Positions 1 through 64,000 of a stretch of 64,000 nucleotides of DNA are shown piece by piece. Made by a program: the position numbers and the translations under genes. A model generated the notes under the pieces. That model was not told where the DNA came from and searched no databases. It saw nothing but the letters and a program-made list of their open reading frames with translations. Source of the DNA: Dactylellina haptotyla (Eukaryota > Ascomycota > Orbiliomycetes > Orbiliales > Orbiliaceae); the NCBI GenBank assembly GCA_031310005.1, contig CM062382.1:682001-746000 (forward strand). Direction: 5' to 3'. Each line of letters opens with the position of its first letter. Position 1 is the first letter of the stretch.

Positions 1-1098
1 GCTTCACTTTTCTTCCTTCTGGAATTTTTATTTTTTTTTGATTTTCGATCGTTTTTATATTTTACCCTCCCACACCCCCCATACTACATAACCTTGCACT
101 TGCCCTCGTACCTGTCGACACTCCCGCTTCTACATCTGTCAACAAGGTGAAGGGGCTTTATTATTTAGTACGAAAAAGTAAGGACATCAGAGAAAAACCA
201 CAAAAGATCCGACCAGGTCTTTGATAAGTGGAGGCAGCGGTTTCTTCAACATTTCTTTCTTCAAGCGACCATTCATTAACCATTTTCATCTTGTACTTTT
301 CCCACCCTTTTGCCCTGTCCGTCGCACCGTTCGCTGCTGCTTCATATGAACATCATTTCTTGAGCATTCCTTCGCGGTATAAACAACACGTACCGCCCTC
401 CTCATAATCACTATCACTTTCCCTTTTTTTGATATCGTCGAGAGTTTCGTTCAGTCTCTTTTCTCTTGCTTTCGTTGGCGACTCGAGTGTGTTTATGCTT
501 CACCTTCTTCGTCCGGGGACATTTTTTTCTAACTGTGGCTGAAGAGCTTGCAAAAGAACAGGGGCCAGTCCTTCCACCAGCATCATCGAGCATCGGTTGG
601 CTTTTTTTTTTCGCAAACACCCAAACCAACAAATTCTACTCCCTCTCTCCACAACTCCGAAAATTTAATTTTCTTCAAAGTACAAAAGTTCCGGACGCGA
701 ACGCAACCAGTCGGATCCACCAGGATTGAACTTTTCAGGCCGAGATTCGTGGGAACACAAAGCAATCGCAAGAGGACCGCCTGTGCACCGCATTCGACTC
801 TTTTTGGTTACGTCGTTCTTCGTGTTGGGGGCACCGTCTACATTCGATCACCTCGACCGCACGCTTTTTGACGTCTCATTCCCTCGTAAACCAACATATA
901 TATTCTCGCTCGCTCGCTCGACCTACCTGCCGCAAAGTAGACTCGAACTCACTCCGTGAAAGTGACTTGAATACTGATGTAAGTCGATGCACCTCCTTAC
1001 CCCTCCTTGGCCTGGTGCGATTCCGCCGCCGGGTGGCGAAGGACGATTCGAGCAAACGAGCAAACGGAGAGCTAACACGTCGTCGCCTCGCTGCAGCC
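1..1098 (+). promoter_or_regulatory. Upstream region and probable 5' leader of the DUF8032 gene
   Basis: No convincing coding sequence is seen. The stretch is rich in pyrimidine tracts, as in long fungal 5' leaders. A good donor (GTAAGT) at 979 and an acceptor (CTGCAG ending at 1096) could define a 118-nt leader intron ending two bases before the proposed ATG at 1099. This is inference from motifs only. Confidence 0.4.
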
Positions 1099-3694
1099 AT
1101 GAGAATCAGTATCGACACTTTTTAAACTTATATTTTATACCTTAATTTTAAACAACGTGGAGCGAACTCAAGTTCAAAGTGGTGGTCGCACCGGATCCGC
1201 AGGTGTGGGAGAGACTTCAAACCTTCACGTGCAATCTTTGAACCAGGCACCAGGACGATACCAGCCCGGCGCTATCAGTCTGCCCCAGCAGTTGTATCAA
1301 AGACAACAGCAGGAATCTTTGAACTATTATAATCACCCGTCGCCCGTGAGCGTGACTAGCGTCTCAGAAAACCCTTACATTAATCAAGGTGGGATTAACC
1401 GCTTCCTTTTATTTTTTCTGCCAGTAGACGGAGAAGGGGTGGGTGTGGACCTTGCATGGAAGAAAGGGGCCAGTGGAATGTGCGTGTGCCACGCAGTGTT
1501 CCCCAGGTTTCCACGTCTTGTCACTCGAGGACCTGCTTGGCCCGTGCGGACGAGAAGGGCAAGAATGGAGGGAGAGAGGAAGAAGGGGAGAAGGGGACAG
1601 GGTTCCCTTGAGAACTGGAAATCCGTTCATAATGGTGCGACTACCTGCTAACATATTATCTCTTCGTCCTGACCGCAGACCCCGAAGCGAACGAGCTTAT
1701 GGCAACTCACATGAATCGACCTCACCAATCCTACCCCCCAATGTATCATACGCCGCAGAGCAACTCGCCGACGTCGGTGGCCTCCCCGGGGGCGGGCGAT
1801 CACCGGTCGGTGTACTCTGCGCAGCACATCCCGCAGCAGCTCTATGCCTACCCGCAGACATACTCACTCCCGCCCAGCCAGCAGAGCCCGTATCCGTCGG
1901 CCCAGCATATGACCAGCCAACCGCTGCTGATGTCCCAGCCAGGCGCCACCGCCATGACGCATCATCCTGGCATCCCCCAGCATCAATCTCCAACTACAAA
2001 GTTCTCGCAAGCTCCAGTTCACAGGCCGCAGCAGCAGCAGCAGCAGCAGCACAACGCTGGCCTGCAACAGCCTCCGGCGAACCACAATAACCCGATCAAT
2101 AACAACCACGCCGGAGCCGCTGGTAACAGCGTGAACCCCAGCGCGGCCCCAGGCCCAATTCCCGCTACTACACCCCTCGTTGTCCGACAGGATAACAATG
2201 GCGTTCAGTGGATCGCATTCGAGTACTCGAGAGATCGCATCAAGATGGAGTACACCATCCGATGCGACGTTGAATCCGTAAACGTAGACAGTCTGAGCCA
2301 GGAATTCAAGCAAGAGAACTGCGTGTACCCGAGAGCGTGCTGCCCCAAGGATCAGTACCGAGGAAACCGTCTCGTTTACGAGACTGAGTGCAACACCGTC
2401 GGTTGGGCGCTGGCCGAATTGAACCCACCCCTCCGTGGAAAGCGTGGTTTGATTCAGCGAGCGGTTGACAGCTGGAGAAACTCGAACCAAGACCCCAGAC
2501 TTCGAAGCCGTCGAGTGCGCAGAATGGCGAAACTTAACAATAGAAAGGCGGTCCATGCTGCGTCCCAGCAACTGAACGCCGGTTCTCCGGTTCATGCGGG
2601 CCAAATGCCACTCGGTGTGAAGACACAGGGCGGTATGGGCCAACCAGGACAAGGTATGCACGATGGCAGTCCGATTGCCGGTAACGGTGATATGAATGGC
2701 ATGCTCCGCCCCCAACATTATCAAGCTAACTCTCCTTACGTTGGAGTCCATCCCCACGCCCACATGGGTGCAGCCGGACCAAATTCCAGGACTCCATCGG
2801 GTCACATGTCTCCTGCTACCGCTGGTGACTATACCAACGGCCATCATCACCCCCATCAGGGAACCCCAAATTCTGCCGATAGCATGCACGCCCGTCATGT
2901 TTACCAGCCCTACCCCCCTGCATACCCAAGCGAGCCCACAAACGGTGCATCCATGCCCCCTTCCATGCACGATGTGATGGATGGAAATCTCGGAAACCCG
3001 CAGATGGGACCCACCGCCACATCCCAATCCACCACCGTCTCCACATCCGCTCCTGCTGCGGCCCTCCAGAACCCCACTACCTCTGAGCAGACCCTTTTTG
3101 CAGATATCCCCGAGCACAAGAGACGGAAGTTCATCTTGGTTGATGACCCGCACCGTGGATCGCGAGTCCGCGTCCGCGTCATGTTGGACAATGTCGATAT
3201 GGACGAGATTCCAGATTCGTACAGGAAGAGCAATAGCGTCTACCCAAGAAGCTACTACGCACGACAAATGCCAATCCCAGAGGAGAGCTCTGGCACAGTC
3301 GTTGGCGATAGCATCCAGATCCAAATGATGGATGGTAGCAATTTGGATGTCAGCACCCCTCCACCAACAAAGATCCGAAAGGATAAGGAAATCGCATTGA
3401 ACGACCTCGGCTACCGCATGAGCTGGAGCCAGAGCCGTGTTTTCGCTGGCCGAACTATGTTCCTCCAGAGAGCTCGTAAGTAGCTTTGAGATACCTTCCA
3501 ACTATCTATTTTGGAGACGGTCCATGGCTAACTTTGCCAAATTAGTTGACGCCTACCGCAATAAAATGCGATGCGCTTTGATTGCCAACGGTCAAGACGC
3601 CACAGCTGTTGCCCCACACCTGGAAACTCGTGTAGGCAAGAGGAAATGGCTCGAGAGGAACCGACGATCCAAGGCCAGCTCCACTAGGGATTAA
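1099..3694 (+). CDS. DUF8032-family protein with two related half-domains
   Basis: Model: join(1099-1108, 1173-1388, 1679-3475, 3546-3694), 723 aa. Introns 2 and 3 are well supported: CTAAC before the acceptor at 1678, and GTAAGT at 3476. The first exon (10 nt) is inferred; it is the only nearby ATG that splices in frame into the coding stretch starting at 1173. ATG 1699 is a conservative alternative, but reading continuity across intron 2 argues that the upstream exon is coding. The N-terminal half is Q/P/H-rich with a polyQ run near 2030-2050. A conserved block (about 2200-2530) holds a CVYPRACC motif. A second, related block (about 3110-3620) holds SVYPRSYY and ends in a basic tail. The family is widespread in Pezizomycotina and of unknown function; a transcription-related nuclear role is only a guess. 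Confidence 0.8.
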
Positions 3695-5816
3695 ACTCCG
3701 TCATAGCGATGCGATTCCTTCCAGTCGAGTCGATAATTAATGGAGAATCGATATCTGAAGTTTTTATTTTGCAGTTTTTATTTCCTGTGGTCGGTACATT
3801 TCCTTATCTCTAAAAATATTGTCTGGGTATCATCAGTGGCGGATAAAATTGGTTCCTCTTTAGAATTTCTATTTGCAGCCCGAGATGCGCATATTCCCCC
3901 CCAATGCGTACCTACCTCTCGTAATCCGGGTTCCTCCTTTTGACTCTTTTTGCATTTACATTTTTTCTTGTTTTATTGTTAACTTGCATCTTCATTACTG
4001 CATTTTCTCAAAGCAGAATGAACCCATTTCCTTTTTTCCCTCTTGTATTATCAGAGTCGTGTAAACATCTCTTTATCTTTTTTCTCATGACCACGGAACG
4101 GCTTTTTTTGTTATTTTTTATCTTTATTTTTTTTCTGGGTATTTATCCTATCCTGGGTGTTCACTACGGTATATATCCTTCTCCATTATTTTTTTTCGTT
4201 TTCTCATCCCTCGCTCTGCTGTTTTCTTCTATCTTAATCCCCCACCCTCGTCACGAAGCTACCGCATTTCCTCAGCGCCCGTCCAAACGGTTTAGCACGC
4301 GCGTGTCAGCCTTTTCCCCTAAAAGAACAAAAGCATGCTTTTCCTTCCTCCTCCCCTAAAAACTACGGCCTCGGATCAAAGCTGGTTTTTCATTCGAGAG
4401 AGAACAAGAATGGTTCTTTATGATGTGTAATTCTATAACGGAGGGTTTTGATAGATTTCTTGTCTTTTACTTTAACTACTCTCTTTTACTCACTAGTTTC
4501 TTTCTACTTTCTCTGTGGTGGAAATTTGTACTCCATGGATCCGGCCTTTTTTGTAACAATAGTTTTCAAGACTATTCACGCAAAACGGACGGTTCCAGCA
4601 ACCTCTTGTACCTTTTTCTTTATTCTTATCTTCTTGTAAAAAATTAATTTATAAAATCTTTTTTTTTGCTCATAGTCTTTGTGTGCGCTTTACTTCTTCG
4701 GTGGAAAAAGTTATCTTGCGTTTTCCCCTTTCTGACGTCATCGACAACTTTCACCGAAACCCATCTTATCCTTATCCTTTATCGAGAGCGAAAGAGAGAC
4801 AGTTACAAACCCTTTTGCGAGTCCTTTTCTCCCGTTTCAAAACAAAAATAAAAGATCGAAAAAGATATATCTGGTTTCTTGTGCTTTTCGCTAGTTCCGC
4901 GCTCTCCCGTTTCTTCTGGACGGTTGTCCTATATCATCATTACAAGCAGCATATAAATAACCTGTAGTTAGAAATAATGTCAATGGAAATGATTCGGATA
5001 AACTACCCCAATCGGGAACTCAACTTAGAAAGGAAATTTCTTGGGAGTTGGTATATTAACAGCCGCCGGGTCACTTTCCAACATTCGGATCTCAATACGC
5101 CGAGTACTTATAAACGACGTTTATCCTAATACTCACGGACGCTACAGTCCTTACCATTGGTAAGTTTGAGTATTCTAAATGTATTTCCAACCCTTGTTTA
5201 CTCAGTGGGTGATAGAATATGGATCATTGGAAGTGATATCCGAACATATGATCTTATTATTTCTTAGAATAAGTCCTCCAACTTACCGGACTAAGGAGGA
5301 ATTCGAAACCCTGGATACCTAATCTGAAACCCCATGGCCTCACTATCTCCAGTAACTAGCCGCCTGCTATTAGATCGCATTTCGTGACAGCTGTTCACAG
5401 TGGCAGTGCTGTACAGATTTATTGGAATTTCCGGCACAAGCTAAATCGATAAGATCGACATCGAGGCTAACCGAACTTGTGTTAGATCCATCTTGTGTGC
5501 TAAGCCGGATCTCAAATTCAAGCTTTTTGTTAGTGGCTCAGAAATTCGCTGCACGCCGAATGATTTAAGATTCTGCTACGCACGATGATGATATCCAGAA
5601 GCATGGTCGATGATTCATTTGTAGTAATTGCCGGATCCAAACTGATCGTTCGTCAGCTTGGAATCCGGTTGGCGGGGTAGCATGGACGCACTCGCTCTCA
5701 TCTACAAAGGATATATAAGAAGGAGGTGTTCTCCGTGGTCTTCTTTTTGAAAGGAAGAGTATTCTAAGATCATAAAACAATATATTTCGGCTATTGAAGG
5801 GGCCTGAGCTAGAACG
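3695..5816. other. Intergenic region, AT-rich
   Basis: The first part (to about 4900) is very T-rich and probably holds the 3' UTR of the DUF8032 gene. The open frames there are T-rich and lack conserved features. From about 5000 the composition is more balanced; no gene, RNA or repeat was recognised. The last 200 bases are the probable promoter of the O-methyltransferase. Confidence 0.5.
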
Positions 5817-7259
5817 ATGGCTACAGATACGGCAAATGTCAATGTTCTCTTACAAGAGATCCAGGCGAAGGGCAAGGAACTCGATCCGAAAGACGACCAA
5901 AGTAGAAAAGCGTTGTTAGCTTCAGCACAAGCACTTGTGGCAACTCTCGAATCGCCAGCAGAGAGGATTGCAAAGATTGCATGGCATGAGGTTGGTTGGA
6001 ATGTGTTGGATTCCTTGGATATGCATTGAGTGGGAAAACGATGTGCTAATTATTGGACCGCGCGAAGCCGCTCGTCAGTGCTACCGTCCGAGTGTGTGTC
6101 GACTTGAAGCTCTTTGAAAAGCTGCAAGAGGATGGTGGAAGCGCCAAGAATGCCGAACAGCTTGCAAAGATGACGGGATCCGATCCTAGGCTTTTAGGTG
6201 CTCGAGCACATTATACTCCCCAATGAATACCACTGTGTACTTGCTGATAGTTTTCAGAACGATTCCTTAAACAACTCGCGGCTGCCGATATCGTGAAAGA
6301 GACCAATGCGGATGAATATGCCCCGAATGCTATTTCGACTTTGTTGGCTTCTCCACCGGCTCAGGGTGTTATTATCAACGTGTGAGTTTCATACATATAG
6401 TATTTATATCGCCTACTAGATTGCTGAGAGGAACCAGATATGACGCCCTGGCTGTCGCAAATTCTAAAATTGCCGAGTTCTTCCAAAAGACGAAATACAA
6501 GAATCCGACGGATAAGGGGAATAGTTCCTGGACTTTCTCCCTGGGCGCCCCGCTGCATTACTTCGACTGGGTGTTTTCACCGGGCAACGACCGCCAGGTG
6601 GAGGCCTTTCAGAATTGTATGAAGTTCAAAACACTCGGGAAGAAATGGTTTGAGATGGTACCTGTTCAGGAATTATTCGCGGATTTCAAAAAGGACGACT
6701 CGGATGCTGTTCTAATGGTGGATATTGGTGGCAATGCCGGTCATGATATTTCGAACTTCCACAAAGCCTGGCCAGATCAACCGGGTCGTTTAATCGTCGA
6801 GGATCTGCCAGATCTGATCAAGGGTCTGGACAAAGAAGCTCTAAAACCTGTCGAAGCGCTAGGGCATGATTTTTTCAAGCCCCAACCTATAAAGGGAGCA
6901 AAGGCATATTTCTTGAAGATGGTTAGTTACTTCTGACTATAGCAGCTTAAGCGCACGGCTAACATGTATAGGTCCTCCACGATTGGCCTGACGATTCTTG
7001 CAAGGAAATTCTATTAAATATCAAGCCTGCACTAGAGAAGGGTTATTCAAAGATCTTGATCAATGAGATTGTTGTGCCAGATCGCAATGCTCAATGGTAC
7101 GAAACGAGTGTGGATATACTCATGATGGCAGTCCATGCTGCAGCAGAGAGGAGAGAAAAACAGTGGAGAGCTTTGATAGAGAGCGCAGGACTTCGAATTT
7201 CTAAAATATGGGAATGCGGGAGCGAACCTGAGAAATTGATAGAGGTAGAGCTCGCATAA
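5817..7259 (+). CDS. SAM-dependent O-methyltransferase (plant-type, family 2)
   Basis: Model: join(5817-5990, 6068-6197, 6258-6381, 6438-6921, 6972-7259), 399 aa, with no lesion. The N-terminal part is the winged-helix dimerisation region typical of family 2 enzymes. The SAM-binding loop reads VDIGGNAGHD (around 6718-6747). The catalytic histidine lies in LHDWPDD just after the last intron, and the acidic motif NEIVVPD follows. The last intron splits M from VLHDW, so the active-site exon is separate. Such enzymes methylate hydroxyls of small aromatic or polyketide metabolites in the cytosol. No polyketide synthase, NRPS or P450 gene lies nearby, so the substrate cannot be inferred and this may be a stand-alone tailoring enzyme. 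The donor of intron 2 (GTGCTC) is weak but gives the conserved frame. Confidence 0.9.
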
Positions 7260-7704
7260 GCTTGTGATATTACCGTGATCGAAAAGTTAGCAACTAATTT
7301 ATCAGAAACCAAAAAATCCTGATGATGATGTTATAATTGTTCAATCTGAGAAGTCCAGTTTCTAGATTTCGATACTCTTGATTTTGTGTAAGCCTCTAAC
7401 GCTTTCCATTTCGCGAATCATGCTGCGGTATAGCTAGATAATACTATACTCTTAGATGTTTAACTTGCGAACCAACACAAACTCTAATGCACGCTAGGTT
7501 TGCTTATTGTAGCCTACTGACTCAGAAAAGTAACACTGATTTATAAAATCTCAGGGGCGGGGATCCTAGAACGTAATGTATATACTCATCTTTGTTTCCG
7601 TTACCAGACACCAAACTTCTCGAATTGTGTTCCTATAGCGGGTTTCGCTTCGATCCTACTGACCAGCGCTGGTAGCCAGCCAGCTCTACATATGACCGAT
7701 AGCG
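7260..7704. other. Intergenic spacer
   Basis: 3' flank of the O-methyltransferase and promoter of the first F-box paralog. No coding or structural feature recognised. Confidence 0.5.
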
Positions 7705-9178
7705 ATGCCTCACTTACTAGAGCTTCCAACAGAGCTCTTGGAGCAAATTGTTGACGAAGCCATGTGGGATGATCAACCTAGTTTTTCAACTGAAGAGCCT
7801 CGCTTCAATGAGGCCATCAACATCGCGCTATCCTGTCGTCGGCTATATCCAATCGCGATACCGTACGCCTACTCGGTTTGTTGGATCAAATTTGTAAACC
7901 GTAGAAAAACCAAAGACCCGAAGAAGTATTTGACGTTTCTCTGCCCTCATTATTCGCCCATGGGGAAGTGCGATCCTTTTCACTTCGATATTTACAAGAA
8001 GTATGGTAAATTTGTAAGGTATGGATTTGAAACTTGAAGCCACTGATTTTGGTGAACTCGATTGGGCCGGGGGTCTTGCTTATCTATAGTGATTGGCTTC
8101 CTAGGCGCGTATAATAAATAGTCTATATTAACATGTCTTATAGGGATCTTCAAATCGAATGTGTGATAAATGGGATAAATGGTATTCAGAAACAATGGAA
8201 AGAACTTGAAGAGTTAAAGATGACGATTCCTTCTCGACTCGAACCACTTGTCTCTAGTTTCAATAACTTAAGAAGTGTGATTCTCAGATATGGGAGCTAT
8301 GATCCTATTTCGGCAGTGGATTTTATGTATACGCTCCGAACTATTATTACAACGTGTCTATCACTAAAAGTGTTGGATATTATTATACCAAAGTCCTCTT
8401 TCCGCGCAGCTAACCCTCGCTACTTTGATCTTGAATTTCTAGAGGATACTGAGGCTGATGCTCCAAGCAACTACGCTTCTCTGGGCACTGTGAAGCTGGA
8501 CCTTCGCCTTCGGGATAGGTCAGACTTATATTTAGGCTTTCTTATGATTCTTGGGAGGGTGCTCCACCGTTCTCTACGAAGTGTGAAGGAATTATGGATT
8601 TGCACTAGCTCTGCCTATGAGTCCAGTCACTTTTATGTCGATTTTCATATGCTAGTTTTGTCTAACCGTTTGGGGCTGAAGAAGGTCATTAGAGGTTTGT
8701 GGGAATTGCCGTCGTTGGAGAAGTTGGTTTGCACGAATGGGCAGAAACCCTTAGAGCTATTTAATGATTACATCTCTGGCGGGGCTACGGGTGTTAGAGA
8801 GCTAACGATGGGTGGGTTCGACGAAATATTTGAACAATACGCGGTACGTCTTATCCACATAGCCTTAATACTCGCTGGGGGCTTCAAGCTAACAAAAGAT
8901 ATCAATATGGGAGTATTTAGGTGCCGGGAATAGCGTCAACGTTTCCCCAGCTTCGTAAATTGAGGCTCGAACCTTTCAAATACAGATCTGAACGACCATT
9001 GGAGAAAATATTCGAGTTGAAGCGGTATCTACATAGTCTGCAGGAGGTCGAGGTGTTTGCACAAATTCTCACAGGGGACCCACTACGGCAGGTTATAATG
9101 GATATTTATGGTGAGGATTATCATGGTAGAGTTACAGAGGTTGGAGATGAACACTGGAAGGCTACATTTTCTTTATGA
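7705..9178 (+). CDS. F-box/LRR-like protein, tandem paralog 1
   Basis: Model: join(7705-8018, 8144-8843, 8921-9178), 423 aa. The N-terminus (LLELPTELLEQIVDEA, residues about 3-20) matches the start of an F-box, followed by a CRRLY motif. The F-box would bind Skp1 in an SCF ubiquitin ligase. The rest has scattered leucine-rich strands (for example FPQLRKLRLEPF in the last exon) that could form a degenerate LRR substrate-binding fold. Intron 1 is phase 2, just after the F-box region; intron 2 is phase 0, before the last LRR-like block. Three further paralogs with the same organisation follow on the same strand. Degradation targets are unknown. I am confident that it is a gene of this paralog family, less so that Skp1 binding is retained. 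Confidence 0.8.
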
Positions 9179-9835
9179 ATATCCCCTTTCTTCATCTTAA
9201 TTAGCGGGAGAACGATCTAACGTGACAATGTCAACGGTTTTTTTTTTTTTTTTAAAAAAAATAGGCATTATATTTAATTAATTGTGAGCGGAGCTGAAAG
9301 GTCTTGTCTTGGTGGTTTGTGACTGGCTGATCGCAAGTGTATGGATGCAATAAACGATGTCAGCAGTGAAATTGTAGGTAATAAATAGTAATACTTGAGA
9401 TTTCAGTAGTCGCACCGCTCAAGCACCTATCACCAACATAGAAGATTTGCCAGAAACCAAGATGGCATCATATATATTTTAGGCTTACTGGTCTTCGTCG
9501 CTACGCCAGCGATGTTACCTCGTGGACCCGAATTTTATTAGCTATTCCGGGGCCACAGCTGGCACAACCTCGAGCATGTTTAGTATGCCCCGCAACCCGA
9601 GCTTCCGCTGTGGCAATGCGCACTCACTTCCAACGGCGCGCTGTTTGTGGGTAACCCCACCTGCTGGGACCGGACAAACTTGCAGCTTTGCGTAAGCTGA
9701 AACGCCATTTGACTGCCAAATATTCTCAGCACCTAAACTGGGGGTATTATAAAATATTATTTGGTTTGTTATCTTTGGATGCGCAAATTTCATCCAATTC
9801 TTAGCCCCGCTAACAACTTGAAAAACAAGCTCGTG
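9179..9835. other. Intergenic spacer with T/A homopolymer tract
   Basis: Contains a run of about 16 T followed by about 8 A (about 9238-9261), which could form a small hairpin and is typical of a 3' flank. Otherwise nothing recognised. A minus-strand open frame at 9542-9991 overlaps the next gene and shows no family features. Confidence 0.5.
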
Positions 9836-11353
9836 ATGCCTCACATCCTTGAGCTCCCTATAGAGATTCTGAAAGCTATCCTTGACGAGGCTATCGGCGA
9901 TCATTCGGATGAAACGGGAAAATATCTGAACCGAGGATATTCTTTCGACACCAGTCGAGTCTGCCGCCGGTTTTACGATATTATTTTGCATCGGCGTTTT
10001 TCAGCATGCTACATTAACTTCGAACCGGAGGAATCTGACTGGGTTGTTAGATGTTTGTCTCCTCTTGGATGCCATTTACCCAAGCATGATTTGTCCAGAA
10101 TTTACACGAGTGAAGTGGGTTGTATGAAGTAAGATGGGAACTTTTCAACCGGTAGATTAGTGGGTAGTAACCATAAAACCGCTAACTATGCAATATAATT
10201 TTTATTTTAACAATAGGGCTTTGTACATTAGAGAGAAGCACCCATTTCCTAACGCCGAAAGGAAAGCTCCTGCCTTTGAACTGGCTTCCTTGTCTGAACC
10301 GGGAATACGCAAATTTCTCTCCACCTCGAACCTAATTAAACTTTTTAGCAAAAGGGCTTTGCACATTAGAGAGAAGCATCCACTTCTTAACGCCGAAAGA
10401 AAAAGATCTGCATTTAAGCTGGCCTCCTTGTCTGAGCTGGGAATACGCAAATTTCTCTCCACCTTGAACCTAATTAATTTGAGAATCGCTTCCTTCAGTA
10501 TCGACAAATGCGATCCTCTAAGCTTACTGAACGGAGTCCCATATATTTTAACAGCCTGCCTTCACCTAAAAGTTCTTCGATTGAATGTATACCACACCCA
10601 CGTTGGCTTCAAGATACCAGAGGATAATCTCGAATTATCGGGACCGGTGGCTCAATTAGAAGAACTCAATTTGTGGTTCGCTCTTTGGACCGAGAAAGAA
10701 AGTGCAATAAGTCTGTGGATCATCGAGGCCTTTCAAAAAACCCTGGATCGGTCAATTAAAACCGTCACGAAGATGTCATTCTGCTATAAGTATATCTTGA
10801 AAAAAACGGGCACGAGTGTCTGGAGGGATGGGCTGTACCTTGGGAATACTACTCCTGGCCAAGTCTGGGTACTACCTCGTCTTAAAAAGCTTACACTCTA
10901 TACCGATGCAGGTACTCTATGGGCTTTGAAAGAATATTTCTGGACCGAGTTTGAGATGTTGCACGAACTCTGTTTGAGTTGCTATGATAGCGAGGATTAT
11001 GAACTGATGAAGGTAATTCGAACTATTGATTTGCATTTTAAACAAACAGTTCTTTTTTATCTTTTTGAAATGAGACTGTTTCTAAAAAGGTAATGCTTTG
11101 CTAACGTGCGACCTTTCGAGATAAGTGGTTCGATTGGTCTAGATTTTCGAATCTTAGGTTTGTGAAATTAGTCCATCCATCGGATGTAAAGTGGTTGGAG
11201 GTTATCTTCGCCCTGAAACCTATGCTGGAAGCTTTGGAAAAAATCCAAGTATTAGACTATAGGGGTCGCTTCCGACCCACCCTCAACCGATATAGCGTAG
11301 ACCATAACCATAGCTTTACAGCTGTTGGCGGCCTGATTACCTTCTCGATCTAG
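9836..11353 (+). CDS. F-box/LRR-like protein, tandem paralog 2, with internal duplication
   Basis: Model: join(9836-10128, 10217-11012, 11126-11353), 438 aa. It starts MPHILELPIEILKAI, very like paralog 1, with a CRRFY motif after the F-box. The second intron acceptor at 11125 was chosen because it gives phase 0 and restores the LRR-like block FSNLRFVKLV aligned with paralogs 1 and 3; a CTAAC branch site lies upstream. Exon 2 opens with a 46-residue segment present twice in tandem (from 10215). The other three paralogs lack this duplication. The likely role is SCF substrate adaptor, inferred from the F-box only. Confidence 0.8.
10215..10480 (+). repeat. 138-nt direct tandem duplication inside exon 2 of paralog 2
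   Basis: Copy 1 starts at 10215 and copy 2 at 10353, a period of 138 nt (46 codons). Both copies encode an IREKHP...NAER...LASLSE..GIRKFLST segment with scattered substitutions. The copies stay similar to about 10478. Copy 1 starts exactly at the splice acceptor AG, so an AG in the same phase is also present at the start of copy 2. Confidence 0.9.
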
Positions 11354-11935
11354 CAGGCGAATTTTAGCTATGATGAGGTAGCTGTAGACGGAGAATCTTA
11401 TATTTTGGACCATATCCATACCTGGTATGAATGGATGAATAATTATGGTGGAAATAAAATTGCCAGATGGAAGGTTTCAACTTTCTGATGTTTAACGTTA
11501 TAACGCGGAGTGGAGTGGAGTATTAAAACATATATGTACATGTACTGGTAGATTTTTAATATTAACTCTCCGGATCCGTAATTTTAAGTATTTATATATT
11601 GTGATAGCCAACCTAAAAAAAAAAAGTGCACAACAGGCATTTATGATACTGCTGCAAGACCCCGATTGAAAGACAGCTGGCTCACATACTGCCATCTAAG
11701 AATGAGGAATTTCCGAGAGAGAGTAAGATATTTGAATATCGTACCACTACCAACAAATTCATACTTCACCTCCCTTCTAAATATCCTACTGTGTTGTCCA
11801 GGGCCATTTTAAGGAAGCACCCACGCTATACCCCGCCAGCTAGCCGCTACCTAGCTAATAATATAGAACACCTCAGCTCCGAACAGCTTCGTACTGAGAA
11901 GTTGTTTCCGGGAAATAAAAAGTATTCTAGGGAAA
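11354..11935. other. Intergenic spacer
   Basis: 3' flank of paralog 2 and promoter of paralog 3. AT-rich, with a short A run near 11616. No feature recognised. Confidence 0.5.
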
Positions 11936-13476
11936 ATGACGCAGCTCCTTGATCTCCCTATGGAGATACTCGAAGTTATTCTTGTTGAAGCCTGTCGTCA
12001 AGCTCGAGCTGAGACGAAAACTAAGCACGAGGCGGCAATAAGGGGAACGATTAACCTGGCTGAGCTTCACCAAAAGTACTTCGATTACGACAAGGAGTAT
12101 CTTCCCGATCGCCTTTCCTACGACTATGAGATAAGCCTGGCTCAGATTTGTCCGGCATTCCATGATATCATCATACCGGTTGTTTATCAAAACTGTGATT
12201 TCAGGCTATACCAGCAACTCAAAATTGACGACCAGTTTGTGACCGATGTAGCCGCACAAGGGATAGTCCAGGAGGGTGGTATATATAATAAATACGGTAA
12301 ACACGTACGGTGAGTGTAATCTTAGTCCCAAATGAAGCTAGATACCACTGCAGAGAGGTCAATTATAACTTGTTATTGGTAATAGAGAACTATCTGTGAT
12401 GAGCAGAAGCGGCAAGACAAGGTCGATTGAGGATTCTTTCAAGAGCTCTCTTGAATCCACGCTGGATCGATTTTTGGCCCTGGTTCCACAACTTACGAAC
12501 TTGAGAACCGCTACGTTTCAAGAAGAAGGAGCAAGATACAGACTTCCTCTAGGCTTTTTCTCCCATGGAATAAGCGGTTTGTTGCAAAATTGCCAATCAC
12601 TGAAAACACTTTCCATCACGCTTCTCTGTGAGGAGGGCGAGTTGGAGGAGATGGAGAGAAATGTGGGACCAAACAGCCCCCTCACATCTGCTCAACTGGA
12701 GACATTACGGTTAGAACTTGCTATTGAAGAAAGAGCCGAAGCCACTGGGAGATTACTTATACCCGTTATGAACACGCTTGGCACAGTTCTAAAAAGATCA
12801 GTTGAAAGTCTACGACGCCTCTCTCTGAATCTAGACTATTACGAACTTCATAGTAGCCGCACCTCAACTCGAAGTCCTCCATACTCGGAAGGGGTTCGGT
12901 TTTCAACTGATGCCTGGAAACTCGCTAAATTAGAAAAGATCAGTCTACGGATGAACGGGAAGACGATACTCCCCTTCAATCGGCATATAGGGATCGAATT
13001 CCCGAACGTCCGAGAGGTGGAGCTTATATTTGACCTTCCGCCTAGACATTCTTTGACTCCTGGTTGGTTAATGGAACATAGGAGACCCTGTAGTGTACAA
13101 GTTAGTTATGGCTCCACTAGTTCCATTTGCATAGTTCCATTCCGGTCGATTACTGATATCTACGAATCGAATTGCTCTCAACCAATAGGAGGGAGCTCGG
13201 AACCTATTAGTTCGGTTCCCATCTGTTAGGATTATCACTCTTCGCCATGTTGTGGATACCACATGGCTAGATGCCGTTCTGACATTTAAACTAGATTTAA
13301 AATGTTTGGAGGAAGTCCGAGTAGTTCTGAGCTTATGGGTGCGTCATGAAGCCTACGAACTGGCTGATCAAATTGAGAAAGAATATGGGACAAATTATCA
13401 AACTCAAACCACGACAACTGAAACCGAATATATTTCCACTAGTTATATGACTATTATATTTCCTATCCGCATTTAG
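11936..13476 (+). CDS. F-box/LRR-like protein, tandem paralog 3
   Basis: Model: join(11936-12309, 12386-13100, 13189-13476), 458 aa, no lesion. It opens with LLDLPMEILEVILVEA, the F-box start shared with its neighbours. The insert before the motif ICPAFHDI is longer than in paralogs 1 and 2. Exon 2 carries LRR-like strands (LTNLRTATF, LETLRLEL, LRRLSLNL, VREVELIF). The last exon begins with a short linker, then FPSVRIITL, equivalent to the last block of paralogs 1 and 2. Intron 1 is phase 2 (donor GTGAGT) and intron 2 phase 0 (donor GTTAGT), matching the array. A role as a ubiquitin-ligase adaptor is inferred from the F-box. Confidence 0.8.
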
Positions 13477-13869
13477 TATATATGAATTCATTTTGTCTAT
13501 GTATAAAGAGCCTGCGGGGAGTTTTGGTTACAACACGTTAGATGAGCCGCACCTCGTGCTCGAATTAGTTATAAAAAATACCGATGCAACATGCCAATGT
13601 GATGGTACGACTACCTTCTACTTTTTGAATTCAGGGCTATTCAACCAGGAGGCTTGCTTCTGGATATAGGCTTAGAATTCATAGCAATTTCAGGCACCAA
13701 GCACGAGTGTGGTCTATCCATTGACTTGTAGGTGTAAATTTCCGTAAGACCGCTGATATAGCTGAAGCCTCTTTGCCTCGTTGTCGTATTCATATATAAA
13801 CCCCTCACTCATATATATTAACCCATCATACCCACCGCATTGCCAGCACCGAAAATTTCTAACCCACAG
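13477..13869. other. Intergenic spacer
   Basis: 3' flank of paralog 3 and promoter of paralog 4. No feature recognised. Confidence 0.5.
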
Positions 13870-15413
13870 ATGTCTCGCGCTCGTATACTCGAAATCCCCG
13901 CGGAGATACTCGAACTTATCATCGATGAACTCTGCCGCGGGTACGATCGCGAGCACACCCCTGAATTTCAAGCAAATGTGGGTCGCGGTATGATAAACGT
14001 GGCGTTTCAATACCACCTGCTCAGGATTGCGAAAACGTGCCGGCGGTTCTACGAATTGATTATGGCGCGGGGTTATATGGCTGTTTTTGTGTATATACGT
14101 GATATGGAACAGACCTGTTCGGCGGATGAGTTCCAGGTAGTGGCATATATTAGAGGCAGGTGCGGTCTCGAACGCAGCCTGGCACGAGGATACATATTCG
14201 GCGAGCCGTTTTGGAGGGGGCTAGATATAAAAAATCTGATGGGACAAGCGAGGTTTACAAGGTACGAGCTTTTGTTAGATTCCTATTTGATATTGTGCAT
14301 GTGGTTCAAAGATACAGAAACAATTACATATATGTTGGGGGGGTTAGGATAGCCTGTTAATCGATCTATGTAGGAATTTGCGGGTTAAATATTTCGCAGA
14401 TGCGGGGGCAGAAGGCCTAGGCTCCTGTGCAAGAGAGAGCCAACGAAATATCTGCCACCGACGCAAGATATAGTTACACCGCTCCTGTCGAGCTATCTAC
14501 ATTTGAGGCACGCGGATATCGAGTGTATGCGGGCTAGGACAACACCAGTGCGATTTTGGCTGAACGGCGTCAACATTCTTCTGAAGAATTGCTTGTCGTT
14601 GAAGGAACTAGCACTTATCGTCAATGAAACGTACGTGCATAAAGAATTCGAGACCCCTCTCGCAGGAATCGATGATATTCGTGAGTATTGGGATAATTTC
14701 AATCGAGAACGTGATCGTAACGAATCTGTTGATCGCCCATGTCTGGAGGCCCTTTCTCTTACTTGGCGTTTTGGTTCGTGCACAGATGAGGATCTGACAC
14801 GGGCTTGGTCTTGGTATTTACTTCCCTCGGCAGAGTCATAAGGGAGTCGATTCGGACGGTGGAAGAATTGTCGTTATCCTGCCAGGAGGAAAGGAGATGG
14901 AAGGGATCAACGGAGATTGTAATGCCAGCAGTCCGAAATCTCACGCTCGGGGCGCAGAATACGGCGTTCTGCTTTCTGAAGCAGTTTATAAATATTGACC
15001 CGCGGAAAATATCAAGGCTGATTTTCGATAAGAGCAATAGCATGTTCTCATTTTCGACTGGTTTGGCGATTGAGGTTAGTTTTTCCATGGGCAGTCCTCA
15101 TTTGCACATCGAGGCCCGGGCTAATTTTTTTAATCATAAATAGTTGGAAGACTATGAGTTCGTAGCAAGGTTTTGTAATGTGGAGATTATAGAACTCCGT
15201 GTGAACAACATGACTTGTTTCAAGGTCGCGCTCGAGTTGAAAAACCAGACGGAGTCGTTGAGGGAGATTTTAACTTCCGCGATGGTGACGGAAGAGATTG
15301 ATAGAGCGGTGGATCTTTCCGGCTTCGCCAACCGGGTTAAAATTGTAGCATGTCCCGGCCAGAAATCTCCGGCTGGCCCGAAGGAGAAATGGCACCGACT
15401 CGTCTTTCTTTAG
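13870..15413 (+). pseudogene. F-box/LRR-like paralog 4, frameshifted
   Basis: Parts: 13870-14261, 14400-15074, 15144-15413. The F-box start (ILEIPAEILELIIDEL) and the CRRFY motif are intact. Both introns are at the family positions and phases (2 and 0). The sum is 1337 nt, one short of a whole number of codons. In exon 2 the reading runs through LEALSLTWRF to about 14803, then hits a stop at 14838-14840. The conserved continuation (TSLGRVIRESIRTVEEL, aligning with paralogs 1 and 3) is in the frame one base away. The simplest explanation is loss of one T near 14804-14806. No intron of plausible length spans the point. It could also be a sequencing error. If real, the product is truncated at roughly two thirds of family length. 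Confidence 0.75.
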
Positions 15414-16923
15414 CGATATAACATGTCACGATTGGAATTCGTTGTTAGTGCATTTTGTACAAAACCCTCTTGTATATAGACAGCGAAATATCCTCTCTGT
15501 ATACTTGCGGCATAAGAGCGCGCCGAATAGCGGTGACTGATGCGGTGTTGGGCTGTTGCATTTTGGGGCATGACCTTATGACTTCATAGCGCCGATTCCC
15601 GCCTGGAGCAAAGCGCCTTCCCAGCCTGCCTCACAGCGCTTTCCCAGCCCCACCAACAGAAACCGAGTTAGCCAGCTTCCCTTCGCACTGAGAGACATCT
15701 GATCACGAGCGCCAAAAGTGCCCAATTTTAATTTTTAATTTTATGTCTCCGAAGCGAGAAGAGGTGAGAGCGAGTGTAGTAAGCGGGTGAGAACAAGATG
15801 TCCCGATAGATTTATATAGAAAGGCGCAGAAGAGAAATCTCTGCTCCTCCGCCTTCCATCTCCTTCTTCCGGCCTCACAAGAAGATCGCAAGTCCGAGAG
15901 CTCTGGTGGGCGGTTTCTGGCACAAGTCATCTTCGGCAGCTCGGTGAGCAAATCCTTCGTCATCGCAAGGTGAGTCTTCTATGTATGTATGTTTGTCTGT
16001 ATGTGTGTATTATGTATGTACTCTGTGCGGACCCGCGCACACTTCGGCCCTTCTCGTCATCATTCAGGATTTCGCTTTTGCATAAGAGAAGCGATGCGAT
16101 TCGCTGGCGGGCGTCTCCACGCTCCAATGAAGGACACCCGGCCTGCAGATAAAATAAGCTACTCCGCCGCGGTTTCATCATCGCCCGCCGAATGGATGAA
16201 TTTATATGCGGCCAGGTCGCCTCTTGCTTCCCCGTCCCGATCCTTTTTCAGCATTTTCTCCAATCCTCCTCTCCCTCGTAGCCACTCGAAAATAATATTA
16301 TATCATATAATACAGCGGCTATCGGTGTTATTAATATATATTCGGTAGCAAGAAGGGCGAACGGGTAACGATACTCCTCCCCTGCCTCTCTTCCCCCAAC
16401 CTTTCACGTTTCAGAGCTCCCGTTCGCATAGGGCACACTCCCTTCCTTCCCTTTCCTCGATAAGAAAGCGAGAACAAACCCCCCCAGACGAGGGCTCTGC
16501 TTGATTCGGGTGATACACACAAGTCGGACAGCTAAGCTCGCTTTTGAAACTGTTTTAAACCCCTCCCTTCCCGTGTGCGTATAAGTTTCCAACTTAATAT
16601 ATACCGGCCCGCCTCCCTCCCACCCGCGAGTCTACGGATCCTACCACTTCCTCTTCCCATCTCAGCTTACTTCAACAGGACTAGACGTTCTGCTTCCCAG
16701 AGGAGATCTACTAAACCAGGAATACTCTAGGCTCTCTGATCCTCCCGTCTACGCAGAGTTAAAACCCCTCCAATATAAAAACCCTCGTCGACACCGCATT
16801 CCCTCCAGGTAAAGCGGGGCAACACACCTAAACCCGGTCGACGGACGACACTCGCCTCCCACGTCACACCGTAAAGTCTAAATAAGGCACGGTTTTACAT
16901 ACAAAAATTATAATATATAAAAG
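15414..16923. promoter_or_regulatory. Upstream region of the DUF8035 gene, probable long leader
   Basis: No conserved coding sequence. A donor-like GTGAGT at 15970 follows a purine-poor stretch and could start a leader intron. A TATG/TGTA-rich simple stretch lies at about 15980-16022. From 16350 to 16880 the sequence is strongly C/T-rich, typical of fungal 5' leaders. The start ATG lies in AAGATGG at 16924. Confidence 0.4.
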
Positions 16924-19263
16924 ATGGCCAAACAACCGCCGTACGGCTACGGCTACGACTTTCGTAATCAACGACAGCCCGCCAGCCGGAACCCTTACCG
17001 CGCATCCACCGGGGGTCTCTACGGCACCGGAGGAACAGCAGCAAACTACCGAGATATACCCGACGACTGGTCATCCACCTACTACGGCGATGAGTTTACC
17101 GACGACAGCGTATCCGAGGACTTCCAGCGGATATCGCTGTCGAACCGCCACCAGGCCCACCAGCAGCAACAGCAACAGCAGCAAAAAGCCGCAGCACTGC
17201 TCGAACAACAGCACAAGCAGCAGCAACAAGCCGCCCTCCTCGCCCAACAACGGTACAACTACGCTGCCAACGCTGCTGCAGGGCGTGTAGCCGCCCAGCG
17301 TGGTCAGCAGCGCGAGCCGTCCCCGACGGACTCTTCCTACTCGCAAACTACCACGTCCGAGTCGACGTACAATGCGCACCACGGGCATGTTCAACAGGCG
17401 GCTGCGTATCATGCGCACAGACGCCAACCGTCAAAGTCTCTAGATCGCTTATCGCACTACCTTCCCAGAGGTTACAGACTAGCGGGCCCCTACCAACCTG
17501 ACGAAGAGGGCATTGAACCTGATACCGCGTACGAAGACCGCAGCAGAGGGGTCATGGTCCCCGCCAGGTCCAATCCCAGAGCACGGTCCATTCGACGTCA
17601 ATCCTCTCCGGAAGGAAGGAATAGAGATGAGTTTATAGGGAAACTCGAGAGAGAGATGGAGCGGGATAAGGAGCGGGAGAGAGCGTATTTCGCTCAGGTG
17701 GAGAAAGCACAAGCGCACAGGCGGTCGCTGTCGCAGGATCGCGGAGTCCTCAGGAACGAACAGCAGGAACTTCAGCTGCATTTGAAGAAACTGCAATTGC
17801 AGCAGCAACAGCAGGAGCAGCTGAAACTTCAAGAGCAGCTGAAGCTTCAAGAGCATATGAAAATGCAAGATCAGCTGAAGCTTCAAGAACATATGAAAAT
17901 GCAAGAAAAGCTGAAGATTCAGCAGCAGATGAAACTCCAGCAGCAGCAACTCGCCCTTCAGATACAGCAGCAGCAGCAGCAGCAGCAGCAGCGGCACGAG
18001 AGGCAAGGCAGGAGGGAGAGTAGACCACCGCCTGGAAGTCTCGTTCGGCGATCCAGCTCGATTGGCAGGTATGAGAGCCTAACGCTTGGTGATGGAAAGG
18101 AAAATTCCCCACCGCATATGTCTGGTGCGCTCGTACGACGATCGAAATCTGTGGGTGCGAGAGAAGCCCTACGGAGACGTAGGTCGCTCGGGTTGATGGA
18201 TAGGCAGCTCCTACAGGACGAGGAGGATGATGCGCCCGGCACCGCTCTACGCCTCGACTTGGGCGGTAGAGATGTCGGTATTTCTGTCAAGGATAGGGAA
18301 AAGAGGCGCGGACCAGCGATCGGTCATATCACTATCAACCAGCACGGTCACGATGGCGAACCTCGCGAGCGTGGGCTCGGTGCCCCCTCTGAGGGCGGCA
18401 GAACGAGAACCACAACCATGACAGAACGCGAGAGGGAGTACGAGGAGAAGATGAGGAGATTCCACGCGGACCTCGGCTCGTCGCCCCCAACTTCTCCAGA
18501 ATCCGATGAGTTTGTACGCATGGAGCGCAAATTCAACATTAAACAACAGCGACCCAGGAGCGCAAGCTTGGGCACCGCGCTCCCTCGAAGGAACAAGGTC
18601 CCTCTCCAGATCCAAGCGGCACCCATCCCGGGCGTTATGCAGGTTCCAACGACTCCAGGCGGGGGCGAACCACGACACACTCGCATCTCGCGCAAGATCG
18701 TGACCCGCCAGGCGCTAGAATCGCTGGGTTACCCATACGAGGATACCGGCGACACCTTTACGGTCTTCGAGATCCTCCAGGCAGACCAGATAGACGAATT
18801 GATAGACGTGACGGCAAGAATCCGAGGTACGGCAACCGCCCACTCCCTTCCTTCTTCGATTAAATACTTTGCTAGTGGGGAACCCAGAAACGCTGACGCA
18901 TATTACACTCTTTCTTCATCACCCACAGCCGCCCGCCATGATCGCCGTCGCGCTCGATCCCGTGGCGAACGCCAGTTCGCTGCCGAATTCCGTCTTGATG
19001 ATTATGGGAAAAGGAAATCGGCGTCGCGAGGACCCACGCGCCCGATTGTCAATCAAGAGTACCGTGAGCCGCCTAATGCGACACCGCAGATGCCGGCGAT
19101 GCCAGGGGCGTGGCCGACGCAGCCCCCACAGGAGCAGAGAAGGAATTTGCAGATGCCCGATTATACGAAGTTCCAGAGGCCCGGACCAGGGAATCTAGGC
19201 GGGCCGCAGCAGCAGCCGGGGGCAGGATATGGACGACGGGATGGAGCGAGGTATTACAGGTAG
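16924..19263 (+). CDS. DUF8035 low-complexity glutamine-rich protein
   Basis: Best model: join(16924-18826, 18929-19263), 745 aa. The first third is Q/A-rich with polyQ tracts (around 17160-17240). A charged region about 240-360 residues in contains seven tandem hexapeptides and is probably coiled coil. The DUF8035 domain (about residues 585-635) is recognisable from ISRKIVTRQALESLGYPYED, with an aromatic/acidic continuation and an arginine-rich tail. A 102-nt stretch at 18827-18928 has GT...AG ends and a CTGAC branch site, and its removal joins VTARIR directly to AARHDRR as expected for the family. It contains no stop and is a multiple of three, so retention would also give a protein. Function unknown; low-complexity scaffolds of this kind are common in Pezizomycotina. 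Confidence 0.85.
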   Translation: MAKQPPYGYGYDFRNQRQPASRNPYRASTGGLYGTGGTAANYRDIPDDWSSTYYGDEFTDDSVSEDFQRISLSNRHQAHQQQQQQQQKAAALLEQQHKQQQQAALLAQQRYNYAANAAAGRVAAQRGQQREPSPTDSSYSQTTTSESTYNAHHGHVQQAAAYHAHRRQPSKSLDRLSHYLPRGYRLAGPYQPDEEGIEPDTAYEDRSRGVMVPARSNPRARSIRRQSSPEGRNRDEFIGKLEREMERDKERERAYFAQVEKAQAHRRSLSQDRGVLRNEQQELQLHLKKLQLQQQQQEQLKLQEQLKLQEHMKMQDQLKLQEHMKMQEKLKIQQQMKLQQQQLALQIQQQQQQQQQRHERQGRRESRPPPGSLVRRSSSIGRYESLTLGDGKENSPPHMSGALVRRSKSVGAREALRRRRSLGLMDRQLLQDEEDDAPGTALRLDLGGRDVGISVKDREKRRGPAIGHITINQHGHDGEPRERGLGAPSEGGRTRTTTMTEREREYEEKMRRFHADLGSSPPTSPESDEFVRMERKFNIKQQRPRSASLGTALPRRNKVPLQIQAAPIPGVMQVPTTPGGGEPRHTRISRKIVTRQALESLGYPYEDTGDTFTVFEILQADQIDELIDVTARIRGTATAHSLPSSIKYFASGEPRNADAYYTLSSSPTAARHDRRRARSRGERQFAAEFRLDDYGKRKSASRGPTRPIVNQEYREPPNATPQMPAMPGAWPTQPPQEQRRNLQMPDYTKFQRPGPGNLGGPQQQPGAGYGRRDGARYYR
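17821..17946 (+). repeat. Seven 18-nt coding repeats (hexapeptide repeats)
   Basis: Seven in-frame units of 18 nt encode variants of (L/M)K(L/M/I)QE(Q/H), for example LKLQEQ and MKMQEK. They sit between glutamine runs in the DUF8035 protein and probably form a continuous charged helix. Repeat number may vary between strains. Confidence 0.85.
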
Positions 19264-20415
19264 ATGAATGAAGCGTAGCATTGTGGTGTTTTCTTTACGT
19301 GTGCTATTTTGTGAGCTGATTTGGTTTTTTACCTGCGCTTTTTCTGATGTTTCAAAAATTCTCACGACCTTGATGACGAAAATTTAAACCTTTGAAAAAC
19401 GTCGAATATGTTTTATTGCTTTCGTACCGTCTATCTCATTCTGGCATCTCCTATCATCCGATTTCCTCTCTCATCTATCATTTTACCTTTTGAGGTATCC
19501 ACACGCATCTTGATATTTCCGCATAACGAATTCCTTTCCGCATATTTTTTTTATAACTTTTGATATCACTGCTGCCTCTTGTTATCTATCCTATGACTAC
19601 ATGTTATATCTCTTGAAATTTTGTACTGCTTTTTTTTTCTCTTTCAAAACGAAAAAAAATTTATGGACTCATGACTCGTTACGACCCACACCCACTGGTA
19701 CCACGCCCCAAAAACGGAAAAAAGAAAAGTTCATCTTTTTCTTTTCATATTTTGTAGTAAGAGAGAGTAGATAGTATATATCCATATTTATCGTCCTTTG
19801 AAAATCAAAAATCGAAAGAAACGAGAGTTCATTCTCCCCTTCGCACCTGATTTTTTTTAGTAATAAAAAAAGAAGCTATAGGAGCTAGCGCACGCGCTAC
19901 TTTAGTTTCCTTTCCTTTCCTTTCCTTTGCTTTGGCAAGATTTTAGGCAATCACCATCTTGTCCTTTTTTCGAGGTGGGATGCATATGGTCAGCATGAAT
20001 AGAAAGAATAGTGTGGATATCGCTGGGCGTGCATACAGCCGCACCTAGGTACCTAAACAAGCTCGTCCAAGCTAATTATAAGCGATTTCCGTGAGGATGT
20101 CGCAGGAGTTAGTTTGTAAGTGAATAGTAAGAAGTGTGATATGATTTGACCGGGCGTGCATATTTTTTTGCAGGAGTGCCGAAAGGAGATAGCCGTGGCA
20201 ATGGGGGAAGTCAGTCTATCTTTTTTTTTATCTGCGCATTTTCCTTATTTGTGGAGTTTGGAGGAGTGGAGAAGGGCGGCTGGGGAGTCTAGAATTTTTT
20301 TATTTTTTTTTGAAGTAATATATTTTTTTATTTTATATTTCTCATCAGCGGTAGGCCGAGCGGAGTACGTAGTCTCTGTTTGGCTTTTTATGCGAGGAGA
20401 CGTGTAAGAGACATG

Positions 20416-20439
20416 ACAGACAGACAGACAGATAGACAG
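20416..20439 (+). repeat. GACA tetranucleotide microsatellite
   Basis: About six imperfect GACA units (one is GATA). Simple repeat. Confidence 0.8.
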
Positions 20440-21351
20440 TTTTTGAAAAAGAAGCTATCTCCACAGAATATATGCACACCGCATCATCGTGGCAAGTTTT
20501 TGGTGTTGTTGGGGCTGAGCTTATGGCTGATAACGGGCTTACTTTGCAATTCGTCGGTTCATTCATCTACATGGCGCATGTTCTGAAGACAAGAGAGAAA
20601 AAGAAGCTTATTACCGGGTTTAACGAGAGTTATTGTTTGAATTCACACACCTATCACGCACCCATGTTATATTTTTTTTGAACGAAAGTTTAAACATGGG
20701 GGTGAGTTAAGTAAGTTTCGAATGCTTCTCAGTTTAGACGTTTGGACGTATGGGAGCTTGAGGGAATGGTGTACCTGAGAGTACCCGAAGCGAGCGAGGG
20801 GGTGGAATGGACAGGAGGACATGGATGATGGGGGTGTTTGATGCATGACCTGATATGGGTTTCTTGGATGCATGCTGCTGGAGGGAACGGAACGGCATGG
20901 GAGAGGAGAGATAGACCCTTGTCGACGAGAGTATTGTTCGATACGATAGACGGTTTCTTGTTTGGATACCCATGATCGGTTGGTGTCGCACACCCTCTTT
21001 GTTGTAAGAGAGAGAGAACCGGTTTGGAAGTGGAAAGAAAGTGCCCAACCTCTCCCGTCTACCGTGGTGTATGCCTGGGGTTTCTTTTCTTTTCTATGTA
21101 GTGCTGTATACATATGCATAGATGCACGGGTGTATAGACGTATACATATACATATACTTTATACAGCTGCTTATACTTTATCCAGAGGGAGCGAGGTTCA
21201 GCCATCCGGGTTGGTCCCAGGTTGTAATCAATATCTCCGAGCGGAGGGGAGGTGGGCTCGTGTGGACTATGCTGTTTGCGTCATAGGCTCACGGTTGCGC
21301 CAGCCAAGTTGGGTACACGTAGCGACTAGTATTGTCATTACACTTCAAAGT

Positions 21352-21382
21352 ATGATGATAATAATGATGATGATGATAATGG
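21352..21382 (+). repeat. ATG/ATA trinucleotide microsatellite
   Basis: Run of ATG and ATA triplets. Simple repeat in noncoding sequence. Confidence 0.8.
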
Positions 21383-22496
21383 TAAATGGGAGAGGACTCG
21401 CTTGGAGGGGATCCTTGAATGAGAAGGAGCCTGCTGCCTGGATGATGGCCAAGTAGCGCGATCTGGTGCCCTGATTTTGCACGACATGACTAGGGGCAAT
21501 GGGGTTGTTTGTTTTGTTTTGAAGCCAGAAATATAGGAAATGCGAATCGCAAAACGCCATCGCCATGGCGAGCGAGGACGATCGATGCCCGAGCGCTCAG
21601 AAGGCCGATCTCCGACTGAGATTGATTGACTCCCTTCCGGCCTCGCGATCTCGAACTCCTGATGATTATTGCAAGTCGCAGGGGGGAATTGGATTGAATG
21701 ATCGATTATTTCATGCAGAGAGGGGATACCTGACCAGGGTGGTGACGACCGGGGCCGTTCGGACGGGGGCGTTGTGCTGTTACGAAGAGAAACCGCCCTT
21801 TCTCTTTCTTCCTTTCTCTCTTCAAATCTCCGCCCTTCTTCTTGTTCTTCGTTCACGCCGTTTGCATCGTCCTTTTAAAAGTGCTGCTGGTTTTTGTTTT
21901 ATTTTTTATTCGACTATTGCCACGGCCACTATCTCTTTTTAATACTCCTTCCCGTCGGTTTTCTTTTCGTTTTATTTTTCCAGTTTAGCGGCGGCAGGAA
22001 TCGTGACCCCGATCTCATCTTCTCTCGACGGAGGCATGGCATAATTTGCACTACATTCTATTCGACGACGCCCGTAGATACGCCCACCAGACTATTATTC
22101 CCAGGTGCATTTCTATACCAATCCCATTCCGACGTATTACAATAGCATACTCGTAAGCCGTCCCAGCGGCGTTTCCCGCCTCCCAATCTCTCTCCAGCGG
22201 ATTCTCCCTCCCCTGGATCTTGAAGAAATTATCGCCTGGTCAACTGGGAACGAATAGATAAAAAGAAGAAAAGACTAAGCTGAGAACCAGGCTGGACCTC
22301 CCGCCGTCGATAGCGTGCGTCTGCATTCCTCGCATCAGTCCCGCCGAATCCGTCGTCCGAACAACTTCGATCGTCCCCTCTCGGTGGTCCTTGACGTCAC
22401 GGCGACTTGCCCTCCTTCGGCCTAGCCTCGACGCTTGATGAGATAGACAGAGTCCACCGGGGCGGTTCTTCGGCCTCCCGATTTTCACCACTCACA

Positions 22497-25400
22497 ATGT
22501 TCAGACACAAGCCCAGCAAAACTAAAAAGAACTCGGTACGCCTTCTCCATTTTGTGAAATCATCATTTCCTATTCCATCCTCCCTTTTTGATATTGCCGG
22601 CGTGGTGTCCTTGCCGGAGTGAATATGGTGGCCTGTGTCTGTTCTTTCTGCCTCAAAACAGAAAAATAAACATCTCCCCTCCTCAAACCGCAGCCATTTT
22701 CGGATTTTATTCTATTTTTTAAATAATAAACTTAATCTCCTGTTTTATAATCCCCTCCCACGTTTTCCGTCCCTTCTCGCTTCTGCTCCCCTTTGCATCA
22801 CATCACCCTCGATCGTCTACCACATGTCTGCTGCTCCGTAACCAATCCATCTTTTGCTAACCCGAGATGCACTACATCCTCCACCACCAGCGGTACGACC
22901 AACCCCCGCAACCTACAAATCAATTCGCCCTCGCCGCCGCTCGCGCCATCGTCCCCTCTCGCTCCCAAACACCGACTCTCTCCGCCGCCGCCGCCGCAGC
23001 TGCCCTCCATGCCGGTCCCAAGCAGGTTACCTCGCCGGGTGCTCTCGTCACCCGCCGCATGGAACGCCGGGGTAGCGTTACCTCGATAACCAGTGCCCCA
23101 GCCGTAGGACGACATGGCAGCGATGCCTCCATGACGGAAAGGATAGGATGGCTCAGAGGCTCCGATGACAGCGGTAGCCGGCCGGGCAGCCGAGCTCGAC
23201 CGATGAGCAGAGATGCCATCAGCCCGACAAGGAGAGGAATGTCCAGTCCCACGAGACCGGTAAAACGAGTGGTAAGAACGGAGAGGAGTCCACCGCCAGT
23301 CGCCCCGCCGACAATGACACTCGGACAGTTGGAAAGCAAGCACATGCCCAAGGAGCCGGTTAAGAAGTCTGTACCCAAATCCGGAACCAAGGCGCCTGTC
23401 AAGTCCGCGATGAAGAAGAGGGAGGTTCCAGAGCCGGAACCACCGGTGGCGGTGAGGATACCACCACCGAAGAAAGGTAAGCCAGTTGACAATCGTCGAG
23501 AAATAAGAGCTATTGCTAACTTGTGAACAGTAGTAGCGAAAACCAAAAAGGTGGCCGCGAGACCAAAGACCGCACCTGCAACTGAATCGCAACCCTACAT
23601 ACCCCCTGCTTTAGTTGCTGCGGCCGCAGCGGCCGCACCTGCAGCTAAGAAACAGCAGGTAAAGGCTAAGCCGAAACCCGTCGAGCCGGTATACTCCAGT
23701 GAACCCGAAGAGGAGGAAGAGGTGCTGCCGCCACCACATGTCCAAGAAGAAGACTCGGAATCAGAACTGGAAGCCCCAGTGGTACGACAATCTCAATCCT
23801 CTGGCTTCGCAATGAAGAAATCTCTACGAGCGACACCGCAGGAGGCAGCAGCTCGCGCGCCGGTCAAGAAAAAGGCTATCCAGACACATTCCGATACACA
23901 AGGTGGCATGTTATCACGAGGGACGATGAGGGCAGCCGTCCGAGACGATATGGTTCCCGTTATCGAGGATGTCAAGACCCGAAAACCCCAGCCGAAACAG
24001 CAGAAGCAACCGAAAGCGGTATCAGAACTCCACGAATCTGCGCATGCACCGAAGCCCGTGGAAAAACCAGCATCAGGTCCTTCTGATGCAGTTAAGGCGC
24101 TCGCTTTACAGATCATGAGGGAACAGCAGGCTAAGAACGCTGGCCAGCCGGTGCTTCTTCCGAGCAGACGGGCTCAGAGGAGACAGGAAGAAGAAGCGGC
24201 AGCTTTGGCTTTGGAGGAGCCTGATACCCTCGATGACGAGGACGCATTCGCTGCGGAACAGGAAGAGCAAGAAGAGGAGGAACTTGAGGAGGAGCAGCAC
24301 GTCGAGGAAGAAGTAGTCGAGCATCACCAAGAAGTTGCTGAGGACCAGTTGTACGAACGGCAACAATTTGCTGCTTCGGCGAGCTCGGTAACTAGCTATA
24401 TGAGTGATCTTGAGAGCATACCCGAAGAAGCTGGACACAGCCACTCGAGCCCCCGCGATGGCAAGAAGAAAAAGAAGAAGAGGCCAGTGCCAGAGAGTGT
24501 GATTATTCCCGGCAAAGATGGAATCCCGGCGTTACCTCAGAGCCCGATCCTGGAATTCGCAAAGCAGCGCAAGTCAAACGTTGTTTCACCGGAACCTCCA
24601 GCGACGAAGGAACCCCCATCGGCAAAGAATATGGAGAGGAGGCGAACACTCGAGAGGCTAACGAGTGAGAGCCCCACGACCCAGACACCAGTTGTAGACA
24701 TCACCGCGGTGAAGGAAGTGACTATTGACGACGCAAAGGGCTCGCCGCCCTCATCGGCGACATTGACTGAGGAAGCCGTCCAATCTGTCGTCATCCAAAC
24801 CATCCCGCCCACTCCACCAGCTTTAGAATCCGAGAAGCTGTCCCCGCCGCCACGATTATTCACCCACGAATCCAGCTCCGAGGATGAATACGTAACACCC
24901 CAGAAGACCAACGGATCCGCAAAGAAGCTGAAAGCCCAGTCTCCATCCCCACCCACAGGCCGACACTCGCCGCGACTGATGAAACGACACTCACCGCCCC
25001 CACGAAGCGTTAGTCCCGCGAAATCGGCTTTGAAGCACGTCCATCACGAAGGCAGCGACCGCTCATCTATTTTGTCCGCTGAGGACTCTTCCTCCGGAGG
25101 CCAAGCAGGCAAGCGGAAGCACGTGCGAGTCAGCTTTTCGGAGGACCCGAGTGTAGTTGAGATGGATGACGATTCGTATCATTACAAACCGATTCACAGT
25201 GCGCTCGACAAGGCTGCCGAAAAGAAGGGCACCGGGAAAGGAATCAGCGGCGTGTCGTTTAGCAGCTTCAGTCGCATGAGAGCCGAGAGAACACCCTCTC
25301 CGCAGCCCGAACCGTTGGAGCATTCGACTGATAGCAGGTTGGCTGGCTTACTTGGAACCGATTTGTTGGGTAAATTGAGACTCGGAAAGGGACACAAGAA

Positions 25401-27684
25401 GTCTAATGATCCGCTTGCGCCTGATGTCATCAGCGCCAGTCCACCACCATCTATCAGCGACGAGGAATTGGAGAGTGATATCGATGAGGAGAAGAAAAAG
25501 AAGGTCGTTGTCGTTCCGGCGACTCCTTCTCCACCTCCTCAAATCGCCCTAGGTCCTGAGGCGATCATGCCAGAAGAACCAGTTGTGGTAGTGGAAGAAC
25601 CGAGGGAAGCTCAGATCGCTGCCGGCCATACTCCACCTGCTGTCGAAGTCAAACCGATATACCCACCCCCTGCCACCTCTGACCTTACTGGTAACACAGC
25701 TACAATCTCAGAAAATATCTCGCACGGCCGCCCAGCAGCCTTTAAGGACGATTCTGACGAGGCCGAAGAGCACTTTTCTGATGCGTACGAGGATCTAGAT
25801 CATGTTGTGCTCTCCGCTACTGGTTCCGGGGCGGTCATTGGAGTTACAACAGCACATACCGCTCAACCTGAAGTACACCCTCCCGCCGACAATATTCTTC
25901 TCCCAAGTATCGCAGAGATAGTTACGGAGCAGCCATTGGAAGAAGCGAGATTGGCGACACCGCCGGCGAGCCTAGTCGCCGCGTCGGGACTCCTCCCCGA
26001 AGAAGCTATCAATGAAGAGCACGAAGAGCCACACGTTATTCTAGCGCCGAAGCCTTTCAAGCCTGTCTCCCCTAGACTTATCAATACAGCATCCCCACCA
26101 CCACAAACGATAGATACGACGCTTACCAAGGTTGAACCCAAGGTCGCCGTTCCAATCTCTTCTTCTCCAATTGCTAGCCCCAAGACAAATGGAGCTACCA
26201 AACCAACTAAGACTAAGAAGGCAGCGAAGGTCAAGAGTGAGCTCGCAGAGTCGAAGCATGCGCCTACCAAAACGACAAAACCCGCTGAGGCCACTCCACC
26301 GGTTAAAGCAGCAGCAGCTAAGGCGGCGAAGGTAACGAAAGCAACTAAGGCAACTAAAACCAAAGCAGCGGCGGCGCCAGCACCAGCGCCTACCACTGGT
26401 GGCAAACTGAAGAAGCGAGGATCTGTCAATACTTCGGCGCCCGCACCAGCGCCCGCACCACTCGCTGTCGACTCTGACGACTCCGAGTCCTCCTTCCAGC
26501 GCGAAAACCCACATCGACGAGCCGCCCGCCGCACCGGCGGAGGCTTCTCGATGCGTATGTCGATGCGCGATGCCAGTGGCCGAGTTCCTCCATCGTCTAT
26601 CAGTCCTCAAGACTCTGGTCTCGGCGGTAGCAAGTGGGCCGATTCCAGCCCGACCTCGCCACGTTTCGAAAGCGGTTTCCGAATGGGCAGGACGATTGGA
26701 ACCGGTGGTCCCCGTAGACGAGAATACTCCCCCGACAGCTCTGATGACGACACCCGACGTGCCACATTGAGAAACACGCAGAAGAACGAGAAGAAGGGTC
26801 GGTTTTTGGGCAAGGCTACGTTACGGTCCGGCTCTGCGGCGAGCGCGAGACCCGCTTCCAGTTTCTCACAAAAGGGAAGTAGTGGGTTCGGCGGCGGATT
26901 CAAGAGCCGATTTGCAGATTCTTCGGATGAAGAGGATATGGTGTCTCCGCTGCCTACCAGAAATACTTATCAGCCGTTGACGCCGGAATATTCGGACGAC
27001 GAGGAAGTTCATGTTAATGGCGGTGCAGCAGCAGCTGCTGCTGCGAGCAAGAAGATCAAGGAGAACGGATTAGCCGAGTCGAAATATGCGCCTGGTGAAC
27101 CTGCGGCAGGAAACTATGATTTCACCACTACAATTTCAGCAGATATAGACAACACGCCGAAGAAGAAGTGGTGGAGTTTCGGGTCCAAGAGACGGGGGTC
27201 CACGAGTCGACCGGTCAGCAGAGCCGAGTCGTTACAAGTTCAGCCTGTTACGTTGAGGCCAACCGTTGGAGACCGCCGTATTAGTGATCCGGACGGACTC
27301 GGGAGCGCTTCTAACTCGCCGTCGAGCCCGATGGGACCGCAGCGGATGAAGAAGTTTAGGAGGTTGAGCAGTGGTAGCGTTAACTCGGTTGGATCGGCGA
27401 GAACGTGGACGCCTAGTTTGGGAACTTCGACGTTGGTTGGTAGTCCGACCAATGGGAATACCGCGGGGCGAACCTTGACGCACGGCCGACTAGAGGAGCT
27501 GCAGGAGGAGGACGAGGAAGGGCTAGATCTACACCAATTGCAACCCCAGACGATTAATGGCGTCGAAGCTACGGATGGGAAAGCGCAGGTTGCCGCGCCG
27601 AATGGGGATATTTACGGGGCGACAAAGGCGGCGAAGAAGAAGAAGTTCCCGAGGTTGAGGAAAATGTTTGGAATCGATGATTAA
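22497..27684 (+). CDS. Very long low-complexity, phospho-rich protein (possibly eisosome SEG-like)
   Basis: Model: join(22497-22535, 22867-23476, 23531-27684), 1600 aa. Exon 1 is 13 codons (MFRHKPSKTKKNS). The 331-nt first intron is long for this locus but ends with CTAAC and an AG at 22866 in the correct phase. Intron 2 is 54 nt. Features: an alanine run (SAAAAAAA) near residue 50, many SP/TP and RRxS sites, acidic runs, K/A/P-rich stretches (around 26290-26460), and a basic C-terminus ending KFPRLRKMFGIDD. No enzymatic domain is seen. The short basic MF(R/K)-type start, the Ala-rich segment with a TRRM motif, and the basic end recall eisosome-assembly proteins of the SEG family. That is weak similarity from memory, so function is unassigned. 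Confidence 0.8.
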
Positions 27685-28809
27685 ACAGCCTTCTTTCTTC
27701 GGTCTTCTTTCTTTTTCTTTTTCTATTATTCTTTTCTTTTGTTTTACTAGTGTATACATCTTTTATAATTTCTTTTCGTTTTTTTTTTTATCCCATGAGA
27801 GAGAGTAACTTTTTTCGCTCATTTCTCCTCTCTTAGCATTGAGAGTATGAACAAGAAAAAAAAAGCATTGTATACGACCAAAAAACATGCTTGGCTTGAT
27901 AGTTGATTTCCATTTGTTTGAGTAGCTTTTCTATTTCCTTTCCTGTTTGAAGTTGGTTTCCTTTACTGTTTCCTGATACACCGGTTTTCAATATATATAT
28001 CCTGCTTTTGGTTTTATCGTTCAGGGAGTCAACTGCGAGCAACAAAAAATTGATTTTGAATTTTTCTTCTTTATTTTTTCATATGGATATCCTAGTATTT
28101 CTTAGTTCCTAGTTTTCGATTCTTTCTTCTTCTTCTAATCTATTCGAACCCCTCCTCCTTTTTCTCCTTTTCGCAAAAAATTGTCGACGTATATGACTGA
28201 GATGCCTTTCTTCCCTCTCTTTTCTCTCTCCTTACCTTGTGGGGTTTTATTTATTTATTTCATTTGTATCGAACACACACGCATATATATGTATATGTAT
28301 ATGCGCACTGACATAGTTCGCCGCTTTTATTTTATTGGTCTTGGTCTTGTGATCGCTGGGTGAGGGGGTATATTTGGTATGATATCGATACAACTTAATT
28401 AATACACCTAAAGGGGCTACGCGGCATTTGGTGATGCCTAGCTCCCTTTTTTTCTTTAATCTATTTCTTGATTTGATGACAGAGAAAAACATAATCTGAT
28501 TATACTTTTTTTTGCCCGCCCTATAAGCCGCGAAGAGCTGGTGATTAGATATCGCGATATATCGTGCATGTGAAATATACTATGGATTATCATAAAAGTT
28601 AAAAAAAATTGATATAACTCCTCCCACCCAACCAGCCGTCCGCGTCGCCAAGAAGAATATTTATATACACGGAAATGATGATAAAAATGTCTATATATAC
28701 TAAGAATAATAAAGAACGAATAATGCTTTTATACCCCAACTAAGCAAACCAAAAGATGAATTAAAATTAAAAAGAGAGATAGACAGAGAGAATAAATGAA
28801 TATTCAGAA
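27685..28809. other. Convergent intergenic region
   Basis: Lies between the 3' ends of the 1600-aa protein gene (+) and the RGS-LOV gene (-). T-rich and A/T-rich, with TA-rich simple sequence near 28280 and 28680. Presumably both 3' UTRs. No gene seen. Confidence 0.5.
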
Positions 28810-31714
28810 TTAAGACCCCTCATCGACCCCGGAATCGTTATCAAACACCCAATCGTGAACCCCCTCTTGATTCCTCCACTCCTCCGCATTCTGTATCACA
28901 GGCGCGTCCTTCCGCCTTCTGTTCTCAGGGTACCACGCGCAACAGTTCCCGTTCATCATCATCCCACCGAAATCGGCAGAGAGTCTGTACGAATTATTAT
29001 CTGATCCGGATACCGGTCGTTTCTCGATACCCAGGTCTAAACCTGGGAGGTCGGAGATGCCGTATTCTGGCCCACTCGATGACGATGACGATGGCGGAGG
29101 CACGCTGATGTCTGATGTTGTTTCGTCGTCGACGATTACAATCATCCAGACCCCGACGGCGCTGTTGGGCCCGAAGAGAGGGGTGCAGTGGAGCCAGCGT
29201 TCGCGGCCAAGGAATTCGGTTTTCTAAAGAGAGGATTAGTAAGTTATACTACAATTGTAATGTGTGTGGGGAGTAAAGTTTGAAAGAGCAAGGTACCTTT
29301 GGATTCTGTTCTTCAGCTTTACTAAGCCATCGTACTTTGACCGTGATGCCGCGACCGTTGTTAAGAGCACTCTCTAGTTCTTCACGGACGCGGTCTGTGC
29401 CGCCGATTTTGGACATGAGTGGGGATTGGAGGATGCCCGGGGTACGCATTGACGGAGAGGCGAAGAGGATGCGCAGGGATGGGTTCGGACGAACGAGGAT
29501 GTACTGTCATAAATGGGTAAGCTATATGTATGGCAACAGGGATGAGTGTGAACTTACATTTCTGTAAACGCCTTTGAGAGAGCTATTCCAGAAATTGACA
29601 CTCTTCTTCTTTGTCACCTGTGGTTTTTTGGGTGTATTCGCCCCGTCTTCGAATGCGGTGGGTGGTATCAGCGGCTCGATCGGTGAATCTGCTGAATATG
29701 CGCTCTCAGCGATATCTGCTTCCTGAGCTGTTTCCTTCAACTTATGATCTTTGTGTAACTGTCCGCCGCTTTCCTTCACCTTCTCGATCTCCTCTGCGCT
29801 GAATAGTTCGGATAATTGCTTGAATTCCTCGAGTTTCGGGCGGACGAGGTCTAAGTCCAAATCTGCATCCAACACCTCACTTTGCTTCCGCTGTTTGGAC
29901 ATCAATTTCTTGAATCCTTCAAGACCGACAAAGTTCCTCACGAGCGATGTCACATCTATTTGTGCGCCTATGAAGTAGCGGATTTTCCCTTTGGCGTCGA
30001 GTAAAGGTGCGACCATTACAAGGTTCATGAAGGGAGTACCGTCGCGTTTGTAGTTTAAGAAGCATTCGGTGATTTCTTGGCCTTGCTTGGTGGCATCCCG
30101 GAGCCGGGCGATGCTATGCCGATGGGTTTTGGGACCCTGAAGGAACCGGCAGTTTCGACCGGAGACGTAAGAGATTGGGTATTGGGTTCTATTCTCATAT
30201 TAATATATGCTTTGAAGACGGTGCTATATAATATTGAAAACTTACGTCCGATGAAACTCTTCGCTAGCAAATATGATTCTAAGAAGTAGTTGTTCAGTAC
30301 ATTGATGAGATTGAATAAGAATAGTCCCTCTATAGACTTACGGGTTATCAGGTCTCTGCGGATCGGTAAGGCAGAATACCTCCGCCAATTCGTTCGCACT
30401 CTCCTCCAGGTATTTCATTTCGCTACCTGTGATCTTCTTTTGAACATTGAACGATACGATTTCGGTATATACCCACGCAACGTATCTTGGTAGTTCCTGT
30501 TCGGTTAGGACCTTGAAGGCATCGGCGGTTTTCCGTTCGAGAATCTTATTGACTGGCGTTACTCCTTCATCTTCCAGGTTTATCCACGATCGATCGGGTG
30601 CAGGACTAGGACCAAGGGATTCCGCGATGGCATTCGCATAGTTGATGGCCTTGATGGCTTTTTGCGCATCCAGATAATAGGTTAACAACTTGGCGGACTC
30701 CGGTGGTCTGTATGATTCGATAAACCGAGAAAAGCTATGCAGAAGCGTTGGGTCCGATACGATTGTGCGTAAATGGTCCTTCGAGTATATCTTCTGAGCA
30801 AGATCCTCAACCTGTGTTGAGGTGAGTTTCTGGACGGCGTTGATTGTTGGTTGCCCTGGTGGCAGAAGGTCGTAGGAATAAGATTCGTCGTCAGGAATGT
30901 ACGGAAGTATCTTTCTGTTTCCGGCAGCGAGGCCAGTTCCCGGTCTACCTGTCGGCGAAGGCGCGGAAGAATTTGTTGTGACGAAAGATACTATTGAATC
31001 ACGAGCCTCGAGATCCTTTACACTAAATGAGCTGCTGGCCGAGTTGATAGCAGGTGCGTCTGGTAGGACGGATACCTGAGGGACTATTCTGTCAAATCTC
31101 TCTTCCACTTTCACCGTCTCTTTTTGCACTATCTTTTCGTTCTCCTGCTCTTCCTCTTCCTCTTCCTCCTCGAATAGAAACTGTGGTACTTCGGATTTTC
31201 GTCGCCAGTTTATCGATCTCGGGATGGAAATCGAGCTTGCGGATGCCATACTCATTGGGTCGATGTGTTCGGATATCCTCCTGTTTTTGGTTAACCTTGG
31301 TAAGGTAAATGGGATCGAAACTGCAGATTCTCGTCGAGGACTCAAACCCGTGAATGCTACGCCTAGTGGGAGGTCTTCGTCTGAGTGGTTGGATGTATCA
31401 TCCACTCCATGTGAATACATTCTTTCTGTAGCGGGCTTGACCGACCGAGGTATAGATAGTACGTCTTCCTCCGGTGGATCAGGAAAGCTGCCTGCTCTTG
31501 ATTTTATGAGGGGAGTTTGGGGTGCAGATGTGTATGCATGGTGTGGGTCAGAGTTGAACTCTCTGATCTGGTCCTTGAGAGCCCTTCGGATTGACCTGCT
31601 GCTGTCTTTGGATGATTTCCGGCGGAAAGGACCCAGAGACAAGCTTCTTCTGAAAGGCGTATCATCTGCAGAGCTCGTCGAGGAGCCAGATATCCGTCGT
31701 AGTAATTCCATCAT
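28810..31714 (-). CDS. RGS-LOV blue-light photoreceptor (BcLOV4-type)
   Basis: Model (minus): 31714-30342, 30278-30246, 30188-29558, 29503-29297, 29223-28810, 885 aa. Domain order: a basic/serine-rich N-terminal region (1-290), an RGS domain (about 300-420, starting LTSTQVEDLAQKIYSKDHLR), then a LOV domain (about 440-545). The LOV flavin-binding signature GRNCRFLQ is intact, with the photoactive cysteine at residue 482. It is followed by a basic/amphipathic stretch (KKKSVNFWNSSLKG, about 660-675) and a C-terminal PAS-like region. The family is known from Botrytis BcLOV4, which binds FMN and moves to anionic plasma-membrane lipids in blue light. The RGS part should accelerate GTP hydrolysis by G-alpha. 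Four introns, two flanking a 33-nt exon, interrupt the LOV core. The light response and membrane recruitment here are inferred from family. Confidence 0.9.
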
Positions 31715-34390
31715 GTAGACGTTTTTCTTCTTTTGAATGTCGAGAGTATGTAATATCCCTCCCTCCTGAATGCAATTGTATGTGCAGAGTAAAATGTGTT
31801 GTCGTGTGGTTCCAGAGGCAGATCGGTCAACTCAATCCCAGGCCGATCTTAACGAGACGGCAATAAGAGTCCACGAGGTTGAACGCATTTCTAAAATAAA
31901 AGAAGATTACGGCGGCCATGTGTATTTCTAAATAAGAACAACCCGGGCACTAAAGCGTATTTAAAATCTCACACCTTTTTACTAGCTAGTCTGCCGGCAT
32001 TATGCTCCGATACACAGGCATTACAGCCTGGTCGTCCTGCTTCTGCTTCCTGGTCCTGAAACCTTATCCGCAATCCGGGGAGGGATAGGATGCTATGGAA
32101 AACTCTATCGGCCCAAAAGGAAGAACCTTAGCTGACGAACCCCTCATAAACTTTTCTTTTCACCGCAGGAACCAAACGAGGTCCCTGGTCATTGGCTTGG
32201 TCCCCTGTGAAGATCTCTGTTTCTTTCACACTTCCCTGCTGTGCCATTAGCCAGAGTATTAAGAAAGCAAGAGCACGAACACGCCCACCCAGTTTAACCT
32301 AGATTGGGTTGTTTAGTGAGGTGTAAGAAAAAGCGGCATACGACCAGGGCAGGGGCTGGCTACTTTATGTTAACCTGTGACGGTATAATATAATCATATC
32401 GAATTGAATTCGCGAAAAGAAAGGGAAGCATCCACTCGTTCTCTCTCTACTTTCCTCCAACTATAACACCTGTGCGTAATAGCAAATTTTGAAAGAAAGA
32501 GAAAAAGTTTAACTTTTTGCTTTCTCCAACGGATTGACCTCTTCTGGCGTGATTGGAGACAGAGAATTCGAAGGGGGGCCGATATTGCGGATACCGCTCA
32601 AGGGGAGATGCACCGCGCTGTGGTGCCGGTATCACGTAAAGAGCTAACCTTTTAGCTAAGAGGCGTTCCAGCCATGTGCAAAAATCAGCCCCACCACTCA
32701 CAAGTGGTCCGCTTGAACCAATTTGCATTTTTTTCAACCTCTCTCCGTCCTTTCCATTGACCGTTTCCGTCAACTATGACATGGGTGTCGCGCAGGTACC
32801 ACCGCTTGGGCTCCACAGCCCATCGAAACCTTATCAGGGACCACCCACTTCCTTTCTCCTTCTGTGCGCTTTTCCTGGTTTACGGGTGCTTAGAGCAAAC
32901 ATATTGTCCAATTCTTGCGTGACTTCTAGCTTTTTTCTCTTCTGATCCCCATCTCGTACGTACCTGGTCTCTGTGGTGATTGCAATGTAACTTTCGACTG
33001 TTGAAACTCGGGGAAAGTATATCATGTCATCTGTTTTCGTTCTTTCTCTTCCAAGATCTCGGAGCGCATATAGGGATTCACTTCCCCTCTCCCCATCTCG
33101 AGGCAGATTCCCAAACAAGGCATGATGTTTGCGTTGGTGTGGAGTCGAGGGGTTAGTGTTGAAACTAATGTCGTTATCGATTACCGCGTCACTTGCAGAA
33201 AACGAGGGAAAAATAAGCCGAGAGGCCTATAAACAATACAATACATAAGTACTTAACCAAGTATATATGTTTTATACGAGGTGTTTCCGAGGACGAGAAA
33301 GAAGTCCGTTTCTTGTTCTCAAGCCGTCTTCCGAAGGCGGGGTTCCAATTGCAATTGCCTCTGCAGCTCTGGATATTACAACCCGTGGACTTGCTTCACA
33401 ATTGGCTGATCAATTGAACACTTTTTCGTGCAAAAAGCTTCTGAATACTCCATCTGTATACATGTATTCACCAACTTCCAGGATATTCAGATACGGCCTG
33501 CCTGTTTCGGTATACTAGATCGATCAGAAAAAACAAGATAGGATTCCTCGATCCACGCTTCGCAGCTTGCGTGTATCAAACCCTGGCTGCTAGTGCATCT
33601 CTTCGCCCATCTCCGCGGCAATCGCATCGAGCAGATCCCCTATTCTAAGCAACCGAGAGTCTTTCCGCTGTCAAAAAAGTGTTTTGTGATATCAAGAACC
33701 GAAGCGTACGCACTGATCAGCGGAACTAGTGCGAATTCCGTCTGCGATCCCGTGTCTTTTGGTTTCACTTGAAATCTTGGTAACTTTTTGTTATTAAAAA
33801 ACATTCAAACACCATAACAAACAAAACAGGGAATTAGAAACCTTAATTTTTGATAGAAATATAGAAAATTTAAAAAGCCAAATTCAGAAATTGATGGTCA
33901 GGTACCATAAATGGCTAGCGAAGGAGATTATGTTCTTCTAAATAACTCTATCCGGTATCCACGTTATTTTATTTTATTTCAGATATATCCCCTTTTGGTA
34001 ATGTGGATTTATTTAAGATTCAGGAATAACTTTGGCCCAAGACTATGAGGCTTAGCAAACTCAAATGCTCGGAGGAGGCCATCTACATCTTATGCAGCGC
34101 GCGACTCCTCCATCTGAAAAGATCGAGATTGAGTTTTTCCTTTGATATAGAAAGTTCATTATTTGATCATAAAGGCACATTTGTCTCATGAAGTGTTGAA
34201 GAATATTGATGTATTATCAAGATTATATGCCTAAACTTTTATCTAGCTCTGTAGGTCTACGGGTCTATACAAGGTATCCCGGTTTCCTCCCTATCTTACA
34301 AAATCAATCCGCCTCGCTATCAAATTCAATCAACTTGTCGATATCCTGGAACGCCCATAGATCTCCATTGGCGTCGAACCGCAATGGTTG
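31715..34390. promoter_or_regulatory. 2.7-kb upstream region of the RGS-LOV gene
   Basis: Separates the RGS-LOV start from the DBP3 stop (both minus strand). No conserved coding sequence; the open frames here are short and featureless. Exceptionally long for this gene-dense side of the window, so it may contain distal promoter elements or a long leader. No specific site is claimed. Confidence 0.4.
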
Positions 34391-36732
34391 CTAATCATCG
34401 AACTTGATCTTGGTAGCGGTTTTAGCATCGCTGGTATCTCTGTAGAAGGCGCCATAGCTGGCGTGTTCCTTCTTCTTCACTGTTGTGCCGAACTTCATCA
34501 GCTCTTCAGGCACATCCTGTTTGGCTGCCTTGAGGACGTTGATCAAACTAGAAAAATATGACGGTCACGTTAGTAAAGTTGTTGGTGATGCGAAGTGTTA
34601 TTGTTATAAAGAACATACCTTCCACTGTGCGCCTTGTCATGATCCGTGAAAAATGTCACAGCCTTACCCAACTCGCCGGCTCTTCCAGTTCGTCCGATTC
34701 GGTGAACGTAGTCTTCAATTGTCAACGGGAAGGTAACGTTGATAACCAACTTGACGTTCGGAATATCGAGTCCTCTGGCTGCAACATCCGTCGCAACAAG
34801 CACGGGTGTTCTACCCGCCTTGAACTCTGCCAGTGTCGTCGTTCGTGTGTGCTGGTTCAAGTCTCCGTGGATACCGCCCACTTTGATACCCTTTGCGCGC
34901 AAGAAATTTTCTAAGCGTGCGGCTTCCTTCTTGTATAGCGCGAATACGAGGATTCTGTCGCTCTTGGCTGTGGGTGAGGTGCGGTAGTGAGCGTTGATAA
35001 CGTTGAGGAGACGGGATTCCTTGATCCTCCCGTCCGCCAAAACCTCGACGGTCTGTGCAATTCTTGTATTCGCTCTCAGATCACCGTCTTCCGGGCTGTT
35101 GATGTTGACTCGGATAGGTGTGGTCATGAATGTCGATGCGAGCTGTCGAACACTCTGTGGCCAGGTAGCGGTGAACATGAGGGTCTGGCGTTTAGGTGTG
35201 ACCGGGGTAGCTCCCAAAATTGTCTTGATAGCGTCTTCGAATCCCTTGTCCAACATTCTGTCGGCTTCATCGAGGACGACATATCGGGCTTGGGAGATGT
35301 TTGCGGCTCCCTCCTCAAGGAAGTCGTTTAGACGACCAGGGGTTGCGACGATGACTAACGCCTTGCTTAGAGAGTCTCTTTGAGGGTCCTTGGGTACGCC
35401 ACCGTAGATGCAGGTAGCGGCATCCTTGAGACCGGCTGCTTTCGTCAAGAGCTCCACCTGTTCGTAGATTTGCATCGCCAGCTCACGGGTGGGTGAGACG
35501 ATAACAACCTTGGCTCCAGTCTTCTTTGGGTTCCTCTCGGATTTTGGAAGCTGGGCGAGGTACTGAACAGCGGGATAAGCAAAGGCCATTGTCTTTCCGG
35601 AACCGGTCTCAGCTACTCCGATAAGATCTCTGCCAGCGAGGAGGTAGCTCCATGACGCGGCCTGGATAGGTGTCGGTGTCTTGAAAGCCGAGAATGGGGC
35701 AAGGTGGGTCTTGTCAACGGTGGGGAGGTCAGAGAATTTGAGGATGAGGTTGGAGTGGAGTGTATCGGGGGCTTTGGGGTCCGTGATCTTGATCGAGTGG
35801 GTGGTCATGTAGGAGCTGATACTCGTGCTGTCCGCTGGGATTGGCGATGCGGTGCCATTGGCGGTAGTCGGAGCGGTGCTGCCATTGGACTTGGGGGCTT
35901 CGGCAGCTTCCTTGTCGCTCTCGGAACTATCGCTCGAGTCGCTTTCAGGTTCCACTGGCTTCTTGGATTTCCCGTTTATAACTCCATTGGCCTTGGACTT
36001 TTTGGCAGCAGGCTTCTCGTCCTCACTCTCGCCGTCGCTGCTGTCATTCGAGGAGCCATCCGAGTCCACGTCCATCTTGTCTTCAACCGCTGGCTCGACC
36101 ACCTTGGTTGTTTCCACCGCATCGCTCATAACGACCTCATCCACCTCCTCCTCTTCACCATTGGCAGCGGCAGCAGCAGCGGCTGCCTTCTTCTCAGCCT
36201 TCTTCGCTTCCTTCCTGGCAGCCTTCTTCTTCTCTTTCCTCTCCTCCGAGAGCTTCTTCTTCTCCTCCTTGCTCAACCCCGGCTGTCCCTTCTTCGCCTC
36301 CTTCTTCCTCTCTTTCTTCTCTTTTCTCTCCCGTTTCTTAGCATCGTCAGGAACATACTCCCGTCCCTCAACCTCAGCCTTATACTCCTCAAACTTATCC
36401 TTCTCCTCCCTCTTGCGCTTCCTCAGCTCCTTCTGTCTAGCGTACTTGTCCCCCTTCTTCTCACCCTCAGGCTTGTGCTTGAGCTCGTAGGTGTTCAGCT
36501 TCTCCAGGTCCGGCTTCTCTCGCGGGGTACCGTCATCGGGCTTCGATTCGGCATCGCCGTCAGCGGGGATCCACGGTTTCTGCGACTTCTTGGTATCGCC
36601 CTTCTTCTTATTCTTCTTCTTTTCCTTCTTATCTTTCTTTCGTTCGTTGGTGTCGGTTTCGCGAGGGGCGTTCGCTTGCGAGATGAAAGCGGGCATCTCG
36701 TCCGTTTCTTCGGCCTTTCTCTTCTTCGACAT
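34391..36732 (-). CDS. DBP3: ATP-dependent DEAD-box RNA helicase DBP3
   Basis: Model (minus): 36732-34619, 34547-34391, 756 aa. The start is the ATG of MSKKRKAEE; the open frame upstream has no conserved sequence. The N-terminal 330 residues are very lysine/glutamate-rich (nuclear/nucleolar and RNA-binding character). The helicase core shows motif I AETGSGKT (about residue 377), PTREL, TPGRL, DEAD (about 490), the DBP3-typical TATWP variant of the SAT motif, ARGLDIP and [10 protein letters not shown]. The C-terminal exon continues with [12 protein letters not shown], a DBP3-type tail. Yeast Dbp3 works in 60S ribosome biogenesis (27S pre-rRNA processing) in the nucleolus. The N-terminal extension is longer than in yeast. 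Confidence 0.93.
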
Positions 36733-38216
36733 TGTGGCTATTATCGGCAATTGCTCTGCGCAATCGGGTCCTACTTTGGAGCGAGTGAGGGGGTGGTTTT
36801 GCGGAGGGGGTTTAGTGAGAACCACGTGGTGGAGGGTGTATCGAGGTTGAAGAGATTTCTGCGCGGGCAAAGCCAGGCGTTTTTGCTTTGCGACTCCCCA
36901 AGGAAAAAAAAAAAATTCGGCGCGCAGATAAGAGCCGCAGGACAGACGACCCTGATCCCTGCACACGCTGCAACACACGCCCTTGTTGGAATCTTCTTCG
37001 ACCGTTCAAAATACTCCCCGAATTTATTGGGCTGCTATTGCTTGCAGGATTGGCACTCGCCACTGTGGCTGACGTATAGTAATATTTATCAAAGACGTAT
37101 ACGTTTAATACACGTCAGATAGGGCTATAAAATCAGGTTTAGGACAATGTAAATATCTTTACTCGATCAAAGGTATTCCCCAGTAAATATTAAGAATAGA
37201 GAAGTTTATTCGACGCGCAGACTCATAATATTAGCTAGAATATAGAGCTAGTTCTCGTTCTTATTAGTGAATCTTCAGGAGATCTGAAGTATTGGACTGG
37301 AGCTTAACATGGAAGTTCTAAGCAAATTGCAAAAAAAGGCATTAAGCTTGAGTGTGCTTAACCAGCTACTGCAGTGCTTCAAATGTTACTTTTACTATTG
37401 AGCGTGGCACGAATCTTATATTTTTATTCTTTCCTCTTTCATTTTTATAAATAACACGATCTTTTCCACAGTAATTTTATCCTACCCTATTCTTCATCCG
37501 GATATCCGCCGTAAAAGCTGATAAGAGATCAAATAATAAAAGCAATCGGGATATCCACCGCCCAAAAATATAAACGATGAGAAAAGAAGAAGGAACCGAA
37601 CACAACCGAGCGATCAAAGGAATTAGAACGGATAAGAAAAGAAAGCCTGGAATGTTGCGATGGAAACAGACGGAAGGCTCGGAAAGAAAAAAAGAGAAAT
37701 AAACGCCACATAACGCCGCCCAGTGCAATGCCTTTATGTTTTTGGAAATAGAAAAGCCAAATAAGAAGGAAAACAAAAAAGGAGGTATCACCGACGTGAG
37801 GAACGAAGCAGATATGCAAAAGACGCTTGAGAAAAGCAGCACTCGCACTAACGACCGAGGGTGGACCAGTTGGGAGGAATATGGTGGCCACGGTGACCGT
37901 TCGTTGACCGAGCAAAAGTCTGAAAGAATGGAACTGGAAGGCGGCCGCTTGGTCTGTGGACCATTGGATTTCTAGGGATGTCAGGGCGAGGAGGAGGATT
38001 CATATTATTGCTAAGTATGGTAGGGAGATGGGCGGATAGATTGATAATATTTTCTTTGTTTGCGGACGACGGTCCTCCGTACGGGACGGAGCTAGGATTG
38101 CGAGCTGGAGGTGCCATCGATGCAGCTGGAGGCAACACAGGGCCAGGGTGAGGTCGTGGTCTTGGCATCTGGAGAATAGCAAGATGGCTCTGCTTGATTG
38201 GCACAGGATTTTTTCC
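36733..38216. other. Intergenic region
   Basis: Contains the DBP3 promoter (near 36733) and the 3' flank of the CstF-64 gene. AT-rich between 37080 and 37800. The plus-strand open frame running from 35704 is antisense to DBP3 and not supported. Nothing else recognised. Confidence 0.5.
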
Positions 38217-39156
38217 CTAAAGTGTTCCTGCCATAATCTGTTGTCGAAGTTGCATGATAGCGGCCTGCTGGTCGTGTGGTAGTGACATGATCTGCTCCTG
38301 GGTGAGTGACATGACTTGCTGGATAAGTTGCGCCTTCTGAGGATCAATTTGCGGTTGGGCGGGTGGTGGAGCGGGTGCCGGTTGATATTGTGGCTGGGGA
38401 GGTGGAGCTGGGGCTGTCGTCGAACCAGAGCTTTCTATGACTTGGCTGAGGATGGATGGGTCCACCAGATTCATCAATAGCAGAGCCTGGAAAATAGCAT
38501 AGCATAGCTGCGGTGCCTTGCGCAGCAGCTCCATGCACTTGGCGGGGTCGGACAGCGCGAGTTGCTTCATTTGAGCGATGACATCGAGCAATTGAGCCGG
38601 AGGTAATGTTTCGAGAGTTTTGGAGATGGCATCAGGAGCCTCAAGGTTCGGGGGAACGTCGGTACCAGGTGGTAGCTGTGGTAGTAAGCCGCCAGATTGG
38701 CCGCCAGGGTTATTGGAGGACCCGCCAGCTGCATTGCCGCGATACGAACTCCCGGCAGCAGGTGGCTCGTAAACATCCTGTGCATCTTTGCTATCTCCCT
38801 CGTGTGAGAAGTCGACGCGGAGCTTGCGACCCATTATTTCAAAGTTGTCGAGGTTGCGAACCGCGGATGCTGCGATCTCGGCATCGGCATATTCGGCAAA
38901 ACCGAAGCCCTTTGGCTTTCCGGTGTCGCGATCGTAGACGAGGCGGAAGGACAAGACCTGTCCGACTTTGGAGAAGATATCGATTATCTGTTCTTCGCTG
39001 AGGCCTAGTGAGAAAGTGAGATCACGCGACACAAGCGCGCGTAGACGTGGTTAGCTGTGAACGTTGCAACCGCGACTGAATCCTTGCTCAGCGGGACGTA
39101 CCGTAGGGAATGTTCCCGATGAAGGCGATCCGGGAGGGTACTTTCTCATCGGGCAT
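38217..39156 (-). CDS. RNA15: Cleavage stimulation factor CstF-64 / RNA15 homolog
   Basis: Model (minus): 39156-39102, 39004-38217, 280 aa. An N-terminal RRM (about residues 10-88) has RNP2 AFIGNIPYG, split by the only intron, and RNP1 KGFGFAEY. A proline/glycine linker follows, then the hinge region (SKTLETLPPAQLLDVIAQMK and onward), which binds Rna14/CstF-77. After a P/Q-rich spacer, the protein ends with the small helical CstF C-terminal domain (LIQQVMSLTQEQIMSLP...). The protein recognises GU/U-rich downstream elements during mRNA 3'-end processing in the nucleus. The length is close to yeast Rna15. It lies 392 nt downstream of the ATG7 stop, on the same strand. Confidence 0.93.
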
Positions 39157-39548
39157 CGTGTCTGACAGTCAAGGAGACGGGACTGGCGTGTGAGCGGACG
39201 AGGGGATGGGAATTGAGGGTGGCTGGACCGAAGTTGGTGGTTGTCGATGGTGTTGGAGAAGCAGGAATGAAAGAAAAGGCGAGTCGAGACGGTGAAGCCG
39301 CTTTGCCTGTTTGTTGCCGCCAAGACAACCTGTGCGACGACAAACACCGCCCACAACACAGTCACACGCTCTTTGTTCTTAGGACTATAGGCCACATAGG
39401 AAAGACTTAGAGGAATGAAATATTTTATCCTACTCTACTCTACTCTGATATCTCCCAGTAGAATACATCTAAAAATCGCAAGTAGAAGGGAACCAAATGG
39501 GACAAGAAGCCAGACTACCAAAACGCCGAACAAACAGAAAACAACCAT
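39157..39548. promoter_or_regulatory. Short spacer between ATG7 and CstF-64 genes
   Basis: 392 nt holding the ATG7 3' flank and the CstF-64 promoter. No other feature seen. Confidence 0.4.
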
Positions 39549-41904
39549 TTATATCATCTCTCCCTCTCCATCCCCGTTATCCTCTTCGCTCCAATCTAGC
39601 TCGTCATCGATAGCGGCAGCAGCCCTCTGTACTTCACCAAGCCCACTGATTTCTTCAATGAATCCTGTTTCATTCATAGCTCGCTTGACAAATTCCCAGC
39701 CTCCATCGTCAAAGGCATTCAAGATCTTGTTAGAGCAGGCACTGCAGTGGATATATCCCGGAGCTTGGATTATCTTGTTCTGGAAATTGAACAAGAAGCC
39801 ACGAATTTGATGCGGTACTGTTCCAAGTGGGTGCGAGCCGCGATCCTCGTCTACAGTTTTTGGTGCAGGACATCCGCCACTTCGAAATGAAAGTTAGCAT
39901 ATCAAAAGTATCCAAGATATTAGCGGTGAATGGATGAAACATACAGTAGCGGGTGTTGCACAATAGATACAAACAGTTCGACAAGCAGAGCAGATGCGAT
40001 GGCTGCAATGCCTGGCCTTGTAACTGTGCACATCTGATCTAGGGTTTGATCTTTGATAGACTACAAGTAAGGTATTCGTTAGCACCAGGAGTCAATCCGA
40101 TACAAAGATAGGGGACACTCACGTCAGCTGGGGCGACAACATCGTTACAAAAGTAACAGCCAAGTTCCGATATTGGTTCTTCCGACTTAGCATTCTTCGC
40201 TTCTGGCTCCTCGCTCTCGTCTTCAGTTTCGACTTCAGCACGAACACCGTGTCTCATGACCACAAACGTATCAAAACCGAGGGCAGCGTTCAATACAATC
40301 TTGCCGTAGAACTTTCCGAGCACCGTAGGCAACCATCTGCTCTCTCTCGTGTCCATAAGGAGGAAAATTGCGTCATGCTCTTGAATCAAAGATACAAGCT
40401 TATCATAATCCGCCTTAACTTGCTCTTCGTGAGTCTTATCTCTAATCGGATGCCCGGCCATTGGGACCATCATTCTGAACCCTCGTGAGTCAACATTTGG
40501 ATAGATCTCTTTAAGAGCTTCAGCTGCTCTCGCGGCTTTCGGCTTTCCGCCGTTCTGACAATCCTCAAACGAGAAGAGCGGTTGTCGAACTGGATTCGAA
40601 TAAGAAACGGTGGCGTTATCGATAAATGTGATTTTACGGACCCCCCAGCCGAGGAGAATACGTGAGACATATGCTCCCAACGTTCCAGCTCCGAGTAACA
40701 GGCATTTGGTTTCCTTGATAGCATCGAGATCCAAGTCTGGAGCGATTCTCCATTTCATCAGCCTGTTGTTGAGATCGACCGCAGAATCAGCCAGTCTCGT
40801 AGGATCCATCATCTGCGATAAATCTACAAATCTGGGAAGAAGTTTCTTCTCTCGGTTTCGTTCCCATCCTGTAATTTTTGGCAGAGGTGCATCCTTCAAA
40901 GACAATTCAGAGATATCCGGTTCGCCCTCATCCTTCATCGTCCAAATCATACTTCTTGGATGATGTCTTTGCGCGTGAATGTCTCGGTATCCGACAATGT
41001 TGACCTCCTTCAGCTTCCACCGTTTTCGGATTAAGACCAAAAGGTTCCTCAGGGGCCAACCCGGGTGCTCATCGAAGTTACTCGGGTCAGCGAAAGCTAC
41101 ATAAGCATCGTTCTTCATATCCTTGACATCCTTGAAAAATCCCTGCTCAAATTCGCCAAGTGGCTTGACGGACCAAACGGTTTCCTCGTCCGCCGTTGCA
41201 GCTTTGACTCTTTTGAAAAGGAAGAATCCACGCTGTCTGCTATCAACGCTGTATCGCCAGGTAGAAACGGCGTCGCAGAGGGATGCGGTTTCTTCAGCGT
41301 TGAACTGGCGGCGGTCTCCAACTAAGGTCCATGGTGGGGAGGAGTGTATCGCAGGGAATCCACACCAATAATGGAAGTGATACTTCTTGAGGTCGGCAAA
41401 CGAGATTATCGTAAATGAAGATAGAAGAGACGGAATTGAATAAATAGAGCCATCCAGGATAGCTTCCCAAATCTGCACCCACGAGTCAGATCCGCATTTA
41501 TGAATCAATAATCAATACTCCCAACTAAACGTACCGTTCGGCCGGACTTTTGAATAATATCGCTATAATTTGTCTTTTTAAATTCTTCGATGGTGTTAAC
41601 GTTCCTGATAATACCCTCCCCTCTGAACTGTCCAATGTTTGGCCTACACCATAGCCTCGATTAGTCACACTCTTCTTACATTCTGTCAAATTATAACGTA
41701 CTCATCAGAAGTCAAAGCCGTCGCCCCGATTTGCATGCGACAAGAGTTCGCCGGCGCATCACTCGGGTTAAGCTCGTAAATACCAAGCACCCTTCGAGCC
41801 GAGGTATCTAGCTTGTCATAGTTGATTTTATGGTATGCGAGAGAGGAGAAGAAGGCGAGGTCTATATCTGAGGCGAACGGTGCGAACTGCATCGTGCCGG
41901 CCAT
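39549..41904 (-). CDS. ATG7: Autophagy E1-like activating enzyme ATG7
   Basis: Model (minus): 41904-41702, 41643-41535, 41472-40123, 40060-39945, 39879-39549, 702 aa, the usual fungal length. The N-terminal domain (about 1-330), which recruits Atg3/Atg10, opens with [20 protein letters not shown]. The adenylation domain has the nucleotide loop GAGTLGAY at residues 365-372 and the [13 protein letters not shown] segment. The catalytic cysteine is Cys565 in QMCTVTRPG, placed in the small fourth exon. The C-terminal tail is acidic. ATG7 activates Atg8 and Atg12 as thioesters for conjugation to phosphatidylethanolamine and Atg5, respectively. All introns are GT-AG and phases are consistent. No oddities. 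Confidence 0.96.
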
Positions 41905-42112
41905 AGTCTCACGATTCTGCTGTTTATCCGGCTTCTTTGATATGGTATTATGGTCCCTGCCGCTTCAGGTAGGGTACTTGTTGAAGATGTTGGTATCGAT
42001 GGCGGGGTAGTGAATTAAGCGAAGCCTATCGTTCTCGCTCGTTTCCTGTTTCGAGATATGCAAGGTACTGCAGTTTACTGTGCAGCTGTGCGTATACAGA
42101 AGAGTGAGGTTG

Positions 42113-43578
42113 TTAGATGTTTGAAAGTGTCAGAGGTCTCGGTCCGCGAGAGGGATTATATTCTGCGTTTGTGGCCTCTGAGGTTTCTTGGTAATAAATA
42201 ATATTTGGGAGGATCATCTGCCCCGGCTCATCAGCTTGCTGCCATGCTCCTTCGATCAGCTGGCCCGTCGCGTCCGACGTGACGCTAAACCCCCACCCAG
42301 CGCCCAACGCACAAAATCCAACATCCCCACTCAACACTTCGAGACCATAGATATATACACATACAGATGTATAGATGTATATATGTATATGTATTGTGAC
42401 AATAAATCCTCGGTTCGAATCTAGTATTCTCATAACTGCCACGCTTACAGCTTGACTTCCCATAATCACATCGTGCAACCCGTACTTCAAGATCTCTCTA
42501 ATGATGCCATTCCCCGTCTGCCATTCTACTACTGTGCCCCCCTCTCCTAGATCCTTCATAGCATTCTCCTTCTTAACCTCCAATTCATTGAAAGCGCTTC
42601 CGTCAGGGCTAGCCGCACTCACAGCTCGCCAGAATAGCTGTGGGGTGTGCGTCCACGGAATATCATAGTCATCCTTCGCGTGGATGAAAGTAAGTCGATA
42701 TTTCCGCCTATTTGCCTCGTTAGTTCGTACGTATTGCGCAATCCGATCCCCAGTCAGCCATTTATCGTTAATAAACGTGCTCAAGTATCTGAAGAGAGCT
42801 GGAAACTTGGCAGTGGACCTATTATGGGAACAATACCGGCAATGCGGTACGTAGCCACAAGTGTTGGGACATCGACAAATGGCGCGACCATCACCGTCCC
42901 TCTAAATACTATAGGTGGTGACTCTAAAGCGTAGTGCTCCATGTTTGCAGCAGCTACAGCGGTTTCCATAGACTGCGCGAAAATTACTATTCGCTCCGGC
43001 GGTATATTAGCTACCTTGGTCACCCATTCGACAGCAGCGATACCATCGAGTAAAAGACCCCGTTCGGTCGGCGAACCTGTACTCCGCCCGAATCCCCGGT
43101 AATAAAACGTTAAAACGTGGATTTTATCCGGTTTGCCAGCCGATAACGCCCGATAGTTGGGTGTTCGATGCCCGGAGCCGACTGTGCCACCTGCGCCGTG
43201 AAAGTGGACTATCAGTATAGCTTCCGGGTCATCGCGAAGGAGTTCGAACCCCCGACGTTTAGTGATATCGCTGGCGAACCCTGTGGATTCTGAGAGCAAC
43301 TCCGACTCGTGCTTGTAGTATAGCTCTGGGGGTAAAATATGCCACGCATATAACGTTTAGCCATCTGATGTTATTAATGAGAATGGCGTGCCTTGATTGT
43401 GTAAAAATCTGAACATTTCGGGAACATCAAGGTTTTCGAACCATGTCATTTGAATGGTGTGTAAATAGGCTACATGAGCTTGGAAATATCGATTTACTAT
43501 GAGACTGAGGAAGCAGGTGTAGACACCTACGAGCGCTACAGCCGAGATGGAGCCGACTTTGAGGACTGATGTAACCAT
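42113..43578 (-). pseudogene. ABHD12-like alpha/beta hydrolase, decaying
   Basis: Reading from 43578, an N-terminal membrane segment (about residues 5-27) is followed by a lumenal-type hydrolase. Lesion 1: an in-frame TAA at 43357-43359 replaces the Glu expected in the family motif (T/S)DG-E-TLYAWHILP; the same frame then continues intact. Lesion 2: near 42808-42812 one base appears lost, so IIGPLP runs into a stop while FPALFRYLSTFINDKW continues one frame away. The nucleophile elbow reads AQSME where the family has GQSLG. The serine, the acid (KDDYD) and the histidine (GLHDV) are still visible. The C-terminal end runs into a TA-rich microsatellite. Intact relatives are lipid hydrolases anchored in the ER membrane. 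Neither lesion can be explained by a GT-AG intron. Confidence 0.8.
42347..42395. repeat. TA/TG-rich microsatellite
   Basis: Imperfect ATATAC/ATGTAT simple repeat at the 3' end of the hydrolase pseudogene. The open frame reads through it as a His/Ile/Tyr-rich string. Confidence 0.75.
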
Positions 43579-43945
43579 GCGCCTTAATTTTTGAAATTAC
43601 GATATGGTAGAAATGGTACAATGAAGAGACTTGCAGGGGTTCGAGAGAACAGATCAGAGTAGTAGAGGCGCTCGAGTCATCTAGTTTTACGAGTCATATC
43701 ATTACTCACACCAGCATAACTCAATATGCAACACAGTTAGGACTAGGACACTGGTGTGACTGGTGAGCGCAAGCACATTTACAATGGAGAATTTTAAGAG
43801 CAAAAGGTATTTTAATAAATTGCATAAGGATGTTTTAGCATTAACAAGACCAAGTATTAGATATAAGTAGAGAATTCATAATTTTGAAATACATTATTAC
43901 TTGTTGATGAGCGACATAAATTCTGAAAATTAAACTTATTGTATT
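43579..43945. other. Spacer between hydrolase pseudogene and NLR gene
   Basis: 367 nt, AT-rich. No feature recognised; presumed NLR 3' flank and former hydrolase promoter. Confidence 0.45.
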
Positions 43946-46451
43946 TCAAAAGATGAACCTGTGAATCCACAGCTCCCGGGGTATATCTTGATCCCTTTTC
44001 ATTAAATCCACAATCTGCAGGGCTTGTAAAGTAAGAATATGGTCGGGACCCGCACAGTTCATCCTCTCTTCTACCAGTATCTCGGCTAGCTGGATTCCAT
44101 TGCTTTTCACAACAGCTCTCCTGCTTTTCAGACCAGCTCTCCAAATCCCGACACACGCAACATGCGTGAATCTCTGTTTGTTCACCGTCAGTACGTATTG
44201 CCCGCGTGATTCTATTTCTTCGTAATCCAAAATCAGCTCGGCCATCAAAATGAGAGCATTTTCGTGCAATTCATTCAGTACATAGAGCTCAAGCACTGTA
44301 GTTTTCATGTGAATTGATATGAAAGCAGCTTCTAATTGCATTTCTGAGCTTTGTGATTTCGAAACTTGAACATAGTGTCTAGAGATACTTAATAGCGTTT
44401 CAATGGCATTTTCAAGATCTTTGAATTCGTTAAAATGAAAGTCGACAGCGGGGTCCTGTGATAGGTGTACTTCTCGAAGGATTAGCACGAACATGGCTCC
44501 AAAACCCTTTCCATACTCATGATCAGTTGGCACTCGTGCCCAGTTAAACAACATCTCAAGGACCGTGAGCACCTCACCCGTCTGGAGCATCGCTGTTGCT
44601 CGGACCATCATATGCTCCAGCCTGTTCATATCCACGTGATCAAAGCCGACCCCGTTAATTTTTTCAATATCAGAAAGTAACGCAAGCGTCTTTTCTGGCT
44701 CATCATTCTCTAAATAGATCCGAGCAAATGTATAGGGAGGAATACTTCTCAATTGATACCCAAATATTGTTGCAATGTCAACGTGGGAAAGGATTGCTTC
44801 AATGTGGGGTAACATGGCTCTTCGCATTCTGTACTGTAGTGGCTCGAGAGAGGATATTATATTGAAAGTCCTACTCTTTTTCTGCAACCAATGCATACCA
44901 TTCAATGCAATAGCATCAACGAATTGTACAGCTAACCTTTGCCATTGGGTTCTGGTCGAATCAGAAAGACGATCTCTAGCCCAAAAATGGACCATTGGGT
45001 GCATGGAGAAAGTGAAGGATTCCCTGTATGTCATTGACTGCACCAACGAAAACGACGAGAGTAAAGAGACTGCCTCTCTGAATATTAGGACAGGTGTGTT
45101 GAATTCCGTAACACCCCAACCTTTAAATAAAATTTTTTTTAAATCTTCTTCATAGGGATAACGAGAGAGTAAAGATTCCGAGTTTATCCCTTCCTCAATA
45201 TCACGCTCCAAAGGCACGCCTACTTTAGACCAAACTTCGGCAAAGGTTTCTTCGGCTAGACCAGTAAAATGCAAATTCGAAAGAAGATTGAGCAGATTTA
45301 AAGCAAATTCTGCTGTATCGCCAGTTCGAGATTCTAGGAAATTGACCGAGATCTCCCAGCTGGCATACGTAGTGTACTCGTAGTTACTTGATTCATCACC
45401 AGCCTTTCGCTCCATCAGATACTTGCGTTTCTTGGAAAAGACATCGCAGTACTGCTCGAGGCTGCATATCCCTTGCCTGATCGTTCCAGCGGCTTGTGCG
45501 ATAGCCAATGGTATGCACCCTAGCGTATTGACTATGTTTCGTGCACTATCCACATTGTTGTCGACAATCTCAGGTATGACATTGGAAACTCCTCTTAGTA
45601 GTAATTGTATAGCATCCTCTTCTGGCATTTCATCGATTTTTGACCATCCGGCTGTTCCCAAACTGCTATGATCTGTATTTCTTGTAGTCACTAGGATGAC
45701 ACCACGATCTCCAGCTGGGAAGTATTTCGATAAGTGCATTTCGGGGTCATCCGCATTATCGATGATAAGAAGCCATGGTTTGTGGGAATTTGAGAGCCAG
45801 CGCTTCGCGGAGTTAAGATTCTGGTCCACTAATCTGGCTGTTTTCGCGATATCCACAAACGAGATCTGAGCTGTATCATCGTTGGTAGCATCAACCCAGA
45901 AAATACCCCAAAATCTACAAGTTCGATAACTTGAATTAATAACTAAAATTCCAAAGGCAGATATAACTTCATATTGGGTAACTATACTTTTCTCGGTTGT
46001 TCTCAGCGAACCTCAAAGCTATCTGGGTTTTCCCAGAACCTCCTAATCCGCACAGTACGAAGCGGCGCTGAACTCCTACAAGTGGTTCTTTGCTACCCGG
46101 TGCAATCGGTAACATCTTTTTATCTAATTCGGCGAGTACATCCGCTCGTCCGGTAAAGTGCGCGCTAACATTATTCGGAACATCGTAATGCTCGTTGAAA
46201 TTTTTGAAGTTCTCATCTTGATAGGAAAAGATTTAGCGTTAGCCTCAATATTGACATTAGACTCAAACAGAGCGAATACTTGAAAACGAACCAGACCTCT
46301 TCCTTTTAGTCGTGAATGATATAGTTTCGGCATTAAAAACCGGATTTCCGACGAAGGCATGTCCACCGTGGGTGCTAATATCGCGGTGCAGAGTATTTGC
46401 AGACTCTGACAGCCTGATATTGGTGATCTCGTCTCCTGTTCCTGCTTCCAT
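43946..46451 (-). CDS. NB-ARC domain NLR-like (STAND) protein
   Basis: Model (minus): 46451-46280, 46216-45988, 45914-43946, 789 aa. The N-terminal region (1-66) is short, with no effector domain I can name. The NB-ARC core has P-loop GLGGSGKT (114-121), FWVDA (139-143), Walker B LLIIDN (182-187), GCIPLA (266-271, the GLPL equivalent) and HPMVH (439-443, the winged-helix MHD equivalent). The C-terminal 340 residues are helical and could be degenerate TPR-like repeats. Intron 1 (63 nt, CTAAC branch) and intron 2 (phase 2) restore the conserved frame. In fungi such proteins act as switchable oligomerising sensors, often in non-self recognition and cell death; the specific role here is unknown. 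A further upstream exon is possible: the frame stays open above the ATG to an AG at about 46510. Confidence 0.82.
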
Positions 46452-47370
46452 TTCAAGTGTCTCAACTTGTTTTGAGAGCAAGTCCTGAATTCTTAGTCCA
46501 ATATTAGACTATTTTGAGTTATAATTTAAAAAAATCTTGTTATTAAATGAATGTCGTCCCGGATTAGTTTATGAGACTCGACATATGTATATCTTCCGCC
46601 TCATCAACTATACTTAGTTTTCGTTGAAGACCATATGGATATCCTCCGCCGCATATTTAAAAGCGGGGTCCTGTATGCACAAATGTTTGAGGCCAGAATG
46701 CGAGGCTGTATCTTTTGGGGTTTGACTTGCTGCGGCTGACAAGCTATCAATTCAGCTTTCATCTGAGATACCATTCTACAATTTCCAGTAGTAATAGACT
46801 TGAGAAAATATAACCCAATAAAGCGAAATTTCAAATACAGACTGAGGATTCTGTGAAAGGATAAACTAGGCTTTCTGAATGCTGGCTACTAACTACTTGG
46901 TATCATCAGCCTAAAGCAGATAGCTGGCGAGCCGACTTTTCACGATCAACCGGTAGCGGGTATATATTAATGCTAAGTCTTCTTCAAGTGTTGAATCACG
47001 TAAATTCGCGGTATTCTAAGCCATCTTTAGGCCTACTCCACAGAGCTAGCGCAAGAAACCCTGTCGACGTCTAGAGCCGCAACTGCACCCTGACCTTAAC
47101 CACAGACTAGGTGTTGCCCAGTTGTGCCTGTCGTTTCCAGAGGACTAATGTGTTGTGCGTTTGACAATGCGTTGAGGGACAAGTTGCAGAGTGATGGGGT
47201 TGAAGCCCTCGTACTAACCCGAAAGCGGAATGGTGCGCCTTTCCTCGAACCTTCAATTTTCATACACCAAAATTTCGTTACCAGAAGCAGATCTCCAAAA
47301 GCGACATCTCGAACATCAACGACCATCGACAACCCCGACCACCGACGCCGATACTCGACAATCCTTCACA
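46452..47370. other. Divergent intergenic region between NLR and RPL18 genes
   Basis: 919 nt shared by two divergent promoters. AT-rich near the NLR; more balanced near RPL18, with a C/A-rich leader just before its ATG at 47371. No N-terminal NLR effector domain was recognised on the minus strand here. Confidence 0.45.
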
Positions 47371-48307
47371 ATGGGGTATGTTACACTGCCTCTTTGATCC
47401 GTATATCAATTATGACTGACTCGCTGACTCGCTGTGTTCCTGTAGTATTGGTATGTTATAAGTTCCGCGATATAGCTCTCGACGAGGCGATATTGTTCGA
47501 AAGGAAAAAGGCATGATGGCTAAGACGACGGCTTTACAGATTTGAAGAAACACCACGAACGGTCTAGCCACCGAAAGGCGCCCAAGAGCGAAAACCCGTA
47601 TCTTGCCCTCTTGGTCAAGCTCTACAGATTCCTTGCTCGTAAGTCTTACACCGCATTCGATACGACATGGAGGATATCTTTAGGAAGTCCGCAAGAGGTG
47701 GAGTGGGAAATGCAGTGTGCACGATGACGATGATGGACAACAATTGAGGAGCAATTGGCTAGATAGAAATGAGGGACAACCTGGGGACTATGGGATATAT
47801 ATCGAATTTTTGACGGAAATCATATACTGATGGGAATTCTGCGATGATTCAGGCCGAACCGAATCTAGCTTCAACAAGGTCATCCTTCGTCGCCTCTTCA
47901 TGTCCAAGATCAACAGACCACCAGTCTCCCTCTCCCGCATCAACAGACTCGTCGGCCAGGAGCAGACCAAGACCGAGGGAAAGACCGTCGTCGTTGTCGG
48001 AACCATCACTGATGACGTCCGCCTGTTGACTGTTCCAAAGGTCACCATCGCCGCCCTCCGCTTCACCGCTACCGCCCGTGCCCGCATTGTCGCTGCCGGT
48101 GGTGAGGCCATCACCCTCGACCAGCTCGCCTTGAGAGCCCCAACCGGTGCCAACACTGTCCTCCTCAGAGGACCAAAGAACTCCCGCGAGTCCGTCAAGC
48201 ACTTCGGTTTCGGCCCACACAAGCACAAGAAGCCATACATCCAGTCGAAAGGACGAAAATTCGAGCGTGCCCGTGGTCGCAGAAGGTCGAGAGGTTTCAA
48301 GGTCTAA
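47371..48307 (+). CDS. RPL18: 60S ribosomal protein L18 (eL18)
   Basis: Model: join(47371-47375, 47446-47450, 47540-47638, 47853-48307), 187 aa, against 186 in yeast. The first coding exon is 5 nt (ATGGG), the second is a 5-nt microexon, and the third begins inside codon 4. Together they read [16 protein letters not shown], the conserved eL18 start. Introns 1 and 2 both start GTATGT; intron 3 (214 nt) starts GTAAGT and ends TTCAG. The body continues [14 protein letters not shown] and [13 protein letters not shown] and ends with the basic SRGFKV. It is a structural protein of the large ribosomal subunit. The long antisense frames over the last exon are shadows caused by its codon usage. Confidence 0.96.
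47446..47450 (+). other. RPL18: 5-nt microexon of RPL18
   Basis: Five bases (TATTG) flanked by TGTAG and GTATGT. They supply the last base of Gly2, all of Ile3 and the first base of Asp4. Without them, joining exon 1 to exon 3 changes frame and loses the conserved MGIDL start. Confidence 0.88.
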
Positions 48308-48892
48308 ATGCACTATTTGCTGTCCTTTTTTATTTTACGAAACCCTGTCCGAAAAATTTCACTTCTTCCCGCTCCGGCTTCTACGAAATATTCAACCACC
48401 TCCACAAACAAACCTTTTTACCTCTCTCTACTACCTCTCTGTGTATTTCCAAAAACCCAGACTCTACGAACATCCCTATATACTATACACCACCTCACTT
48501 TTTACTATTGTCCGCTAGCTGCATATATTCCCTTTTTTTCGGTCCTGTTCACGCATGGTGTTTTATTATCGGGATATTTTCACTTTTTTTCCTCTTGACG
48601 AACGAGAACTTTTGCCGTCGTATTCCCATGTTATCTTAGGAACACACCACCGTCCCACGTTCTGTTGACGAAAAAGCAGTAATTAATGACTTCCCATAGA
48701 AGAATGGAAGAGAAAATTAACGGCAGGGAGTGTTCGACCGTGTGTTTGGCTGTAGGCGTGATTTAGCATTCGTATCAGTGTGAATATTTTATTATATAAA
48801 AAAGCTATATGCCAATGCTCGTAACGACATGATCATAGTACAGTCTGCAACTTACACCTATTACCCAATCCATTTTTATAGTAGCCAAGACG
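48308..48892. other. Convergent intergenic region
   Basis: 3' flanks of RPL18 (+) and the acetoacetate-decarboxylase-like gene (-). C/T-rich then A/T-rich. No gene recognised. Confidence 0.5.
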
Positions 48893-49808
48893 CTACAAAT
48901 TACTCTTATACTCCTTCCCGGCTTCGAACTTCAGCGACATGCCAGGATCCCACTTCAACACTAACCCCCAAATCCCATCCACCTGATCCGGCCACGTCCC
49001 ATCCCCGTTCCCGTTCTTTATATCCACGCACTTCACAAACCTCGCTTTCCCGCCCATCCACGGCGTGTAACTCTTCCACGTATCCGTACCCGTCTCACCG
49101 TTCGCTTTTCCCTGCGGGGTATCTACAGCCTTGAGATCCGGCTGGTGCGCCTCCAGACTCATAGGGAAGTAACTAGTGTTCAACGGGATACCGATACTGC
49201 TGACCACAGGAATATCTTTGACTACGGCTGCGAAGAACGGATTATCAGGCGTCTCCGGATGGGCGACGGTGATGCGCGTGTGGCCTGTGGTTTCCGACTT
49301 ATCGAAGTTGAAAACGGCGAGGTGTTTGGGGATATTCCAGTTCTTGCGGCCGTTGTAGGTGGTTTCCTTGCTGGAGACGTAGATGTTTGTGATGCGGTAG
49401 CGGGAGGTTTTGTCGTGGGGGGTTTTGTAGTAGCCGGGGATGTAGACGAGTTCGTCGTAGGGGCCGACGGGGGTGTCTGTGTACCGCACGATCATGATCA
49501 TGCCCTATATATTATTTAACCTGTGGTTAGTGACTGTGCTGAAGTAGGGTGACATAATTGTATTCAGTATTTTGGTGGTAAGGAAGATATGGACTCACCA
49601 TGCCTCCGTCGAACCCGTCGTTCGCGTTTGGGTGGAAGTCGAGCGGGTTGCAAGCTCCGGGGTAGACCTTCTTATTGCCCGTCAAGGGGAAGCAGGTGAA
49701 CCACCATGATTCGCCTTTACAATCCCACGGCCCGGGGATGTGTTCGATACCGTAGTCTGTCGTCGACGACATGGCGTTTGCGGTGGTAGTTGTAGTTTCG
49801 GATGGCAT
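48893..49808 (-). CDS. Acetoacetate decarboxylase-like beta-barrel protein
   Basis: Model (minus): 49808-49599, 49504-48893, 273 aa, one intron with donor GTGAGT in phase 0. The sequence MIMIVRYTDTPVGPYDELVYIPG followed by NIPKHLAVF, and a late WDPGM segment, fits the acetoacetate decarboxylase superfamily fold; fungal members are mostly uncharacterised. The lysine of NIPKH is near the position of the Schiff-base lysine region in true decarboxylases, but I cannot confirm catalytic residues. The N-terminus (T/S-rich, then a GPWDCKGESWWF segment) is fungus-specific and has no signal peptide. It is divergent from the tubulin cofactor A gene, sharing a 755-nt promoter region. Confidence 0.75.
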
Positions 49809-50563
49809 GTTGAAGAGACGGACGGAGGTAGTAAGTTACTTGGTCCTGGTAGTTTATGTACACGACGATGCTGTCAGAACTTCAGCCCGGCAGCTGAGGT
49901 GGGCGGAGGGGGTTGGTGTCGCACATTCGTACATCTTGTCATTCTTATACTACCAACCAGTAATCAGATAAAGCGCACTCGGAGCACAAGTGGGAATTCC
50001 CTGTGATACCCCGACGACAACGAGCAGTCCACAGTACTTTCACGCGCATTATGGGGCCCTTTCTCCACATCGACGTGGAGATATGCGGACCTGGTAGCTA
50101 GGGGTTTTGAGCCGTGGCTAGAATTCGACCAGGGATTTTTGACCGCCTGAACACCCCAATTGGACGTCGCAAGGGACAATATCGTGTGGGAAGGCCCGTG
50201 AATTTCGAGATACCTAGGTAGACGGTGCCTGCAAGGTCCGAATTTGAATCAAACCGACAAGTCGCACTGGTAGCTAGCTATGGCTGCCGCGGGGTGGCGC
50301 ACAGCCAAGATATCTCAGATCCTTTCGAGGGAGCCCGGCGAAGGAGCAGGTCGAAGCGACAACAAAACCGCAAAAAGTCTTTGTAGCGCTTCGTCGAGTC
50401 AGGAACCATCACCCCACCTCGATACCGAAGAACCCCTCCATCGAGAACGGATAAACGTCTACAGTCCGCTCTATACTATCGATTTTCTCCTCGTATCTCG
50501 GTCGTCCTTATATCCCGTATAATACACCCCGCCATATCTAGCTAGAGCTCAAATTTCAACACG
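49809..50563. promoter_or_regulatory. Divergent promoter region
   Basis: 755 nt between the acetoacetate-decarboxylase-like gene (-) and the cofactor A gene (+). Short open frames on both strands show no features. Confidence 0.4.
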
Positions 50564-51098
50564 ATGCCACCACCAACACCCCTCAAGATCAAAACGTCGA
50601 GCGTGGCCAGGCTCATCAAAGACGAGCTTACATACCACAAGGAAATCGTTGCGCAGAAGGCCGTCATCGAGAGGATGGAGGCAGAAAACGCAGATTTCTA
50701 CGAGTTAAAGGCACAGGTAGCTTAACATCACCTCACATACCCACCCTTACGCTGGTCAACACGTTCTCGTAGTAGATCCTGCGCGTCTACCATATTGCAT
50801 ACTAAAATACGATATTTTCCAAACATATAGAAAAAGGTACTCGCAGATACGGAACAGATGATCCCCGAGTTGCACTTAAGGCTAGAAAATGCCGTTGAAG
50901 CTTTAGAAATGGAACTGGTACATATTTTACCCCGTCATCTCTTATGCAAGCCCGCCATACTAACTAGCGCTGTAGGAAGTAATCGACGAGGACTCGGAGG
51001 AAAAGCAGGCAGCCATCACGGCCGTCAAGGAGGCCAAAAATGTGTACGAAGGCAAGGCGACATCAGTGGGCAACAGCCTGTTCACAGACGTTTCCTAA
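50564..51098 (+). CDS. RBL2: Tubulin-binding cofactor A (Rbl2)
   Basis: Model: join(50564-50716, 50831-50917, 50976-51098), 120 aa; each exon is a whole number of codons and both introns are phase 0. It begins MPPPTPLKIKTSSVARLIKD, the TBCA start, followed by YHKEI and EAENADFYELKAQKK. The later part keeps the third helix with TEQMIPELHLRLENAVEALE, and the C-terminus continues EVIDEDSEEKQ. The whole protein is predicted as a three-helix bundle. Cofactor A binds beta-tubulin and helps form alpha-beta tubulin dimers in the cytosol. The exons are too short to stand out as long open frames. The tail after the third helix is slightly long for the family. Confidence 0.88.
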
Positions 51099-51677
51099 AC
51101 GAATATGTGTACATATATAAAAATACTTATATGTAATAAACCGGACCCCTCGGCTCCGCGGTCAAATACTCAAAACACTAGTCTACGATCTCTTCTGCAC
51201 CCCTCTATATATCTGGCTGGTTGATCTGTACCTGCCAGATAACCGTATCTTAGCCCAGATACCCTGAAAATAAACGAAACCGTTGCAGATATAAATCTAA
51301 CACAGCCCGCTTATTCGCGAAATTAACACCCGTCGGTGAACGGACCACAAGGCAACGCAGTTGACAACGACACAGGTACATGTTTCATACCCCTCATCAC
51401 AGATCTAGGATTATCGAAATTTTAAAAATTTGTTTGAAATGAAGAGATAATATGATATGATTGGGAATTTAAGCTAAATGTCTTCTCTGCTAAACAAATG
51501 CTACGCTTTTTGTACCAAACCCGCACTAACTAACTAATTGACCGACCAACCCAACCATGCTTGCATGCAAAGAACTAGAAAAGAATTGCAAAAACAAAGA
51601 GCCATTAAAATTAGAGTCTCCTACTAATCTTACACTAACTTCCTCTCGAATATGAAAAGTAAAAACCAGGTGTGCGT
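51099..51677. other. Convergent intergenic region
   Basis: 3' flanks of the cofactor A gene (+) and the Cys-rich protein gene (-). No gene recognised. Confidence 0.5.
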
Positions 51678-52628
51678 TTACAAAGTAAGAGCGGCGAAAG
51701 CAGCACCGACCAAACCAGCGAAACCGATGTTCAATTTGGATGCAGCACCGGTGTAGGTAGCGCTTGGGATGGAAGGAACAGTGGCGTTACCAGTGGGAGT
51801 GACAACAGTTGTCATAGAGCTCGATGGGAGGAGGCCGTTGCAAAAGCCCTGGTTGCAAGTGTTCGTAGCGCACTGGCTGTCAGAAGTGCAAGCAGATTGG
51901 AAGCTACCACATGTGCGAATGGTGAAGGAAGTAACTCCGTAGCACTGAGCGCCGTTGGCACACTGTTCATCGGAAGAGCACTGGGCACCGACTGGGAGGG
52001 AGCTTGGGGATGCGACGACGGATGAGAAGGTAGGGGTGAAGAGGCCGGTTTCAGTGGCGGAACCGGTGGTAGTAGTTGGGGCTTCGGTGATAGAGGAGGA
52101 GGAGAGAGGGCCGTTGCAGAATCCCTGGTTGCAAGTGTTTGTTGCGCACTGGTTGTCGGATGTGCAAGAGGCCTGGAAGCTACCGCACGTTGTGATGGTG
52201 AAGGATGTGACGCCGTAGCACTGAGCGCCATTAGCGCATTGCTCACTGGAAGAGCACTGAGCACCAACTGGGAGGGAGCCTGGAGCGGCGTCGATAGAGG
52301 TCTGAGCAGGACCGCTAGCAGTCGTTGAGGTGGCTGGGGTCTCAGGAGAATCCATAGAGCTCGATGGGAGAAGGCCGTTACAGAATCCTTGGTTGCAGGT
52401 ATTGGTGGCGCACTGGTTATCAGATGTGCAAGCGGATTGGAAGCTACCGCATGTTCTGATCGTGAACGAGGTAACTCCATAACACTGAGCACCGTTGGCG
52501 CACTGGCTGTCATCAGAACACTGGGCACCGAGTGGCAGAGAACCCGGGGCCGCGCTTATCGATGGCGCTGGTGCCTGAGCAGCGACAAGGGCGACGGCGG
52601 TGGCGAGGACAACAAATGTAGAGCGCAT
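51678..52628 (-). CDS. Secreted, probably GPI-anchored protein with three 8-cysteine modules
   Basis: Single exon, 316 aa. Signal peptide at residues 1-19 (hydrophobic core, cut after AAQA or nearby). Three near-identical modules lie at 37-83, 125-171 and 217-263. Each has eight cysteines spaced C-x5-C-x5-C-x10-C-x6-C-x5-C-x4-C-x4-C. Modules are joined by S/T/P-rich linkers that are likely O-glycosylated. The C-terminus (about 290-316) has small residues then a hydrophobic tail, as in GPI-anchor signals. The protein would sit on the plasma membrane or cell wall. The module resembles small disulfide-stabilised extracellular domains, but I do not recognise a named family. A role in adhesion, wall structure or host contact is speculation. 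Confidence 0.85.
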   Translation of the reverse strand: MRSTFVVLATAVALVAAQAPAPSISAAPGSLPLGAQCSDDSQCANGAQCYGVTSFTIRTCGSFQSACTSDNQCATNTCNQGFCNGLLPSSSMDSPETPATSTTASGPAQTSIDAAPGSLPVGAQCSSSEQCANGAQCYGVTSFTITTCGSFQASCTSDNQCATNTCNQGFCNGPLSSSSITEAPTTTTGSATETGLFTPTFSSVVASPSSLPVGAQCSSDEQCANGAQCYGVTSFTIRTCGSFQSACTSDSQCATNTCNQGFCNGLLPSSSMTTVVTPTGNATVPSIPSATYTGAASKLNIGFAGLVGAAFAALTL

Positions 52629-55600
52629 TTTGACTGAATGTAGTATATTATATTAAAAGTATTTCTTGTTGCTGGAAAAATTAAATGGATCTATGATATT
52701 TTTGAATCGAAAAATTCGAGAACGACGGAAGGAAGTTGGTTAAAGTATATTATTCGGAAACGAGTGCCTGAAGGTGAGTGTATTGGTATATATATAGGAA
52801 AATATGCTGTGATGATACTGAATGATCGAGAATAAAAAACCACGTTTCGTTCTGGATACCGCGCCAACTTATAGTAAATTATCCCGTACCAAAAAGAAAA
52901 GAAAAGAAGAATCCCAAAAAGTCGGATGCGTGTGCAGTTTAGCTCTACTGGAACGACTGCAGCGGATTTGCAAAATGTCCGCTAATAATAGACCTGCCAG
53001 GGCTAACGTTAAGATTTGGTGTGACCTGGGGAAACCTGTGAACAATGGTACACTAGCCGGAGCCACTAACGGATCTGGTGAAAAGTTACGGAACTTCCCC
53101 AAAGGGACCCCGACTGAACAAAAAAATTTCCAGCTCTGCCTGGCGAGCGGCTGAATGCACTTCATTCCAGATCTGATTTGGTATTTGGGTCGAGACGGAT
53201 ACCACTGTACCATCCAACCGCAAAAACACCCAACATCCCAAGAGGTTCCCGATCATCAAATCACCATGCGGCAATGCCATCATAGTTACTGCTTTGAAAG
53301 GATTCCGATACCCACCCCCCAGGATTTCGAGGTTACGTAACCTGGCAAATGGCCTCAAGACTTCCTCGATGTGTACACATACACCGGCTGGGCATATGTC
53401 AATCTTCTCTGGGCAGATCGCTAAGAATAATCTGCGACTCCTGACCTCGAGTCCGCAACCCGTTCGCCCGCTAGCGTTCGATCCAAAAATTTAAAATCCC
53501 ATTCGAACTGCATGTACAGGAAATTAAGTGGCTTGCTGTCCCTCTCAGACGCGAGACGTTCACGGACACATATTCGAATAGGCCAGCCAGCCGTACAGCA
53601 CTTCAAGCTCGCTGGCCGTAAAACTAGCATAACTAGGCGAATTTTAATACAGAAAAATGCCCTGGACCATAAGAAAATAGCACTGTAGCGAATAAACACC
53701 GCAAGGTGGCCCCGCATATGCACTGCTCAAAAAGCTTAACCCGACTAGCCCTACCAGGACTCACCGCGCAAACACCGGCTTACCCTGCACCGCCTGCACG
53801 AAAAACCCAGCCTCCCAGCCCCTTTGCTACTAACGAGCTTTCTCTGGATAACAATAGCTACAGCCGGCGAGTGCGACGGATTAAGCTTTGAACATTCCAT
53901 GCTAGAAACTGTTGCAGAAATTTCTTTAGAGTTCCTCCTCCGACAAGGCGTAGAAGGTATAGATGTCGTCAAATGGTTTTTTCTCTCTTCCGACTCTCGT
54001 ATGATCATGCGCATTGACGGTAAGCTTCTTTCAGTTGGACCCTATGCTGCAGTCAAAGATGTTGTCGCGAAAGCAACTTTCCCGATTCGGGTTCTCCTGG
54101 AACAGGCCGGAAAGCAGGGCTGACGAGCTGATCCTCTTTGGAACCCGATAATCTTATATCATTCTTATCGCAATATCAAACATCGAGAAATATCAAGAAC
54201 CCGGTCTATATCTGCGTGTTTTAACTTGATGGGCACCGAAGTTTCTGTTGAATCTCGATATCTCTCTGCAAGGATGCGTGGTTGCCTCTAGTGTCTGTGG
54301 TTGGACAACACTCACCACAACACAACGCAGATGTTACCACATGCCGTCTATTTTAAGACAGCCTGGTGTTTACAGTCAGCTGCTTTTAGCAGAAAGTCCT
54401 GAAACTGCAAAATACCCCATATGGTTGAGAAACAAGATACATTTCGAAACCATTATTTTGACCTACCGGATCCCGTAGACGCTTCTTCTTTGTGTAAGAC
54501 CGCGTAACCCTCGTGCTCTCTAACTTCTATTAGCTATTTTTCTTCTATGCTCTCATGTTCATGGACCTGGACTCTCGTCGAGGTAATAACGAAGATGACA
54601 TAAAGCGACAAGAATAGAACATTACCACCGTGACTTTCAAAGCCATAAGACAAGTAAATAATTAAATTACATCCAAAGAGGTATTCATATGGAGAATATT
54701 GAGGCGTATTCCGGTTCGGTTCCTGGGTGCATGGTATGGCAATAATGCCCTAATTCGGATCCTTGGGTTACACCACAAACGCGGCCTGGCAGAAAGTATT
54801 GCTTCGGTTGGCCGATGCATGCACACGTATATTGCATCTATGGCGGGCGCACAGATTTTGTTTTTGAATCTTTAGAAAAATGAAAAAACCGTATTATTAG
54901 ATTATTAAAACTATATCCGCCCTCCACGCCCTTATTTTCCTATAAGAAAAACATGTTATGGTCCTCCTACTCCCACTTCCGCTCTCATTCTAACTCTCGG
55001 CCTTGCCCCTCTTACCTCTCCCCATCGCCCCTCTTCACCTCTTTATTTGCTAACAACAGCCGCAGTTATAACCAGTTGACTTTTAAAATTTCCACAAGCC
55101 CAGTGCCGAATATGGTCCATCCTCTTTGTTCTCTTGCATCCAACGGGCGAAAACAGGATTATTGCGGCATGGTTTAACAGCGATTTTGGTCCCTGACCCA
55201 TTATAGTCGGATTGGGAGGTTTGGCTAGCAGTGGAACTGAGTTCCAACTCCTTTTTATTTGTTATTAACCTGATATGACAAGTTTATCTATAGAATATTG
55301 AGCGACTTACATGCTCGTTCTTCTGATTGTTTGATGAAGGTGTAGGAGTGGGATCTGCCATCGTGTTATACTTTTCGAAGGAGGAAATATACAACAAATC
55401 GAGCAAGATGAAGATTGGCTGATGGTAACCAAAGAACAAATATCGATAACGAGAGTGTGGAAAGTGGGAAATAGTTGTAAATAATTCTGGTGAACTTAAG
55501 AAGAAACGGTAAAATCTTAAGGAAAATATGAGATTAGTTCTATGAGAACGAAATTGCCGAAATGAATGTATAATCGATGCCTCGAGCAATGGTTTCAAAC

Positions 55601-57065
55601 CAGATCGATAGTTCGTGGGTTCTAACAAACGAATGAAAGTAAGGAGATTTAAAATGATATATATATACACTATTAGATTCTTGGTACTAGAAGTGGAGTT
55701 CATTATCACAGATTCTGCAACATCAGTATATGCTGCCAACAACCCGGGCGTGGGTGGCTATCATGTCATCTAGTAAAATATTCTGTAAAATATTTGTTGA
55801 TCTTCGTTTCATATTGATCCATCATCCGAAATATTCGCTGATTGGGTACTTAATCCTTTCAACCTCTCCCTCCTTTATTCTTCGTATTATTTTCGTCTCA
55901 TGTTCATCTGGAGTGACCCAAAGTATTAGGAAAATATAGCAGCCGCAGATTTACCATGCCTTGACTATATAGCTACAACACAAAATCAGGATGGGCCGCA
56001 CGATCAATCGCCTCGCAGAGATTCGCAACTCTGGACGGGATACGGATATCTATATGATCATGGCGCACACGAGGCTGCCAGCGGGTCGGCCAATCATTAT
56101 CCCGGCTCTGTTTGAGATAGCCTTGAAAATATTTGAAAAATTTTCAAAACTTTCAGTCAAAATTTTGGTTTGCGTCATGCATGTCTACAAATTGGGAGCT
56201 TCGCGCAGGAAGTGTACCACCAATCGACACGGCTCGGCCCAGGCCAGTCGATGCGGTTCAGTCGACTATGCATATATGAAACTGGCGACCAAATTTTGCG
56301 AAGTGTTAGGACGGCTGCAAGTGCACTTTTTCAGAAACAATCTCATTCATCATGTTCAGCAAACTGAAAGTATAGCGGGAGAGAAATGAGGATGATAACG
56401 CGAGGCTGTTGTGAAATTTCTTGGTATTCATGGAGATCATGAACTCATTGGCTGGTGGCGCACCCTGTTACACGTCGGTGCACACACCTCTCATACCAAA
56501 CACACACCACCACACGGTCTAGATTTCTCAAAGCCTTGAGTCTCATGCTTAATTTGCAACAAATGGTAGCTGGTAGCTATTAAGGATGTGTTGAGGATCC
56601 AGCTGCATGCACAAGGCGGGAATTCGAATATTTAGAATATCCTGCGACAAAATGTTTCGAAATATTCGAGGTTGGTCTTAGTAACATGCCTCAATCAACC
56701 TGCAGGCAGTCACATGTACCCTGGATATGAAATATTATAGGTCATAAATGATCACAATTAAGATTAAGAAGGTGAGCCCGATTTTTTAATTTTGGACACA
56801 AGGCGCAACCGGTATTAATTCACACGGTTCCATCGAAATTTGCTAGCCTGGTTCTATAAGAACGAAAGTCTATAAAGTGAAGATAATCAGGCTGGTCTGA
56901 AAGCCGATCTTCCTCTCTTTCTCAAAGCAAGCCACGAACGAGTCGAAAGCCTAACCTAGATTACAATTTTACTTGAAAGAAATTACCAAGTTCAAAATAT
57001 ATCACTAAACTGTCGCTTTGTTCACCTGAAAAGGGTACCCTTTAGTGTTTCACTAGCTATAAAAT
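52629..57065. other. 4.4-kb gene-poor region
   Basis: No supportable protein gene. Candidate frames considered: 52822-53154 (+), 53824-54123 (+), 55991-56389 (+) and a short ATG frame from 55361 (-) with a good GTAAGT donor. None has a recognisable domain, and most lack a convincing start or partner exon. The first part carries the promoter of the Cys-rich gene; the last 300 bases carry that of the Clr5-ankyrin gene. Composition is AT-rich around 54600-54950 and 55370-55700. Confidence 0.45.
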
Positions 57066-59459
57066 ATGGCTCCTCCAATTGAAATACTAAATTCGGCTGA
57101 AGCTCCCATTCAAATCCCCACGGACGTCGCAAACGAGGCTATGGATATCGAATCTGACATGGAGATAGTGACGGCAGCTGAGACGACTAATCAAGGAACC
57201 AGAATGGCACCCATCGATGTTGCAAGCTGGGATAGATATAAGGCAGACATTCAAGAACTTTATGTGAAGAAGAAGAAGCCTCTCAAGGAAGTGATCGCTA
57301 CAATGGAAAAGCGAGGTCACTATGGAAGGTAATACATCTGCTCAAACCTAGAGAAAATTAATTAGATTGCATGCTGACATTTCATTCCAAAATCAAGCGT
57401 AGCGCAGTATCAAAAGATGTTTAGAGTTTGGGGCTTCCGCAGGTATAACGTAAACAACAAGGAGAGGGGGAGAGAATTTGTCCCCCCAAACCGAGCAAGT
57501 AAGTCCGATTTAAACCCTCCCCCCCCTTCAACGATAGTAGATCAAAGCTAACAAACCAATAGCGAATAGAAAGAATAATTACTTTACTGGCGACTCTCAC
57601 CAGATGTATGACTCTGACGCAGCTGGTGTATCTGCCTTCGGATATCTATCAAATCCGATGCAGCAGATGCCCGACTTCTTCTCAAGCATCTTTGACATGG
57701 GCCCCAGCACTATGCAGAGTGTTCCGCCCTGGGCAATGGTGAGTGAATAAATCAGGTTAACAAGCAACTCTTCTAATCACCTGTTAATGTATACTAGGGT
57801 AATGATGGATTGGGTTTCCACAGTCACCAGCCGGGCAACTTTAGTGGCGATACGTTCGAAGGTATAATGCAACAACAATCCTTTCAGCAACAGCATTTGG
57901 AAGAATTTAATCCCTATAGCGGAAACCTCGGTACCGTGAGCGGTGGGAAGAAAAAGTTGAGACAACCGATTCATCACGCGGTCCAGGGCGGTTCTTTCCA
58001 AATCGTCAAACTTTTGCTCATGAAAAAGCCCGAGTGCGCTGACTTGCCAACCGATGACGGCAATACACCTCTCTGGATGGCCGCCCAGGGAGGTCACACC
58101 GATATTGCAAGGTTGCTTATTGAAACCTACAAGGTCGATGTCAACTCGACCGCGTTACAAATCCAACGTAATGCTCTTCATCAAGCGGCTCAAAACGGCC
58201 ATCTTGAAGTTGTGAGAATCCTTCTTGACAACGGTGCACAGTTTGAAACTCGAGACGAAGATGGGATTTCACCACTTTGGAGTGCCGCACAGGGTGGTTT
58301 CTCGGAAATTGTTAAGATTCTACTCGAGAACAAGGCCGACCCCGAGAATATCGCCGCGGGCTCTAATAGGCGTCCTCTGCATCAAGCTGCTCAGAACGGG
58401 CATACGGAAGTCTGTAAGATTCTGCTCGAAGCAGGGGCGCAGTATGAGCCTCGAAGTGACACAGGTTGCACGCCTTTGTTCTTCGCAGCCCAAGGTGGCC
58501 ATGCGGATATCGTTCAAATACTGCTTGCCAAAGGCGCTGATCCTAATAATTCTTGGGATGGGTCAAATGGTCGAGGTAGAACTGCCCTTCACCAAGCTGT
58601 ACAGAGAGGTTTTTTGGAGGTAGTCAGGCTTCTATTGGATGCAAACGCGAACCCAGAGCCTGACACCAGCGGTTTCGGCAAAACCTCTGCTGACAGTTCG
58701 TCTGATGAGTCTGACGATTCGGATATCGAGAGCGGAAAGACGGCTATTATCCGAAAACTGCAAAGCCTTCTAAAGAAAGGAAATGCGGAGCGGAAAGGAA
58801 GCAAGAAGGTAAACAAAAAGCAAGATAGAGGCCCGTTCTCTCCTCTTGGAGTGGCAGTTTTGAAGGGCCACTACGAAATTGCAAAGTTGCTTATTGAACG
58901 CAATGCCAATGTCAACTCTGTTCACAGGAGTACCAAAAACACTCCCCTTCATTTGGCCGTCTATAGCGGCAGGGAAGACCTCGTGCGCTTACTCATCGAC
59001 CACGGTGCAAATCCAGATGCGCAAGAAGAGGACGGTTGGGCCCCCATCCTATTTGCTGCCCAGAATGGCGGCAATTGTAGCATCATCAAGATTCTTATCG
59101 ATGCCGGAGCCAACATTAGTACCGCAGCCTACAGTGGAGGCACTGCCTTGCATATTGCGGCTCAGAAGGGATACACCGCAGCAGTCAAGACTCTCTTGGA
59201 TAATGGTGCAATCCTCCAACGGACTAAATCGGGTAGACACCCAGTCCATCAGGCTGTGCAGAATGCACACTTTGAAGTTCTGAAGGTACTTGTGGAGCGT
59301 GATCCTGGCTGCATCCACTTGAAGGATAAGAATGGCTCTAGCGTTATGGCCCTTGCTACTATTGGTGACGAAGAGATTCGATATCAGATGGTGGAGTACC
59401 TTATTGATAAGGGGGCATTGATTCTTGAGGTGGATGAGGATATAAGCTCAAATGATTAG
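57066..59459 (+). CDS. Clr5-domain ankyrin-repeat protein
   Basis: Model: join(57066-57328, 57398-57498, 57563-57738, 57798-59459), 733 aa. A Clr5 domain (about residues 55-105) reads WDRYKADIQELYVKKKKPLKEV and continues across intron 1 to FRVWGFRRYN; this fungal domain is DNA-binding-like. A Q/M/F-rich linker follows (about 125-230), then about 13 ankyrin repeats (from about 235 to 725), interrupted after the seventh by an acidic serine-rich insert (SSSDESDDSD). Introns fall only in the N-terminal third; the ankyrin block is a single exon. Repeats 2-7 alternate between a TPLWxAAQGG type and an ALHQAAQNG type. The likely role is a nuclear or scaffold protein with protein-protein contacts; no target is known. 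Confidence 0.88.
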
Positions 59460-60454
59460 AGGGTATACCTAAATATCTCGCTTAGATCGGTTTTGGCATA
59501 AGTTGCGGGTGTTAGAGTCTATCCATATTTTTCAGTATCTCCTGCAAATTTGAATTTATTTTTTACGCTGCTTTGGTTTAACATGTTCTGTTTTCCCCTT
59601 CTTTTCATTTTTTCATGTAGCCTCGAGGCTACCTTCTTTCTCTCTTGCCGTCTCTCTTCCTGCCTGCCTTCCTTTCTTTCTTTCTTTAGTAGTTGTATTA
59701 CTTAGTTAAGAAATGCGAATAGTCTTGATATTTCAACAAAAAATGAACTTTATACTAGCAATGGGGAATTTATTTCACTCTTCGTGTTGTTGTGAAACCA
59801 TCATGTTTTAGCCCTTATAATCCGAGATGTGGGTGCAAAGATCCGAGAGATAAGAATCGACGAACTTGTCGACTATTAGCTGCAGATGCGGGAACTAAAC
59901 CGATATGCATCTAAATTGTTCTTGGGTTACCATGTTCCGAGAATGCCAATAAATGAAATCTTGATGCGATTCTCGAAGTTCGTCTATGCATTAGCATGCA
60001 GGGTTGTAATATCACGCCACTATCAGGTCCAGAAGACCCTCCACTCATCCACATTCAAAAAGAGATGCGATTGATCACTAATACACGCTAACTATTTAAA
60101 AAATCAACAGAGAAGTGAAGGAGAAAGTGAATGCGGGCCGTAGCGTAATAATAACAGCCGTATACACAAATGTACAAAAAAAGAGGGACTTTTCCGATCC
60201 ATCCTTTGAATAATTTTTTTTCGTTTCCAATCTTTATTATCCCCGGCGGTAAGAACCCATGCGAGAGTCGATGAAATAAGATAAGAACTTCAAAGACAAA
60301 AAGGAAGCTAAGCAGACCCCATAACTTAAAACCAAACCCCCTATTGGCTACCCAATTTATTTACTTCCGAAGTACTCAAAATCTGCATGTTATAGCATTC
60401 TGGGACATCCGCCTCCCCCCACTCTACACGCACCTAGCCGCGTATAACCTCCGT
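59460..60454. other. Convergent intergenic region with CTTT repeats
   Basis: 3' flanks of the Clr5-ankyrin gene (+) and ISU1 (-). Contains a TGCC/TTTC simple-repeat stretch at about 59659-59687. No gene recognised. Confidence 0.5.
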
Positions 60455-61170
60455 TTACGCGGTGACTCCTAGTGTCGGTGCGCCTGGCCGCTTAGACTTG
60501 TAGTCTTTGATCGCGGACTTGATCGCGTCCTCAGCGAGCATGCTACAGTGCAGCTTGACGGGCGGCAGGCAGAGTTCCTTTGCAATTTCTGTGTTCTTGA
60601 TCTTGCCGGCATCGTCGAGGGACATGCCGCGGACGAGTTCGGTGAGATAGGAGGAGGACGCGATGGCGGAACCGCAGCCGAAGGTCTTGAATTTGACATC
60701 ACTGATCTTTCCGGTGGCTTCATCGACGCGGATTTGGAGTTTCATAACGTCACCGCCTATAGAGGGGAGAGGGTGTTAATTATCAAGACATCAAGCAAGG
60801 GTGGCAGAGATTTCGGAACTACGTACAAGCTGGAGCTCCAACCAAACCGGTACCGACGTCCATATCGGCTTTGTTCATGGAGCCGACATTTCGAGGACGG
60901 GAATAATGATCTAGCAGTAGATATCGCGGTCAGCTTTTGGATCTCTTCGTCACCCCAATTCTGATCGATTCTGATATATCACGACAGCACCGGGATTGAG
61001 ATCTTGGGGTACATATCTTTTTCGTGGTAGGATCGTTTCGAAACGGTGCTGACAGCGGGGCGAGGGGCGATATGCGGACGTGGGGTAGCGGCGATGAGGT
61101 TCGATCGTAGGGAGGAGGAGGCGCCGCGCGAGAGGGCCCTCGACGATCTCTGAAGGGTTCTGGAAAACAT
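60455..61170 (-). CDS. ISU1: Mitochondrial iron-sulfur cluster scaffold ISU1
   Basis: Model (minus): 61170-61017, 60916-60827, 60756-60455, 181 aa. The N-terminus (MFSRTLQRSSRAL..., R/S/A-rich, about residues 1-45) is a mitochondrial targeting sequence. The scaffold starts RSYHEKVLDHY and carries the three ligand cysteines in APACGDV, TFGCGSA and KLHCSM, plus the LPPVK motif bound by the mitochondrial Hsp70 chaperone. Intron 2 is ordinary GT-AG. Intron 1 keeps the frame only with AT-AC ends (see the separate entry). With those ends the total is a whole number of codons and the conserved KVLDHY segment is exact. The protein assembles [2Fe-2S] clusters with Nfs1, frataxin and Hsp70. Confidence 0.92.
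60917..61016 (-). other. ISU1: Putative AT-AC intron in ISU1
   Basis: 100 nt. It begins ATATGTACCC after GAAAAAG and ends GATATCTAC before TGCTAGAT. A CTGAC branch-like site lies about 19 nt from the end. The nearest GT-AG pair (GT at 61014, AG at 60911-60912) would put the conserved DHYSRPRNVG segment out of frame. The donor resembles a normal GTATGT with G replaced by A, so U2-type splicing is more likely than U12-type. Confidence 0.72.
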
Positions 61171-61644
61171 TCTGAGCGGATGTATCTAACGGTGGCAGTC
61201 GCTGAGTATCGCAGGTTAACGTTCCGAACAGGTGATTGAATATGCGGCGGTAGGTTGTTGATGGGACGGGAATTTTATTTTGCCTGCGCTCGGGGTAGCT
61301 GGGGGTTGCTTAATAAACCGGCTCGCAAAAGTACGTCAATGCCGAACAAAATTCTGAGGTCTAGACGCTGCCCGCCGGAGACGATGGCCGTGTTGTTGCC
61401 GAGGTCGGCGATTACCGCAACACAACCACAACACAATCCGCTTCAACCCGCTTATCGCCGATCCTGCCGATTGCGCAACGCGCCTTGAGTTCTGTGATGA
61501 TCTCTATGAGCACGCCGACGTACACCGATGGATATAGATATATACATACGGTACATTCTTGATTCCATGATTGATCAGTTGATGGTAACAGGCAAAAGCA
61601 TATGGGCTCGGTCTATAATCGCTTTGTTATTGTTTGTAGACCGG
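61171..61644. promoter_or_regulatory. ISU1 promoter region / 3' flank of F-box gene
   Basis: 474 nt between the ISU1 start and the stop of the next minus-strand gene. No coding feature seen. Confidence 0.4.
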
Positions 61645-63111
61645 CTATTCGAAAGATACAATCCCCTCCCAGTCCGAATCTTCCTCTTCCTCTATCTCCT
61701 CAATAAGCCCTCCGTAGAATTTGTTAGCTTTCTCGAGTCGCACACGATCACGGCTCCCCCAAAAGCGGATCTGATGTTCCCAGAGTTGCCTCACAGACTT
61801 CACTCTCGCCTGACGAGTGGCCCGACTCGCAGTCCATTTCTCATTCGTTAGGGATCCCCAAAACTCCTCCGCAGTCTCGTGTGTATCTAATTCAACCTGA
61901 AGGTTCTTATACGTCACATAAAACTGCTTACCAGAAATTCCAACGGGGAGTTTAACTGTGCAGATTGCGAACTCATCATTCCAATTACCGCTAATTTCAA
62001 GCCTTGGCAGCTCAAACTCCGAACCCTTGCATTCATGTCCCGTGCTGAGGTCTAGGTCTATCCTCCGCAGATCTTTGAACCGGCGTTCCTTTAAATATTG
62101 TAAGAAGGTGAACCACACATCGTCTTCCGATTTCTGTGCTATCCGACAATTTGAAATCGTCAGCTCCTCTAATCCTTCTGCAGAATACAACATGGCGCCC
62201 ACTTCGTTCATTGTTAGAGTTGCATTCGCCACAAACAGCCTCTTGAGGTTAGACAGGTTAAGCGGTGGTATTTCCCAGCGAAATCCATTCCCATATTCTG
62301 ATTGAACCCGAGCTCTTGGAGTACCGATCTTGAGCGTCTCAACATTGATTCCAATAGCGCGCATCCACGAATAAAACGCCTGCCTTGGCAGGTGTGAATT
62401 TTGTTCCCGAGGAGTTGGTGCAGATATGCCGCTAATCTCAAGCTCTCGAAGCTTTCCAAGCACGGGCTTCAAACGTTCTACTTGATTCGGGCGAAGCTGA
62501 AAGTCCTCCATGTATACAAACGGGCAGCTGATAAACTCAACGGACGGTAGCTTGCCTCGAGCCACGACCTCCATTACCGGTTCAAACATGTCATAGATAT
62601 GCGCGTATTGAATACCCAATTGCGTCTCTGGTGTAATGTGTGTCCCTGATTGCCTCGGGCTCCTTGTATCCGGCCAGGGTAGATTTAACAAGGAACGAAC
62701 TTTGCCATTCAATTCGATCCAGTCTCCAGTTTCAAATATGAGACTTTGGATATTCGGAAATTTAGAACACGCCTGCGTTAACTTTTCTACTATCTCGTCC
62801 CTTATATCCTCTTCAGACCGAAAGAATGAGATATGAGGATTATCTCTTTTTTCGTATACTGGAACAGCAGACCAGAGGTAGAGCTCGCGGACTCGCGAGG
62901 CCATTTTTGATTCCGATAGCTTGATAAGATTGTCGAGGCTCGCCTGACAGGGGAATACATATCGACACTCAACGACTCGGGTTATATGAGCCTCCTGAAA
63001 GAAATTATTGAGTACTCGACACGTCAATCTGAGTGCAAAGAGATCATCTTCATCGTCCAGTCCCTGGGCAATTAAGAGACCCAATTCGTAGGGGAGTGAA
63101 ATAATAGACAT
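61645..63111 (-). CDS. F-box protein with degenerate LRRs, single exon
   Basis: 488 aa, no intron. The N-terminal F-box reads SLPYELGLLIAQGLDDEDDLFALRLTCRVLNNFF (two stretches, residues about 4-40), with the LRLTCR core typical of fungal F-boxes. Scattered LRR-like strands follow (VRELYLWS, LRELEISG, LKRLFVAN, LEELTISN, LRRIDLDL), then an acidic C-terminus (EEIEEEEDSDWE). It would act as an SCF substrate receptor through Skp1. It belongs to a different subfamily from the four tandem F-box genes at 7.7-15.4 kb: no introns, different F-box spacing and no shared C-terminal block. Substrates unknown. Confidence 0.85.
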   Translation of the reverse strand: MSIISLPYELGLLIAQGLDDEDDLFALRLTCRVLNNFFQEAHITRVVECRYVFPCQASLDNLIKLSESKMASRVRELYLWSAVPVYEKRDNPHISFFRSEEDIRDEIVEKLTQACSKFPNIQSLIFETGDWIELNGKVRSLLNLPWPDTRSPRQSGTHITPETQLGIQYAHIYDMFEPVMEVVARGKLPSVEFISCPFVYMEDFQLRPNQVERLKPVLGKLRELEISGISAPTPREQNSHLPRQAFYSWMRAIGINVETLKIGTPRARVQSEYGNGFRWEIPPLNLSNLKRLFVANATLTMNEVGAMLYSAEGLEELTISNCRIAQKSEDDVWFTFLQYLKERRFKDLRRIDLDLSTGHECKGSEFELPRLEISGNWNDEFAICTVKLPVGISGKQFYVTYKNLQVELDTHETAEEFWGSLTNEKWTASRATRQARVKSVRQLWEHQIRFWGSRDRVRLEKANKFYGGLIEEIEEEEDSDWEGIVSFE

Positions 63112-64000
63112 GTTTGGGATACCGATGATCTACAGAAAAAGGTCTGCAGGCTGTTCTCGGTCTGTTTGTGTGTGAATTCAATACTTGGTGTACACGTGGT
63201 TATCGGGGTATTACTACATGGGAAAGGTTGAAATATAGCGATTGGTTCGGTGTCTGAGTCGACATTTCAGAAGGATCCAGCTTGGTGTAACACAAGATTT
63301 GGGTTAGAATGTGGAGCGACAGGGCCTTCAACGCAAACTTGGAAGGTTGCATCAATTTGGTTGATCTGGGACATCAAGCTCAGCAACAAAGATTTTGAAG
63401 ATATAATTCGGACCTATGCTAAGTCCCAGAAGCTATAATACCCGCTATTATACAGCTTAACGAATAAGATTATTAACTAAGCTACAATAAATACAAATAT
63501 ATATAGATAAATACGCCCTCTAGATCGTTATACAACAACCTTGGTTCGTCAGCGCTGCCTAAAAGACTTCCTTCCCGAATATTTGCTTTAACCCAAGTTA
63601 GGAAGTTCCATAAGTAGATATATCGATCTCTATTGTTCATCGGCGTTTGATAAAGTTGACTTGCAAACATTGCACATGCAATTCAGGGTTCATATTAATA
63701 TTATCAATGATGATTATCAGCATCTTTCGCAAACCGCCACATAAAGTTTTTGTATAACACTTGTAATAGTCGGGTCACTAAGTTTAATATTCGCCCTCCT
63801 TGGATTTTTGATCCATCAACCGATGTGGGAGGTTATTGCCTTTAACGGATATGCCATTACATAGAATTGTTTTACACTGTGTGACCGCGGCACTAGAAGC
63901 TTCAGCAGGCAGTTGGGTTTGAATTTGGGGGGGGATAAATCGATGATGCATGCGATCGTTCCTTGTTTATCTGTGTATCTGATTTCTCGGTGCCTCATCA
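63112..64000. other. AT-rich flank at window end
   Basis: No gene recognised. Upstream region of the F-box gene, then AT-rich sequence with a short G run near 63929. A gene starting beyond the window cannot be excluded. Confidence 0.4.

Follow-up and report, generated by a model that had tools for sequence, protein, structure and literature searches.

A candidate U2-type AT-AC intron in the ISU1 gene of Dactylellina haptotyla

The ISU1 gene of Dactylellina haptotyla lies on the minus strand at 61170..60455 of the window (the whole 64,000-nt stretch of DNA that was analyzed), and its first intron (61016..60917, minus strand) starts with ATATGTACC and ends with GATATCTAC. We consider this, with a probability of roughly 0.85, to be an AT-AC intron of the U2 type that the major spliceosome removes. 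Its sequence gives good support to the view that it adds one more member to a rare but already known kind of intron; splicing at the AT-AC ends in RNA, the use of the major spliceosome, and the evolution of the ends are what we infer from it. An earlier note on this DNA had placed an AT-AC intron here, restoring a conserved junction and giving a 546-nt coding sequence divisible by three; its coordinates and letters proved exact, and the junction and the coding sequence were both recovered in our analysis.

The joined coding sequence of 546 nt encodes 181 amino acids. Exon 1 (61017..61170, minus strand, 154 nt) covers a presumed mitochondrial presequence and the residues SYHEK and ends in phase 1 with a G. 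It is followed by the 100-nt AT-AC intron (phase 1, its junction pinned by homology), exon 2 (60827..60916, minus strand, 90 nt), an ordinary GT-AG intron of 70 nt (60757..60826, minus strand, GTACGT...TATAG), and exon 3 (60455..60756, minus strand), which contains the LPPVK motif and the stop codon. The product is the Isu1 iron-sulfur scaffold, as it scores 219.3 bits with TIGR01999 (iscU equivalog) against a cut-off of 192.4; the closest solved structure is 5t0v (E 4.5e-67). ISU1 is essential in yeast. A check for a second copy, suggested in the earlier note, found a single ISU1 in the 39.8-Mb genome. The search for relatives with a fungal ISU1 DNA pattern yielded no matches in the genome_contigs and viral_contigs sets, and a scan of viral_contigs with the Isu1 protein returned five loci of 61 to 67% identity, which we took for prokaryotic IscU.

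The position of the junction is defined by homology. In the predicted mRNA, the AT-AC cut joins ...GAAAAAG to TGCTAGATC and thereby restores the conserved EKVLDHYSRPRNVG. The intron length is not a multiple of three, and retention introduces an in-frame stop, so a full-length product can be made only after the intron is taken out. In the four alignments listed of 31 matched sequences, the joined protein has no gap over the junction and the residue at the junction is always valine; the junction region, yhekvldhysrprnvg, aligns with yhpkviehythprnvg and yhkkvvdhyenprnvg. When a cut of the same 100-nt length was shifted from -6 to +6, this valine appeared at shift 0 (the AT-AC cut) alone, and the 12 others lost it. 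Four AT-AC pairs near the intron leave the frame open; the homology is fitted by 61016/60917 alone, and the other three were rejected. Family models put the AT-AC product 8 to 13 bits ahead of the three alternative products to which they were applied: it reaches 181 bits with NifU_N (169.5 for an AT-AG product, 167.6 for a single GT-AG intron, and 169.8 for one two-intron model) and 219.3 bits with the iscU model (210.8, 209.1, and 211.1, respectively). Codon scores are weak, being 0.65 over the 154 nt of exon 1 and -1.1 in the interior of intron 1, which is not clearly non-coding, versus -17.7 for intron 2; the splice signals and the position of the junction as fixed by homology, not codon statistics, therefore carry the case.

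The splice signals resemble those of ordinary introns, which bears out the U2-type character proposed in the earlier note. The 5' splice site, ATATGT (61011..61016, minus strand), preceded by AAG in the exon, differs from GTATGT only at base +1 and agrees at six of six positions with RTANGT, a consensus of our own. The earlier note proposed that the donor arose from GTATGT by mutation, an AC acceptor then making up for the change. A branch site, GCTGAC, can be read at 60929..60934 (minus strand), with the branch A at 60930 and 13 nt from this A to the end of the intron, and the 3' splice site is TAC (60917..60919, minus strand). For comparison, 16 GT-AG introns of the same genome were selected by donor, CTRAC branch site, and coding flanks. 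Thirteen of them have A at +3, 14 have G at +5, and 10 have T at +6, the ISU1 intron having A, G, and T; AAG/GTATGT itself is present in two of the 16. These introns continue for 10 to 23 nt after the branch A (13 nt in ISU1), and the match in the branch motif follows in part from the way the set was chosen, namely for a good donor and CTRAC, several of its members coming from loci found with AT-AC patterns.

Spliceosomal RNAs of the major type were found in the genome. Two U6 loci (L002 and L003) score above the cut-off, and three U1-like loci (L004, L005, and L006) have E-values of 1.8e-10 or better, all of them below the Rfam gathering score. All three U1-like loci begin with ATACTTACCTT; by eye, L004 is clearly unlike L005 and L006. 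By our own count, this start pairs with AAG/AUAUGU at seven of nine positions, +1 and +4 being lost, and +4 is unpaired in an ordinary GTATGT as well. In the mechanism we propose, U1 snRNA would pair with the ISU1 donor at these seven positions, the branch A at 60930 would attack the A at +1, and where ordinary introns have G as both first and last base, this one would use A and C, the outcome being full-length Isu1.

Several other readings have to be weighed against a U2-type AT-AC intron. The one that survives best, although it is unlikely, keeps the donor at 61016 and uses the acceptor CTAG (60911..60914, minus strand), which makes a 106-nt AT-AG intron and joins ...GAAAAAG to ATCATTATTC; this would yield an Isu1 lacking just Val-Leu, either as the principal product or beside another form. 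The pair 61016/60911, overlooked in the earlier note, is open and in frame, and its AG sits 6 nt past the AC and 19 nt after the branch A, inside the range of the 16 selected introns. However, the two residues lost belong to the conserved KV[LIV][DE]HY, and the score drops by 11.5 bits with NifU_N and by 8.5 bits with iscU. Moreover, in a mutated yeast intron AT-AC was the most efficient pair after GT-AG, according to a summary of that work (Parker and Siliciano, 1993, cited in PMC6726248).

An ordinary GT-AG structure drawn differently is very unlikely. As the earlier note stated, the nearest GT...AG pair (61012/60911) gives the wrong frame; its further statement that the exon holds no phase-1 GT donor was mistaken, as joining GTCCGC at 61079 to the AG at 60911 preserves an open reading frame. 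This is the one open GT-AG solution with a single intron of at least 30 nt, and it pairs a poor donor with a 169-nt intron whose removal deletes the conserved SYHEKVLD and, with it, YHEK. With two short introns and a micro-exon, allowing GT or GC donors and introns of at least 25 nt, 2 of 82 solutions keep YHEK (61012-60971 with 60953-60911, or 60990-60961 with 60953-60911, minus strand). These require introns of 30 to 43 nt, whereas the 16 selected introns, from a scan that began at 45 nt, are at least 50 nt long. The alternative donors (GTCCGC, GTACCC, GTGCTG, and GTGACG) are poor, and every GT-AG alternative replaces conserved residues; one of the two YHEK-keeping products was scored and fits worse. 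For single introns the usable AG is that at 60911, because splicing to an acceptor at 60934 or farther upstream retains a TGA in the reading frame, where it overlaps the branch site. Single introns with GT-AG, GC-AG, AT-AG, GT-AC, GA-AG, GT-TG, and GT-GG ends were all enumerated and none fitted the homology. A stwintron arrangement (nested U2 introns) was likewise rejected, as none of 30 nested solutions keeps YHEK and the first intron base stays A.

Although U12-type AT-AC introns have the same ends and likewise begin with ATAT, removal of ISU1 intron 1 by the minor spliceosome is extremely improbable. Their donor is ATATCC, whereas that of ISU1 is ATATGT. The U12 branch motif has the form TCCTTRAY near the 3' end; it is absent from the ISU1 intron, where the best match (5/8) is not motif-like. 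One source gives this motif as CCTTAAC (PMC3033335). With the U12 5' splice site consensus RTATCCTT, as stated in PMC2846911, the ISU1 donor agrees at four of eight positions. According to one passage of PMC10639083, no convincing minor introns have been reported in Ascomycota or Basidiomycota. A search of the genome for minor snRNAs, of which the earlier note had proposed U11 and U12, gave no matches for either of these, nor for U6atac and U4atac. The lack of matches agrees with that note as far as it goes; the search had no positive control, and since each search went on to score just 39 to 48 of the 972 to 2644 candidates from its first look and the control genomes were prokaryotic (0 of 14 matched), these negatives do not show absence of the minor snRNAs.

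A sequence error, or a dying gene with broken intron ends, is hardly credible: an error would need two wrong bases, 99 nt apart, happening to form AT-AC, while a dying gene is at odds with the intact frame, with the status of ISU1 as the only copy found, and with the like ends in a second gene.

U2-type AT-AC introns are themselves a known, rare class. Class II AT-AC introns are described as using the major spliceosome (Wu and Krainer, 1997, cited in PMC6726248); they resemble the ISU1 intron in their ends, in the donor except for +1, and in having an ordinary branch site, while the present case concerns a fungal ISU1 gene and is predicted from sequence. AT-AC introns are also reported in organisms devoid of U12 snRNAs, namely C. 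elegans (PMC3033335) and Monosiga (PMC2846911). AT-AC accounts for 0.019% of annotated fungal introns in the figures given in PMC7072748 and for 0.03% in SnowyOwl gene models (PMC4084796). In filamentous fungi, rare AT-AC junctions comparable to that of ISU1 are reported for Fusarium graminearum, among other non-canonical introns and with Sanger checks of seven genes shown in a figure (PMC3577648), and for Trichoderma longibrachiatum (69 of 14305 junctions from TopHat mapping, owing to which some may be artefacts; PMC4324775). Those cases are based on RNA-seq, unlike that of ISU1, and an ISU1 gene could be among them. In yeast, the SUT635 transcript has an AT-AC protointron (PMC6726248), likewise a use of AT-AC by a fungal major spliceosome, as we infer for ISU1; however, SUT635 is described as a noncoding RNA in which AT-AC is an alternative to GT-AG, while in ISU1 it is the only enumerated route to full-length Isu1. 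Our search of the open-access literature found no paper combining AT-AC, Isu1, and intron. Thus, the intron is rare, as the earlier note held, though not unprecedented, given the AT-AC introns of other filamentous ascomycetes and a second candidate in the same genome.

This second candidate, found by the genome-wide pattern search and supported by homology, is a 73-nt AT-AC intron at L035 1573..1501 (G000:C3:1483820-1483892, minus strand), in a gene for an AA9 lytic polysaccharide monooxygenase (LPMO; Pfam AA9, 194.8 bits). It reads CAG/ATATGTCTCC...GCTAACATGCCTTCTTCTCTCTAC/GGA, or, with its internal motif, CAG/ATATGTCT...GCTAAC...CTCTAC/GGA, and its donor has the same six bases as that of ISU1. 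The AT-AC splice joins NGVDQ to GSTCVR, and solved AA9 chains show vngvnqg and vngadqgs at this place; the alignments have a one-residue gap right after the Gly in the best two and after the next Ser in the third. In shifts from -4 to +4, Gln-Gly resulted from shift 0 alone. Six single GT-AG alternatives are open; all of them cut into exon 1 and place KYANMPSSLY or more before GSTCVR. The flanks have weak codon scores (1.8 and -0.4), and the two introns that follow have GT-AG ends. AT-AC introns in this genome are therefore probably not confined to ISU1.

The survey from which this candidate came used three strict AT-AC patterns, which gave 62, 62, and 26 matches versus 82, 113, and 127 for the reversed patterns; AT-AC matches being fewer than reversed ones, there is no enrichment, and a survey so narrow and unenriched provides no frequency for AT-AC introns. 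Matches on contig C11 and the locus L037 (the same place as L036) were left out. The first pattern covered 56 loci with 66 pairs, of which 20 rows passed a loose open-frame filter; in a larger set of 122 loci that includes those 56, 84 matched the second or third pattern, with 87 pairs in all, and 42 rows passed. The AA9 locus was the one survey candidate taken to homology search, and it held. Examples judged by eye to be ordinary GT-AG introns are L046, L052, L059, L070, L079, L108, and L126. The survey may have missed further true AT-AC introns; that of ISU1 itself falls outside the spacing of its patterns. On C11, two different pattern matches each recur exactly 140,719 bases apart, and this contig is perhaps a circular molecule of about 140.7 kb, the mitochondrial genome, written more than once.

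A scan that required coding sequence on both sides of an AT-AC pair and a non-coding score (below -3) between its ends found none, the ISU1 intron being missed because its interior scores -1.1. A looser scan of 169 kb, with relaxed flanks and no interior condition, passed 5 of 45 AT-AC signal pairs, 15 of 31 GT-AG pairs, none of 10 GC-AG pairs, and one to three pairs for each of five control dinucleotide combinations (12 to 37 signal pairs each). At these rates, and with most loci outside the window picked by an AT-AC pattern, the coding filter alone is not evidence.

A more far-reaching idea, quite improbable in our view, is that the AT-AC intron acts as a regulatory splice switch, in which its weak ends and the choice between the AC at 60917 and the AG at 60911, or retention, would adjust how much of the sole Isu1 is made and in which form, and that selection, not drift, maintains a few introns of this sort (ISU1 and AA9) in the lineage. 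Taken as a U2-type AT-AC intron, this one makes a clear candidate in an apparently single-copy gene, where gene finders restricted to GT-AG and GC-AG would get the N-terminus of a conserved protein wrong. It also provides a natural test case for the rule that the two terminal bases of an intron act together in the major spliceosome. The finding leaves existing knowledge of splicing unchanged.

A search of the genome for 5.8S rRNA gave no match; the assembly may lack the rDNA, or the first look may have overlooked it. Ten long reading frames of the window were scanned: at E 0.001, Pfam returned nothing for six of them, and for one it gave only weak matches, none of which exceeded the cut-offs. 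Frames at 34570-37005, 40039-41511, and 57798-59459 match a DEAD-box helicase, ATG7, and ankyrin repeats, respectively.
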